Below are positions 1 through 64,000 of a DNA stretch of 64,000 nt, in pieces. This stretch comes from Tetracentron sinense (Eukaryota > Streptophyta > Magnoliopsida > Trochodendrales > Trochodendraceae). Within the stretch, counting starts at the first letter, position 1. Every line of letters starts with the position of its first letter. The notes beneath the pieces are model-generated. The model did no database searches, was not told where the DNA came from, and worked only from the letters and a program-made list of their open reading frames with translations. Location of the stretch: NCBI GenBank assembly GCA_015143295.1, contig CM026554.1, positions 49,102,627-49,166,626 on the forward strand, read 5' to 3'. The position numbers and the translations under genes are program-made.

Positions 1-2370
1 ATCAATAAAGGGTGATGATAAAGGGAAATTATGTCACACACTCTATAGAAGAATACTATTTATACAGCTATCATGAAATTATTATTAAGATTAGTAGTGG
101 GTTGGGAGAGAGATTTTCTAAACTTTTTCCTACCCGGATTTGGAGAAGGCTTTGTTTGAAGTGAGATTTTCTCAATTCTTGGTGAATAGAAACATTTGTT
201 TGCTTTGTTTCTTTCTCATGATTCTTGCCCATCAAAATCTTAAGTATTAGAGAGATAAATCAAGGTCTACATGCAAATGATCCTACAAAAGAAAAACAAC
301 CAAATCAAAGTAATAAGAAACTCACATCCACAAGATTCAATTTAAAGCTATGTACTTCAAGAAAATCCAGAGTTACAACATTTTATTGTCAACTTAACCA
401 CCACCATCACTAACCTCTCCCCCAACAAAAAAAAAATTATTTTTATGTTTGTGTATGCAATTGAATACCATTGATCTGTGCATAGTTAATTAATTTTTTA
501 CATTAATTATTTAGTTTATTATTTATTTTAAAAAAACAGAAACGTGTATTATTGATCAGGAGGTCATATATTCTTCATGAAGAATAATAGAAGCTACCTT
601 TAGCCTGTTCTTTTTGTTAATTAAAATAATTAGGCGCTTGTTAGATACAAATATATAAAGCTTATGCAATGGATTACCTAATGAAAGAAGAAATATGTGA
701 AAAAAGAACAGCTCCCTTACCTATTGTCTATTTTGTTGTGAGAATTGACTTATAATCTGGGAGTTTGAATATGAAAAAACTGAGAAAGAAAGGATATACA
801 CTTATTGGGAAAGAAATATGTTCTATACAAAAAAAATTGTAAAAGAAAGTGTATAAACTTAAGAGAAGAGATGGGAATCACTTTCCACTCTTAACCACTG
901 ATTAAAGGTTGGCAGGTTGATTAAGGATGGTGCTACATGGGCACCACATTTTACTGACTATATCCCAAAATTAAAAGAAACGATAATAAAATCTTTCTAC
1001 ATATTACATAATAATAATAATATATAATGCTAATATTACCCCTTGTCTGTATGCCCTTTCTCCCCATCATCGTCCGTCAAGAGCTTGCAACCCTTGTCTG
1101 TCAATATCCCTACCAAAGATGAGCGCTAGGGGACATACCTATACAGTTGAGGTTGGCAAAGATCGATAGGTTTGTGACATTGTGTTTGTTGCATCCTTTG
1201 TTTAGGAGATTGGTTCGTGGATCCAAACTCTCTATGTTGTAACTAGTTAATGGGGAACATATTTACACAGTTGATGTCTTTAAAAATATTCTGATGTTCT
1301 TGCTCTGCAATCTAATAGATTAATCAGTGTAGTTACCCCGAGTTTTTAGGGGCTTTGAGGATATTTGACGAGGTTGGATCTGAGTTTACTCAGCTCTTTG
1401 CTGAAGTTCTCTGCTGGAAGTCCTAGATGTCGAAAACAACACCCCTTTGGTGATGTTCCTTCTATTTTTGTTTTATTGTTTTTTTTTTCCTTATTAATTT
1501 TGATTTGTTCAAAAAAATTATAATCAGTTTGATTTTGATTTTCCTCTGGATGAAGGAAATACAACATACCTAGGTAGTGTTGCCACAATACTCCCTGTCT
1601 ATATAAATTTTCAGATGCATTGCAACCAGACAATTTAAATTTACTCACAAATAGCAGAGTAATTGGAGGGTTTTTTGTTTTTTTTTTTTTGCGGTCCATG
1701 TGACATTGATGGATTTTTAGACTTCTGACCTTCTCTTAATATTATTGTCGAAGACAGAAGATCGGAGGCACTTTCAATACTTTGGACTGCATTGGTCGGG
1801 TTTAACACCTCGTCTGTGGGATGTATAAAAAAAAAGTAAAAAACAGTTTCTATAATATTAGAGTTCTCACCTTCCAAAAAAACTAGAGTTCTTTCTTTAA
1901 ATAAATATACATAAAGTTTCAATAGGTATTATCTATTTCCTTAAATAAATTAATAGTGGGTATAAAATTGAAATAAATATATTACTATTTATATATTAAC
2001 TAACGGAATGCATGATGCACGTGAGTTTACAGTCTTAACGAGTTTAAAATAGTAAACCAAATGATAGACTTGAAAAACATGGATTCAATGAATTTGAATC
2101 ATAAATTTCTAATCCGACATCTAAGTCCCTCCAACATTTCAAATGTTGGTTGAACCAAATCAAAACCAAATTTACTTAAGAGTATTCAAATTAAACTAAC
2201 TGAAAATAAATAAATATCATATACGAAATATTATATCATAAAAATACAATACCATACACGAAATGTTTAGCATGTGGCGACCCTTCTAATTTTAGCTATC
2301 ATTTCAAAAAGAGATTTGGATAATTTTAGCTATCATTTCAAAAAGAGATTTCAAAAAGAGGTTTGGATGT
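1..2370. other. Gene-free AT-rich stretch
   Basis: I see no supported gene here. Short open frames on the minus strand around 1346-1922 resemble no family I recognise and are rich in homopolymer-encoded Lys, Asn and Phe, as expected by chance in AT-rich DNA. No LTR, MITE or transposase motif was recognised. Confidence 0.5.
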
Positions 2371-2375
2371 CTTGA

Positions 2376-2750
2376 GTCGAGCCTCAAGCTTTATTTGAGA
2401 TAAAAGAGCCCGAGCAACCCGCTCTGCTCCCTCGCTCGATTGAACCCCAATAAGTTTTTGGATGACTTCGGGCAAGTTCTTAGGGTACATCGTTAGCGAG
2501 AGAGGAATTGAGGCGGATCCGGCAAAAGTGAAAGCAATTGTCAACATGCCGTCACCTCGAAACCTTAAAGAGTAGCTTAGCCTTCAAGGTAGGATCTAGC
2601 TATTGCGTCGCTTCATTTCACAAGCCAGTGCACGTTTACACATTGTAAATCATTTACACAGCTCATGAAAAACAGACGTAGAGTTTGTCCGAACTCCCAA
2701 GTATGAGGAGGACTACCTATGCCTTAGGTCGAGCCTCAAGCTTTATTTGA
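2376..2750. repeat. 23-bp direct repeat flanking a gypsy fragment
   Basis: The same 23-bp word, beginning GTCGAGCCTCAAGC, occurs at 2376-2398 and 2728-2750, on either side of a Ty3/gypsy pol scrap. It is too long for a target-site duplication. It may be a repeat internal to the source element or a trace of a repair-mediated insertion. Confidence 0.6.
2462..2726 (+). pseudogene. Ty3/gypsy reverse transcriptase fragment
   Basis: About 88 codons of the RT/RNase H junction of a Ty3/gypsy polyprotein. The plus-strand frame from 2462 reads SGKFLGYIVSERGIEADP followed by KVKAIVNMPSPRNLKE, the conserved segment just after the RT catalytic core (the FLG...RGI...P.K..A pattern). In-frame stops follow after RNLKE, within GRI*L and near HSS*K, so it is dead. 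No LTR, PBS or other domain of this element is visible nearby. It is an isolated scrap flanked by a 23-bp direct repeat. Confidence 0.75.
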
Positions 2751-3240
2751 TGTAGGGGTATCAATGGGCTAAATTTGAGCCTAAAAAATATTATTAATGG
2801 GTCTGACTCAGCTGGGCCCTTTTCAAAAAAAACAAAAACCCAAAGACACTCCGTCAACACACATTTTTTACATGGCTCATTCATGAAAAATGCTTTATCC
2901 CCTTGATTTAAAAAAATCCTTAAATTGGTTAAATCCATTTAAAAATAAATTAAGTCATTTTTTGAAAAAAAATTTATTTTTTATTTTTACTAAATGCCCC
3001 TGCCTTTTAAAAAATTACGAAAATACTCCTAACCCATCCAAACTTTTCAAAATGATTTGCAAAAACTTTAATTAATTTTAGTTTTCTAATTTTTCATTTC
3101 ATAAATATTTTGACATTAAAAAAAAAAATTCAAAGCTTTTTTTTTAAATACCGAAATCTTTTTTAAAAGAACAATGCTAGGTCAACTTTCCCCGGACAAG
3201 AAGACAAAAATAAAGTGGTAGACCCCACAAAAAATTATCT

Positions 3241-3341
3241 CTAAATCATTCTTTTACTCATTCGCATCAATCCAAGAGAGAACTGATTTAAACTTTATCT
3301 AAATCATTCTTTTACTCATTCGGATCAATCCAAGAGAGAAC
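3241..3341. repeat. Short tandem duplication
   Basis: A segment of about 43 bp, beginning CTAAATCATTCTTTTACTC, occurs at about 3241-3283 and again at 3299-3341 with one clear mismatch. The copies are separated by about 15 bp. No coding content. Confidence 0.6.
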
Positions 3342-3764
3342 CGTGAGTGTATGAGAGTTTGGATAAAACCAATACTCTTTCATCATCCGTTTTTAACCCA
3401 ATCCTAAAGCGTAGATAAAAAAGGAACATAGAATGAAGTGAATCGTGAGATCTAAACGATTTGTAGGTAGTTATGATATGAATTTCTGTAATACCCTTCA
3501 ATAACTTATCTCATGCAACAATAGGCTAAATTAAAAGTGGAGGTTTATGGTCACAATAAAAAATTTCAACCAACGCTTCTACCCCTCCTTCATCGTTATA
3601 ATAATAGAGATTATTAATGTTATATCATCATTTTTTTTTTTTTGATAAAAATTTCAACCAACAATAGCCTCTCATCAAGTTGTTGCACCAGATGTCCGAT
3701 TACCGGATCAAGGTCACATTTGTGAACACAGAGTTCATACTTCACACATACACAGGTTGTCTGG

Positions 3765-5153
3765 GATATTGGAGCCAAGATTTTCTTGTAGGGGCAATGG
3801 TTGATTGATAATGTGAGTATTAGTGATGAAATGTGGAGAATGATTAGGTGGGTGCAAACTATTATGGGTTTAGGGGTTTAGGGTGTAGGCCAGAGATATT
3901 TTTTTGAGGATCAAGTTCATAGGCCATCTCGTTCATACTTTCCGTACATATCCTATGAGTATTCTTTCTTCTTGTTTAGGGGTCAGCTTCCCCTTTGCTT
4001 GATGGCTATGCCCTATTAAATAATAAATAACATAGTATTAAAAAGAAAGAGTTAAGTACCATTTTGTCACCCTAAACTAAAAATATCACTGCTTAAGGCA
4101 TGAGTTGAATTTTTTTTACCAAAGAGGGTATCTATTCCAACGTTACCCTTGTAGTGTTTGGTTTTTATATGCATAGCTCAAGGGTAAATATGTTAAAAGC
4201 ATGCCCTTTCTAGTAATAAAAATACAAAGATGGCCTATTTGATATATATGTCAAAAGCATGCCCTTTTAGGTAATAAAAATATAATGCATGTCGTTTTAG
4301 GTGAAGCGCCCTTAAAAAAAAAAGGTGCTGTTACGAGCACACCAATATTTATTGATCGAAGAACATTTAAAGAAACAACTTTTTTTGAAAGAATGCCTTG
4401 TTTATGTGCATCCATACCTCGAAAACCCTAAGCCCTCTTCTAAAAATTTCTTCTCTTTCTAAGAACGATCCTACGAAGCTCCTATTACCTTTAGAGAGCC
4501 AACGAGTTGCAAAAGTATGAATTACTGTAAGCCTTTTCTCATCTTAATAACCTTTCCTACGTTCTTCAATTTTTCTCGTCTTAATAACCTTTATATATCC
4601 CGTGTTCTTCAATCTTTATTGACCCTTAATTGGGTTTGGGTCCACGAAAGGCTAATAAATTATCATGTTTTATGGTTTTAACTAGAATGTGTATAATTAG
4701 AAATTATATATATATATATATATATTTTTATCTCTTGGTGTGTTTGTACAATTTGTTACATTTTAATGGTGTACAGTTTGTAAGTGATATATTCGGTGTC
4801 CAGTGAATAGATATTGGTGTGCTCGTAGCAACACCCTAAAACAATTCTCGGTTCAAGAGATCAGCTGCCCTCTTGCCCCATGTCTATGCATGTTAACAAA
4901 TTAAATAACTTAGGATAAATTTTAGAGGAGTGCTAGCTCCATTTACTCCAAATTTATCCATAGATGGAAGATGGATGTAATACGTGGAGATGATTCATTA
5001 TTTTAAAAGCTTAAAAAGTAAAAGTCAAATTTTTTTTGACATTTGTAGCACCCCAGTTGCGTCTATGGAAGATTTGTGACTAGGGCTAGCAAAATCCTAA
5101 TTTTTATTTTAATTTCCAAAAGTTCGGTGGCAGCTGCCCTTGGCTCCGCCCCT
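3765..5153. mobile_element. Degenerate hAT-type non-autonomous element (CAGGGGCGGAGCCAGG family)
   Basis: The left interior (3771-4050) matches the left interiors of better preserved copies at 49146 and 53786: an end like GGAGCCAAGATTTTCTTG, then a short conserved body. The right end, TTGGCTCCGCCCCTA at 5139-5153, matches the right ends of the same copies. The left terminus has decayed, so the boundary is approximate and no target duplication can be read. A second hAT-like MITE (4323-4836) is nested inside. It has no coding capacity. Confidence 0.5.
4323..4836. mobile_element. hAT-like MITE, GGGTGCTGCTAC-end family, copy 1
   Basis: About 514 bp with terminal inverted repeats: the left end reads GGTGCTGTTACGAGCACACC, and the right end, reversed, reads GGGTGTTGCTACGAGCACAC. 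Ends and interior align with the copy at 41885-43330, which has a perfect 8-bp target duplication. Here the 8-bp flanks (AAAAAAAA and TAAAACAA) match only partly. A TA microsatellite lies inside at about 4708-4726. No ORF. Confidence 0.7.
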
Positions 5154-5448
5154 ACATATTGTGGCTACATTGCCATTGATGACTGAAGAGCACAAGTCTC
5201 GGTCCCGGACCGATTAGAACTGGGTGATGACCAAAAAGATGCAGTTAAGCTAATTTACACTATCTTAAGAGTCATTCCTGGTCATCTAAAGACCTCGATT
5301 AGGAAGTTTAACCGATCAGATATGATGAACAGATCACTTTGGCATTGCTGATATAACAATCGGGTGTACCCTGGGAATCAAGTGGGTCACATTTTGGCCT
5401 TCCTCGGTAGATGTCTTGGCCTCACATTCCAAATCTTATTGAGACTAG

Positions 5449-5628
5449 TGGGGGCATTTGGATCGGATTTTATTAGCCAAAATTAATACTGATAAGAATT
5501 GATTGTGTAGAAATTAATTGTCAAATAATCACTTTTACAAATAATAGTGATTATATGACAATTAATTTCTATATAATCAATTTTTATCAGAATTGATTTT
5601 GGTTAATAAAATCTGATCCAAACGCCAC
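5449..5628. mobile_element. Palindromic MITE, about 180 bp
   Basis: Almost the whole element is an inverted repeat. The left arm begins GGGGCATTTGGATCGGATTT and the reversed right arm begins GTGGCGTTTGGATCAGATTT; the arms continue to pair with few mismatches to a centre near 5540. Both sides are flanked by CTAG (5445-5448 and 5629-5632), a possible target duplication. The superfamily is not determined. There is no coding sequence. Confidence 0.75.
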
Positions 5629-6704
5629 CTAGAATTATCGATGATAACAGTAAGACCATTGCAAGTGTGATCGATTAAATTTTATGATTTTACAATTCAA
5701 TCTTTCATTCCATCAAAAAAAAAAATCCAATCTTTAACATTTATTTGGAATGATAAGGTAAAAAAACGACAAATGATTAGGAAAAAAAAACTGGTGCTGA
5801 ACTTCCTTATTGATCGCAAATTCTCACCTTTTATAGAAGTCTTCCTCCTATTATTTCTTACAGATAAACTCTCTCCAATGTTGCATAGTTTTTATTAGAC
5901 CAAAATAAAATAAAATAGCTCAATGATTTCTCAGTTTGGATAAGAATGGTTTAACTTCTCTGTCGGAAATCCTACGTGATCGGGTTGTTACCGAATATGC
6001 CAGCTTTGAGCACCTCCGGGTTCACGTGGGAACTACCATGGCGACCTGATAATGCAAAAAACCATCTTTGGGTTTGCCCTCACCATCAGGTATAAACCAA
6101 GCTGTAAAAGTTTCTATATATAACTGCCTTCTTTGCAACTCATTGTTTGAGCAATTGAGCTCAAACCTACCGTTCATGACCTGATTCCCGACCTCCTTTC
6201 GGTTGTTGGATTTACTTACTAAGTCCCATGCACAAGTTAGACAATTAAACAATTGAACAATAATTAATAAAAAAACAAATCACACAAGTTAAGAGGCGCT
6301 TAAAAGAGAGTCTTTCTTGACTATATTCGAAGCCTCTCATATGCAAGGGACAAGCAGTCCTATCTCCGGGATACAACTCAACTCGGATTCAACTGATCAT
6401 CCCTTATGAGTTTGCAATACTCGACAGATGATGATGCACCAAACCTCTTTTAGAGTATGTCAGAATAATTAATTTAAAATCTATTAAATTAATTTAGTTC
6501 CACAATTAATTAAGTATATGAAAAGTCCATTTCATTTTAATTAATTAATTCAAAACTTTTAGTCATGATTTTAGTCCAAAAATCATTTTACAATTTAGTC
6601 AACAAACTAAACACCTTTATTCAATTAAACTAACCATTTAATTGAAATTCAACTAAATCATAAGTTAAATGAACCCTAAGAAGAGGACCCAGGGTCCTCT
6701 TCTA

Positions 6705-6905
6705 AATTGACCACAGTGTCCCCATGTCCCTTTTAACACCTGCTTAACCATGGTTAAGCTTAATTAAATTAAAAATAATATTTTTTTTTGTTTTTTTTAA
6801 ACCATGGTTAGATTGCTTAACCCTAGGTGGTGAGTGAATCTTAACCACAATTGATAGGTGGTAAAAAAAGGGCACGGACCAATGAAATCACGAGGTCAAC
6901 TTCTA
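6705..6905. repeat. Foldback repeat family, degenerate copy
   Basis: The left part has TGTCCCTTTTAACACC then TTAACCATGGTTAAG. The right part has CCCTAGGTGGTGAGTGAATC, then TTAACCACAATTGATAGG and a remnant of the GGGACACGTG block. These are the two complementary arms of the family best seen at 49783-50128. The arms are short and boundaries approximate. Confidence 0.55.
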
Positions 6906-7787
6906 AGCTAACCCTAGAGTCCATTTTCCATTTCCCAAGTTAAATTTCTTTATTTAACTTAATAAAACTAATTATTTATTAATCAATTTTAGAGAATGGA
7001 TCAACCATAGTTTCTGCCTTAATTTTGCCAGCATAACAGTATATGGACCCGTCCTTACAGAGTGGTCCAATGGTTGAGTCTATTTGGACCATCTCAATTC
7101 AATCAATTAAGTTGGTTCATTAACCGATTAGACTGGTATGTTAGAGGGGTCTATTAGGACCATTTAGGTGGTCTGATTGAGTCATCTCATGTTGATCGGG
7201 AAGAATAGTTCAGTCAGAAGACTAACTGGTTAGACTGGTCTATTCGAGACTGGGTCAATCATATGACTACCAAGAGACTAACCCTTAGAGTCTTGCCACC
7301 ATGACTGGGCTACTTGTAGCACCGGTCTTATTAACCAGATTGATTTATGGAATCACATTGTTTAATTCTAATATGAGCAATTGGACTTGGTCCACTTGCA
7401 TTCAGGATCGGACTGGGCCTATGGTTCGACCTTCTTTTGGCTGGACTTGAATCTGGAAGCCTGCTTCTTCCTTGGTTTGGTCTGATCTGTCTTCTTCCTT
7501 TGGACAAACTGGACTCTTTGGTTCTAGACTCTAGTTCTATTCTACCAGAGTTTCTGGGTTCTTTAATTCATCTGCTGCATGGTTTTGAGCCTTCTCAAAC
7601 CCCCCTTATATAGAGACCCAAGTGGTATAACACTCATTCAATGGGCCCAATTACCACCCTAACTACCCACAGGCCAGGTTTAACGAATCTCACCTCGCAA
7701 CTACCTAACTGATCCACCAACCCACTTGGGCTGGCTAGATCTACCCAGATCCGCATGGGTTACCCAACCACACGGCCCTTCATGCGA

Positions 7788-8120
7788 CTCCCTAGGAGCA
7801 CGTGATCAAGGTCCATCTAACCGACGACTCTGATTAGATTGATAAAAAGAAGAAGCGACTCAAACGTGATGATGAGCCCGAATCCATTTGCATGCGCACG
7901 TTGAACCAATTCGATGAGCCTAACTACCCTAAATGTCCACGGTCCACGTTCAACGAACCTAACCGCTCCAACTACCAGCCGATGGGTTGCATTGAGAACC
8001 CAGGTCCGCCAACTCACATGGGCCCACCGAATTCACTAGCCGTGTGTCTCCCTGGGAGCACATGATCGCGGTTCACCTAATCGACGACCCCGATTAGATC
8101 AAACAAAAGAAGAAGTGATT
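7788..8120. repeat. Diverged direct repeat, period about 260 bp
   Basis: A block of about 73 bp beginning CTCCCTAGGAGCACGTGATC at 7788 recurs at 8048 as CTCCCTGGGAGCACATGATC. Both copies run on through a conserved GACGA(C/T)..GATTAGAT segment to AAGAAGAAG. About 80% identity by eye. The function and parent element are unknown. Confidence 0.6.
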
Positions 8121-8619
8121 AATCTCTTTGCCCCTTAATTTGTGCACGCCGCACGAGCCAAGCGCATAAGATATGGTGTAAAGGAGATAAAATTGAAAGA
8201 CTATACACCATATGATCGAGCTTACTAGTTATTAGATTACACTCTACCAAAGCTTCAAAGCCTTAAGGTGAAGACTCTTGTTGTATTGTTTCAATGTGGG
8301 ACTAAACTTACAAAGGAAGCTTGTTACACTAAAGAGACCATGCTTCAAGTCAGCCTACAACCAAAACAAAACATTTCTTTGATTAAATTAGGGATCTGTA
8401 TGAAATAAAATAAAAACCTTTTAGGGACTAAAACAAAATATTTAAAACTAAAACAACCAAATTTCAAAAGTTTTTAAAATTAGATTCAACATCCTTTGGC
8501 ATACATGCGAGATTGTGTAAGGGCTTCTGCTGGAAACTTTTGCTAGAAGACTTAACTTGCTTAACTTGGCTCGATAAATGGCTTATTGGCTCAGTCATTT
8601 ATGTAGCTTTTGGCAGCAT

Positions 8620-9228
8620 CAAAATCTTCAACCAACACCATTTAATAAACTAGCACTCGAACTCGGTCGGCCATTCTTATGGGATGTTCGATATGTGAAA
8701 AATGGTTCGAATATGAAGTTTTGGGGTGAGTGATCGATTGGCCACTTAGTGGTGGATCGATCGGAGCTTGGAGCAATCAATCGACCACCAAGTGGCTGAT
8801 CGATCGGCGACGTGATAAATTTTGGAAATAAGTTCATTTTGGTTTTTTTAGAACCCCTATTCCAAGTGGGGGACTTTTTAATTCTCTAGGTATCTTGTTT
8901 AGGCCTTTAAATACGTAGTTATGGGTCTAGGGTTTGATATGGGATGCTAATGCATTGAGAGAATGAGAAAATAGAAATGGTTTAAAGCATATTAGGGCTT
9001 AGGAAATGTTTAAAAGATGACAGAGAGGGATTCTCATTTGGGTTTTCATTGAGAAGGTGAGTTGAGTACATTTATACTGGTTCCTCAAGGTTTCTTTGAA
9101 TAAAGGAGTAATCGGATCTTGACCACTGGACAGGTTATTACCGAACCACGTATATCTCTTGTGTTTTTCTTTTAATGTGTTCTTGTTTTATTATTTTCTA
9201 CTGGTATTCTATTGTTATTTCCCCAACA
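8620..9228 (+). repeat. Probable LTR 3' portion (copia-like), 5' end unresolved
   Basis: The segment ends GTTATTTCCCCAACA, a typical plant LTR terminus, after a U5-like stretch containing GGTTATTACCGAACCACG, a motif I associate with SIRE-type copia LTRs. Upstream (8732-8808) are repeated self-complementary GATCGATC words. The layout parallels the solo LTR at 61014-61644. No 5-bp duplication of the right flank (ATCAT) was found upstream, so the left boundary is a guess. Confidence 0.45.
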
Positions 9229-9329
9229 ATCATCAAATCTCTGGGTTAATTATTTTTTAATGACTTTGAAAAATTCTGGATAATTTTTCCTGGAAAAATT
9301 TGACGGAAAATAGAATTTCAATATGTGGC

Positions 9330-10350
9330 AAATGATGGTAATGGATATCCTAATTCAATAGGGTCTCGCAAGATTGTTGAAGGGGGAGTTTGGTAAATCA
9401 GAAAAGATGTCCGATGCAGATTAGGAAGACAATAAGGTAGTCAAAACTATACGCCTCTGTCTTACGAATAACGTGATGCATAGCGTTATGGATGAGACCA
9501 TAAGTCTCAACCACTGACTGTCATGAGGAGAGAATCCTTAATAAAAAGGATTCTCTGTCAAGCTGTGGGGGAATCCCAAGATAAGGATCCCCTATTTTAA
9601 AAATCTCATGGGTTGCCACACGGCATCCCACAATTAATTGGGATTAGGACTATGTCCTATATCCCACGAAATGATGAGATTATCATCCTCCATTTTCGGA
9701 TTGTATGAGGATTCCCTCCGAAAATTGGAGACCTGGTACAAGAGTCCTCAAAAGAAGAGGATTCTCTTGAGCTTGAGGACTCTCCCAGATAAGGGAGAGT
9801 CGTGAGCTGACATTCTCTAAGAGGAGAGCCCTTTTTGGCTTTCTTAAAATAAGAGAGTCAAAGAGGGAGTTCCAAAAAGGACTCTCTCTCAAACATATAA
9901 AAAGTGTGTTTCTCACAAGAAACACACAGGAAGACATACGAAAGAATACGGGAAAAACTCAGAAAGAAGAGAAAAACTCTCTCATCCCCTTCAAGCAGCA
10001 AGTACAACAACAAGCAAGCAAGGAAGAAAAAGACTCTCTCATATGAAGAATATAAGGTGAGCCCTCATACATGGCCACCATTCTTTTTCTTTATTTGAAA
10101 AGACCTCAATGAGGCACTTGTAACGCCTACATGGAAATTGGGCAACCTCATTGAATAAATACATATACTTTATTCAAATTTTTGTTCTTTCTTTTATTCT
10201 TCATCTTAATCAGAGGTTCTTCCCCGATACAGGGAAGGTAATTTAATAGTCTGAGTTTACTCAGATTGGAAGGATAGTCCCCACAACAAACAATAAACTT
10301 CATACAACATTGGAGGAAATTTGATAAGCAAAGATAAATTTTGCGCTCAC
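9330..10350 (+). repeat. Probable retroelement LTR/leader fragment
   Basis: Weakly supported. A TATA-like CATATAAAAAG at about 9893 is followed by a purine-rich transcribed-looking stretch. The segment ends abruptly at ATTTTGCGCTCAC, resembling the post-LTR leader of some gypsy elements, where the copia LTR fragment begins at 10351. The copia element or its truncation probably joined to this older sequence. Open frames within it match no known protein. Confidence 0.3.
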
Positions 10351-10610
10351 AGACTCTAGATAAGGTTATTATGGTCATTTTATCTATCATGTAAACACTA
10401 TAAATAGGCATTGTGTGTAAAATTTTAGGCATTGAGTTGAAATACAAATCAAGTAGTTCCTTAAGTGGTCTCTTCCATAATAGTGTGTGGTTATTCCTTT
10501 AAGGCAACAGCCTTTCTAGTCTAGCTTTGTGTCTTCTCTACTATTCCTCTTGTAGTTAGCAACATCTTCCCACTCTCCACTATCTTGGGCAAGGCTTAGC
10601 AAAGCCAACA
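10351..10610 (+). repeat. Copia element 1: 5' LTR, truncated
   Basis: These 260 bp match the last 260 bp of the 3' LTR (15029-15288) nearly base for base, ending GGCTTAGCAAAGCCAACA. The first 223 bp of the LTR are missing: the match starts abruptly at AGACTCTAGATAAGG beside unrelated sequence. A TATA-like CACTATAAATAGG (about 10396) is kept. Confidence 0.9.
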
Positions 10611-10613
10611 AAG

Positions 10614-10625
10614 TGGTATCAAAGT
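10614..10625 (+). other. Copia element 1: primer-binding site
   Basis: TGGTATCAAAGT lies three bases after the 5' LTR end. It corresponds to the TGGTATCAGAGC complement of the 3' end of initiator methionine tRNA used by most plant copia elements, with a change. Confidence 0.8.
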
Positions 10626-10672
10626 CAAGGTCATTCTAGAGTCACTCGTGTTCCTTCCATTGGATCGTGAAG

Positions 10673-11665
10673 ATGGCCTCCAACTTGGTTCAACCTCAAA
10701 TTCCAAAGTTGACAAAAGACAACTTTGAGAATTGGTGTATACAAATGAAGGCGTTGTTCGGGTCGCAAGATCTATGAGAGATCGTCAATGATGGGTACGT
10801 AGAACCCACCGCGGAGCAAGAAGCCGTGTACACCGTGGAGCAGAAGAACACTCTCAAGGATCAAAGAAAGAGGGATAAAAAGGCATTGTTCTTACTCTAC
10901 CAAACGTTGGATGAATCAACGTTCGAGAAGATCGCCGAAGCGACATCAAGCAAAAGGGCTTGGGAGATCCTAGGCACAATTTTCAAAGGAGTTGATCGTG
11001 TTAAGAGGATTCGCCTACAAGCTCTAAGAGCCGAGTTCGAGACAGCCCATATGAAAGAAGGTGAGAGCATCTCCGATTATTTTTCGCGATTACTTGTTAT
11101 TGTGAATCAATTAAAGAGGAATGGTGAAAAGATTGAAGACCTCCGGGTTATAGAGAAGGTGTTACGATCCCTCACAACCAAGTTCGAACACGTGGTTGTG
11201 GCTATTGAAGAATCCAAAGATTTGGAGGCACTCTCAGTCGAGGAGTTAATGGGATCACTTCAAATTCATGAGCAACACATACAGAAGAATTCTAGTTCCA
11301 TGGTATTGGAACAAGCATTAGAGTCAAAATTGACTCTTAGAGATCAAAGGGGTAGTCGCGGAGATTCACATCGTGGTGGTGGCAACCATGGTAATCGCGG
11401 AAGAAGTAGATGGCGATGAAATTATCAAATCCATGCACAAAATCAGAGGAATTTCAACAGTAGCCACGGAAGAGGAACTAGTAGAGGTAGATCCACATAT
11501 GGTCGTGGTAATACCAGAAGCATTCAATGCTACAATTGCAACAAGTATGGGCAATATGCATCAGATTGTTGGAGAAAATCTGTGGATCAAGAAGAGCAAT
11601 CCAACCTCGCCGAAGCATCAAATTGTGGAAGAGAAGACTCCACACTCCTCCTTGCTCGAGAAGAT
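10673..11665 (+). pseudogene. Copia element 1: gag (decayed)
   Basis: Encodes the nucleocapsid precursor. From ATG 10673 the frame begins MASNLVQPQIPKLTKDNFEN, the usual N-terminus of plant copia gag (UBN2 / gag-polypeptide family). The segment LRAEFETAHMKEGESISDYF and the following helices are well kept. A stop at 10775-10777 sits where the family has Trp, and a second at 11417-11419 lies in the Arg/Gly-rich region. The same frame then continues to the zinc knuckle, [14 protein letters not shown], where the CCHC histidine is Gln. A frameshift near 11660 separates gag from protease. Not functional. Confidence 0.88.
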
Positions 11666-13132
11666 GTCTGGTCAACAAGATGTGTGGTATCTTGACTCAG
11701 GAGCTAGCAATCACATGTGTGGGAAAAAGGAATTCTTCGTAGAGATGGCAGAAGGCATTCACGGTAATGTGAGCTTAGGAGACTCATCCAAGGTTCCCGT
11801 GAAAGGCAAAGGTAAGGTTAAAATTTATCAGAAGAATGGTACGCCAGAATATATCTCCAATGTGTACTACGTGCCCAATATGAAAAGTAATATACTCAGT
11901 ATTGGGCAACTCCTCGAAAAGGGGTACGTAATACATATGGAGAATCACTCTCTTACTTTGAGAGATTCACGAGGAAGACTTGTTGCACAAGTTCAAATGG
12001 CGAAAAATCGCATGTTCCCACTCTATCTTAACACAAAACTGGAAATGTGCTTCCTTGGACGCAAGGAGAATGAGTCATGGAAGTGGCACATTCGCTTCGG
12101 GCATCTCAATTTCAATGGTCTCAGGCTATTATCCACAATGGGCATGGTTTCTGGTTTGCTGATCATTAAACAGGTGGATCATGTGTGTGAGACATGCACA
12201 CTTAGCAAGCAGCAGCGAATTCCTTTCCAGAGTGGCAGATCGTGGAGAGCAACAGAACCATTACAGCTGGTTCACACGGATATCCGCGGACCGTTGGACT
12301 CAATTTCCCTCGGAGGAAGTAAGTATTTTATTACTTTCATTGATGACTTCAGTTGAAAACTCTGGGTATACTTCATTAAAGAGAAATCTGCCATTTTTAC
12401 CATCTTTAAAAATTTTAAAGCCCGTGTTGAAGTAGAGAGCGGTTATAAAATTAAGACACTGAGATCTGACAGATGTGGCGAGTACACCTCAAATGCACTT
12501 CAAGAATATTGCAGACAACAGGACATCAAACAACAATTTACAACAGCTTATACACCACAACAGAATGGGATTGCGGAAAGGAAGAACCGCACCATCCTTG
12601 ATTTGACAAGGACCATGCTTAAAGAGAAGGGATTGTCAAAGCATTTCTGGGCCGAAGCAGTTACATGCACAACTTATCTTCTCAACAGGTGCCCTACAAA
12701 AAGCGTCAAGAACAAGACACCCCAGGAAGCATGGAGCGGCTATAAGCTTAGTGTGTCACACTTGAAAATCTTTGGATGCATTGCCTATGCTCAAGTACTA
12801 GCGGCAAAAAGGAAGAAGTTGGATGATCATGACGAGAAATGCATCTTTATTAGGTACAGTGAGGAGTCCAAAGCATACAAACTCTACAATCCACTTACTA
12901 ATAAGGTAGTGGTGAGTAGAGATGTGATCTTCAGTGAAGAAGAAACATGGAATTGAGATAAAGAAGAGAAAATCAAAGAGAATCAGATTGAGATAGAAGA
13001 GCAAGAAGCAGACTACGGAGAACAAAATCAAGAGAATATGCGGCAAACTATCTCAACACCAGCTCCACGCGCATCATCATCTATAGTTCGGAGAAATCCT
13101 GATGCACGACTCATAACTCCAGAAGGTACTTA
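11661..13132 (+). pseudogene. Copia element 1: protease and integrase
   Basis: Pol N-terminal half, read in one frame. Protease: the active-site motif [14 protein letters not shown] is intact. Integrase: the zinc-binding HHCC region has WHIRFGHLN and [10 protein letters not shown]. The DDE core shows D in [11 protein letters not shown] in the RSDRCGEYTS block (usually GGEY) and E in NGIAERKNRTI. Stops interrupt at 12354-12356 (after FIDDFS), 12954-12956 (after EETWN) and 13130-13132. The C-terminal KLDDHDEKCIF and DVIFSEEETW segments are typical of copia integrase. Dead copy. Confidence 0.9.
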
Positions 13133-13181
13133 ATTAACTCAAAGCTCAACTAGTCCTTCATCATCTATAAGACCAATCAAA

Positions 13182-14798
13182 ATGAGGAGCCTAAGAGAAA
13201 TTTATGAGCAAACTGAAAACAATGATGATATAAATCTTCTATGCCTATATGTTGATCATGAGCCACTTACTTTTCAGGAGGCTGTGAAAGAAGAATGTTG
13301 GAGATCAGCCATGGAAGAGGAGATTTATTCCATCCAAAAGAATAAAACATGGGAGTTAACTTCACTTCCTAAGGGTCATAAGTCAATATGTGTTAAGTGG
13401 GTATATAAGATCAAGCGAACGGCTGATGGAAAGATTGACCGTTACAAGGCAAGGCTTGTAGCTAAGGGCTACAAACAAAAATATGGCGTGGATTATGAAG
13501 AAGTTTTTGCACCAGTTGCTCGACTTGATACAGTCAGGATGCTGATCTCACTTGCCGCCCATCACAGTTGGAAAATTTACCAACTGGATGTAAAGTCAGC
13601 ATTCCTCAATGGAATTCTCAATGAAGAAGTGTATGTGGAACAGCCCGAGGGCTTTATAGTAGAAGGAGAAGAGGATAAAGTGTATCGCCTAAAGAAAGCT
13701 TTATATGGATTAAAGCAAGCGCCTCGAGCTTGGAATGCTCGGATTGATAACTACCTTCAAGAAAATGGCTTTACTAAATGTCCATATGAGCATTCCCTCT
13801 ACATGAAAAGGAACAGCCATGGAGAATTACTTATAGCATGCCTCTACGTTGATGGATTGCTATTCACTGGGAACAACCAGGAGATGTTCGATAAATTCAA
13901 GCATGCTATGTTCAAGGAATTCGAAATGACAGACTATGGACTTATGTCCTACTTCCTTGGTATAGAGGTGAGACAGCAAGTTGATGGTATATTCATATCT
14001 CAGAAAATGTATGCAATGGAGCTTCTTAAGAAATTCAGATTGGATGGCTGCAACACAGTAAGCACTCCTGTAGCAATGAGTTTAAAGTTGACAAAACAAG
14101 GAGAAGGAAAGACCGTGGATTCAACTCTATTCAAAAGTTTGATTGGAAGCTTAAGGTATCTCACAATCACAAGGCTAGATATAGTCTATGGTGTTGGACT
14201 TCTAAGCAGATACATGGAAACGTACTCCAAAGGAATCTCATTGGCTTGCAGCAAAGAGAATCCTAAGGTACATTTCAGGAACCTTAGAATTTGGACTTTT
14301 CTATTCTTACAATGGGAATGTAGAGTTATATGGATACTCAGACAGTGATTGGGGAGGTGACCAAGATGAACGTAAAAGCACCACAGGGTATGTCTTTTAC
14401 CTTGGATCTACAGCTTTCACATGGAGCTCCAAGAAGCAGATATTGTAGCTCTATCTATATGTGAAGCTGAGTATGTGGCAGCATCATCCACAGTTTGTGA
14501 AGCAATATGGCTAAGGAATCTCTTAAAAGAGTTGAACCATCTGCAGGAGGAATCAACAATCATATACGTGAACAACAAGTCAGCTATTGCTCTTGCCAAG
14601 AATCCGGTACAACATGGAAGAAGTAAACATATTGATACCAGGTTCCATTTTCTAAGAGACCATATGAAACAGAAAACAGTAAAGGTAGAATATTGTGATA
14701 CCAAAGAACAAATAGCGAACATCTTTACTAAGGCATTACCAACTGATACATTCAGGAGATTAAGAGAACTACTTGGCATGAGAAAGCTTCCAGTTTGA
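13182..14798 (+). pseudogene. Copia element 1: reverse transcriptase and RNase H
   Basis: RT is open from 13182 to about 14240: [42 protein letters not shown] and a well-kept palm. The catalytic YVDD box reads [12 protein letters not shown]: the second aspartate is Gly, which should abolish polymerase activity. A frameshift near 14245 moves the connection ([38 protein letters not shown]) to another frame, and a further shift near 14430 restores RNase H (CEAEYVAASSTVCEAIWL, HIDTRFHFLRDH, FTKALPTD) to 14798. It ends next to the polypurine tract. Confidence 0.92.
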
Positions 14799-14805
14799 AG
14801 GGGGG
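14797..14805 (+). other. Copia element 1: polypurine tract
   Basis: GAAGGGGGG directly precedes the TGTTGG start of the 3' LTR. It is the usual primer for plus-strand DNA synthesis. Confidence 0.8.
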
Positions 14806-15288
14806 TGTTGGATATTCAAACTAGAAGTTTCTAGAATTGGGAAGCTTATAGAGCTATGTTGGAAATACAAATTAGAATATTCTAGATTCCTGAAGCATCT
14901 CTTGAACTATTGAAGCATCTAGACTTGTTGAGAGGGAAAACATGTAAAAGAGATTCTAGAAAGATGTTTCTTGGAAACATACAAATCTCTAGAAGACCAA
15001 AAAGGGCATTGCCCTTATGTCTTATGGAAGACTCTAGATAGGGTTATTATGGTCATTTTATCTATCATGTAAACACTATAAATAGGCATTGTGTGTAAAA
15101 GTTTAGGCATTGAGTTGAAATACAAATCAAGTAGTTCCTTAAGTGGTCTCTTCCATAATAGTGTGTGGTTATTCCTTTAAGGCAGCAGCCTTTCTAGTCT
15201 AGCTTTGTGTCTTCTCTACTATTCCTCTTGTAGTTAGCAACATCTTCCCACTCTCCACTATCTTGGGCAAGGCTTAGCAAAGCCAACA
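14806..15288 (+). repeat. Copia element 1: 3' LTR, complete
   Basis: 483 bp running TGTTGGATATTC...GCCAACA, with the TGTTGG/CCAACA terminal inverted repeat. The last 260 bp match the truncated 5' LTR with very few substitutions, so the element is fairly young despite its mutated pol. No target duplication can be tested because the other end is missing. Confidence 0.92.
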
Positions 15289-15455
15289 GTTAAGGGGTCT
15301 CAATAGGGACACATGGCAATGTCAGGGGCATAAGTATAACCGGACTTGGGGAAATCCGGTTACGCCGCTGAGGTTGCCACATGTCTCTTTTGACACACCT
15401 TAACTGTGGTTAAGATTCACCCACCCATAGGATTCACCCACCTATCCTTGGATAT
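15289..15455. repeat. Foldback repeat family, half copy
   Basis: It contains GGGACACATGG, a small hairpin (AACCGG...CCGGTT), then GCCACATGTCTCTTTTGACA, TTAACTGTGGTTAAGATTC and CCCATAGGATTCACCCAC. These blocks, in this order, form one arm of the foldback family seen at 62321-62736. The copy directly abuts the copia 3' LTR, so the copia element may have inserted in or next to it. Confidence 0.55.
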
Positions 15456-15997
15456 TTTTGGTAGTTATCATCAGGATCACAAAACTGTGGCGTGAATGAC
15501 ACAGCACATTTGTGCTTCAGGGTGATGGTTTGATCTATTGTTGGTAGTTATTGTCAGTTTATACACTTTGTGAATTTGATGATTTTTATTATTATTTTAA
15601 ATGTGACGTTCAGATCCATACTCACATGTGCTATTATAATTGAATTTTACCTATAAACAACATAAATATATGAAGGCAAAACAGTTTTTGCTTGAAATTT
15701 AACTACTTTCAAGGTTGGAAACTTGTATAATTACATATTCTAAAGCGATATCAATCCATGGAATGGACTTCAAACATGTTAGATCACTTCGACATAAAAA
15801 CAAATCACATAGATAATCTGTTTCTTCTATCAATTTCAGTTACAAATCAGCTCTAAAATTGCAAAATAAGATTTCTAGTGTTGCTTCTTCTGGTTACTTG
15901 TGTAAAGCCATAAGCAATATCATATACCATGCTTGCAAGAGATTTCATTTTAAGGCATTAATTACTGCTAGTACTCCCCATAAAAGTCCAATCCAAT
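15456..15997. other. 3' flank of the F-box gene
   Basis: No gene recognised. This is downstream of the minus-strand F-box gene and would carry its 3' UTR. AT-rich, with no recognised repeat. Confidence 0.4.
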
Positions 15998-17158
15998 TCA
16001 CAATCCACTCCCTTGCTTTGGTAGAGGGACAAGGCTGTTTATGTAGGGGAAGCACTTCTCCGGACGAAAATCATCACAAACATGTACACGTATAGCCTCT
16101 CCAGTCTTAATGTTATAGGAGAACAAGTTTCTTCTAACCCATAACAGCAATTCATCGCCACCACTAAACGGTAGCGGCGTGATTTCAAGTTGCTTGATAT
16201 CTGAAGCTTTCCTACTCCTCAGATTCATGGTATGGAACAGAAATGCGAAAACGCCAGTATTCCCCTCCACTATGCTTTCCAGTTTCACACAATATCTCTT
16301 CGACCACTGAAAATCCTTCATGACCCATATCTCTACCTCATTTAACATTACCCCCGTGTAACAGAGTCTTCCATCCCATTCTCCTATACAATTCAGTAAA
16401 ATCTTTCTGTTAAATACTGGCAATGGTATGACACCCACTAAGTCATTTTCAGGATCAAACCATAAAACATCATGATAGCCAACCTCAAAATACAAGATTC
16501 CGCCTACGAAAGCCGACCTATTCGAAAAGAAGCCTGGACTGGGAACAATAATTTTTTCCTTCGATTGCCTCCATACTTGAGTATCCGAAGAGAATACATC
16601 AAACCCATATTCGAAATGGCTATGACTATGAGCACATCTAATATTTGTTCTTCTTGTATAAGGTGAGACAATGTGGTAAGGTGCAGTAGGGCTAGATGGA
16701 TAGAAAGCCAATCCTATAGCATATAATTTCAAAGGAATTGGGATATATGTTATCTCTTGGGTAACTGGGTTGCACAGCCATACGTTTTTCTGTCCATGGC
16801 TAGTCACTATGCCACAGAGGAGGCCACCACAAGAGATCACAGAAGAGGCCGAGAATCCCATAAAACTAAGAGTTGGATCAGGAACTCCAATTGGGGTTTG
16901 GTCAGTGGATATGAACATCAGTTCGCCTGTAATTCTCTCGAAGACAAGGCCAGAAGATGAAACTTTGAGGCTCTGACAGTGCTGGCGAACGAAGACCGGG
17001 TTGCCGGAGATTAAACTAAGCCACCTCTTACATACAGATTTGAACCTGAATAGAGACTTTGCAGGCAGTAGAGGAAGGATATGATGCTCCATAATGTCAC
17101 TGTTAAGTGTGTTCCCTTCGCCTTCCTTTTTCATCATCTCCATATCCCTACTGTTCAA
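15998..17158 (-). CDS. F-box protein with F-box-associated domain
   Basis: 386 residues in one exon. Such proteins are substrate receptors of SCF (SKP1-CUL1-F-box) E3 ubiquitin ligases in nucleus and cytosol; the target is unknown. The F-box is at about residues 18-60 (NSDIMEHHILPLLPAKSLFRFKSVCKRWLSLI), with the expected LP..SL.RFK.VCK.W pattern that binds SKP1. The rest (about 75-380) is a kelch-like F-box-associated domain: GGLLCGI, LCNPVTQEITYIP, a FDVFSSDTQVWR strand, GGILYF and WVMKDFQWSKRY. The length is normal for the class (350-420). The chosen ATG gives 17 residues before the F-box; a second Met five codons on could also start it. It is the only host gene between two retroelement blocks and the frame is intact. 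Such genes belong to large, fast-changing plant families, so orthology is unclear. Confidence 0.88.
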   Translation of the reverse strand: MNSRDMEMMKKEGEGNTLNSDIMEHHILPLLPAKSLFRFKSVCKRWLSLISGNPVFVRQHCQSLKVSSSGLVFERITGELMFISTDQTPIGVPDPTLSFMGFSASSVISCGGLLCGIVTSHGQKNVWLCNPVTQEITYIPIPLKLYAIGLAFYPSSPTAPYHIVSPYTRRTNIRCAHSHSHFEYGFDVFSSDTQVWRQSKEKIIVPSPGFFSNRSAFVGGILYFEVGYHDVLWFDPENDLVGVIPLPVFNRKILLNCIGEWDGRLCYTGVMLNEVEIWVMKDFQWSKRYCVKLESIVEGNTGVFAFLFHTMNLRSRKASDIKQLEITPLPFSGGDELLLWVRRNLFSYNIKTGEAIRVHVCDDFRPEKCFPYINSLVPLPKQGSGL

Positions 17159-17844
17159 GAAATTCCTAGTATAGAGATCAGTTGTTAGTCTTCCAAGGAA
17201 TTTACTATGATAGAATTGATTCGTGAAGGGTTGTACGGAAAAAACCTGATCTCAAATTTGATACTAATATGACAAAAATATGTAAAAGCATATAGCTTAT
17301 TTATAAACATAAAATCAAATCATAAATCAGCAATTAGGACTTTTCCAAATTCTAATCTCAAAACATATATGACTCCATAATAATGGAGTTTTACAATTAA
17401 CAGATTTCTAAGCTAATTCCAACAATAAGGTGTTAGAAACCCTCCTCACAACCTCTTATGGTTCACGGTTCTTTGATTATTATTATTAGAGAAAAGCTAG
17501 CCCCAGTAGCAATCTTCTGATAGTTCTTAGAAAGAGGCTCTGTGAGAAATAGCAGTCCATACTCCTCAAAACTCCTTATTATCACTGATGAACTAGGATT
17601 TTGCTAGGCCCACTCTCCCACAAATGCATTTACTCCACGAGTATACATGCATGTCAATAAATTTTTGGTTTTGACATATCCTAAAGGGAGCAAGTGCATG
17701 GAGGGAGAGTGGGGCTAGCACTCCCTCAGGAAACTAAGGGAAACGATCTCCTAGGACTCCAACTAACATCCATCCAGAGTCCCGATCCTGTCCAATTGCT
17801 ATTGAACCGAGTTCAATAGCACTCACATATATAGCCTCTTTAAC

Positions 17845-18015
17845 TGTCCTTTTAATTGTGGTTAGAACTTTTAATCCTCGGTGTTAATATTTTTTCTAAA
17901 GACCAAGTTTAGTTGGTTGAACCCTAAGGGTTAGTAAATTTAACCACAATTAATGGGTGTCAAAAAGAACAAGTGTTGACATGTGGGTGCAATTGAACTC
18001 CCGATTAAATATGAT
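17845..18015. repeat. Foldback repeat family, degenerate copy
   Basis: Left arm: TTTTAATTGTGGTTAGAAC. Right arm: TTGAACCCTAAGGGTTAG, then TTAACCACAATTAATGGG and TGTTGACATGTGGGTGCAAT followed by TGAACTC. The right arm matches the right arms at 49783-50128 and 35205-35475 block by block. Confidence 0.6.
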
Positions 18016-18124
18016 CCCAACTCCTAATATCCCAGCTAATTAGTTTATGTTGATCACTATTAATTGGTCCAAATCAATAGCGGGTCCCACTCTCAACAAC
18101 AGCATCACTACTCAACCGTTTTCT

Positions 18125-18325
18125 GAGTCCTGTTAGGACATAATCGTTTAAAACCAATGTTTAGGATTGTTTCATTGTTTGTTCTTCGTTTATGGAGATT
18201 AAAGTTTTTGAGTCCTGTTAGGACATAATCGTTTAAAACCATTGTTTAAGGATTGTTTGTCCCTAACATAATCGTTTAAAACCAATGTTTAAGGATTGTT
18301 TGTCCTTTGCTTTTGGAGATTAACT
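18125..18325. repeat. Three-copy tandem repeat
   Basis: A unit containing GACATAATCGTTTAAAACCA and GATTGTTTG occurs from 18125, 18210 and about 18266. The first two units begin GAGTCCTGTTAGGACATAAT; the third keeps only the core. Unit lengths are unequal (about 85 and 56 bp), suggesting slippage plus deletion. Confidence 0.65.
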
Positions 18326-18921
18326 ATGAACCGGAGCTCCCATCGAAGAGATAACTGAAGAACCCCAAAAAATTAATGCCTTTGATAGGAGTATGTTGGG
18401 AATTATAAAAAAATTTAGTTGACAGAAATCATGAGCACCAGATCTTCAAACCCAAATGCATGGGCTTCCTTCTTAATCATTAACTCCATATCGCCTATAG
18501 CTATCCGAACTTAATTTGGATCTTGCTCGGATGTTAGTGGCGCATTCATTTGATTAAAGATAACGTAGGGGAACTTATGAAAAAGGGACATTGTCTTCTA
18601 CCCAATTAATCCTTGAACCCACAAGGTATAGGAGAGAAATTAGAAAATTCTAATGATAAACTATGTTTGCCTTGTGGTTTGAGATTATGCGACTGATTTC
18701 TAGCGTCTATCAGCGCGTAATGACCTGTTAGAGACAGAATCACAACAGGATGCAAGGTCTATGGGTGGATTGCATATGACAATCCCAGACCAAATTTCTA
18801 TGCAACCAATTATAAATAGTAAAACACAAAAATTACTAAAAAGGACAAAAAAAAAATGTCGACATTAGCAACATCATAGATGGGAAGTGAAAGTTTGCCA
18901 AGACCTAATACAATTAGCTAT

Positions 18922-18950
18922 ACTAGTAAAAGTGCACGTGCGTTGCACGT
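18922..18950 (-). mobile_element. Helitron-like 3' end (minus orientation)
   Basis: Read on the minus strand, this ends ACGTGCAACGCACGT, a 6-bp stem with a 3-base loop, followed by TGCACTTTTACTAGT. A short hairpin a few bases before CTRR-T is the classic Helitron 3' terminus. The element would extend to higher coordinates. I could not fix its TC-type 5' end or find Rep/helicase sequence, so it would be non-autonomous. Confidence 0.5.
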
Positions 18951-19524
18951 ATGATATATTGACTAATTTAAACCCGTGAAAATTTTATAAACAATAGAAT
19001 AAAAAAATAAAATAGCTAATTTAAGATGAGTAATATAAATGAAATGCGGATAACAACAGAATTTAAAGGATGTATATACCGATAAAATAATTAGTCAACA
19101 TCCTTTGGTGCAAACAAAAAATGAAGAACAAAAAATGAAAAGGAAGGAATTATACCTGATCGCAACTGGGCGAAGTGAAGAAGGATTTGGGGGCGAGATG
19201 TCCCATTCTCTTCGACCAAAAGAAAAACAATACAGTGAAGAAAGAAAAAAATACAGAGAGATCCCAAAAATGAAATCCTTCTAAAGTCGCAATTTACAAA
19301 GAAAATGGAAAAAATAAAGAAGAGGAAGAGGAAATTTGTGAAAATTTTAATATATTTTTTTGTAAATATTGCATAGAAGGATACTTTTTTTGTAATTTGG
19401 ATAAAGTATTAATTTGTAAATACGTTTCATGAGGAAGCAATTATGAATTTTATGCAAATTTTGTGACGTTTTGTGTAAAAGTCCATCTCCTATTTCAACA
19501 CAACACATAGTCCGTGTTTTCATT

Positions 19525-19822
19525 TTTTTTTTCTTCGGAAAATCGACGGTAGGCCCCCATCCCGGCCCCCGTTCCAGTCGAAAGGATTCCATTAGAACAT
19601 AAATTGGATGGAGACTCCATCCATACCATTAAAAGCTACAGTAGGTCACGTATTCCGGCGATATTGCCGGAAAACTCATTTTTTTTCGTTATTCGTGAAG
19701 TCAACGGTAGGTTTGTTCTGGTCGAGAGGGGTGCCATTGGAATCTAAATTGGACGGAAACTCCATCCATAGCATCCAAACCTCCGGTAGGCCACGTTTTC
19801 CGGCGATATCGCCGGAAAACTC
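19525..19822. repeat. Tandem repeat with a 24-bp perfect palindrome
   Basis: Two units of roughly 130-140 bp each contain ATTGGA(T/C)GGA.ACTCCATCC, a GGTAGG(T/C)CACGT word, and a self-complementary block ending GCCGGAAAACTC. In the second unit the block (19796-19819) is a perfect 24-bp palindrome with centre GGCGATATCGCC; in the first it has diverged slightly. A partial third unit lies upstream (GACGGTAGGCC near 19545). No coding function seen. Confidence 0.65.
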
Positions 19823-20130
19823 AAAAAAAATTCTTTCTTTTTAACATAATCTTAAAAATAAAATTGTTTCTTTTTAACATCTTAAAAATACGGTATTAAT
19901 TATATTACCTTAATTAAAGAGTTAAATTGTTACATGGAAAACAACAATTAATGATCTTCCTAAATTTATATTAAGAGAGAGAGAGAGACCTTGCTGTGTG
20001 AAGACCGATTCCATTGGTGGCGCTGGTGACTATGATAGAGAGACCAGACAACTGGTTGGGAAGATAAAGGGTGAAGATGGGAGATGGTAAGGATTTCCCT
20101 CACTATCTCACGCAGACCTCTTACCCTTAT

Positions 20131-20133
<3 letters not shown>

Positions 20134-20164
<31 letters not shown>
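20134..20164. repeat. (CT)n microsatellite
   Basis: About 31 bp of uninterrupted CT dinucleotides. Confidence 0.95.
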
Positions 20165-20166
<2 letters not shown>

Positions 20167-20981
20167 CAGTCACACTCCTGTTATAGGCTTCCAATTTATA
20201 CATACGGTTTATGATAAAACAGTAACTTGAAGATGAGAGATTAAAGATTTGGATAACTACTAAGCAATTTGATCCCATCAAAACATAATTGATTTGGATA
20301 ATAACTATAACTACAGTTTTCAATTTTATTATTGTACTAATTAAAGTTTGGTTATAATTTATGTTATATATAAAATAAGGGTATTTATGTCTAAGTAAAG
20401 TTTAGGTTACTCCTTGTACTTTTTTTAGTAGAATGATATCAGTCGGTTATTCTACATTTAAAGAAAGAATATGCACCTCCTTTTTTGGTTTGTGATGTGC
20501 GAGTTAAAAAAGATATATATAAATATATATATATACTAGTAAAGGTGCAGGTGCAAAATAAATTTTTTTTTCTTTTAATAAAAATAATAATTTTTTAAGT
20601 TTTTTTAAAAACTTTAATTTTTAATATAGTTTTATTAAATGTTACTCTCCATATATATATTAGTTAAATTATAATAAATTAGTATATTTTTTTAAGGGTG
20701 TTGTAATTATAGGTAACTAAAGACTTTCTAATAGTCTTTTTAACTCTCTATTCTACTAATAGAGAGTCCTCATTAATAAGAACAACACAATATAGAGTCC
20801 TTATCCATAAAAATAGCAAAATAAATATTTAATAAGTAGGAGTGGGTCCCATGGGTCTCGCATAATATTACACATTATAATTATACACTATATATTATAA
20901 TTGTTTTTATAAATGGTGAAGGGTAATTGTGTCCAAGTAAAGTTTTGCATACTTCTTGTACATTTATTAGTAGAATGATAT

Positions 20982-21222
20982 GGGACGTGCTGGAGTTCAC
21001 GCCATGCGTGAAATCCATATCCTTCACGCAGACAAAAACTGCAAAGGACAAAATGTCATTCTTGTAATTAATGATAATTCTATGGCATTTTTGATGAAAT
21101 CAATATAGTCCTATGTTTCCAAGATTGGCCTTAACTATTTTTATCAATTACCATAATGACACTAAATTTAGCCTGCGTGAACTTTTTTAGATTTCACGCA
21201 TTACGTGACTTCTATCATTCCC
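20982..21222. mobile_element. MITE with GGGA...TCACG ends, copy 1
   Basis: 241 bp. The left end reads GGGACGTGCTGGAGTTCACG and the reversed right end reads GGGAATGATAGAAGTCACGT; both arms continue into (C/T)(C/A)ATGCGTGAAATC. TAT flanks both sides and the right side continues into a TA microsatellite. A second copy lies in the opposite orientation at 37781-38023. No coding capacity. Confidence 0.7.
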
Positions 21223-21548
21223 TATATATATATATATATATAAGTAAGTCTCACAGTAGTACGTTGGAACAAGTGGCATTGCTAACCTAGTTAAAAAAAA
21301 TAAAATTTTCAAACAAGAGAAAGTAATAATTTGCACTCGTTCTCAACGTAAGAGGGAGATGTAGCGACACTTGTTGCTATCACTTTTTTTTTTATAAGAG
21401 GTAATATAACACCTAACACACACAATCATGCTATCACCTTGAGGATTAAAATTAAAGCTCAATGCATGAATGAGCTGATCTTGTGCTTGTGTTATTGTCC
21501 CATAGAGTTTGGATAGTCTTTAAAAAAGTCTTAATGTGGTGTAGGGTA

Positions 21549-24122
21549 TGTGAACACGGGATTTCACTCCCTTGGAAAATGTCTCACGGGATTTAGAGTC
21601 GCCACCTATTCGTTCAAAAGGGATAAGTCCCCGAGAAAGTTGGATAAGGTCTTGGTCTACGATCAAAAATCGAGGTAAGAGGTTCGGTTAAGTTCAGGGA
21701 AGGGGTTAGGCACCCCGACACTTCCACTTATGGTGGTTCCCTACTTGCTAGGTTTAAGCCAAAATAAAGATCGAGATTAATCAAATGTCAAAGTGTTTAA
21801 CTTATACTAACCGAAAGAAAGTAAAAGCTAACTAAGGTCAAGCTCATGTTGGGCTACCTATGTACTCACATAAGGGGTGAGATCAGACCGAGCGTAGTTC
21901 TAGCACTTGAGCTCATGCTAAGGCGAGGGGGCGTGTGTGTGTGCACCGAGAGGTGGCTAATGAACCTAATTCGATAGATTAGGGTTTTGCTTGACCGAGG
22001 TTGGTCAGTGTGCAAAGTGATGGGCCCGGTAGGCCGAGGGATAGTCCGGTAGACTAGGGTGAGGCCCGGTAGGCCAAGGGTGAGGCCCGGTAGGCTTAGG
22101 GTGAAGCCCGGAGGCTAAGGGAGTGTTAATCGAGGGTTAGGATTGCTAACCGGGGTTAAGAGGGTTTTAACCATGGTTAGGGGTGCTAACCAGGGTTAAA
22201 AAGTCCAAGATTGAGATTTTTTAGTCTTTTGTATTTTTAGGGATTTTTTCATATTTTTTGTGGGATTAAATAGTGCTTAACCATGGTTAAAAGTTAACTG
22301 AGGCCACTTTAACCATGATTAATGAGTCATGGTCAGTCAAAAATGGGCCCAAATGGTATGGCAGGGCCTAGAGTGGCCTCCTACCAGGTTTGGGCCCTTC
22401 ACAAAGCCCAAAATTGAAATTTTACAGAATGGAGGTAATCAGATTACCTCCATTTCTGTAAAATTTTAAATAGGGTTTGTGAGGGTGTAACTGGGGTTAG
22501 GGACCTCCCCTAGGTGAAACAAGCATATGGTTAGAAAGCCTGGAGTACCAGCTTTCCAATGGACCAGGTATCAGGCCCAGCTGATCAAGGGTGTGGGCCC
22601 CATGGGGGCCCAAAGTCAAGCAAAAAACAAGTCTAAAATATCGATAGTCTGACTGCCGACACACTGAGTAGAAGTTTAACTCAGGTTTAGGGGCATGGTA
22701 ACCGGGGTTAAACTCAGAGTTAAACCCTAAAATTTTGCAAGAATGTAGCTTGTAGTAAGGGCTTTCGAAAGAGCTACTGGTGGGCCCCAGGGCATGTAGC
22801 ATGTGGGCCCCACAGGGACCCGAAGTCTGGTAAAAACAGACTCCTAAATGGCGGTAAAAAGAGTGGCAACATGTGTTTTTTAGTGATTTTTCATAGGGTC
22901 GGTAATGGGATTACCGACCACTAGCAGGAATTCAAAACAAACTGATTTCACCTACTGGCTTTCAACTAGCAGAGGTCTGAGGGTTCCCTCATGGATTAAG
23001 GGACCCCCAGACCCTATAGGGTGATGCCAAACGCATAGTAGAGGGTCTTGAACCCAAGACAAAACCTCTAAGACAATCCTCCACACCTATGAGGAAGGTG
23101 TGGGGTATCTTATCACTGGTTTACAAGCTAAAATCATGACAAGAAAGATAAAATGATCCAGGGGTCCCTTACAATGTTTATGCAAAAGGGAGAAAGAAGG
23201 GAGGGGTATACCCTTTGCACAATGGCTGTTACGAGTGTGGAGGGCTGTTGTAGCTGATGCGTGCTAGGTGGTGGTGCTAGGGAGCTAAGGTAGGTCAAGG
23301 GAGGTCGAGGGAGGTTCTGGGAGACCTAAGATGGACCTACGGTGGTGGTGGTGAACTGAGGAAGTTTGGGCAGAGTTGGGCAGGGGTTGGACGTGAAGAA
23401 CTGGGATCCATTTGTACTGGGGATTGGCTTCGTTTTATAGAAGAAGTAGAAGGGGCCTTAGGGACAATACGGGCATTTACCAGGCGTGGGGAACCGGTGG
23501 TGAAGGACCCAGGTGGCTGTAGGGGGGTCTGCAACACCCGATCTGAAAAATCCAGGAATGGCGGTAATCGAATTACCGTCATTCCCAAATAGGAGCTTGT
23601 TTGGGGTGTCGGTAATTCGACTACCGACACCCTGGTTTTGTTTCTTCTTTGGGCCACACCCCTACTCACTTGGGCCAAAAGCAAGTAGGGCACCCATTTT
23701 GGGGTCTTTCCTGCCTTTTTTCGATTTGGAAGGTGTGGGCCCCACCCATGTGGACCTCAAGGGTTGGTGGGCCCAAGTTTGGGCCCTAAAAGGCTTGGGC
23801 TTTATGGGTTTGTGGATTTTGGATAGTGTAATGGGCCTTGAGCCCGTATGGCTTGGTCCTAGGTTTTGGGCTAGGGCTAGGTCTAGGGTTTGGTCTAGGG
23901 TTTGGTCTAGGGCATGTCTAGGGCTAGGTCCTAGGGTTTGGCTAGGGTTCACCTTGGGTTTGGACTAGGGTTTTAGGTGTTGAAATGCTAATGGGCCTAG
24001 AGCCCAAGGGTTTCATTCCTAGGTTTTGAGGGTTTGACTAGAGTAGGTTAGGGCTAGGTCTAGGGTTAGGTCTAGGGCATGGTCCTAGGGCTCACCTAGG
24101 GTGTAAAAATTGGGTGCTTACA
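21549..24122 (+). repeat. Large solo LTR (probably Ty3/gypsy), 2.57 kb
   Basis: It starts TGTGAACACGGGATTTCACT and ends TTGGGTGCTTACA, with the identical 5-bp sequence GGGTA on both sides (21544-21548 and 24123-24127). The early block GGGATTTAGAGTCGCCACCT and a later AAGGGGTTAGGCACCCCG are words I know from long plant gypsy LTRs. There is one LTR, with no PBS, pol or second LTR, so it is a solo LTR left by unequal homologous recombination. The interior has a GGCCCGGTAGGC tandem array (about 22020-22120) and a GTCTAGGG(T/C)-rich stretch (23870-24080). Long open frames near 23.5-23.9 kb on both strands come from this GC-rich low-complexity DNA. Confidence 0.8.
22018..22130. repeat. GCCCGGTAGGC tandem repeat inside the solo LTR
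   Basis: About five units of roughly 20-24 bp, each built on CCCGGTAGGC(C/T).AGGGTGAG, with gradual divergence. It lies within the solo LTR 21549-24122. Confidence 0.7.
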
Positions 24123-24127
24123 GGGTA

Positions 24128-24489
24128 TATAAGGAATCACCCTTATAAGTTCTACATATGCAAGGACAGGAAAACTACCATAGAATTAATGTGTACCCAC
24201 ACAACTAGGAGATCATCTAAATGTTGGTGCCTATTGGCCCGGCCCATTAATAGCCCTAATCGGCCCACTGACATGCTAGCAAATAGGCCCAATAGAGATA
24301 CGGTTAATACCTACCCCCAAGGAGACTTTGTTAAGGGAAATTTTACTTTTATTCTTCTTCTTCATTTCGGAAATGAGGCAACCTTGAGATCAGCTAGCTA
24401 AGAGACCTATGGACCCTAGCCCAACTCTGCACAAGCTCAGACCATGACAAGATGGTCAGACCTGAACCATTAGACACTCCCGTCTAAGC
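24128..24489. other. Short spacer between the solo LTR and Harbinger element
   Basis: Host or older repeat sequence between two insertions. No gene recognised. Confidence 0.4.
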
Positions 24490-24823
24490 TTAGAGCATCC
24501 ACACTTATGCAGCTTTGTTAGCCATTACTAACAGCTGCCACGTGGGATATATTCCCATGCTAGCTGAAAACGTACTGCAGCTACTAGTTAATTGCTTTGG
24601 TATCTCCAATGTTGGATGTTTAGTTATTGTTAGTGATTCAATGATGACATCATAGAGTTATTCCAACGGCTATTGACTTGTGCTTTTCCAACGACTAGCT
24701 TTTCCAATGGCTAGCCTTTTCAACGACTATATTTATAAACCTATATAAGCCAACCCTTGCTTCTTCCTTAGATAATCTTGTCCACTTTCTTGATTATCTT
24801 CATTTTTTATTTTAAATAAATTA

Positions 24824-26170
24824 ATGGCTTCATCATCGCAATTTATTCCTATGATCGAGTCTAGTTCTTCTACATCTTCGAGTACACCGCAAACTTCGAC
24901 AGATAAGAGTTCATCCGATAAGGATCAGGAGACGGTTTCCCAGCGTCATAACAAACGATTGCAAAAAATGATGAATTTGATGCCACCACAAATGCTAGCA
25001 GTACTCTTACAACCAGTTGGGAGACGATATATCAAGCGTGATCGAGAGGGAAGCCATCGACAGATATGGAAAGATTACTTTGCCGAGAATTGTACTTATC
25101 CAATAGACTACTTCCACAGACAATACCAGATGCGACGAGAGTTGTTTCTTTGCATTTTGAAGGACGTTGAAACATACGATGAGTACTTCGTCCTAAGGAA
25201 GGATTGTTGTGGTCGTTTGGGGTGCTCTTCTGTACAGAAGATGATAGCTGCAGTACGTATCCTTGCCTACGGATTATCAGTAGTTCATTGTGATGAGTAC
25301 CTAAAGATTGGTGAAAGCACTGCGATTGAGAGTTTGAAGCGCTTTTGAGAAGTTGTCATTGCGTTGTATGAGGGACAGTACCTGCGCTCACCGAACAAAC
25401 AGGACATTGCATGCCTGATTCACGAAGGGGAAGAGAGAGAGTTTGTAGGCATGCTTGGCTCTTTAGATTGTATGCATTGGGAATGGAAGAATTGCCCCAC
25501 TGCATGGCATGGCACGCATAGAGGCCATCACCATAATCCTACCCTTAGATTGGAGGCAGTTGCATCGAAAGATCTGTGGATCTGGCATGCTTTCTTTGGA
25601 ATGCCAAGTTCACACAATGATGTGAATGTCCTAGATCATTCCCCACTATTTGACACTCTCATCCATGGCAGAATGCATTTAGTTAATTACACGGTGAATG
25701 GTCGTCAACATACATTGGGCTATTACTTATCTGATGGTATATACCCTCAGTAGGCAACACTGATGCAGACAATCGCACACCCAACAATGGGGAAAGAGAG
25801 GTTGTTTGCTAAAAAACAAGAGGTTGTTAGGAAGGACGTCGAACGAGCATTTGGGGTCTTACAGATCAGGTGAGGTATAACACAAGGACCGGTGCATTAT
25901 TGGAAAAAAGATGACCTTTGCAACATAATGAAAATGTGTATTACACTACACAACATGATTATTAAATATGAGAGTGACATCGATGTTGAAAGATGGAGAC
26001 CTCCCCCAGATGAGACTATCTCCCCTCTAGAATACGCTCGAAACCCAGCAATCTTAGTGGCACACATCTCTTCTCAGCTTAGCAAGATTCGCAACGGAGG
26101 AACAAATACGATGCTAAGGTTCGATCTCATGGAACATTTATGGAACAAGTTTGGTGATGAAGCTGTTTAA
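24824..26170 (+). pseudogene. Harbinger transposase (DDE_Tnp_4 type), three in-frame stops
   Basis: About 448 codons in one frame. It has a Ser/Thr-rich N-terminus, then RRELFLCILKDVETYDEYF, KMIAAVRILAYGLS and GESTAIESLKRF, the N-terminal region of plant PIF transposases. The catalytic triad is visible: D in GMLGSLDCMHWEWKNCP, D in FFGMPSSHNDVNVLDHSP and E in RKDVERAFGVLQ. Stops occur at 25346-25348, 25751-25753 (family Trp in GIYPQW) and 25871-25873 (after GVLQIR, where the family has a sense codon). There are no frameshifts, so decay is by point change only. It is the larger of the element's two proteins; the other is the ORF1 on the opposite strand. Confidence 0.92.
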
Positions 26171-27059
26171 AATGTTGCTCAATTTGATATATGTATTCTC
26201 AATTAATTAATTAAAAACTTTTCATGCGCGCCCAAATTGTCTTTTGTTGTGCAATGACCCAAGCTCTCCTTTCTTCAGTATGAATAGAATTTGGATCGGT
26301 CATCATGAGCTCTTTCTCCAATTCATTCGTTCTTGCTCATGTTTGGCCGAAATCTTCATACGCTCTTGCTTTTGTTTGGCCACAATCTTCATACGCTCTT
26401 GTTCGAGTTTGGCCTCTAGTCTCAGTCGTTCTTGCTCTTGTTTGGCTTGAATCTTCAGTCGTTCTCGATCTTGTATGATAATGATCTCACGTTTAGCAAT
26501 TTCCTTTTGCTCCTTTCTCAAGTTGCTAAATTCCTTGATGAATAAGTTTACTGCCTCAAACTGATCAGTAGTCTTCTTCCGGCACATGTTCTTCGCCACT
26601 TTCCATCAAGGGGGTTGTGGTAACTCATGCAATCCTTCATTGAATGGTGAATCATCATCGTCAAGGTTAACTGATCTTGTGGCCAAATTCAGTGTTGTTG
26701 CCGGAGTAGATGGATTGGAGGAATCTCCAATTCCATCAACATCTGCACTGGAACGACCTCTCTTCAATTGGTTAATCTTTTGCTTTTTTTCTTCCTGCTC
26801 TTTGGTGTGGCGAAACCATTTTGGGCTATCTTTAAGAATTAACCAACAATCATCCAACTTAAAATGTTGCCCCTGGGATTTATAATACAGTTCTTTTGCA
26901 GCCCCGATCTATAAATAACAAACAAGAATTGAATTAAGCAATCATATTTCAATTAAAATAAAACGAGTACAAAAAATATTGTGAACTAATTAACTCACTG
27001 ATCTTCAACGTTATAACCACTTGTTGGAGTGTCTTCCACCATCACTACAAGAAATTTAC

Positions 27060-27570
27060 CGAGCAGTGACGGAAATATTTCCGTCACTAATAGTCGATTA
27101 TCCATCACTAAAACTATTAGTGACGGAAATATATCCGTTTCAATTGCTGTCGTGGCTAAAGGTATGTAGAGACGGAAAAATATGTCCGTCACTAATTAGT
27201 GACGGAAAATGTCCGTCACTAATGACAAGTCAGAATTTAGTGACGAAAACGAATTTGTGACGGTAATATGTCCGTCACTATTAGGGACGAACATATTTCC
27301 GTCGCTAATACCTTAATAGTGATGGAAATTTTTGCGCTACTAGTATATGTAATAGTGACGGATATACTTCCGTGTCTAGTAATGCAATAGTGACGGACAT
27401 ATTTCCGTCACTATTAATAACATTAGAGACAGACATATATCCGTTACTATTCAATATATTAGACATGGAAACTTTTCCGTCACTATTAAGGTATTAGTAA
27501 CGGAAATATGTCTGTCACTAATTAGCTTGAGGTATTAGTGACGGAAATATTTCCGTCACTAATAATTTTA
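27060..27570. repeat. CACTA left subterminal repeat array
   Basis: About a dozen copies, on both strands, of a unit centred on TAGTGACGGAAATAT and its complement ATATTTCCGTCACTA, spaced irregularly. A matching array lies at 31615-31925. Confidence 0.9.
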
Positions 27571-28079
27571 TTTTTTTTTAAATCTGTTACATCAGCACTT
27601 GTATAAAACCTGTACCTATACAAAACCTACAATCAATTATTTTCATCCATTCACATTTTCAACAAATGACCCATCCTGACACCTGCAACTTGTACCTGTA
27701 TACGAATCCGAACACCTACAATCAATACTTGTATAAAACCTGTATATCGCAATCTAATTTTCAACCTATACATCGATCCATGCATTCACATTACCCATCC
27801 GTTCACATTTTCAACCAAAAACCTCAACCTACAAAACAATCAAATTTTCAACATGTTTGTTCATTCAACATGTTCAATAAAAAAACCTGTACATCCATTT
27901 AGTCTAACAACTGATATAAAGTAGAATAAGCATATGGGACATCCATATGCATATCAAGTAAAATATGGGACATCTAGAGCATAACAAACATGGTCTTTAA
28001 TAAGAAAGTGTACGGGGAGAAGTCAGAGAAAGGAGAAGAGAATAGAAGAGAGAAGTCAGAGTGTCATAGAAAGAGTGTG

Positions 28080-28672
28080 TCATAAAAAGTCTGTATCATC
28101 TGGAGTCTGTGTAGCATCAGGATCCATATATGGGACAGGTGTCGATCCAGAGGGGATATGTGATGCGCCGCCCATATGGGACATCCAGTCCTCAAACACC
28201 TTCATCCTGAAGTTCATGGCAACCAACTCAGCCCGCATCTCATCTTGCTTAGCCACCAAACTCTCGTTCTGGCTAGCCAATTCTTCGGCCCTCCTCCTCC
28301 ACTGGTCAGAATCTGCAGAGCGTAACTGGGAGGGTTTAACACCCAGTCCATATGTACGAACCCGCCCATGCATGTCCGGCCCCATGACCTGGGTGAAGAC
28401 CTCGTTCCTTGCAGTGCTACTAGTGGTCCCCTCCGGATGTTGGCTAACGAGCTCATCCATCTGAGTCTGCAACACAAAATTTAGGTGATTACAATTTATG
28501 AATATATAATTACATAATTGATATTTATGAACAATCGATTAGATCATGTGATGATAAGAGCATACATAGAGATCAACTGATGCCTGATCGACAAATGTCC
28601 CATCTCGCCGAATATGCATCATATGATACATCTGCATGCGGTCCGGCTCTTGCCCGTCTGGATCCCGGGCTT
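28080..28672 (-). pseudogene. En/Spm-type Transposase_24 (C-terminal part) inside the CACTA element
   Basis: Two exons are readable on the minus strand. The first (about 28672-28566) reads DRMQMYHMMHIRRDGTFVDQ then ASVDLY, with a GT donor at 28565; the second starts after CAG at 28466 and reads TQMDELVSQHPEGTTSST, then EVFTQVMGPDMHGRVRTYGL, then a coiled coil (DQWRRRAEELASQNESLVAK) and ends at 28080. The VMG.D..GRVR.YGLG block and the following coiled coil are the signature of the plant Ptta/En/Spm Transposase_24 family. I cannot follow the 5' exons, so this is a partial or degenerate gene. Confidence 0.75.
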
Positions 28673-28699
28673 GCTATCCTCGTGATGAAAACAACCATT

Positions 28700-31610
28700 T
28701 ATAAAATGTTAGGCATCAATTGAAAAGGGTTCAACCATGCATATAAAAGGATTCTATTGTATAGTTATGAGTAGGTAAAATTACACCCTTGAATCCTTCT
28801 GCCCTTTTTAAAAAAAAAAAATTTCCCTTTTCATTATTTCAGTGATTCAACAACAGAGAATTATAATAACATCACATAGGGAAAGACTCCCTCAAAAAAA
28901 TTAGACAGGTAATAAATGTTGATATCCTAGGGAGGAGGTGCAATTACTTGTCCTATCAAGCCTATACATGTTTTAAAAAGTTAAGCCAACCCAATGAATG
29001 ATCTATATATAAGCAGGTAAAAAAAAAGATACACATTAGAATTCTTAGGTTGCAAATGAAAGCCACATTGAAGATGAATTTGAACGACAAGGACCATGTC
29101 CAGATTTTTTACAAACCATTCTCTATAAGCAGTAAAATTTGTATGTAATGAAAAAAATCAAGTAGAAGTCAATTAGTTGAATAGATAGAACTAAATCACT
29201 TCATAGTAATGTAGCCATATGGAGTAAAACCATGTATGTGAACTTGGTTTGATTTCAAAACCATCTATTTAAAGTTATATTTACAAACACTTGTTATATT
29301 AAGTCACTACTTAATATATATCACCATGCACACAGCAAAAAGAGCAGATGCGGCATAGGTTCACTAATGGGACATCACACATGTCAACAAAATGTCCCAC
29401 TAGAGTAAGGGAATTTTGGAGATATGAAGAAGGTGAACGAAAGCTTTAACAGCTGCCGTTCACCTTTTATATGTATGTTAGTAGATACAATCAGTGAAGC
29501 AAGAATCCATTACTTCAGGTGTGCATTTCATGGTTTATGATGAACGTTTGTGAAGAGTCGAGGATGGACTGTTTATCCAATGATCTGGGATGCAGAATTG
29601 CTGAAGTCATTTGATCTAAAAACCCATTTGCACACACATCTCAGATTATTCTTAGATGTCTGCCACAGGCACCATTAATGTCCAATCTCCATAAGGGCCG
29701 AGTGTTGTCAAATTTAATGCGTACTATGGGTTGAACTAACTGCTGCTTCAAAGAACAGGAAACCCCAGTTACAGCAACCGAGCTCATAAAGAAAGGTCAA
29801 GAAGTTATGGAATCCAGAGGAGAAAAAAGAAGTAACACTTGCAAGCCTGTTTCAATTTCAGAACTTTTGCTCATAGCTTTTCTAATAACAAACAATAAGC
29901 TTCTGTAGCTGCTAAGTGGTAGCTTTGCCCCACCTGCTAATATAAGGATGGATGGAGATAAACCTTCTGGTGATACTGGGTGGGTAAACAAACTTTTTTA
30001 ATCAAGCGATTACAACACAGCACCAAGAGGCCTAGCTAGATTGAACCAGCGTTGCCGAAAAGTCATTATCCCAATTAAAAGGTTTCCTAAAGCTGACTCC
30101 AACTCTCCAGGGCCCTAAAGACTCCTTAAACAATATCAATCACCCTAGAAATGGCTGAGATGCACTGCAACAACTTCAGGAGGATGGCAACATAAACTTG
30201 TATTTTCCTACCTCAAGCATTAGATAACAGTAAAATAACTGGGACACGGCTTGGAGGATGATGATCATCTGATCTTCAGCCTGAAGGTCATCTGACCTTT
30301 AACCTTACAAATAACATTACTTTGAAAGAAGAAAAAAAAAGAACCAAAATATATTTGGAGGCAACTAGCAAGGCAAGTCATAAAGCATCCATTTGCAACT
30401 ACAAAGCCATGTCATCAAATTTTATTTATTTGAGGGGTAAACGTAGGTATCCTGGGCACATACTCAGACTACAAAGATCCACAAGCCCACTCATAGATAT
30501 GTAATAAAGCAATATAATCATACTAAAAGATAGATTTCTTCTTATTCACCTATCTAGCTTTTTGTAATTTACACCTATTCTTGCATTGAAAGGATGATCT
30601 CTTTCTAAGAAATTCCATCTGTTTCAATGCCTAGAACAAAATCCAAAGAACCCCAAATGCCCCAAAGAAAAATTCCTTTAGAACAATTCTTCAGAATCAT
30701 CAAATGACATCTCAACTAGATCTTCTTATGACATCAAATGACATCTCAACCAGATCTTCAGAATCATCAAATGACACCACGGTAGCCGGAAAACCAGTGT
30801 ACATAGCTCAATAACAAACACAGTCGATGGAAGAAAATAAACCTAAAGACTCAATAAATAAATTCAGCATGTGGGTTATTTGAAGTTTTTATATTCTCTT
30901 TAAAATGATTTTTTTTGGGATAATAATATTTTTCACGTTTATGGCTCGTAAATATACACCATTTTGTTTTGTTGATTAATTGGGTTTTCTTTCTTTTGCT
31001 TTGTAGATTATGTTCGTTGTGCATGTTTGGCATAAATACTTCGATGATTTTATATTTTTATTTATTTATTTTCAACCAAGCTCTTTGGTTCTGCCCTTTC
31101 CCATCTGGGTTCTTCTAGTCTAGAGAGAGAGAGAAACAGCTTCTGATGCGAGAGAGAGGAGGCTCTCTCAGAGGAGAGCCCAAGGCTTTAGGAGCTGATT
31201 TTTCCTTTCTGGGTTCGTTTTGATCAGGGATATCTGAACAATGGTTGGCACCTTTGTTATTCCAAAAAAAAGATGATGTGGTTGGGTTTAGCATGCACGA
31301 ATCTTGGCTAGGGTTTGGGGATAATTTTTCTTCGACGTGCTTTTACCTTTATACTCAAATTTCATTATTCTATTTCATGGATAAAACAGAAGAAGAAGAA
31401 AGGGAAGAGAGAGAGAGAGAGAGCTACCGGAGAGAGAAGAGTCGGCCGGAACTTGGTGATGGGGGCGTGCCAGTCGGAGCTGCTCTTTGAACTGAGATTT
31501 CGGGAGAGATTTCTCTTGCTGCCGAACTGAAGAAAGAATAAAGGGAGAAGAGGAGAGCGGGAACCAGTAGCAGATATTTTGGGGAATCGCAATCTAATTT
31601 TCGCGGGTAA
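28700..31610. other. CACTA interior without recognisable coding sequence
   Basis: No transposase or captured host gene was recognised. It includes a short tandem repeat based on ATCATCAAATGACA (about 30690-30775), a hairpin GGCTCTCTCAGAGGAGAGCC at about 31163 and GA-rich stretches near 31120 and 31410. Confidence 0.45.
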
Positions 31611-31614
31611 AGCT

Positions 31615-31925
31615 TAGTAGTGACGGAAAATATTCCGTCACTATCAAATCTAACCCTTAGTGACGGAATATTTTCCGTTACCATACACAACCTCCGTTAC
31701 TAATATTAGTTGTGACGGCAATTTTCCGTTACTATTATTTAATTCCTAATAGTGACGGAAATAATTCCGTCGCTAAAATTCGATTTATGCAGGAAAATTT
31801 TAATAAATATCAAATTCCCTATTAGAGACGAAACATTAGTGACGGCATACTTTTCCGTCACTATAAGTACTATATTAGTGACGGAAAAATTTCAGTCACT
31901 ACTATTCCGTCACTGCTCGGTAGTT
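31615..31925. repeat. CACTA right subterminal repeat array
   Basis: Roughly ten copies, in both orientations, of the TAGTGACGGAA...TTCCGTCACTA word, mirroring the left array at 27060-27570. Confidence 0.9.
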
Positions 31926-32990
31926 TTTTTGTAGTGCATTCGCACAAATGAAGAATATTTGTTAACTTGGGACTGAATGGTTGACCAACGGTTCATCACC
32001 CCCGAGCTGATTCTATTTGTTGCATTACCCAAAATGTGACTAAACTCATACAAGATTCGATCTCATAACTTTTTCCTCAGTTGATCAGTACCCGTGGCTG
32101 CATCTTCCCCAATGCGCAACCATGCCTGACATAGTGTTTCGTCTTCTTCCTTAGTCAAATTGGGATTCCTCTCCTTCTGCTGCACTTGAGTGTTCTTGTG
32201 CTTTTGCATTGTGGGATGTTGCAAATTACTAGTTTGGGAAGATTAATGAGATGGAAATTGAGATTGTCCAGAAAAAAATATAGGATTTAATGGGTGGAAT
32301 TGTGGATTGAACTGGTATTGTTGAGAAAATGATTGAAAATCGAATTGCGGTGATTGAGAAAACGACTGAGATTCGAATTGCGGTGGTGGTTGAGAGTTGT
32401 ATTGTTGGTTGAATTGAGTGTTGAAAAATGGTTGTCGATGATCCATGGTGGGAGGTTTTAGAAATTGAGAAATGTTGAATTTGGAGTATTGGTAAGTTAA
32501 AGGTGGATTTTATAGGAATGAGGCTCTAACGGTTATTTTTTTTAAAAATACAGTAAAAGATGAAAAAACAAATTACAACAGTCAAGAAGGACACTATATT
32601 GTAACTGGCAAAAAAATTATAATGGTCAGAAGAGTTACAACGGTCAAGAAGGCAATTTAGTGTAGCGTTGGGATACAAGGCTTTTTGTCATTTTGTACAC
32701 ATGAGCTTGTTAAATCGCTTGCCACAGTTCACAAACGTTCTGGCGCCTGCACAAGTTAACAATAGACTAACAAGCAACGTTGGAGATGATGTTGTTGTGA
32801 TACCTGCCACCACTGACTCAAGCAATGGTTTAAAAACCATCACTGTGGATGCTCTTATCTTTTATCCAAAAACGAAGACTTGTCCATTTGTGTATCTCCC
32901 ATGATATTTGTACACCCATTGAGTTCTAAGAGCATATATCACCCATCATATTTTAGTAAAATAAATAAATTACTTGCTAGTTTGAAGCTT

Positions 32991-33223
32991 ATGAGAGGAA
33001 ATGGATATTAATATTCCAATCGACCGGTGCGTATTTGTTTAGTTATTGATTGCCTTCGTATGCGTTATCCAAGTCATTGACTCATTATTATAAATTAAAC
33101 ATAAATTAATTTATTGTGAGAGGCCGATGAGAGGAAATTGACATATTCACAAGTTAAAATTCCGATTGATGCGTATTTGTTTGGTTACTGATTTCCTTCG
33201 TATGCGGTATCTACTTCATTGAC
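32991..33223. repeat. Diverged tandem duplication
   Basis: The sequence from ATGAGAGGAAATGGATATTA (32991) to CATTGACTC recurs from ATGAGAGGAAATTGACATAT (about 33128). The period is about 135 bp; GCGTATTTGTTT and CCTTCGTATGCG are common to both. Confidence 0.65.
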
Positions 33224-34173
33224 TCGATTTTATTTTAAAAATCATGAATATGTAAAATATTATAAACTTTTATTGAAAACTAGATTTTCTCATCTTTTCA
33301 TGAGTATAACAACCAGTCTTCCAAGAAGTAGGTTTAGCCTTCACTAAGAAATAGAAATTCTTAAGATATATCTTTTAGGTTTACTTGTTTACCTAAATCT
33401 AAAATTTATAGGGGAATGGGTCATTTGAGGAGATCATGATTTTCAAATTTATGAGTCTAGTATTAGTAAAAAGTCATTTGGCACCGAATTTAGTATTTAA
33501 ATAAATGCATATAGAGCCTACCAATACGATTTAATACCATTACAATTTAAATCAATACAAACTTATTATATCACACACCTGCCATTTTGGTCTAATGGCA
33601 GGCAGTGTATGTGTATCCGCCAAGTGTGAGGGCCGAGGCCTGTGGGGTGTGGTAGTTGTTAATGCCCATCGAACTAGAGTCTATTTTGTGTGTGCAACTC
33701 GGCATACAAATCTTGTGTGCCCCCACTAATAGACATTTCATGATAATAAGAAAACAAGTTTTGCAGGGCAAATTCATATTGAATGTTTTTATTTAATATA
33801 CCCATACTCTAATAGTTAACTGCACACACCATATGGCCTCATTGAATTGCCCAGCTAACATGATAGGTATCTAACTATTAAACATAGGTATCTAACTATT
33901 AAACAGATACTGAAAAAGCTAACAAGGGTTGTGGACCTGACCTGACCGTATTACGATATCTAAAAAATAAAACAAATTTGTTATCTCATCTTAGCTCTCT
34001 CTCTCATGTCTTAACCATATTTACTTAGACATGATCTCATGATATACGAGATGCAGCATAGGAAGATAATCAATGTCTTGTTGAAGCCAATGGTGGAGCC
34101 ACATGGGGGCCAGGGGCCGATGCCCCCCTGAAATTTTGAAATTTTTTTTTACTATTCTATCAATAGCTTGGGA

Positions 34174-34323
34174 GAGGGGCAGAGCCAGCGGACGGGGCTC
34201 TAGCCCTCCAAACTTTTGAAAAAAAATATAACTATACAAACAGACACAAACAAACATGATGGTCCATGAACTTAGCCCTCAATTTTTTTGCCCTGCAAGA
34301 GAATTCTGGCTCTACCCCTAATT
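34174..34323. mobile_element. hAT-type MITE fragment
   Basis: The left end resembles GAGGGGCAGAGCCAGCGG and the right end reads TTCTGGCTCTACCCCTAA, the GGGGCGGAGCCAGG-type ends seen at 49146 and 53786. A companion fragment (GGTGGAGCCACATGGGGGCC, 34090) lies just to the left. No clean target duplication. Confidence 0.45.
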
Positions 34324-35204
34324 GAATCCTCAGATTGACCTACAATTTTTGCAATAAAGTAGACTTCTTGAGAGTGGCAGTGTACAGAATAAGCTAATGA
34401 TATCTTATGTAACTAATACAGGTGATGATTATAATAGTAATCCAACCATATATAGCAGTAGAAGGGTATATATAGCCGTAGAAGGGTAGAATCTTAAACT
34501 AACAGGCTTAGGTCAATCTCTAACTTAAAGAAAATCTCAATCTTCTTTTAATAAGAAACCAAATCTTACTTGAAGTGGTTTATAATGCATAAACAAAACA
34601 AAAAAAAAAGCCAAAATTCAACATTAAATACTCAATTCAATGCTTGATCAAAACCATTGACCTAGTTCAATAGAATAACTCCAACTACAACTAATTTTCA
34701 AAGAATCTATAGTAGTTTCAAGGTTGTGATATTTTTATAGATGCATGAGAAAGCTTCCTAATCCAGTGCATTTGAACCAACCTTAATTGAGTTGTTTTCT
34801 ATTTATTATAAATTTTGTATAGCAGTTGTATCTGACTAAAAAAAAGGGCAAAAAAAGATAGAAAAGAATAGCTAGCAGTTGTATGAGTGGTTTGATCCCA
34901 ACTTCTTAATTGTAACCAGTTGAAAAAGTAGTAGTTTAGATCATATTTAATTTAGATTAAGTAAAACAATTTTTTTTTCTGATGGGCAGAATAAGATAAA
35001 CAATTCATTTGGATATTTACAAGTTAGACTAAGATAATGATTATAAACTGTGACAAGTTAGAATAAAGTACAAATCATTGACTTAATTAGGTTGTTAAAC
35101 CTAGTATTAGAAATATATTAGGATGAGATACTATTACCTTTTTTTTTCAAGGTGCTTTTGTCCCATACATGTTTTGAGTAAAAATAAAGTACTCTCTCTC
35201 TCTC

Positions 35205-35475
35205 CCCCCAAGATCGAATCAAAGTCAGTTGCGACCCATAGGTCAACACGTGTCCATTTTAACCATTGTTACCTATGATTAAGATTCACTAACACTTGGA
35301 GTTCAACAATATAACCTTAGTTTTTAAAAAATATTAATCACAAGGGTTAAAAATTCTTAACCTGGGTTTAATTTTTTTTCAATAAAACAACGTAATTTTG
35401 CTGAACCCTAAGGGTTAGTGAATCTTAACCACAGTTAATAGGGGTTAAAAGAGATACGTGTTGACTTGTGAATGT
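35205..35475. repeat. Foldback repeat family, complete copy
   Basis: Left arm: AGTTGCGACCCATAGGTCAA, then CACGTGTCCATTTTAACC and ATGATTAAGATTCACTAAC. Right arm: CCCTAAGGGTTAGTGAATC, TTAACCACAGTTAATAGG, then TTGACTTGTGAATGTGATAA. The arms are reverse complements of one another around an AT-rich centre. Confidence 0.65.
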
Positions 35476-35589
35476 GATAATAGCCTTCCCTCATGATGGG
35501 TTTGCAACGAGGAAAGAGGAGAGTGTCCTGAATGTTGAGGATAGCCTTTGAATAGATATTCCGTTGGACGGGTGCTGTTTGGAACGGTA

Positions 35590-36105
35590 CTATATATATA
35601 TATACCGATCATGGTTAAAGTAATTATTTGAAATGTTATATCGGTATGATTCGTTGAGGGAACCAAATCGTGCTCTTCCCTGTGGCCTAGCTAGGTTTCT
35701 TATGGCAAGGATTTCTTGTACAACTGTTTTTAGTTGTTAAACCCATACAACACATCTGATCCAGCCTTCAAACACTTGTGGCACAGGCAAGAATGAAAGG
35801 ATTTGTTTCCTTCATGGAGCAGTTGGAAACCAATAATTACAAGTGATGAGACTTGATCCCGACATTTGGCAGGCATCAAGGTTGCCAAAGCTGAGTCTCA
35901 CACTAACAAGTGGGCTAGCTAAATGAACTACTTTTTTTTTGTTAAAGCTAAATGAAGTACTTGATGAGCAAAAAAGATAGTACCACTGGCCTGATCTTTA
36001 TCATTAGGGTTTGGATTTGAGTGCCTTAATCTTTAATTTCAATGACTAATAGAGGTACTAAGAAATATTATATTATGTTTTATGTATTTGATGTTGCATA
36101 TATTA
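35590..36105. repeat. Duplicated block, copy 1
   Basis: Shares an ordered series of words with 38030-38405: GAAATGT.ATAT, GATTCGTTGAG, AGTTGGAAACCAATAATTA, GATGAGACTTGATCCC, CTCACACTAACAAGTGGGCT, GGTTTGGATTTGAGTG and TTTGATG.TGCATATAT. This copy has extra sequence after GATTCGTTGAG. No coding content. Confidence 0.75.
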
Positions 36106-36229
36106 GAACCCATAAACACGTACAAACTCCATTTCATGCTCACAACTCAACAATACATGCATAATCATGTCAGTAACCCAATAATTCATGTTTAATCTTA
36201 TTTAAACATACCAAAATCATCATAAGATT

Positions 36230-36815
36230 AGGTTAGACATTATATCGACCTTCTGTGATCGTTTCCCTATGATCCTACGAATGAGAAATGGCTTGTGGGA
36301 CGATCGCCAAGCTTTTCTCTTCCCTTCCAAGCAAAATCTCATAGAAATTCTAGGTTTTTTCTCCTCCTTCAAAAATAGGTTTAGAACTCTTAGAAACCCT
36401 AAAACCCTCGAATAGTGATCTATTTCTAGTACTAGGGGGTTTAAAACCCTAAAAATCCTGAAACTTAAGAGTTTTCCCGTAATTCTCTACACAACACCGT
36501 TCGAACGGTTTGGGTTTGTTCGACCGGTTTTGCCTACGGAACCTTCTAGTATGTGATTTTTACTGGCATCGTTGAATGGTGGTTTGAGCTTTTCGAACGA
36601 TTGAGCATTCAGGAACCCACTGTGATATTTTTACTGACACCGTTTGAATGGTCCGGGGATCATTCGAACGGTTCCCCCTGTTTTCTCTTATTTTACGTAT
36701 TTTTTCTTTTGTTTCTTTATGTAAATACTTAAGACACTCCATAACATATTAAATTGATGTTTTTACCCATGTTAATCACATAAATGACATGAAAGTAAAT
36801 TCGGGTCTCTACATT
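36230..36815 (-). repeat. Possible LTR (minus orientation) with TTCGAA palindromes
   Basis: On the minus strand the segment begins TGTAGAGACCCGAATTTACT, a common start for plant gypsy LTRs. Between 36495 and 36685 it holds several near-palindromic words: CACCGTTCGAACGGTTTGGG, TTCGACCGGTTTTG, TTTTCGAACGATTGAG and CATTCGAACGGTTCCC. I found no matching end or target duplication, so the extent is uncertain. Confidence 0.35.
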
Positions 36816-37741
36816 TAATGTGTGACACTGAAGCTTGGTCTCCTCCAATGTATCACAACCTACATCAACCAGGGCATTAGTTCTCCGAAAGAAAACCCAA
36901 GTGACCAACTAGACTAATGTGCAAACAGATCCCAAGATTCAACTTTTACCGGCTTGAACAGTCATTATCAAGAGGGTGGCCAATCTCTTTTACTTTCATA
37001 ATTTTCAGAGACAGAGAAGTTAATCGGCATTTTGGAGAAGGGTATACTTTAATGAAGTTTTGAAGTACTTAGTTTAACTGCTTAAATGGGAGAAACAAGA
37101 TTTCAGTTTTAAGAACTTTGATGTCGCCCTTTTTCTTTTCTCCTTTTTCCCACAGAGTGAATCGTTTTAGATCTTGTGGAGTTTCAAAGTTTGAATAAAA
37201 TGTGACGTTTCAGGTTATCTCTCATGCCTTTGTGACTGTCTTTGCAACCAAAATTGATGAGTATAGTGTCTTTGGATAACTTAGTCTTCTTACCACTTTC
37301 TCATGTATTATTAATATATGGTTCTTGAGTCTTGACACATTGTGTTGTTTTAGATTCTCTTAGGAGTGTCTAGCAAGGTTGAACCCTTTTCATGCATATA
37401 GCTTTGCTATCTAGATGCTCCTAAATATGTGCCGATTTCCTGTTAAAATTTTAATAGTAAATCCACTATCATGTGTGTTGATTAAAGTTTCAAGTTCTTT
37501 AAATTTGTAATGAGAGGATCATTAATTCAAAGTTCGAATTCAATTCAGGAGGGATAGGAAAAATCCATCATGCATACACATAGCAAAAATCTTGGGGAAT
37601 TTGGGTCCAACTTTCATTTGGTCCTCTTAGGAAATTCTGTGGGCAATCATCCAATTGGATTTTCTAGATGATCATCATTGGGTTGGTTTTTCTACTCTGT
37701 ATTCATACTTATGCACTGCCTAAATATGATAATTAGAGAAG

Positions 37742-37770
37742 TAAAAAGCACGTGCACAACCTAACTAGTA
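37742..37770 (+). mobile_element. Helitron-like 3' end (plus orientation)
   Basis: AAGCACGTGCACAACCTAACTAGT: a self-complementary GCACGTGC followed about 10 bases later by CTAGT next to TATA sequence. It resembles the end at 18922-18950 read on the other strand. No 5' end or coding sequence found. Confidence 0.4.
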
Positions 37771-37780
37771 TATATATAAT

Positions 37781-38023
37781 GAGAAATGATAGGAGTCACG
37801 TAGTGCATGAACTCTCATAGAGTTCACGCATGCTAAAATGAATGGTATTCTTGGTAATTAATAAAAGAGGTTAAGGGTATTATTGGAAATATTGTCTATA
37901 ATTGATTTTATCAAAAGGTCATTCCTGTTTCAATTAATTACAAAAGTGGCATGCATCCCTGTGAATTGATTGATTGCGTGAATATTATGGAGTTTACACA
38001 TTGCGTGAACTCTAGCACGACCC
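37781..38023. mobile_element. MITE with GGGA...TCACG ends, copy 2 (inverted)
   Basis: Its reverse complement aligns end to end with the copy at 20982-21222: GTCGTGCTAGAGTTCACGCA at one end and GAACTCTATGAGAGTTCATG then CACTACGTGACTCCTATCAT at the other. It is again flanked by TA-rich sequence. Confidence 0.7.
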
Positions 38024-38029
38024 ATATAT

Positions 38030-38405
38030 AATATATCAGTCATGGTTAAACTTTAAAAGTCAAGGTTAAACTTTAAAGTAATTCTTTGAAATGTAATATA
38101 AGTAAGATTCGTTGAGTAGTTGGAAACCAATAATTATAAGGTGATGAGACTTGATCCCAACATTTGGCTGGGCATTAGCCAGAGCGAGTCTCACACTAAC
38201 AAGTGGGCTAGCTAAATGAAGTACTTTTTTTTTTTTTGGTTAAAAATAATGAAGTACTTGATAAGCAAAATTGATAATACCAAGGCGTGATCTTTATCAT
38301 TGGGGTTTGGATTTGAGTGTCTTAATCTTTACATTGAGTCATTGACCAATAGAGGTCCTACGTTACTTTATGTAATATTTGATGCTGCATATATGTATCT
38401 CACAC
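38030..38405. repeat. Duplicated block, copy 2
   Basis: Direct-orientation counterpart of 35590-36105, with the same ordered words (AGTTGGAAACCAATAATTA, CTCACACTAACAAGTGGGCT, GGTTTGGATTTGAGTG). A short internal duplication, CATGGTTAAACTTTAAA / AAGGTTAAACTTTAAAG, lies at the start. Confidence 0.75.
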
Positions 38406-38409
38406 ACCT

Positions 38410-38731
38410 GAGAAGAAGGGAATGATGTGATATGAATATGTAGAAGTCATATACGAGCATCTTCGGTTCAATTACACCTCGCTAACATGATGGTCCAAAT
38501 TGCCAAAGGAGTCTGCTTAAACTTTCACTTGAAGTTGAAAAATATGCTTTTAATTTCAATGGGGTTATCATTAGTCATGGCTGATTTGATTTTAGAAACT
38601 TAGATGATCTAATAAAAAACACACTAAGATGATTAATTTCTTACCATGCCTTTAATTTCAACAATAGGCAAGTTTAGTCAAAATATGCTTAAATGTTTGA
38701 ATATGAAGGTTTTAACACAAGTTAGATCAAG

Positions 38732-38768
<37 letters not shown>

Positions 38769-39360
38769 TTTAGTTAGACAAAAATAACACACACACTATA
38801 CTCTACTCACCCGCCCACCCAAACACACACATGCGTCCAGACTAGAAAGTCCTTGCACCCACACACCCTCTCATAATATATATAATTAGAGGTGAGGCAA
38901 TAGCCGAGATTGGTAGCTAGAAGATATCATAGTGCAACTATATTTAGCTTAATTATCCAAAGGAGTGTGAGACAGAGGAGGATGTGGGTCATTTATTTAG
39001 ACCAGGCAGTTGAGGTCATGGAAATAAAATTGCCAAAACCAATAAAAAAATGGACGATACGTATAAGTTTTGGTAGCCCTCGTACGATATTTGTACTGAT
39101 ACGAAACAACCGATATATAGTGTTTGTTAGGTATTTATGTTTTCATTTATTGTCAAATTGTAATTGTGTTTGCTACTTTTTCATTGAGTCGCTTCCAATG
39201 ACTTTATATTTAGTAATAGTTCCTATAACTTATTTTTTTTTAAAATTTATTTTTTAAAAGAAAAAAAAACATTATATGTGTCGCCCGAAACCTATGCTGA
39301 AAATGATACGTATAGGTTTCGGTTGAGACCGATACATATCTCGAAACCGTATTTTTAATC
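38410..39360. other. Gene-free stretch with a TA microsatellite
   Basis: No gene recognised. A TA repeat lies at about 38734-38763. The open frame at 38910-39257 becomes Phe/Leu/Ile-rich in AT-rich sequence and matches no family I know. GATACGTATA-type words recur between 39055 and 39350. Confidence 0.4.
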
Positions 39361-39371
39361 TTTGGTTGAGG

Positions 39372-39610
39372 CAGGGCCGGCTCATCCATTAGGCCATCAA
39401 AGCCTTTGCTTTAGGCCCCATTAAAAAAAATAAAAATAAAAATATTAAAAAGGCCCCATTTAGAATATTAAAAATAAATAAAAGGCCTATTTATAATATT
39501 AAAAAGGCCTCATTTATACTTAATTTTTTTTAATAATATTAAAAAAAAATTTACAAAAAACCCATTTAGAATTTTCGCTTTAGGCCTTCAAATGACTTGG
39601 GCCGGCCCTG
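39372..39610. mobile_element. hAT-type MITE, 239 bp, perfect 8-bp target duplication
   Basis: The left end is CAGGGCCGGCTCATCC and the right end is TTGGGCCGGCCCTG. GGTTGAGG occurs on both sides (39364-39371 and 39611-39618), the 8-bp duplication expected of hAT elements. The interior has GCTTTAGGCC words at both ends and repeats of AAAAAGGCC..ATTTA. No ORF. Confidence 0.9.
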
Positions 39611-40819
39611 GGTTGAGGTAGAGATGTTCTTCGAAGTGATGCATTGTAATCCCTTAAAAGATGGAAAAAAATAATAATGAAACAACAAATAAGACCAAGT
39701 ATGCTTTATAGAGCATAGCAATGTGAGTAACACTAATAAAAAAAATAGATATAGAAAGTGTTTATAATAGAACCTTAACTATCTAGTGAAATAAAGGATA
39801 TGTAAGTTAGGACATTTGGTTACCAAAAATAAATAAATTACGACATTCACATGTGAAAATTATCAAGAACTCCTGTGATACAAGGATTTTAACTCTCAAT
39901 AATAGAGTCTACTTTTTATTGAAAGTAAGTTGCTAATAGAAATAATATAAAAAAGTGTAATTACAATATTTAATAAAATAGGAAGGACACATGAAATAGT
40001 TTGGACTAATCACAGATTTCGTATGTCCCATCCCTGTACAAAGTATGTAAGTAAAAGTACAAATTGTGAAGGGTATAATCATCTCATCATGTAATGAGTT
40101 CCTCGATATTCCTATAATTGATGTACGTGATGCAATATCATCACCAACGCGCACAAGATCTATGTGCCAACTTGCACACAAAAAATGGATTCGTGAAAGG
40201 GAATGACTCACCGCAAGAGGGATATGCCAATAAAAAATATCAGAATAAAATTAACAAGAAAATATTTGATAACACACACTCTATTATTATAATGAGAGAA
40301 GCGGGGTTAAAAAATTGATTGAATTTTTTTAATATTTCTAATGAGTCCCAATTTTGAATGCAATTAGTAGGACTGAATTATATATCCATATTTTTCCTAA
40401 TTTATCCATAACTCTATTTTCCCTAGTTTGTTCATAACTCCATATAAAAAAAAATAAAGATATTATGTTATCTTATTTTAAATGAGAAAAGTTAGTTGAG
40501 GTATTGAAGTAATATCAACTACAACTAACAATAATTCCTCTATATCTCCATGATTCTCTCAAATCTTCCTTATTTTCTCTCATGCTCCCTCTTTAGTCTC
40601 TCTCAACGAAGAGGCATACCCTCTATACGTGGTAACTACTTTTTAAGATAAAAAATATGATTTTTTTGGTTTTGATCCAAATGTCCTTTTCTATACTGAC
40701 GTGTCCCTCACTAATTTTTTTTTTATATCTAAAAAGTCTTTCAAGTTTCTATACTTAAAATATTAAAAAAAATTTCAAATCGCCCTCACTAGATTCCTCT
40801 TTCCGGTCTCTCTCCCCTT

Positions 40820-40825
<6 letters not shown>

Positions 40826-40857
<32 letters not shown>

Positions 40858-40883
40858 GCGCATGGCATGTGCTACCCACTGGT
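40826..40883 (+). other. (CT)n microsatellite followed by a Helitron-like 3' end
   Basis: About 30 bp of CT repeats, then GCGCATGGCATGTGC (imperfect hairpin) and TACCCACTGGT, fitting CTRR-T with a T-rich right flank. Weak on its own; listed because two other CTRR-T ends in the window look similar. Confidence 0.35.
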
Positions 40884-41609
40884 TTTAAATAATAAGATAA
40901 TAGAAGTAGGAGGCATCTCTAATCACAGATAAATAGATAATGACAAAAGTGTGTCCCTATTCAAGGGGTACTGAATTTCAACAACAAATGATATCACTAC
41001 ATAGTTTAAACGGACACGTTATCATTGATGATTACGTAGGGCACATTTTTAAAATATCAGTAAGTCATATAATCCTAACCATCTGATCAATTCAGTTGAA
41101 AAGAAAAAGAGGCCGATGTTTTTATGATTAAGATCATATGGTGAGGGCAATTCCTGCACCCTATTATGATGTACAGGTAATGCATGGGATCATAAATCTT
41201 GCTAAATTTGTGTGGTAATGAGGTCAATGGCATGGACAATCGTATCCCCCTTATTGGAGCTGTGTTTTGACCGGAATCTTGAAATAAGACCCCCACCAAT
41301 TTCCAGTGACCCACATAAACACGTAAGGAAGAAACTCAGGTCGCCGGAATCAGGGAACGACGGATAGAGTTTGACCTGAAACCGGTGCCCATGTGACGTT
41401 TACTATGTATACTAAACTTCAACGAGGTTAGTAGTATAACGTGGGGGCGGTGAATGTCTATGTCACTCCCTCTATGAGAAAAAGGCCAAGTGTGTGCGCG
41501 TGTTAAACTTTGAGGTTGAATTCTTCTCATTTGCTTATAAGAGATTAAAATAATGCTTATAAGAGAATAAAAGAAAAGAAAGTGTTTTGCTTCTTTGCGT
41601 GCAGAGTAT

Positions 41610-41765
41610 TTTGGCTGCTTAGCCTTAGTCGTGTCTCCCTTAGTCGTTCCTAAAATGAGAAACATGATTAAAACCGTGACTCACGCTAATAAAAATACTT
41701 TTATCATTATCATAATGAGTATTTAGGCTGCTTAACCTTAGTCGTGCCTCCCTTAATCGTTCATA
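41610..41765. repeat. Direct repeat, period about 117 bp
   Basis: GGCTGCTTAGCCTTAGTCGT followed by GTCTCCCTTAGTCGTTC (from about 41613) recurs as GGCTGCTTAACCTTAGTCGT followed by GCCTCCCTTAATCGTTC (from about 41730). Confidence 0.65.
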
Positions 41766-42008
41766 ATTTTTTTCTTAAACAAGGTTAGATTGATGAACCC
41801 TAGGAGTGACTGATTCTTAACCACAATTAGTGGCAGGGGCGGAATTTTTGACATTCTCTTTATTATATTGGAGCAATAATAAAATGGTGCTACTATGAGC
41901 ACACCAATATTTTGTTACTGGACACTATTTAAAAAATAGCACTTTCTTTTTAAAAAAAAGAATGTATTGTCTAGGAGCACCCATACCCATAAAGCATATT
42001 CTAAAAAC

Positions 42009-42760
42009 TTTTTTTTTTTTTTTTTTTAAGAAGAGCCGGAAGCCACCCACATAGCAGCCCCGTCCCAAATTTATTAATAAGCCCTCACTTGTGGCGGCGG
42101 AAGACCGTGGGAACAGAAGGACACTAGGGGGTTACAGAATAACACCCTATGCAACAAAACAAACAAAAAGAGCAAACTAACCTAACCAAAACCAACAATA
42201 AACCCTCTAAACATGTCTAATATATGCCGTACCCATCTTATCCAATCTATACAAACCTTTGATAATTCTAGGAAGCTGAGCACTATTTGTAAACAAATTA
42301 TTCCTCCCCATGGCACCTTGCCGAGCCAAAGCATCTGCCACTTTATTCCCTTCTCTATACGAATGCTTTATAGAAAAATCTACTCCCTCCAATAAACCAG
42401 TAAGCTGCTCCCAAAAATCCCACAAATACCATAAAGTGCAGTTTCGGGACCTTATCCAATTTACTACGATAGTCGAATCGCATTCAATGTCCATACCATT
42501 ATGACCCAATTGCTTACAAATATTTATACCTTCCAGCACCACTCGCAATTCAGCTTCATTATTAGAACAAGAACCAAAACATTTTGAAAAACCAAAGATA
42601 AGAGAACCTGTACAGTCTCTAAGGATACCACCACCACCAGCCGGACCTGGATTCCCGAAGCTACTCCCATCCAAATTGAACTTCAACCGCCCTTGTCTCG
42701 GTTTTAGCCATCTCACAATTTGCATAGCTTTATTCTTTTTTTTGGCCATCGGCACTTAAT
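42009..42760 (-). mobile_element. 5'-truncated LINE (L1-type) insertion
   Basis: On the minus strand the insertion ends in a 19-base poly(A) (the T run 42009-42027) after a 3' UTR of about 180 bp, and begins abruptly at about 42760 inside the RNase H domain. This is the 5' truncation typical of target-primed reverse transcription. It interrupts the MITE 41885-43330. I could not define a target duplication. Confidence 0.8.
42207..42755 (-). pseudogene. LINE C-terminal RNase H domain (RVT_3)
   Basis: 182 codons without a stop. The domain is an RNase H of the kind at the C-terminus of plant L1-type ORF2: LKFNLDGSSFGNPGPAGGGG (first catalytic Asp in NLDGSS), SNNEAELRVVLEGINICKQL (Glu), MDIECDSTIVVNWI (Asp) and HSYREGNKVADALARQG (final Asp). 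All four acidic positions are present. Endonuclease and reverse transcriptase are missing, so this is a fragment. The initiator Met is only the first Met in the fragment. The open frame implies fairly recent insertion, or chance. Confidence 0.85.
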
Positions 42761-43339
42761 TCTCCTTCTGAGAACAAACCACAAAGCTCTTCTTACCTTA
42801 CCATTAGAGAGCCGACAAATTGTGTAACACGAACTATTATAATTAAGTTTTTTCTTATCTTAATAACTTTAAATCTTAAGTTATTCGTTGTTCTTCAATT
42901 TTCGTCTCTCCCTACTATATTCTATTTTTTGTCAAATTTGAGTTTGTCTTTCATAATCTGTATGATCTTTTTAGGTTGATTACATGAACTATTTTAAGCT
43001 TTTCGTCCACACTATTTTCAACATTTAGTTTCCTATAATCATTTGTTACAAGCTCTTTAACCGACACAATAGGGGTGCAGTACATAAAGAATTGGGTATG
43101 ATTCCTTTACAACTAATTTATTGGACCTTCAATTGGGTTTGGGTCCACGAAAGAGTATTGAATTATCATTTTATATAGTTTTAAGTTTAGATGGTGTATA
43201 ATTAGAAATTTTATATATATATTTTTACCACTTTGTGTGCTTGTAGAATTTGTTATATTTTAATGGTGTTCAGTTAGTAATAAAGTGATATATTTGATGG
43301 GTAAATATTAGTGTGCTTGTAGCAGCACCCTAATAAAAG

Positions 43340-45020
43340 CTAAAAAATAAAATTAGTTTTATCTATGTATGGCCCCCCTGATGAACACGTGTGTTCATTT
43401 TTTTCCCTGTAAAACTAAGGAACGAAGACGGTTTAGTCTTGATGAAGCTTTAAAAAAATTACACACGTGCTCCTCCCCGAGAAAGTGGGAAAAAGGGAAA
43501 TTGAGAGAGTGGGGAAAAGAGAAATTGAGGCTAGCAGTCTCCAATATTTTAAAAATAATTTTAAAAAGAGAGGTTATCCTTATAAAAAGAGGTGCAATTG
43601 AGATGGGAAAAAGAGGAAGCAATGGAAACTACTTTGAAAAAATATGGTCTTGGAGGTGTAGTCAAGGAAGAGAAGCGAACTGAATATAATGGTGATGAAG
43701 AGGATTATAGGGAGATTAGAGAGGTGAAACATTTTTGTTTATTAATATCCTTGTGAATTGAAGTTTTGTTTTGTCCTTTGTTATCTTAAGATCTTCTTAT
43801 GGATATGGTCTAGGATTTATTGGATGAAATTATTGAGATTTATCGAAAAGGAATCGTTTTTTCATGGATCAATAATGTCTGGTTTCAAACATTTTCTGTA
43901 ACTTTCTCTTACTAGAGGTTTATAAGTTTCATCTTTTATGAAGTTCTTTGAATCAATGAACTGGGTTTTGGATTATTGGATTGAATTATTGTGCCTACAT
44001 AAAAATTTTAAAAAAAAATTGTAGATGAAGATTGGGATGTATTACATTTTCCTTTCTTCTGAAGTTTCAAGTGTTTGATTAATTGTTTTAGATATTTTTA
44101 ACGACCGGTTGCTAGAATTTGTCGATGATGAGGAATTCAGACTTTTCATTAATGGATCTTGGGTTGTTTTGACTCTCTTGATCTTCTCAAATTCCACAGT
44201 GATAACGAATCCTTCTTCATACCGGCTTTTGTGATAAATTTATCATGTTTTCAGATTGGAAATGGAGGACAGGTCCACGAAGATGATAGTTCTAAGCCAT
44301 CTTCACCTAACTAAAAAGATTTAGACATTAGCAAACTGGTAAAGAAACTGAGATTTTAAAGTTGTAAGAAATTAAGTATGAGATACCTGTTTATTTAATA
44401 ATTTCTGGATTTTTATATTTTTCTTTGTCTTTCCAAAAATCTTAATTGATAAAAAAATATATGGATTTCTCTTGATATTTATTTTATGAAAAATTTCTTT
44501 TTCTTTGCTTTCAATCTAACCAGAATTCAAGTAAGTCTATAAGTATAGTACCTCTAAATCTTAACTAACAAAGTTATTTGCATGACTAGATACTGTGGTG
44601 AACTCACAGTTCGTCAATTATTATCTACAAATGATATCAATATATGAACAAATACTAAATTATTCAGAAATCCGGCGATATGATCAAAACCATGGATCTG
44701 ATGGACCCTAAGTCGCATAATTCATGGTCCAAAAATCATACTAGCTAATCAGCTTGGGCGTCGAAAAAATGCCCATTTTTCTGAATTGTTGACTACTAAG
44801 ATTTGACCATGCATTATATCACATGGTGGGATCTGACTGCTTATGACTTTTATCTCCAACATTTGTACAACATGACACCTTAGAATCTTGAATTTAAACT
44901 TTCTTTTCTTATTCTTTGTTGAACTCTTGAGTGGGAGACTATTATGTGTACGTAATTTCCAAATTTCTGATCTGAAAATTCTAGTTGATTAAAACCCTAT
45001 TTCTTCAATCCCCAACACTT
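43340..45020. other. Upstream region of the WRKY gene
   Basis: No other gene recognised; the open frame at 43369-43683 has no family features. The proximal part should contain the WRKY promoter and any 5' UTR. Confidence 0.45.
44789..44808 (+). promoter_or_regulatory. Two W-box cores upstream of the WRKY gene
   Basis: TTGACT at 44789-44794 and TTGACC at 44803-44808, about 285-300 bp before the proposed ATG. TTGAC(C/T) is the binding site of WRKY proteins, and closely spaced pairs often occur in promoters of WRKY genes themselves. The sequence shows the sites; binding is inferred. Confidence 0.45.
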
Positions 45021-45090
45021 TTCTTTGGTGGGTATCTTAACTATGTTGCATACTCAGGTGCGTATCGTAGCTACTACTGAAAGATCATCC

Positions 45091-47576
<2,486 letters not shown>

Positions 47577-48050
47577 GCTACGAGTTACTGGAACAGATCT
47601 TCGACCTCGAATCCTTAGCCAGGGAGCTTGATGCTATTCCCACCTCCATTACCAAGTATTACCTCTAAGAGTGCCTCTGTATAACCTGCTGACAATAGGG
47701 ACCATATCAACTGTTGGGTTTTGGATATTTGACCGTTGCCATGTTGTTTAATCTTGGTGGGGCAGTTATGATGTATGATGAAGAGAATTTTGAACGGTGA
47801 AGGTGACAAGAAACAAGGAAAGTTGAATTAGTTTTTGTTTTGTTGTGACAATTTTACACTTATGTATACAGCATGTGGATAATATGGGAGGGATTGACTA
47901 AGCCCTTAAGGCATGAACTTGGAGTACGTCTTTGATTGGTATGGTCTTATACTCTTTATCTCTTTGTATCCACGTTTATGATAGAGATGTTTCTTTCAAA
48001 ATGGAAATTGATAAGCCTATTCCAATACATGGATAAGCCTATTCCAATAC
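47577..48050. other. WRKY 3' flank
   Basis: Probable 3' UTR and intergenic DNA; no gene. A 24-bp tandem repeat (GATAAGCCTATTCCAATACA, twice) lies at about 48010-48052, just before the MITE. Confidence 0.45.
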
Positions 48051-48054
48051 ATTA

Positions 48055-48373
48055 GAGCATCTCCCTTCAACAGAATAGGGAGGTTGAAGCAAAAAAACTC
48101 ACTCTAACGCACTCACCACAGCAGCTCGCTTCTGTAGGGTTGATGAAAAACCTCGCTAGTGGTAGTGAGTTTTTCTATTCGCTATTCATTTAAAAAAAAT
48201 AAATAACAAAAATAAATTGTTGGAAGCTGTAAATTGAGGAATGGGGAAGAAGAAGAGAACAAATAGCTTGTGTTTTGGAGTTCAATCTTAGATATTAGTT
48301 CTTTATGTGTCAGAGCATATCCTTTCTGACCAAAAAGAAGGAAAGAAACAGCTTTCATGCGTTGGAGATGCTC
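48055..48373. mobile_element. Tourist-type (PIF/Harbinger) MITE, 319 bp
   Basis: The left end is GAGCATCTCCCTTCAAC and the reversed right end is GAGCATCTCCAACGCATG, flanked by TTA at 48052-48054 and 48374-48376. The GAGCATC start and TTA duplication match the larger Harbinger element at 24493-32854. It lies between the WRKY and KING1-like genes and has no ORF. Confidence 0.85.
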
Positions 48374-48786
48374 TTAGATTATCAAAGTAATCTTACTGTG
48401 TATAACAAAACTATGAAGTCATCCGGACCTTCTGATCAATGGGTTTTGTCCCAGTAATATAAATTGTACAATCAAATGATCCCAGCCATCCAATCCCTGG
48501 ACTTTACGAATAGTTGCAGTAACATAATGTTGACTAAAAGTAAATTACACGTTGGTAGAAACAACTGCATAACATGCACACGATGACAAGGGCATTCTAG
48601 ATATTTTCGCCCAATTAAAACCTGACCTTAGGACCTCTTCAAGATCCAAATCCAACCAATTACGCCTTGACACGTGCTTTCCTTTGCTCCCGACACGTGT
48701 AGGACGAGGTACACTTTGGCAAAACGTAAGGCCCATGTTGTAAAGCGATTTTCAGAGACAAGGAACAGAGCCTGATCCGTGATTCC

Positions 48787-48864
48787 CCTCTAAAAAGAAA
48801 CGAGAGAAAGAGAGCTTTGAGAACCTCCCCAGATCTTTGAAACGACTGAAGAAGGAGCGCAAAG
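48787..48864 (+). other. Probable 5' untranslated exon of the KING1-like gene
   Basis: A GA-rich stretch ends AGGAGCGCAAAG followed by GTATG, a good donor. The coding exon begins after TACTTGTAG at 51126, two bases before its ATG, so an upstream exon is needed and this is the best candidate I see. It would give a first intron of about 2.26 kb containing the hAT element at 49146. The transcription start is not determined. Confidence 0.45.
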
Positions 48865-49544
48865 GTATGTTATGAATGTGATTTGTTCCTTGAAGTTACT
48901 ATATAATTTCTCTCTTATGGATTCCGGAAATGCAAATATAGAATTTTTTTTTTGATATTTTTCGTTAAATATATACATTATCCTATTGGAGGCTGGCTGA
49001 CATTAGCTTCTAAAATGTTGGAAGGTCGAAATGTTGCAGTTTCAGAAACTATGAACTGGAGAAAGTTAAAGAAATTTGGATTGCCAAAAGACGTAATTTT
49101 CACAACTAAGTTATTAGTTGTAATTATAGTTGCAGGGATGATATGCAGGGGGGGAGCCAGGATTTTCTAGTAGTGGGGGCACACAGTGGTTAATTGAAAA
49201 TGTTGTAGTAATTTTTGATAGATTTGTGGTGAATTATTAGGTGGGTATGGAATATTCCGTGTCTAGGGTTTCAGGGCGTATCCCCAAAAAAAAATTTCAT
49301 GACTATGTTCTTGGGTCATTCCATCCATATATTTTGTATATATCTGCGGGTATTATTTCTCCTTGTCTACGAGACAATTGCCCCCTTCTCTATAGATATG
49401 CCATGTAAAATAATTAAATAATATAGTATAAATTTTGTTAGGAGGCAACTGTCCATTGTCCATGATTATGTCAAATTAAATAACTAATCAACTAAGTATA
49501 GAAGATACTTTTGTTTTAAAGTTCAAGAGTTAAGATCATAGTCA

Positions 49545-49690
49545 ATTGCGATTAAACTCGGGAGAATTCAATCACACCCACATGTCAACACATGTCTCTT
49601 TTAACCCCGATTAACTATGATTAAGATTCACTAATCCATAGGATTCGACAATCTTAACCTTGGTTTATAGAAAAATATTAACCCGCCAAC
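49545..49690. repeat. Foldback repeat family, left half copy
   Basis: GTCAATTGCGATTAAACTCG, then CACATGTCAACACATGTCTC, TTAACCCCGATTAACTATG and AAGATTCACTAATCCATAGG: the left-arm blocks of the family without a right arm. Confidence 0.65.
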
Positions 49691-49782
49691 TTCAATTCCC
49701 GCCCCGTTGTGAGTGCAATCCCAAATTCTCACTATTGGACATATTCTGACTCAAAGCCAAGTCCATTCCTAGATATCGAATC

Positions 49783-50128
49783 ACAGCCATTTGTGATTGA
49801 ATTTGGGGAGAGTTCAATCGCACCCACAAGTCAACACATGTCCCTTTTAACCTATTAACGATGGTTAAGATTCACTAACCCTTAGGGTTCAATAATCTAG
49901 CCTTGGTTTTTTTTTAATATTTTAAAAACTTTTAACTCTAGTTAAGAATTTTTAAACCTTAAAGGTTAATATTTTTTTCTTAAATACCAATGTTAGATTG
50001 TTGCAACCTAAGGGTTAATGAATTTTAACATAGTTAATGGGGGGGTTACCAGGGACACATCTTGACTTGTGGGTGCGATTGAACTCTCTCCGAGTTCAAT
50101 CGCAATTGGTTGTGATTTGATTTTCCAC
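49783..50128. repeat. Foldback repeat family, best complete copy
   Basis: The arms are complementary over more than 120 bp. Left: GAATCACAGCCATTTGTGAT, GAGAGTTCAATCGCACCC, ACAAGTCAACACATGTCCC, GATTCACTAACCCTTAGGG. Right, reversed: AATCACAACCAATTGCGAT, GAGAGTTCAATCGCACCC, ACAAGTCAAGATGTGTCCC. The centre is AT-rich. No coding sequence; such long-arm foldbacks are often Mutator-like, but I could not read a 9-bp duplication. Confidence 0.75.
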
Positions 50129-50221
50129 TCACATGACTATATTTATAAATAAAAAAATCAGTTTTTACAAAATTTGAGTGGGGGGCACGTGCCCCAACCT
50201 GGCTCCGCCCCTGATGATATG

Positions 50222-51125
50222 GGCTTGTTTGGATAAATTTCTCTAAGAAGAGAAGGATTTCTCTAAGGAGAACTTTCAAGAAAAGTAACTTTTCATCTTT
50301 AGCTTCCTAGAAAGTAATTTTTTTTACTTACTAACTTTCGTAGGAAGTCAAAAGTGATGCGGATAGCCAAAGCTAATTTCTATCAACTTTTGCCTTTTTT
50401 TTAGTTAAAAATCGGTAGAAGTCAATTTAGAAGTTTATCCAAATGCAATCTATGTATAGTCACTTTCCGGAAGTCTCATTTCCTAGACTCACTCCTAGAA
50501 AGCTCACTTTCATCTCTCAAGATATGTATGTAAGAAGTGATGGGATAGACCCGAGTCTACAACCTAAGGTATAGACATGTTCAAGTATTATTAATTAAAA
50601 CCTAAGATACTACTTCTTCACAAACAAATATATAGTAAGATAAAATCTAAGGTATAGCTAACCATGTAATATAATGGGAATGAGGCACTATATTTTATTT
50701 ATCGCTTCTCACTCTCTTAAGTATTTGTTGAGGCTCACACTTCTCACTTTTTAGCATGCTTCTCATTTTCACTTCTCGCTTTGGTAACTATGGTTTTAAA
50801 TTTGAATTTCTAACAAGAACAGACCTTAGGATTTAGGACTAAGTACTAAATACTGTAACTAGTCTGCAATCTCCTAGTTAAGTCACGTTAAATGGCTGGG
50901 CAAGCTCTACACATCAGCCATGTTGTCCCGTATGAGGACGGGCCAGCCTACAGGACCCTATGGTTGCCTGTAAGAGAGATTTCAAATGCATAACTTGCTT
51001 AACCTCAAGTGATGTTAATTGCATAAGCTCTTTGTTGGATGGAAGAAATGTGTTTTTTGTTAGAATAACTCTCTAGTGAATGCTAATTTGTACCATTCCA
51101 TTTTCTGCTTTATATGTACTTGTAG
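50222..51125. other. Probable 5' UTR intron of the KING1-like gene
   Basis: No independent gene recognised. The stretch ends in TGTACTTGTAG, the acceptor before the first coding exon. Confidence 0.4.
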
Positions 51126-51127
51126 AT

Positions 51128-54100
51128 ATGGCACAGGCACAGGCACAAGAAACAAGGGAAAGTCCAAGGATTCCAAGTTGTGATGCTTACTTTGAGACTA
51201 TCCAAACCAGGAAAAAATTACCATACTCGTTACAGGAGTCTTTGACTGCTGCATTTGCAAAGATTCCAGTTTCATCTTTCCCAGATGTTCCAGGGGGCAA
51301 AGGTGAATCCTGTTCTTTTATTTAATTCCATAACTCTATAGTTTTCGGTGTTCATGAAGTTGAGCTGAATTAATACATACGGTTCCTCGCATTATTTCTT
51401 TTGCAGTGATCGAAATTCTAGCAGACACATCTGTTGCTGATGCAGTTAAAATTCTGTCTGAATGCAACATCATGTCCGCTCCTGTGAGAAACCCAGATGC
51501 AGGAACTAGTTTTGACTGGAGAGAAAGGTACCTAGGGATCATAGACTATTCGGCAATCATTCTGTGGGTATTAGAGAGTGCGGAACTTGCTGCAGTTGCT
51601 TTTTCGGCAGGTTCTGCAACAGCCGCTGGAGTTGGTGCTGGTGCTGTTGGTGCTCTTGGGGCACTAGCATTGGGTGCAACAGGTCCTATTGCAGTTGCTG
51701 GGCTAACTGTCGCTGCGGCCGGTGCAGCTTTGGCCGGTGGCATGGCTGCAGATAGAGGGATGGGAAAGGATGCTCCCACTGCTGCTGATTCTTTGGGAGA
51801 GGACTTTTACAAAGTTCTCCTTCAAGAAGAACCTTTTAAGTCAACCACAGTAAGTGTTTTTTTGCTTATATAGGTTGTTTCTGGCCAAGTTTATATTTTA
51901 ATCTGCCCATTTCACATCAATTGTTGCAGAATTTTAATTTTATTATTCTTAATAAAGAAAGATATATAGCCCACAGTCAACATGCCTGCATATAGCGATT
52001 AGTGGGGAGCAGAATTCTAATTTGCTGGTTCTGGCATTTACCCCTTCTATGGGAAAATTCACGTATATGTGTGACAATAGCCTCCTGTGTATGCATTACA
52101 TACCTCAAACAATATTGGTGAATATAGAATTTGCATAACTTCTTGGTTGTGGGACATGGATACATTATTGTTGTTTCCTAGTTGAAACAATTTTTCCTCT
52201 TGGCAACACCATTTTATTATATTCTATATTGGGTTCTGTTTCTGATATTAACTCTTGTTTCAGGTGAAGTCAATCCTTAAATCCTACCGCTGGGCTCCTT
52301 TCCTTCCTATTGCAACGGACAGTTCCATGTTGAGCGTCTTATTGCTGCTCTCGAAATACAGATTGAGGAATGTACCTGTAATTGAGATGGGAAAACCTTT
52401 TATTAAGAATTTCATTACTCAATCGGCAGTAGTTCAAGGTCTTGAACAATGCAAGGGAAGGGATTGGTTCGATTGCATTGCTGCTCGTCCTATTTCTGAT
52501 TTGGGACTTCCTTTTATGTCTTGTGATCAGGTGAGATTTCCATCACGGATTTTGTTTTTCTTCAATAGCAAAATTAGCTTTTGATTTATTTGCTTTAAAT
52601 AGCCATAAAGCTGCAGTTACTGCCTGTAAATTATGAATCTCGATTTTAAAGTATATATTGAACATTTCTCTTGTATGATGCTAAATTCTATTCAGTGAGT
52701 ACTTTTTTTAATGCGGGACAGACCACCACCTACATACCAATTGCACATTTGTATGGTGTGCAGTTGCTGTGGTCATCCCTCTTTCCTTAAGCGGCTGGAT
52801 AGACCTCATACATAAGGCGTTTCATATATCAGGATGGTGATGGGGGTACAAAGGGGTCACAGCTACTTACATTGTGAGAAATCTGTACTCGGCAAAGCTT
52901 TTAAGCTATAGAGGGAATCTCGTTTCTATCTCAGTCCCATTAGAGTTCCTGTGATCCCTGTGATTATTCATGGTTCTCCATCCTCATCTGTTTTTCTATG
53001 ATCTTCTTTACTTTTTCTTGCAACCACTTAAGAAGGTTGATCTGTGATCAATTATCCAGGCTTAGCCAACCATTTCTCAATCATGTTAAGATACCTCCCT
53101 GGTTGCTATAGTGGATTTGTGTATCCCCGTTGTGGGAGTGGACTTGGTTTCGAGTCCACAAAGGGTGAGACGGTTGATATGCCCACCACTTTAACTTGAC
53201 TACTAATATACTAACTAAGGTTGTGACCTAACTGTGTGACAAGTACCAAAAAAGGGGGAAAATTGTTTATGTTAAGAAAGATGTGGGTGGCATGTCATAT
53301 ATCTGTGATGATTTTTTTCTCTGGCTTGTCATTGGATATGGAGTTCTAAGAATGTTATTCTGCCTGTGGTTATCAGGTTATTAGTATCAAGAGTGACGAG
53401 CTGATTCTAGAAGCTTTCAAGCGTATGAGAGACAACCAAATTGGTGGCCTTCCTGTCGTAGAGGGACCGAATAGGAAGATCGTTGGGAACATAAGCATAC
53501 GTGACATCAGATTCTTGTTGCTTGAACCTGGGCTTTTCTCCAATTTCAGGTATTTTGAGTTCAAAGTGAGTTTCAACCAAACACATTGAGGGTGCCCACC
53601 AGTTTATACCAACCTTTTTTTTTTCTTTGGTAAGAAGATTATACCGACCTTATACTCGTACTTAGTGCTGCACATGCATGGATGGATCCCATCAATTTTA
53701 TGATATTAGTATACTTTTAGTGCGACCTGTTTAGAACAATTAGGCCGGTTACACTAAATCGCCTCACAGGCTTCCTATTTAGAACCAGGAGCGGAACCAG
53801 GATTTTCTTGGGGGCAAACAATGGGTTGATTTATAAATTATAATGTTAGTAATTATCATTGATGGGTTTGTGAAGAATGATTAGGTGGATACGATATATT
53901 CTTGGTCCAAGGAGTTGATGAGAAACCACACACCTTTCCCGTCTATGTGCAAATTAATGGTATAACAAGTTGTGAAGAATAAAAATCAATTGAAGCAATT
54001 CACACACACAAAAATCAGCAAACACAATAAGAAGCATACCACGATTTTTAACGTGAAAAACCCACTAGTGTAGAGGGAAAAACCACGGGACTAAGTCCGG

Positions 54101-57100
54101 TAAAATCTTCCACCATGAGTAAAATAATGGGGTTACACGAGATCTCTCTAGACAATCCTAGAGGATTCTAACATCAAGTGATAAAATCACTTGGATTACA
54201 ATAAAGATTCACTAAATAAAGTGGATAAAACAAGTAAATTGAGATTGCTCACCTCAAAGGATTAGAATAACTTGCACAATGGAGAGTAATTTTCCTTCTC
54301 CAAACTTCACCCTTTGTTGTAGAGAAAACTCCCAAAACTAGAGTCTTCTTAAAGAGAGAGAGAAAATCTCTTCTCTTGGCAAAATCGTGAGTTTCTAGTG
54401 TGTGTAGAGAAAATATCTCGAAGTCTTACATTTGGTAGATGAGGGGTATTAAATGCTCACCTACTAAGTATTTTTTCCTTTTTTCAAATAGAGTGCTAAT
54501 GGGTTCTTCTCAACCCACATGGACTCATCTCATAAAGAGGGAAGCCCAACAATCTCCCCCTCCCGACTTATGAGGAGGGCTCACCCAAACCTGTCAAGCT
54601 TCTACAATGTTCATGCTTATCCTTTGACAAAGCCTTGGTCTTCCATGTTAAAAATCGTGGTGTGCTTCTTATTGTGTTTACTGATTTTTGTGTGTGTGAA
54701 TTGCTTCAATTGATTTTTATTCTTCACAACTTGTTATACCATTAATTTGCACATAGACGGGAAAGGTGTGTGGTTTCTCATCAAGTGGTATCAGAGCATA
54801 GATTTAATTATTTCGTGTGTAAATCATGAAGGCAAGCACAAGTCGTATGATAAGTTTGAATGGGAGCAATTGGATAATTTTGAAAGCCAAAATGGAAGAC
54901 TTATTGTATTGCAAGAACTTATATGCACCGGTAGAAGGTGATGAGGCAAACTAAAGGATATGGAAGATGTTGAGTGGAAAAGCTTGACCAGAAAGCCGTT
55001 GGGTTTATTCGGCAATGGTTGGATGATAGTGTTTTTCATCCATGTTTCTACGGAAACCTCAGCAAACTTACTTTGGAAGAAATTGGAAGGGTTGTATAAG
55101 AGAAATACCGCAGGAAACAAAGCTTTCTTAATTCGGAAGCTTGTGAATTTAAAGTACAAAGAGCGTAGTTCTATTGCCGAACATCTAAATGAGATACAAA
55201 GTATTGTGAATCAACTCTCCTCTATGAAGATTGAGTTAGATGACGAGTTACAAGCCTTGTTACTACTCAGTTCATCGCCTGACAGTTGGGAGACTTTGGT
55301 GGTGTCTCTTAGTAATTCTGTGCCAGATGAGATTGTCACTATGAGACTAGTAACTAGCAGTTTGTTAAATGAAGAAACAAGAAGGAAAGTTTTAGGTTCT
55401 TCACAATCAAATGCACTTGTTACAGAAAATAGAGGAAGATGTAAAAGCAGAAAGCCTTACAACCGTGAGAAGTCAATAGGAAGATCTAAATCAAGAAAGG
55501 AAATTACTTGTTATAAAGCCCGGTCATTGTAGAAATGAATGTCGAAAGCTCAAGAGAGAGCAAAAGAAAGAAAAATGAGAAGCAAGGAGACAAAGACACT
55601 ACTACAGCAGTCCCAGAAGGTGACATCATCTTCTTCTCAGGGTGTGAGAAGGAATGTCTGAGTCTCACTTGTCAGGATACAGATAGGGTGATTGACGCAG
55701 GTGCTTCATTCCATGCTACTCCTAGGAAGGAGTTCTTTACTTCTTACAGTTCAGGAGATGATGGGGTTGTAAGAATGGGAAACAGTGGCATTTCCAAGAT
55801 TGTAGGCATTGGTGATATTTGCCTTGAAACCAATGTTGGTTGCAAACTGGTTCTCAAGGATATTCGACATGTGTCAGATCTTCATCTAAATCTAATTTCA
55901 GCAGGGAAGTTGGATGATGAAGGCTATGACAACCACTTTGGTAAAAGACAATGGAAGCTTACCAGAGAGTCACTTGTAGTTGCATGAGGAAACAAGTGTT
56001 GCAGCCTCTACAAGACAAAGGCACAGCTATACAAGGGTGAGGTGAACACAGTAGAGAAGAATGTAGCAACTGAGTTGTGGCATAAGCGGCTTGGCCACCT
56101 GAACGAGAAGGGATTGCAAATTCTTGCCAAGAAGCAACTTCTTCCAGACATGAAAGGTAAGCATTTAGATCGTTGTGTTCATTGTTTAGCTGGTAAACAA
56201 CATAGAGTTTCTTTTCATAAGAACTTACCTAGAAGAAAAACTGAAATTTTGGATCTTGTTTATTCTGATGTATGTAGTCCTATGAAAGTTAAAACCTTAG
56301 GTGGTGCTTCATATTTTGTTACTTTCATAGATGATGCTTCTAGAAAAGTTTGGGTATATGCTTTGAAAACTAAAGATCAGTTCTTTGAGGTTTTCAAGAA
56401 TTTTCATGCAAAGGTTGAAAGAGAAATAGGAAGATCTCTCAAGTGCATCCGTACAGACAATTGTGGTGAGTACATAGGACAGTTTGAACAGTATTGTATT
56501 AGTCATGGCATTCGGCATGAGCAATCAGTTCCTAAGACTCCACAACACAATGGTGTAGCAGAGAGGATGAACCGCACAATAGTGGAAAGAAGCAGGTGTA
56601 TGCTTTCACATGCCAAGTTATCTAGACAATATTGGGGTGAAGCCATGAATATTGCCGTATACTTGATTAATTTATCTTCTTCATCTGCTTTGAATGGAGA
56701 TGTAGCAGCAAGTGTATGTACAGGGAGAGATGTCTCATATGGACATTTGAAAGTGTTCGGTTGCAAAGCATTTGTACATGTACTCAAAGATGAGAGGTCA
56801 AAGCTTGATGATAAGACCAGACAATGTATTTTCTTAGGTTATGCAGATGAGAAATTTGGTTACAAACTTTAAGACCCAGTTGAAAAGAAGGTTGTTAGAA
56901 GTAGAGATGTGATATTCTTTGAAGACCAGACAATTGAAGAATTTGATAAGGTTGAAAAGCCACAACCTTATGTAGACAACCTCATTGATCTTGACCCAGT
57001 TCCTTGTCTCATGGTACATGATGATAGAGAGGTTGTCCGAGATCATGATGACACAGTTGGTGATGATGCTCCTACAGAGATTGCAGATCATGTAGATTTT

Positions 57101-60100
57101 CCAGAGCAGGGGGAGCATCCTCTTCCAGAACCACCAACTCCATCACTTAAGAAAGTCTTCTAGACAACACAAGTCATCTCAGAAGTACTCTCCGTTAGAG
57201 TATGTTTTGCGTACAGATGAGAGTGAATCAGAAAACTACCAAGAAGTTCAAGAAAGTGAGCACAAGGCAGAGTGAATGAAAGTTATGCAAGAAGAGATGG
57301 ATTCTTTGCATAAGAACCATACTTATGATTTGGTGAAGCTACCAAAGGGTAAGAAAACACTTAAGAATAAGTGGGTTTTCAAGTTGAAGACAGAAGAAAA
57401 AATCTCACAACCAAGGTACAAAGCAAGGATGGTTGTGAAGGGCTTTGGACAAAAGAAGGGCATTGACTTTGATGAGATTTTTTCACCCGTAGTGAAGATG
57501 TCATCCATTCGGGTTATATTGGGATTGGCTACAAGCATGAACCTAGAGATTGAGCAACTAGATGTCAAAACAGCCTTCCTTCATGGTGATTTGGAATAAG
57601 AAATATATATGGAGCAGCCGGAAGGTTTTAAAGTCAAATACAAAGAGCACTTGATTTGTAAACCAAGGAAAAGCCTATATGGGTTGAAGCAAGCCCCAAG
57701 GCAGTGGTACAAGAAGTTTGATTCCTTCATGACAGATCATGGTTATAGCAAAACATCTTCAGATCATTGTGTATTCACCAAGAAGTTCTTTGATGGTGAT
57801 TTTATTATTTTATTGCTTTATGTTGATGATATGTTGATTGTTGGTCAAGATGCTAACAAGACTAGCAAGTTAAAGCAAGAGCTAAGCAAATCCTTTGCCA
57901 TGAAGGATTTAGGGCCCGCACGACAAATTTTAGGCATGCGAATTTCTTGTGATAGGAAAGCCAAAAGATTGTGGTTATCACAAGAAAGATACATTGAGAG
58001 GGTTTTAGAAAGGTTCAACATGGATAATGCAAAGTCAGTTGGGTCTCCACTTGCAAGTCACTTTAAGTTAAGTTCCAAACAATGTCCATCTACAAAGGAG
58101 GAGAAAGGAGAATTGATGAAGATCCCTTATGCCTCAGTTGTAGGGAGTCTTATGTATGCTATGGTGTGCACAAGACCCACATTGCATATACAGTTGGAGT
58201 TGTTAGCAGGTTTTTTGCCAATCCTGGCAAAGAGCATTGGGCAGTTGTCAAGTGGATTCTTAAGTATCTCAAAGGTACATCCAAAATGTGTTTGAGTTTT
58301 GGTGATGGTAAACCTATGTCGGAGGGCTACACAGATGTAGACATGGCTTGAGATGGAGATACAAGGAAGTCTATTTCAGGTTATCTATTCACTTTTGCAG
58401 GGAGGAGCTGTATCATGGCAGTCTAGGCTCCAAAAGTGCAATGCTTTATCAACTACGGAATATATTGCAGCTACAAAAGCGTGCAAGGAGATGTTGTGGA
58501 TGAAGAGATTTTTTCAGGAATTGGGGTTACAACAAGACAAACATGTTGTCTATTGTGATAGTCAGAGTGTCATCCACCTAAGTAAAAATGTCAATTTCCA
58601 TTATAAGACAAAACACATTGATGTGAGGTATCATTGGATACGTGATGTCATAGAAGAAAAGATATTACAACTTGAAAAAATCCATACTGAAGACAATACC
58701 TCAAATATGATGACTAAGGCTTTGCCAAAGGATAAGCATGAACATTGTAGAAACTTGGCAGGTTTGGGTGAACCCTCATCATAAGTCGGGAGGGGGAGAT
58801 TTTTGGGCTTCTCTCTTTATGAGATGGACCCATGTGGGTTGAGAAGAGCCCATTAGCACTCTCTATTTGAAAAAATGGGAAAGTACTTGATAGGTGAGCA
58901 TTTAATGCCCATCACCTACCAAATACAAGGGTTAGAGATATTTTCTCTACACACACTAGAAACTCACGGTTTTGCCAAGAGAAGAGATTTTCTCTCTCTT
59001 GAAGAAGAAGACTCTAGTTTTGGGGGTTTTCTCTACAACAAATGGTGGAGTTTGGAGAAGAAAAATTACTCTCCATTGTGCAAGTTATTCTAATCCTTTG
59101 AGGTGAGCAATCTCAATTCACTTGTTTTATCCATTTTATTTAGTGAAGTTTTATTGTAATCCAAGATTTTATCACTTGATGTTGGAATCCTCTATAGTTG
59201 TCTAAAGAGACCTTGTAGAACCCCCATTATTTTACTCATAGTGAAAGATTTTACCGGACTTGGTCCTGTGGTTTTTCCCTCTACACTATAGGGTTTACCA
59301 CGTTAAAAATCGTAGTGTGCTTCTGATTGTGTTTGCTGATTTTTGTGTGTGTGAATTGCTTCAATTGATTTTTATTCTTCACAACTTCTTATACCATTAA
59401 TTTGCACATAGACAGGAAAGGTGTGTGGTTTTCCATCAGGGGTGTTTGGTTTTGGGAGCGTAACCCTTGAATTTTTTTTAAAGGCCAAGTTTGTGGGTCA
59501 TCTCATCAGTTTGTGTCCCTTTGTAAAGATTATTTGTTTTTAAGTTGGGGACAGCTGCTCCCCTTGCCCATGGCTATGCCCTCTTAAATTGAATAATATA
59601 GTATAAAATTTAGCCTTTTTTAAAAAAAGTTCAAGGAGTGGCTGCCCCCATGCCTATACGCTTTTAAATTAAATAATATAGTATCCATTTAGTTTTTTTT
59701 TCCTCGAAAGTTCAGGGGTGTCCCCACTTGGCTCCGCCCCTGCTTAGAATGTTAGTTCTTTCAATATAAAATACTTTAGTTACAACATATCAGAAAAAAC
59801 TGGACCTGGAAGAATTTCATAAGAATCTGTGAATACACAAGAAAAGTTGTTTGTCCTTGCAGTGTTCCATGTAATCTACTTTGGATTTTCTTCTTTCCTT
59901 GCAGGCAGCTCACTGTGAAGGATTTCATGGAAACCATTGCTTCAACAACAGAAGAAACTGGGAAAGTTGTCCCACCTATAACATGCAAGCTTGATTCGTG
60001 TCTTGGTAACGTGATCGACAGTCTCGCTTCCAAATCAGTTCACAGGATTTATGTAGTAGCTGATGAAGAAGATGAAGTTGCCGGTGTCATTACTCTCAGA

Positions 60101-60187
60101 GATGTGATTTCTTGCTTCATCTTTGAGCCTCCTAATCACTTTGAGAAGTACTTTGGCTTTGCCATGAAAGAAATGTTGAACCAGTGA
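51128..60187 (+). CDS. KING1: SnRK1 regulatory subunit gamma-1 (KING1-like), CBS-domain protein
   Basis: Related to the gamma subunit of the plant SNF1/AMPK energy-sensing kinase; Arabidopsis KING1 interacts with the kinase, though the hybrid beta-gamma protein is the canonical gamma subunit. Coding exons: 51128-51302, 51407-51849, 52264-52530, 53377-53549 and 59905-60187, all GT-AG and in frame, about 446 residues. CBS motifs: VIEILADTSVADAVKILSEC (split by a Gly/Ala-rich stretch after LESAELAAVAFSAG that is typical of the family), YRWAPFLPIATDSSMLSVLL, VISIKSDELILEAFKRMRDN with LPVVEG, and KLDSCLGNVIDSLASKSVHR with GVITLRDVISCFIF. ATG 51128 begins MAQAQAQETRESPRIPSCDA; the IPSCDAYFE..Q.RKKLP segment is conserved. 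Intron 4 is 6,355 bp because of a nested hAT and copia insertion. All splice sites and the frame are intact, so the gene is probably functional. Confidence 0.93.
52531..53376. other. KING1-like gene, intron 3
   Basis: 846-bp intron from a GTGAGA donor to a TATCAG acceptor. No recognisable element inside. Confidence 0.8.
53916..54551 (-). repeat. Copia element 2: inverted LTR at the 5' end
   Basis: 636 bp; its reverse complement aligns along its length with the 3' LTR 58801-59438. Reversed, it starts TGTTGGGCTTCCCTCTTTAT and ends GTGTGTGGTTTCTCATCA. Confidence 0.9.
54552..54640 (-). repeat. Copia element 2: inverted polypurine tract and pol end
   Basis: Reversed, it reads CCAAGGCTTTGTCAAAGGAT through GGTGAGCCCTCCTCATAAGT to the polypurine tract CGGGAGGGGGAGAT, matching 58718-58800 (end of RNase H plus polypurine tract). 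This shows that the inverted piece came from the 3' end of an element, not from an LTR alone. Confidence 0.88.
54643..54783 (+). repeat. Copia element 2: partial direct 5' LTR
   Basis: The last 141 bp of the LTR in direct orientation (CCATGTTAAAAATCGTGG ... GTGTGGTTTCTCATCA), directly followed by the primer-binding site. It is nearly identical to the adjacent inverted copy and differs more from the 3' LTR. Confidence 0.88.
54786..54797 (+). other. Copia element 2: primer-binding site
   Basis: TGGTATCAGAGC, complementary to the 3' end of initiator methionine tRNA, two bases after the LTR end. Confidence 0.9.
54826..55560 (+). pseudogene. Copia element 2: gag (frameshifted)
   Basis: ATG 54826 opens MKASTSRMISLNGSNWIILK, the usual start of Tnt1-like gag, then reaches a stop after EGDEAN because of a frameshift near 54950. 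The frame starting at 54960 carries most of gag: HVSTETSANLLWKKLEGLYK, NKAFLIRKLVNLKYKERSSI, ELQALLLLSSSPDSWETLVV. A short stretch near 55010 is out of frame and then restored. The zinc knuckle is damaged: CYK is followed in another frame by PGHCRNEC, so the second cysteine is lost and the frame shifts at about 55520. Confidence 0.88.
55535..57163 (+). pseudogene. Copia element 2: protease and integrase
   Basis: Protease reads RVIDAGASFHATP where functional relatives have (W)VIDSGASFHAT: the catalytic DSG is DAG. A stop at 55985-55987 (TGA, probably from CGA) separates it from integrase, which has the HHCC zinc region (WHKRLGHLN...CVHCLAGKQ), D in LVYSDVCSPM, D in IRTDNCGEYIG (family GGEY) and E in NGVAERMNRTI. 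A stop at 56870-56872 falls after KFGYKL; the same frame resumes DPVEKKVVRSRDVIFFEDQ and ends at 57161-57163. Confidence 0.9.
57164..58784 (+). pseudogene. Copia element 2: reverse transcriptase and RNase H
   Basis: RT from 57276: LKNKWVFKLKTEEKISQPRY, EQLDVKTAFLHGDLE, stop at 57597-57599, then [31 protein letters not shown] and an intact catalytic LLYVDDMLIVG. A frameshift near 58170 moves GVVSRFFANPGKEHWAVVKW into another frame up to a stop at 58349-58351, and another near 58402 restores RNase H (GGAVSWQSRLQKCNALSTTE, CDSQSVIHLSKNVNF, HIDVRYHWIRD, MMTKALPKDK) to 58784. The YVDD box is intact but the reading frame is not. Confidence 0.92.
58786..58800 (+). other. Copia element 2: polypurine tract
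   Basis: The purine run CGGGAGGGGGAGAT ends directly before the 3' LTR. Confidence 0.8.
58801..59438 (+). repeat. Copia element 2: 3' LTR
   Basis: 638 bp from TTTTGGGCTTCTCTCTTTAT (aligned with TGTTGGGCTTCC in the inverted copy, so the TG start has mutated) to GTGTGGTTTTCCATCA. It contains (A/T)CCGGACTTGGTCCTGTGG and the GTGTGTGTGAATTGC block shared by all three LTR copies. Confidence 0.9.
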
Positions 60188-61008
60188 TGCTTCTGTAATT
60201 GAAGTCAATAATTACCTGTTTTGTTGAGATGCCGAGAGTCCGAACTCTGGTTAAGGAACTAGAGAACCTGTTAGGCTAATGCTCTATTGGTGTGTAGAAA
60301 TATGCAGTTTTCATCAAACCATGACCAGGAAGGTTCCTTAATCCTTGTTCTTCAATGTGGTCTATCTACTGGCATTATGTGGCTGGTGCAAAATCTCAAT
60401 GCTAACCAATGGAATGTTGACACGTGTCAATGCTACAAAGGACCAATGGAATTTTGACAAGTCGGGAAAGTGACAAATATTAATGTTTTAGAATAATAAT
60501 AATAATAATAATTCACTTTTTTTTTGGTAAAAGTATGCACGTGATACTTTTACAACATAGTTTCGTAGTGTCCGTGATTATATTGGGTTTTCTCTTATTT
60601 AATTAATGAAATGATCAAATTAACCCCAATGCCTTATTTATGTTCAAGATAGAAGATACGACATATTAGGCGTTGGGGTTAGTTTGTCATATAACAGTTC
60701 TGATTCTAATTCTAATGGGTTAGAAGCACCAAATGGGGATATATGCGTAAGTTTTCATAACCAAAAACAAACATTTTATTGTCACTTGATTTCCAAAACA
60801 GGAAAAACTAAGAATATAATTAAACTCCCTATCCATATGAGGTAAGGGCCCCTTTATAGAATTATTTTAGAAAAAATATAATTTTTCAGTTATAATAATG
60901 TCAACAAAATTCTTTATTAAGATATGCTCTGACATGGATTTATCAGCATAACAGTTTTGATATGACCCTCTAGCCATGAATCCATTTGCCTTAAACAAAA
61001 ATGATGTT
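60188..61008. other. KING1-like 3' flank
   Basis: Probable 3' UTR then intergenic DNA. An (AAT)n microsatellite lies near 60493-60512. No gene recognised. Confidence 0.45.
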
Positions 61009-61245
61009 CTTCATATGGAGTTTTTGGCTCGAATTTTGTTTGGAATCGAGTTCCGCTCGAGTGGAACTCAAACCCTGCTCGAGCGAGATCGTGACTTGCG
61101 AGTTTTGAAGGCTTCAGTTGCATTCCACTCGAGCGGAGATTGGATCTCGCTCGAGCGGGTATCGGGGTTACGTATTATTTTTTATTTTTTTTGAAACTCC
61201 TATTTCAGCAGGGAGTTGTTTCCTTTTGTTTTCAGGACTCTTTTG

Positions 61246-61261
61246 GCTATAAAAGAGAGGT
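61246..61261 (+). promoter_or_regulatory. TATA box in the solo LTR
   Basis: GGCTATAAAAGAGAGG, at a plausible U3/R position of the solo LTR, with a downstream purine-rich leader. Activity unknown. Confidence 0.4.
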
Positions 61262-61318
61262 TTCGGGATTAGGGTTCGTAAGATTGTTAAGGTGAGCGAA
61301 AGGGTTGAGAGAACAAGA

Positions 61319-61504
61319 AGATTTGTGAGAGCATTGAGGCTTTCCTTGGGTTTTGATCTTTTTTATGTAGGCTCTTTTTTTCCTCTTGTATTCTTCTTTT
61401 TACTTAGTAAAGAGATTTGTGAGAGCATTGAGGCTTTCTTTGGGTTTTGATCTTTTTTATGTAGACTCTTTTTTTCCTCTTGTATTCTTCTCTTTACTTA
61501 GTAA
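61319..61504. repeat. 94-bp tandem duplication in the solo LTR
   Basis: Two copies starting AGATTTGTGAGAGCATTGAG at 61319 and 61413, ending CTTTACTTAGTAA, with three or four differences (such as TTTCCTTGG/TTTCTTTGG). A recent local duplication. Confidence 0.9.
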
Positions 61505-61649
61505 ATTTACTTTGATCACTTCAACTGTGGACATAGGCTTTTAAATCGAACCAAGTAAATCTTGATTTGTAATTTGTGTTTTTGTTTGCTATTATTATTT
61601 TGTCATTGTCGTCGATTCTATTTATTAGGCATTTCCCCACAACACTTCA

Positions 61650-62315
61650 TAGGTAAGGGGTTGGTGCACTTGGCTAGCATCTTGGATTTGCTCTCTACAG
61701 TTGTGTTTAACTCCGACTCCTCGATTTATCCTAGTGTGAGAAAGTTTTCGAATGGAACGGTACGGACACATGAAGGGACTAGTCATTATCTCGAATGGTT
61801 TGGGACACCCTCTGTTATCAAAAATAAATAAATAAAATTACGACACTAAAATTTGAACTTTCAAAGCTTCAAGATGCCTGTCATGACTCATGAGTCATGC
61901 TAATAGTATTCACTCCTTGGCAAACTCTTCGATATCTAAACCATGGGATCTATGCCACTTCACTAAGAAGTAAGAGCATCAATGGCGAAGTAGATCATGC
62001 CACAGGGAATTGTAGGTATTGGGAGAAGACACCATCCCAAGGTGAAAGCCATATTTGTCCGCCAAACCTCGACACCTACACTCTCCCACAATGCAAGGGA
62101 AACCAGAGGTATCTTTTGACATCACTCTCAAAGAATAATTCTTTATTCCCTGATATTAGAGCATCTTTGCTATTATAATGAGAGAATGAAGCATAGCCTG
62201 ATTTTTCCGAAATTCTCAAACTACCTTTATATAAAACAAAATTTTGATTCAATATTTTATTTTAATATGTTAATGTTTTACTGTAATTCCCAAACTACCC
62301 TTTATCTAATTAAAG
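61650..62315. other. Gene-free spacer
   Basis: No gene recognised; the frames at 61562-61831 and 61897-62178 look like chance. A word TTTGGGACACCCTCTGTTA at about 61799 occurs reversed near 63540, a small dispersed repeat. Confidence 0.4.
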
Positions 62316-62320
62316 AATAG

Positions 62321-62736
62321 AATCACAGTCAATTGCGATTGAACTCGGGGAAAGTTCAATTACACCCGCGGGTTAACACGTGTCCCTTTCAACTCCTATT
62401 AACTATGGTTAACTCCTTCCTCTCGCTGTCACGTGCATCACACGTGCCACCCGCTAGTTTTTCTTAAGAGTGATGTCAGGCCCTAATTTACTCACTGGTT
62501 ATAACCAAACACAATTTCAAGCAAGAAAAAATATTTTAAATTATGTAAGAAAAAATACTTTAAATTTTTTTTATCCGTGGTTAGAAAAAATATTAAAATA
62601 TTTTTTCTAAAAAACAAGGATAGGTGAGTGAACCCTAGGGGTGGGTAAATCTTAACCACAATTAAAAATGTGTCAAAAGAAACACGTGGCGACTTCAGCT
62701 GTGTAACTGGACTCCCCCAAATCCGGTTATAACCGT
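62321..62736. repeat. Foldback repeat family, complete copy with internal insertion
   Basis: Left arm: AATCACAGTCAATTGCGATT, GGTTAACACGTGTCCC, CCTATTAACTATGGTTAA. Right arm: CCCTAGGGGTGGGTAAATC, TTAACCACAATT and AAACACGTGGCGACTTCAG. A Helitron-like end and other sequence interrupt the left arm after 62412. Confidence 0.6.
62429..62458 (+). mobile_element. Helitron-like 3' end (plus orientation)
   Basis: CACGTGCATCACACGTG (6-bp stem) followed by CCACCCGCTAGT and a T-rich right flank, fitting hairpin plus CTRR-T. It interrupts a foldback arm. Only about 45 bp separate it from the arm, so any Helitron here is a small remnant. Confidence 0.45.
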
Positions 62737-62859
62737 AGAGGATTGGGATCTCATAAACTATACGTATATTACACGTGGCAAGAAAGGAGTTGACTTGTGG
62801 TTGACTGGAATCACCTATCCCAGTTCAGGACCCTACTCAGAGTTCAAATTTCGGAAATA

Positions 62860-63042
62860 CTAACCCTAATTCTCCTTTTCTTTCTTCTCGACCCCCTCTT
62901 CTACGCTCGATCTGATCAATCGTCCGCCATGAGAGCCTTTGTCTGATCTCGGAGAATCAGAAATTTGCAAGGAAACCCCAGCTTTTGTTGCGAATCTGAA
63001 ATCCTCGAAGAATCAAAGCTTCTAGCCGCATCTGCTAACAAG
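62860..63042 (+). other. Possible first (non-coding) exon of a downstream gene
   Basis: A pyrimidine-rich leader (CTCCTTTTCTTTCTTCTCGA), relatively GC-rich sequence, a five-codon upstream frame beginning at an ATG near 62929, and a donor-like CAAGTGAGAT at about 63040 followed by a T-rich intron-like stretch. This resembles a plant 5' UTR exon. No coding exon is visible before the window ends. Confidence 0.3.
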
Positions 63043-63439
63043 TGAGATATTTTTATGGATTAGTTAATTTCTACTTGTTTTCTATTGTATTTCTTTTGTA
63101 TACTTTGCTTGATTTCAGTTAAATTGGTTGTTGATGTAGATCTGGATATTAAAAGACCTATATTTTGTATTTGATAATTTCAAAACCCTAATTTTAGCCA
63201 TGTAGTGGTTTGTATATTCTATAGGTCTAGCTATAGCTTCTGTAAGTGTATGGTATATAGGGAAGAACACCCTAGTTATGGATCTTGGTTTTGTGGGTTT
63301 GATGATGTTTAGGGAAATGTCTTTAGTATGGCTCTTGGGCTTTTGGCTGTGATGATTGTCCTGCCTTCGCTGTAAATGACCCCATTTTAATCTGTATTTT
63401 CTTCTATTTTGATGGCTCTACCATATACCCATTCAGAAT

Positions 63440-63612
63440 GGGAAATGAGTCATAATTAGGGTGCGGTGCTAACAAGTGAGAAATGATTGTTCGGGTGGCT
63501 GTACCGATCCCCTCAAAATATGAAATATATTTTTTTGGTAACAGAGGGTGTCCCAAGAAGGGTTTGGGACACGTGGCAAGAAAGGAAATGAATTATAATT
63601 AGGGTGCGGTGC
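63440..63612. repeat. Direct repeat, period about 140 bp
   Basis: ATAATTAGGGTGCGGTGCT occurs at about 63451 and again at about 63594, with GTGTCCCAAGAAGGGTTTGG, a small hairpin, between the copies. No coding sequence. Confidence 0.6.
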
Positions 63613-63619
63613 TGTAAAA

Positions 63620-64000
63620 AGTCCTGAATAAATAACTAATATATGAAATATATTTGTTTCTAGTTTTTCATAATAAATAATCTTTTCTTATATTTTTTTC
63701 ATATATCGCATGACATGTTGTCGATTATTTTTCAAATAATTTCCTAAATGAATAATTCCCAGCCTCCGCCTTAGTAACTATGGTTAGGACTAGGGTGCGC
63801 ATATAAAAGGATTAGAATTTTTAAAATAGAAGAAGATTTATTAATGGGTGTAGTCTTAAATGTTGGCGTGCCCATAACACCACCCAATTTTTTTCCCCGG
63901 AACTATTGCCTTGTGACCTCCCTGGATAAGTCAAAGCTTTCAGCCATAAATTTATAAATTCTTTGACGCTTGGAGTCCAATGGTTCTTGATAGTGAAGGG
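63620..64000. other. Window end, no gene recognised
   Basis: AT-rich sequence that may be intron or intergenic DNA. Nothing recognised. Confidence 0.4.

Follow-up and report, generated by a model that had tools for sequence, protein, structure and literature searches.

Among the closest described systems are the template-switching complexes Angela, Squiq and Opie, in which an abnormal switch preceded a single integration (Sabot and Schulman, 2007; PMC1950507). These are direct dimers with three LTRs, one of them internal, and two complete cores in the same direction within one 5-bp target site duplication (TSD), and their outer LTRs are highly similar. The recombinant complex elements of the same study (PMC1950507) are post-insertional fusions of LTR pieces of related elements and have no common TSD. 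In the autointegration of Ty1 and retroviruses, as described in the available parts of PMC2644782 and PMC4751563, an activated LTR end is joined to an internal site, yielding deletion or inversion circles, some with inverted, LTR-bearing cDNA. HIV-1 minus-strand strong-stop DNA can self-prime on minus-strand DNA, which inverts the strand, and the accessible part of PMC4668388 presents the products as short aberrant DNA, not as integrated copies. Finally, opposed LTR copies with the potential to form hairpin RNA are found in the Arabidopsis element EVD, where the facing LTRs arose by a nested second insertion, and in the Mu killer inverted duplication (PMC11624286, consulted in part); in the same portion of that paper LTR hairpins are considered triggers of EVD silencing, with siRNA production untested there.

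In the 64-kb stretch of DNA analyzed here (the window), a decayed Copia element lies whole and in sense direction within the intron of a gene, and in place of its left end it carries its right end in inverted orientation. The features of the locus are as follows:

53377-53549 and 59905-60187, plus strand: two CBS-domain exons (PF00571, E = 2.4e-10 and 2.2e-07)
53550-59904, plus strand: GT..AG intron between these exons (reading frames, splice sites)
53786-59742, no strand: hAT-like transposon hosting the insertion; ends CAGGAGCGGAACCA / TGGCTCCGCCCCTG, flanking 8-mers TTTAGAAC / CTTAGAAT
53911-53915, no strand: left target duplication, GGAGT (sequence)
53916-59438: the composite, a decayed plant-type Copia element
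53916-54551, minus strand: complete LTR, inverted, U5 end outermost (sequence, BLAST, repeat finder)
54552-54640, minus strand: inverted polypurine tract (PPT; 54553-54564) with ~76 bp from the pol end (sequence, BLAST)
54637-54641, no strand: junction of inverted pol and direct LTR (base-by-base table)
54637-54783, plus strand: direct LTR, last ~143-147 bp (BLAST, repeat finder)
54786-54797, plus strand: primer binding site (PBS) TGGTATCAGAGC (sequence)
54945-58295, plus strand: broken gag-pol body (ORFs, four open pieces scanned separately)
58788-58799, plus strand: PPT GGGAGGGGGAGA (sequence)
58801-59438, plus strand: right (3') LTR (sequence, BLAST)
59439-59443, no strand: right target duplication, GGGGT (sequence)

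Upstream of the exons, an open piece at 51364-51870 matched no Pfam family, and just downstream of the CBS-domain gene lie two tandem 93-bp repeats (61319-61411 and 61413-61505; 97% identical).

An earlier note on this DNA had read the left side as an inverted LTR, PPT and pol end followed by a direct LTR piece and a PBS, and BLAST, a repeat finder and the sequence itself confirmed this arrangement. The right LTR matched three places in the window: itself, the inverted left edge (54549-53916; 90.3% over 638 columns) and the direct piece at 54637-54783 (93.2% over 147 columns), the last two being the alignments that the note had called for. As this BLAST query started 2 bp inside the LTR, the LTR limits were taken from the sequence, which agrees with the proposed 53916-54551 and 58801-59438; the right LTR has CA at its end and TT at its start, in place of the TG of the inverted copy. 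A query with the 3' portion of pol (57000-58802) matched itself and, inverted, 54640-54551 (93.3% over 90 columns), while 54784-57000 matched only itself in the window, and the repeat finder gave the same arrangement of LTR and pol end. The body follows Copia order, with gag, Pol_BBD, pre-integrase, integrase core, SH3-like and reverse transcriptase domains (PF14223, PF22936, PF13976, PF00665, PF25597, then PF07727). Both the domain content (gag and pol domains, integrase ahead of reverse transcriptase) and the presence of LTR, PBS, PPT and 5-bp TSD are those of Ty1/Copia elements, with one mismatch in the TSD and an abnormal left LTR. The PBS is presumably of the tRNA-Met type.

We then compared the inner junction base by base with its two sources. 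The switch, put at about 54640 in the earlier note, falls within 54637-54641, because 54640 fits pol only, 54637 fits the LTR only, 54638-54639 (GT) fit both, and the LTR fits from 54641 onward. Judging from these bases, one of the two that conflict (54637 or 54640) has changed, and added bases are unnecessary; the shared bases amount at most to GT plus partial matches. This comparison found no LTR terminus on either side of the junction. The nearest termini are ordinary boundaries, LTR-PPT at 54551 and LTR-PBS at 54783, so that the join connects two internal sites, pol to mid-LTR.

Both outer edges of the composite are U5 termini, reading ..CATCA outward, and they adjoin GGAGT and GGGGT. These 5-mers do enclose the whole composite, as had been claimed, and are identical at 4 of 5 positions; as identity of at least 4/5 also arose in 2.2% of 200,000 random 5-mer pairs drawn from the flanks, the TSD alone is only suggestive. 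Left and right flanks are not reverse complements of one another.

A further control came from the transposon that received the insertion. We take its superfamily to be hAT, and it has the short inverted ends and 8-bp TSD of that group, with a TSD match of 6/8 around 53786-59742. The 8-mers that flank a relative at 49146-50213 match perfectly (ATGATATG), and further relatives in the window gave matches at 3771-4042, 4862-4925, 5103-5158 and 34145-34282. Two diverged 55-bp direct repeats (59567-59621 and 59647-59701; 76%) also lie toward the right in the host transposon. When the flanks of the composite were joined, they aligned across the insertion site to 49146-49436 (198/311 columns identical, 64%) and to 3771-4042 (194/297 columns, 65%), and their remaining matches were partial and did not span the site. 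We also aligned the left and right flanks separately to each uninserted copy, with 100 shuffles each as a control. In the copy at ~49 kb the alignment of the left flank stops at 49268 and that of the right flank starts at 49267 (scores 52 and 44), and in the copy at ~3.8 kb they do so at 3869 and 3868 (scores 39 and 55), against shuffle maxima of 19-22. Since the separately aligned flanks meet to within 2 bp on both uninserted copies, no host DNA is missing, to a resolution of ~8-11 bases, because identity to these copies is no more than 64-65% and ~8-11 bases at the site, present in the interrupted copy, are absent from both. GGGGT lies opposite the TSD in the 3.8-kb copy in one global alignment, a weak observation as other alignments place the gaps otherwise. 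The sequence GGGGTGTTTGG on the right, which we had considered to terminate a different small transposon, aligns instead to the hAT-like host; it matches exactly once in the window, and four times with at most one mismatch versus 3.6 expected.

The arms of the composite have diverged. The two full LTR copies (inverted versus right) differ by K2P 0.095 over 632 sites, and the insertion is old, some millions of years at usual substitution rates. Over the 147 bp common to all three arms, K2P is 0.035 for inverted-direct, 0.064 for inverted-right and 0.072 for direct-right. The 12 private changes (2 inverted, 3 direct, 7 right) are not significantly uneven (P ~0.20), which gave us no grounds to derive the right LTR from a separate RNA, and on these counts the three arms appear compatible with one source. 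Later conversion between the inverted and direct pieces is possible; the closeness of that pair (0.035 versus 0.095 for inverted-right) also fits such conversion or separate sources. An exact 32-base LTR motif had no matches in genome_contigs and viral_contigs, collections of prokaryote and virus sequences.

We consider it likely that the composite arose by one integration of an already rearranged Copia cDNA into the hAT-like transposon within the intron. The anatomy, the junction, the two U5 edges and the abutting of the flanks on uninserted host-transposon copies can be read directly at the locus. The join itself was probably made before integration: the inverted right end (pol end, PPT and whole LTR) and the final ~145 bp of the 5' LTR would have been joined at ~54640, both free ends of the rearranged cDNA would thereby have become U5 termini, and integrase acting on these two ends would have left the 5-bp duplication. 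Against this explanation stand the one differing TSD base, the low identity of the host-transposon copies to the flanks together with the ~8-11 bases that they lack, and the unequal distances among the arms, which later conversion or separate sources would explain as well.

How the join was made is less clear, and a growing strand switching onto minus-strand cDNA, by fold-back or on a second cDNA in the particle, has in our estimate nearly an even chance. By this route minus-strand DNA, after copying U5 and part of the LTR past the PBS, would jump to minus-strand cDNA near the pol end and then copy the PPT and the LTR through to the U5 end. A switch between two cDNAs avoids the problem of the fold-back, whose product would somehow have to become a linear duplex with both ends free. 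If instead two unfinished cDNAs were end-joined, which seems rather unlikely to us, the sequence would be identical, and the few shared bases at the junction fit template switching and end-joining alike. A direct LTR piece that began at the 5' end of the RNA would favor template switching; as a test of such a start, three TATA-like patterns were searched for and had no match in either full LTR copy.

Several other histories were weighed against a single integration of rearranged cDNA. Two family elements could have inserted separately in opposite orientation, after which a deletion fused the 5' LTR of one element to the pol end of its neighbor. Complex elements usually originate in this way (20 recombinant versus 2 template-switching complexes in ~7 Mb of Triticeae sequence; PMC1950507), and the TSD mismatch and its 2.2% chance level suit it, but it predicts loss of host DNA between the two sites, whereas the flanks abut in two uninserted copies. 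As no host DNA is missing and two insertions followed by deletion would have removed some, a single integration at one target is highly probable, and we regard the two-insertion history as improbable. An assembly error joining repeat copies, which the repetitive nature of LTRs might invite, is quite improbable: the arms differ at ~10% of sites and so do not represent copies collapsed into each other, and the same host transposon contains both edges of the composite.

Two histories remain. A normal element might have been rearranged after integration, for instance if a template switch during replication had copied the right end, in inverted form, to the left side, and inverted duplications by this or similar routes are known in general. 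Against it, the inverted LTR stops exactly at its terminal base, where it adjoins a TSD-like 5-mer, and in the left flank the host-transposon sequence reaches the edge or comes to within 3-9 bases of it. We rejected a history in which the right end was duplicated in inverted form, because the flanks are not reverse complements of each other, and we hold any such rearrangement to be very improbable. Autointegration of the cDNA into its own body, to which the earlier note had appealed, does give inverted retroelement DNA forms, but an LTR terminus would then be expected at the inner junction, and as there is none, this mechanism is not supported. Its known products, as far as the accessible text of the cited sources goes, are circles without free ends, and here two ends met the target. 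The pol to mid-LTR join at 54637-54641 led us to reject autointegration as extremely unlikely. Thus the part of the earlier interpretation that invoked one rearranged cDNA stood, on the TSD and the flanks abutting on two uninserted copies, whereas self-integration fell, as the LTR termini lie outside.

Set beside the described systems, the composite works like a template-switching complex without being a member of that group. As in those complexes (PMC1950507), more than two LTR pieces lie within one 5-bp TSD (GGAGT/GGGGT, 4/5, with abutting flanks), but here there is one core instead of two complete ones in the same direction, the left LTR is inverted, the internal LTR is partial and both edges are U5. 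The outer LTRs, highly similar in template-switching complexes, are here 90.3% identical with K2P 0.095, a value that age or different templates fit alike. With recombinant complex elements (PMC1950507) the composite shares the fusion of LTR pieces, but it has a near-matching TSD and no host DNA missing. It resembles autointegration products in its inverted LTR-bearing form and shows neither their circles nor, going by the parts of PMC2644782 and PMC4751563 available, their LTR end at an internal site. The strand inversion recalls HIV-1 self-priming, and the opposed LTR copies recall EVD and Mu killer, although the EVD arrangement, as given in the accessible part of PMC11624286, is a nested insertion. 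Among the matches listed for open literature titles and abstract starts, which include few subscription journals, none described an inverted insertion with two U5 edges; the word 'inverted' is absent from the available part of PMC5379124, and PMC3102749, in the part available, concerns chromosomal rearrangements.

The left end also has a possible consequence at the RNA level. The segments 53916-54062 and 54637-54783 form a near-perfect 147-bp inverted pair (97% complementary over 148 nt by the repeat finder), and the predicted RNA fold of 53916-54783 has an energy of -390.3 kcal/mol, versus -189.4 +/- 7.1 kcal/mol for 20 shuffles. The intronic inverted/direct LTR pair is thus a possible natural LTR hairpin candidate. 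Transcribed with the intron, such a hairpin could be a source of small RNAs against its own family, though the larger reading that includes this role is in our view unlikely.

This locus leaves the general view of the retrotransposon life cycle as it was, and the evidence suggests that the composite represents a readable copying slip and no new type of element. To distinguish a single integration from two, copies of a host transposon can act as an internal empty-site control, and small RNAs may come from the intronic LTR hairpin, a candidate source that can be tested. If our explanation is true, strand-inverting joins arise before integration, here with both junctions still readable, and Copia integrase can insert a molecule into a chromosome by two U5 ends.
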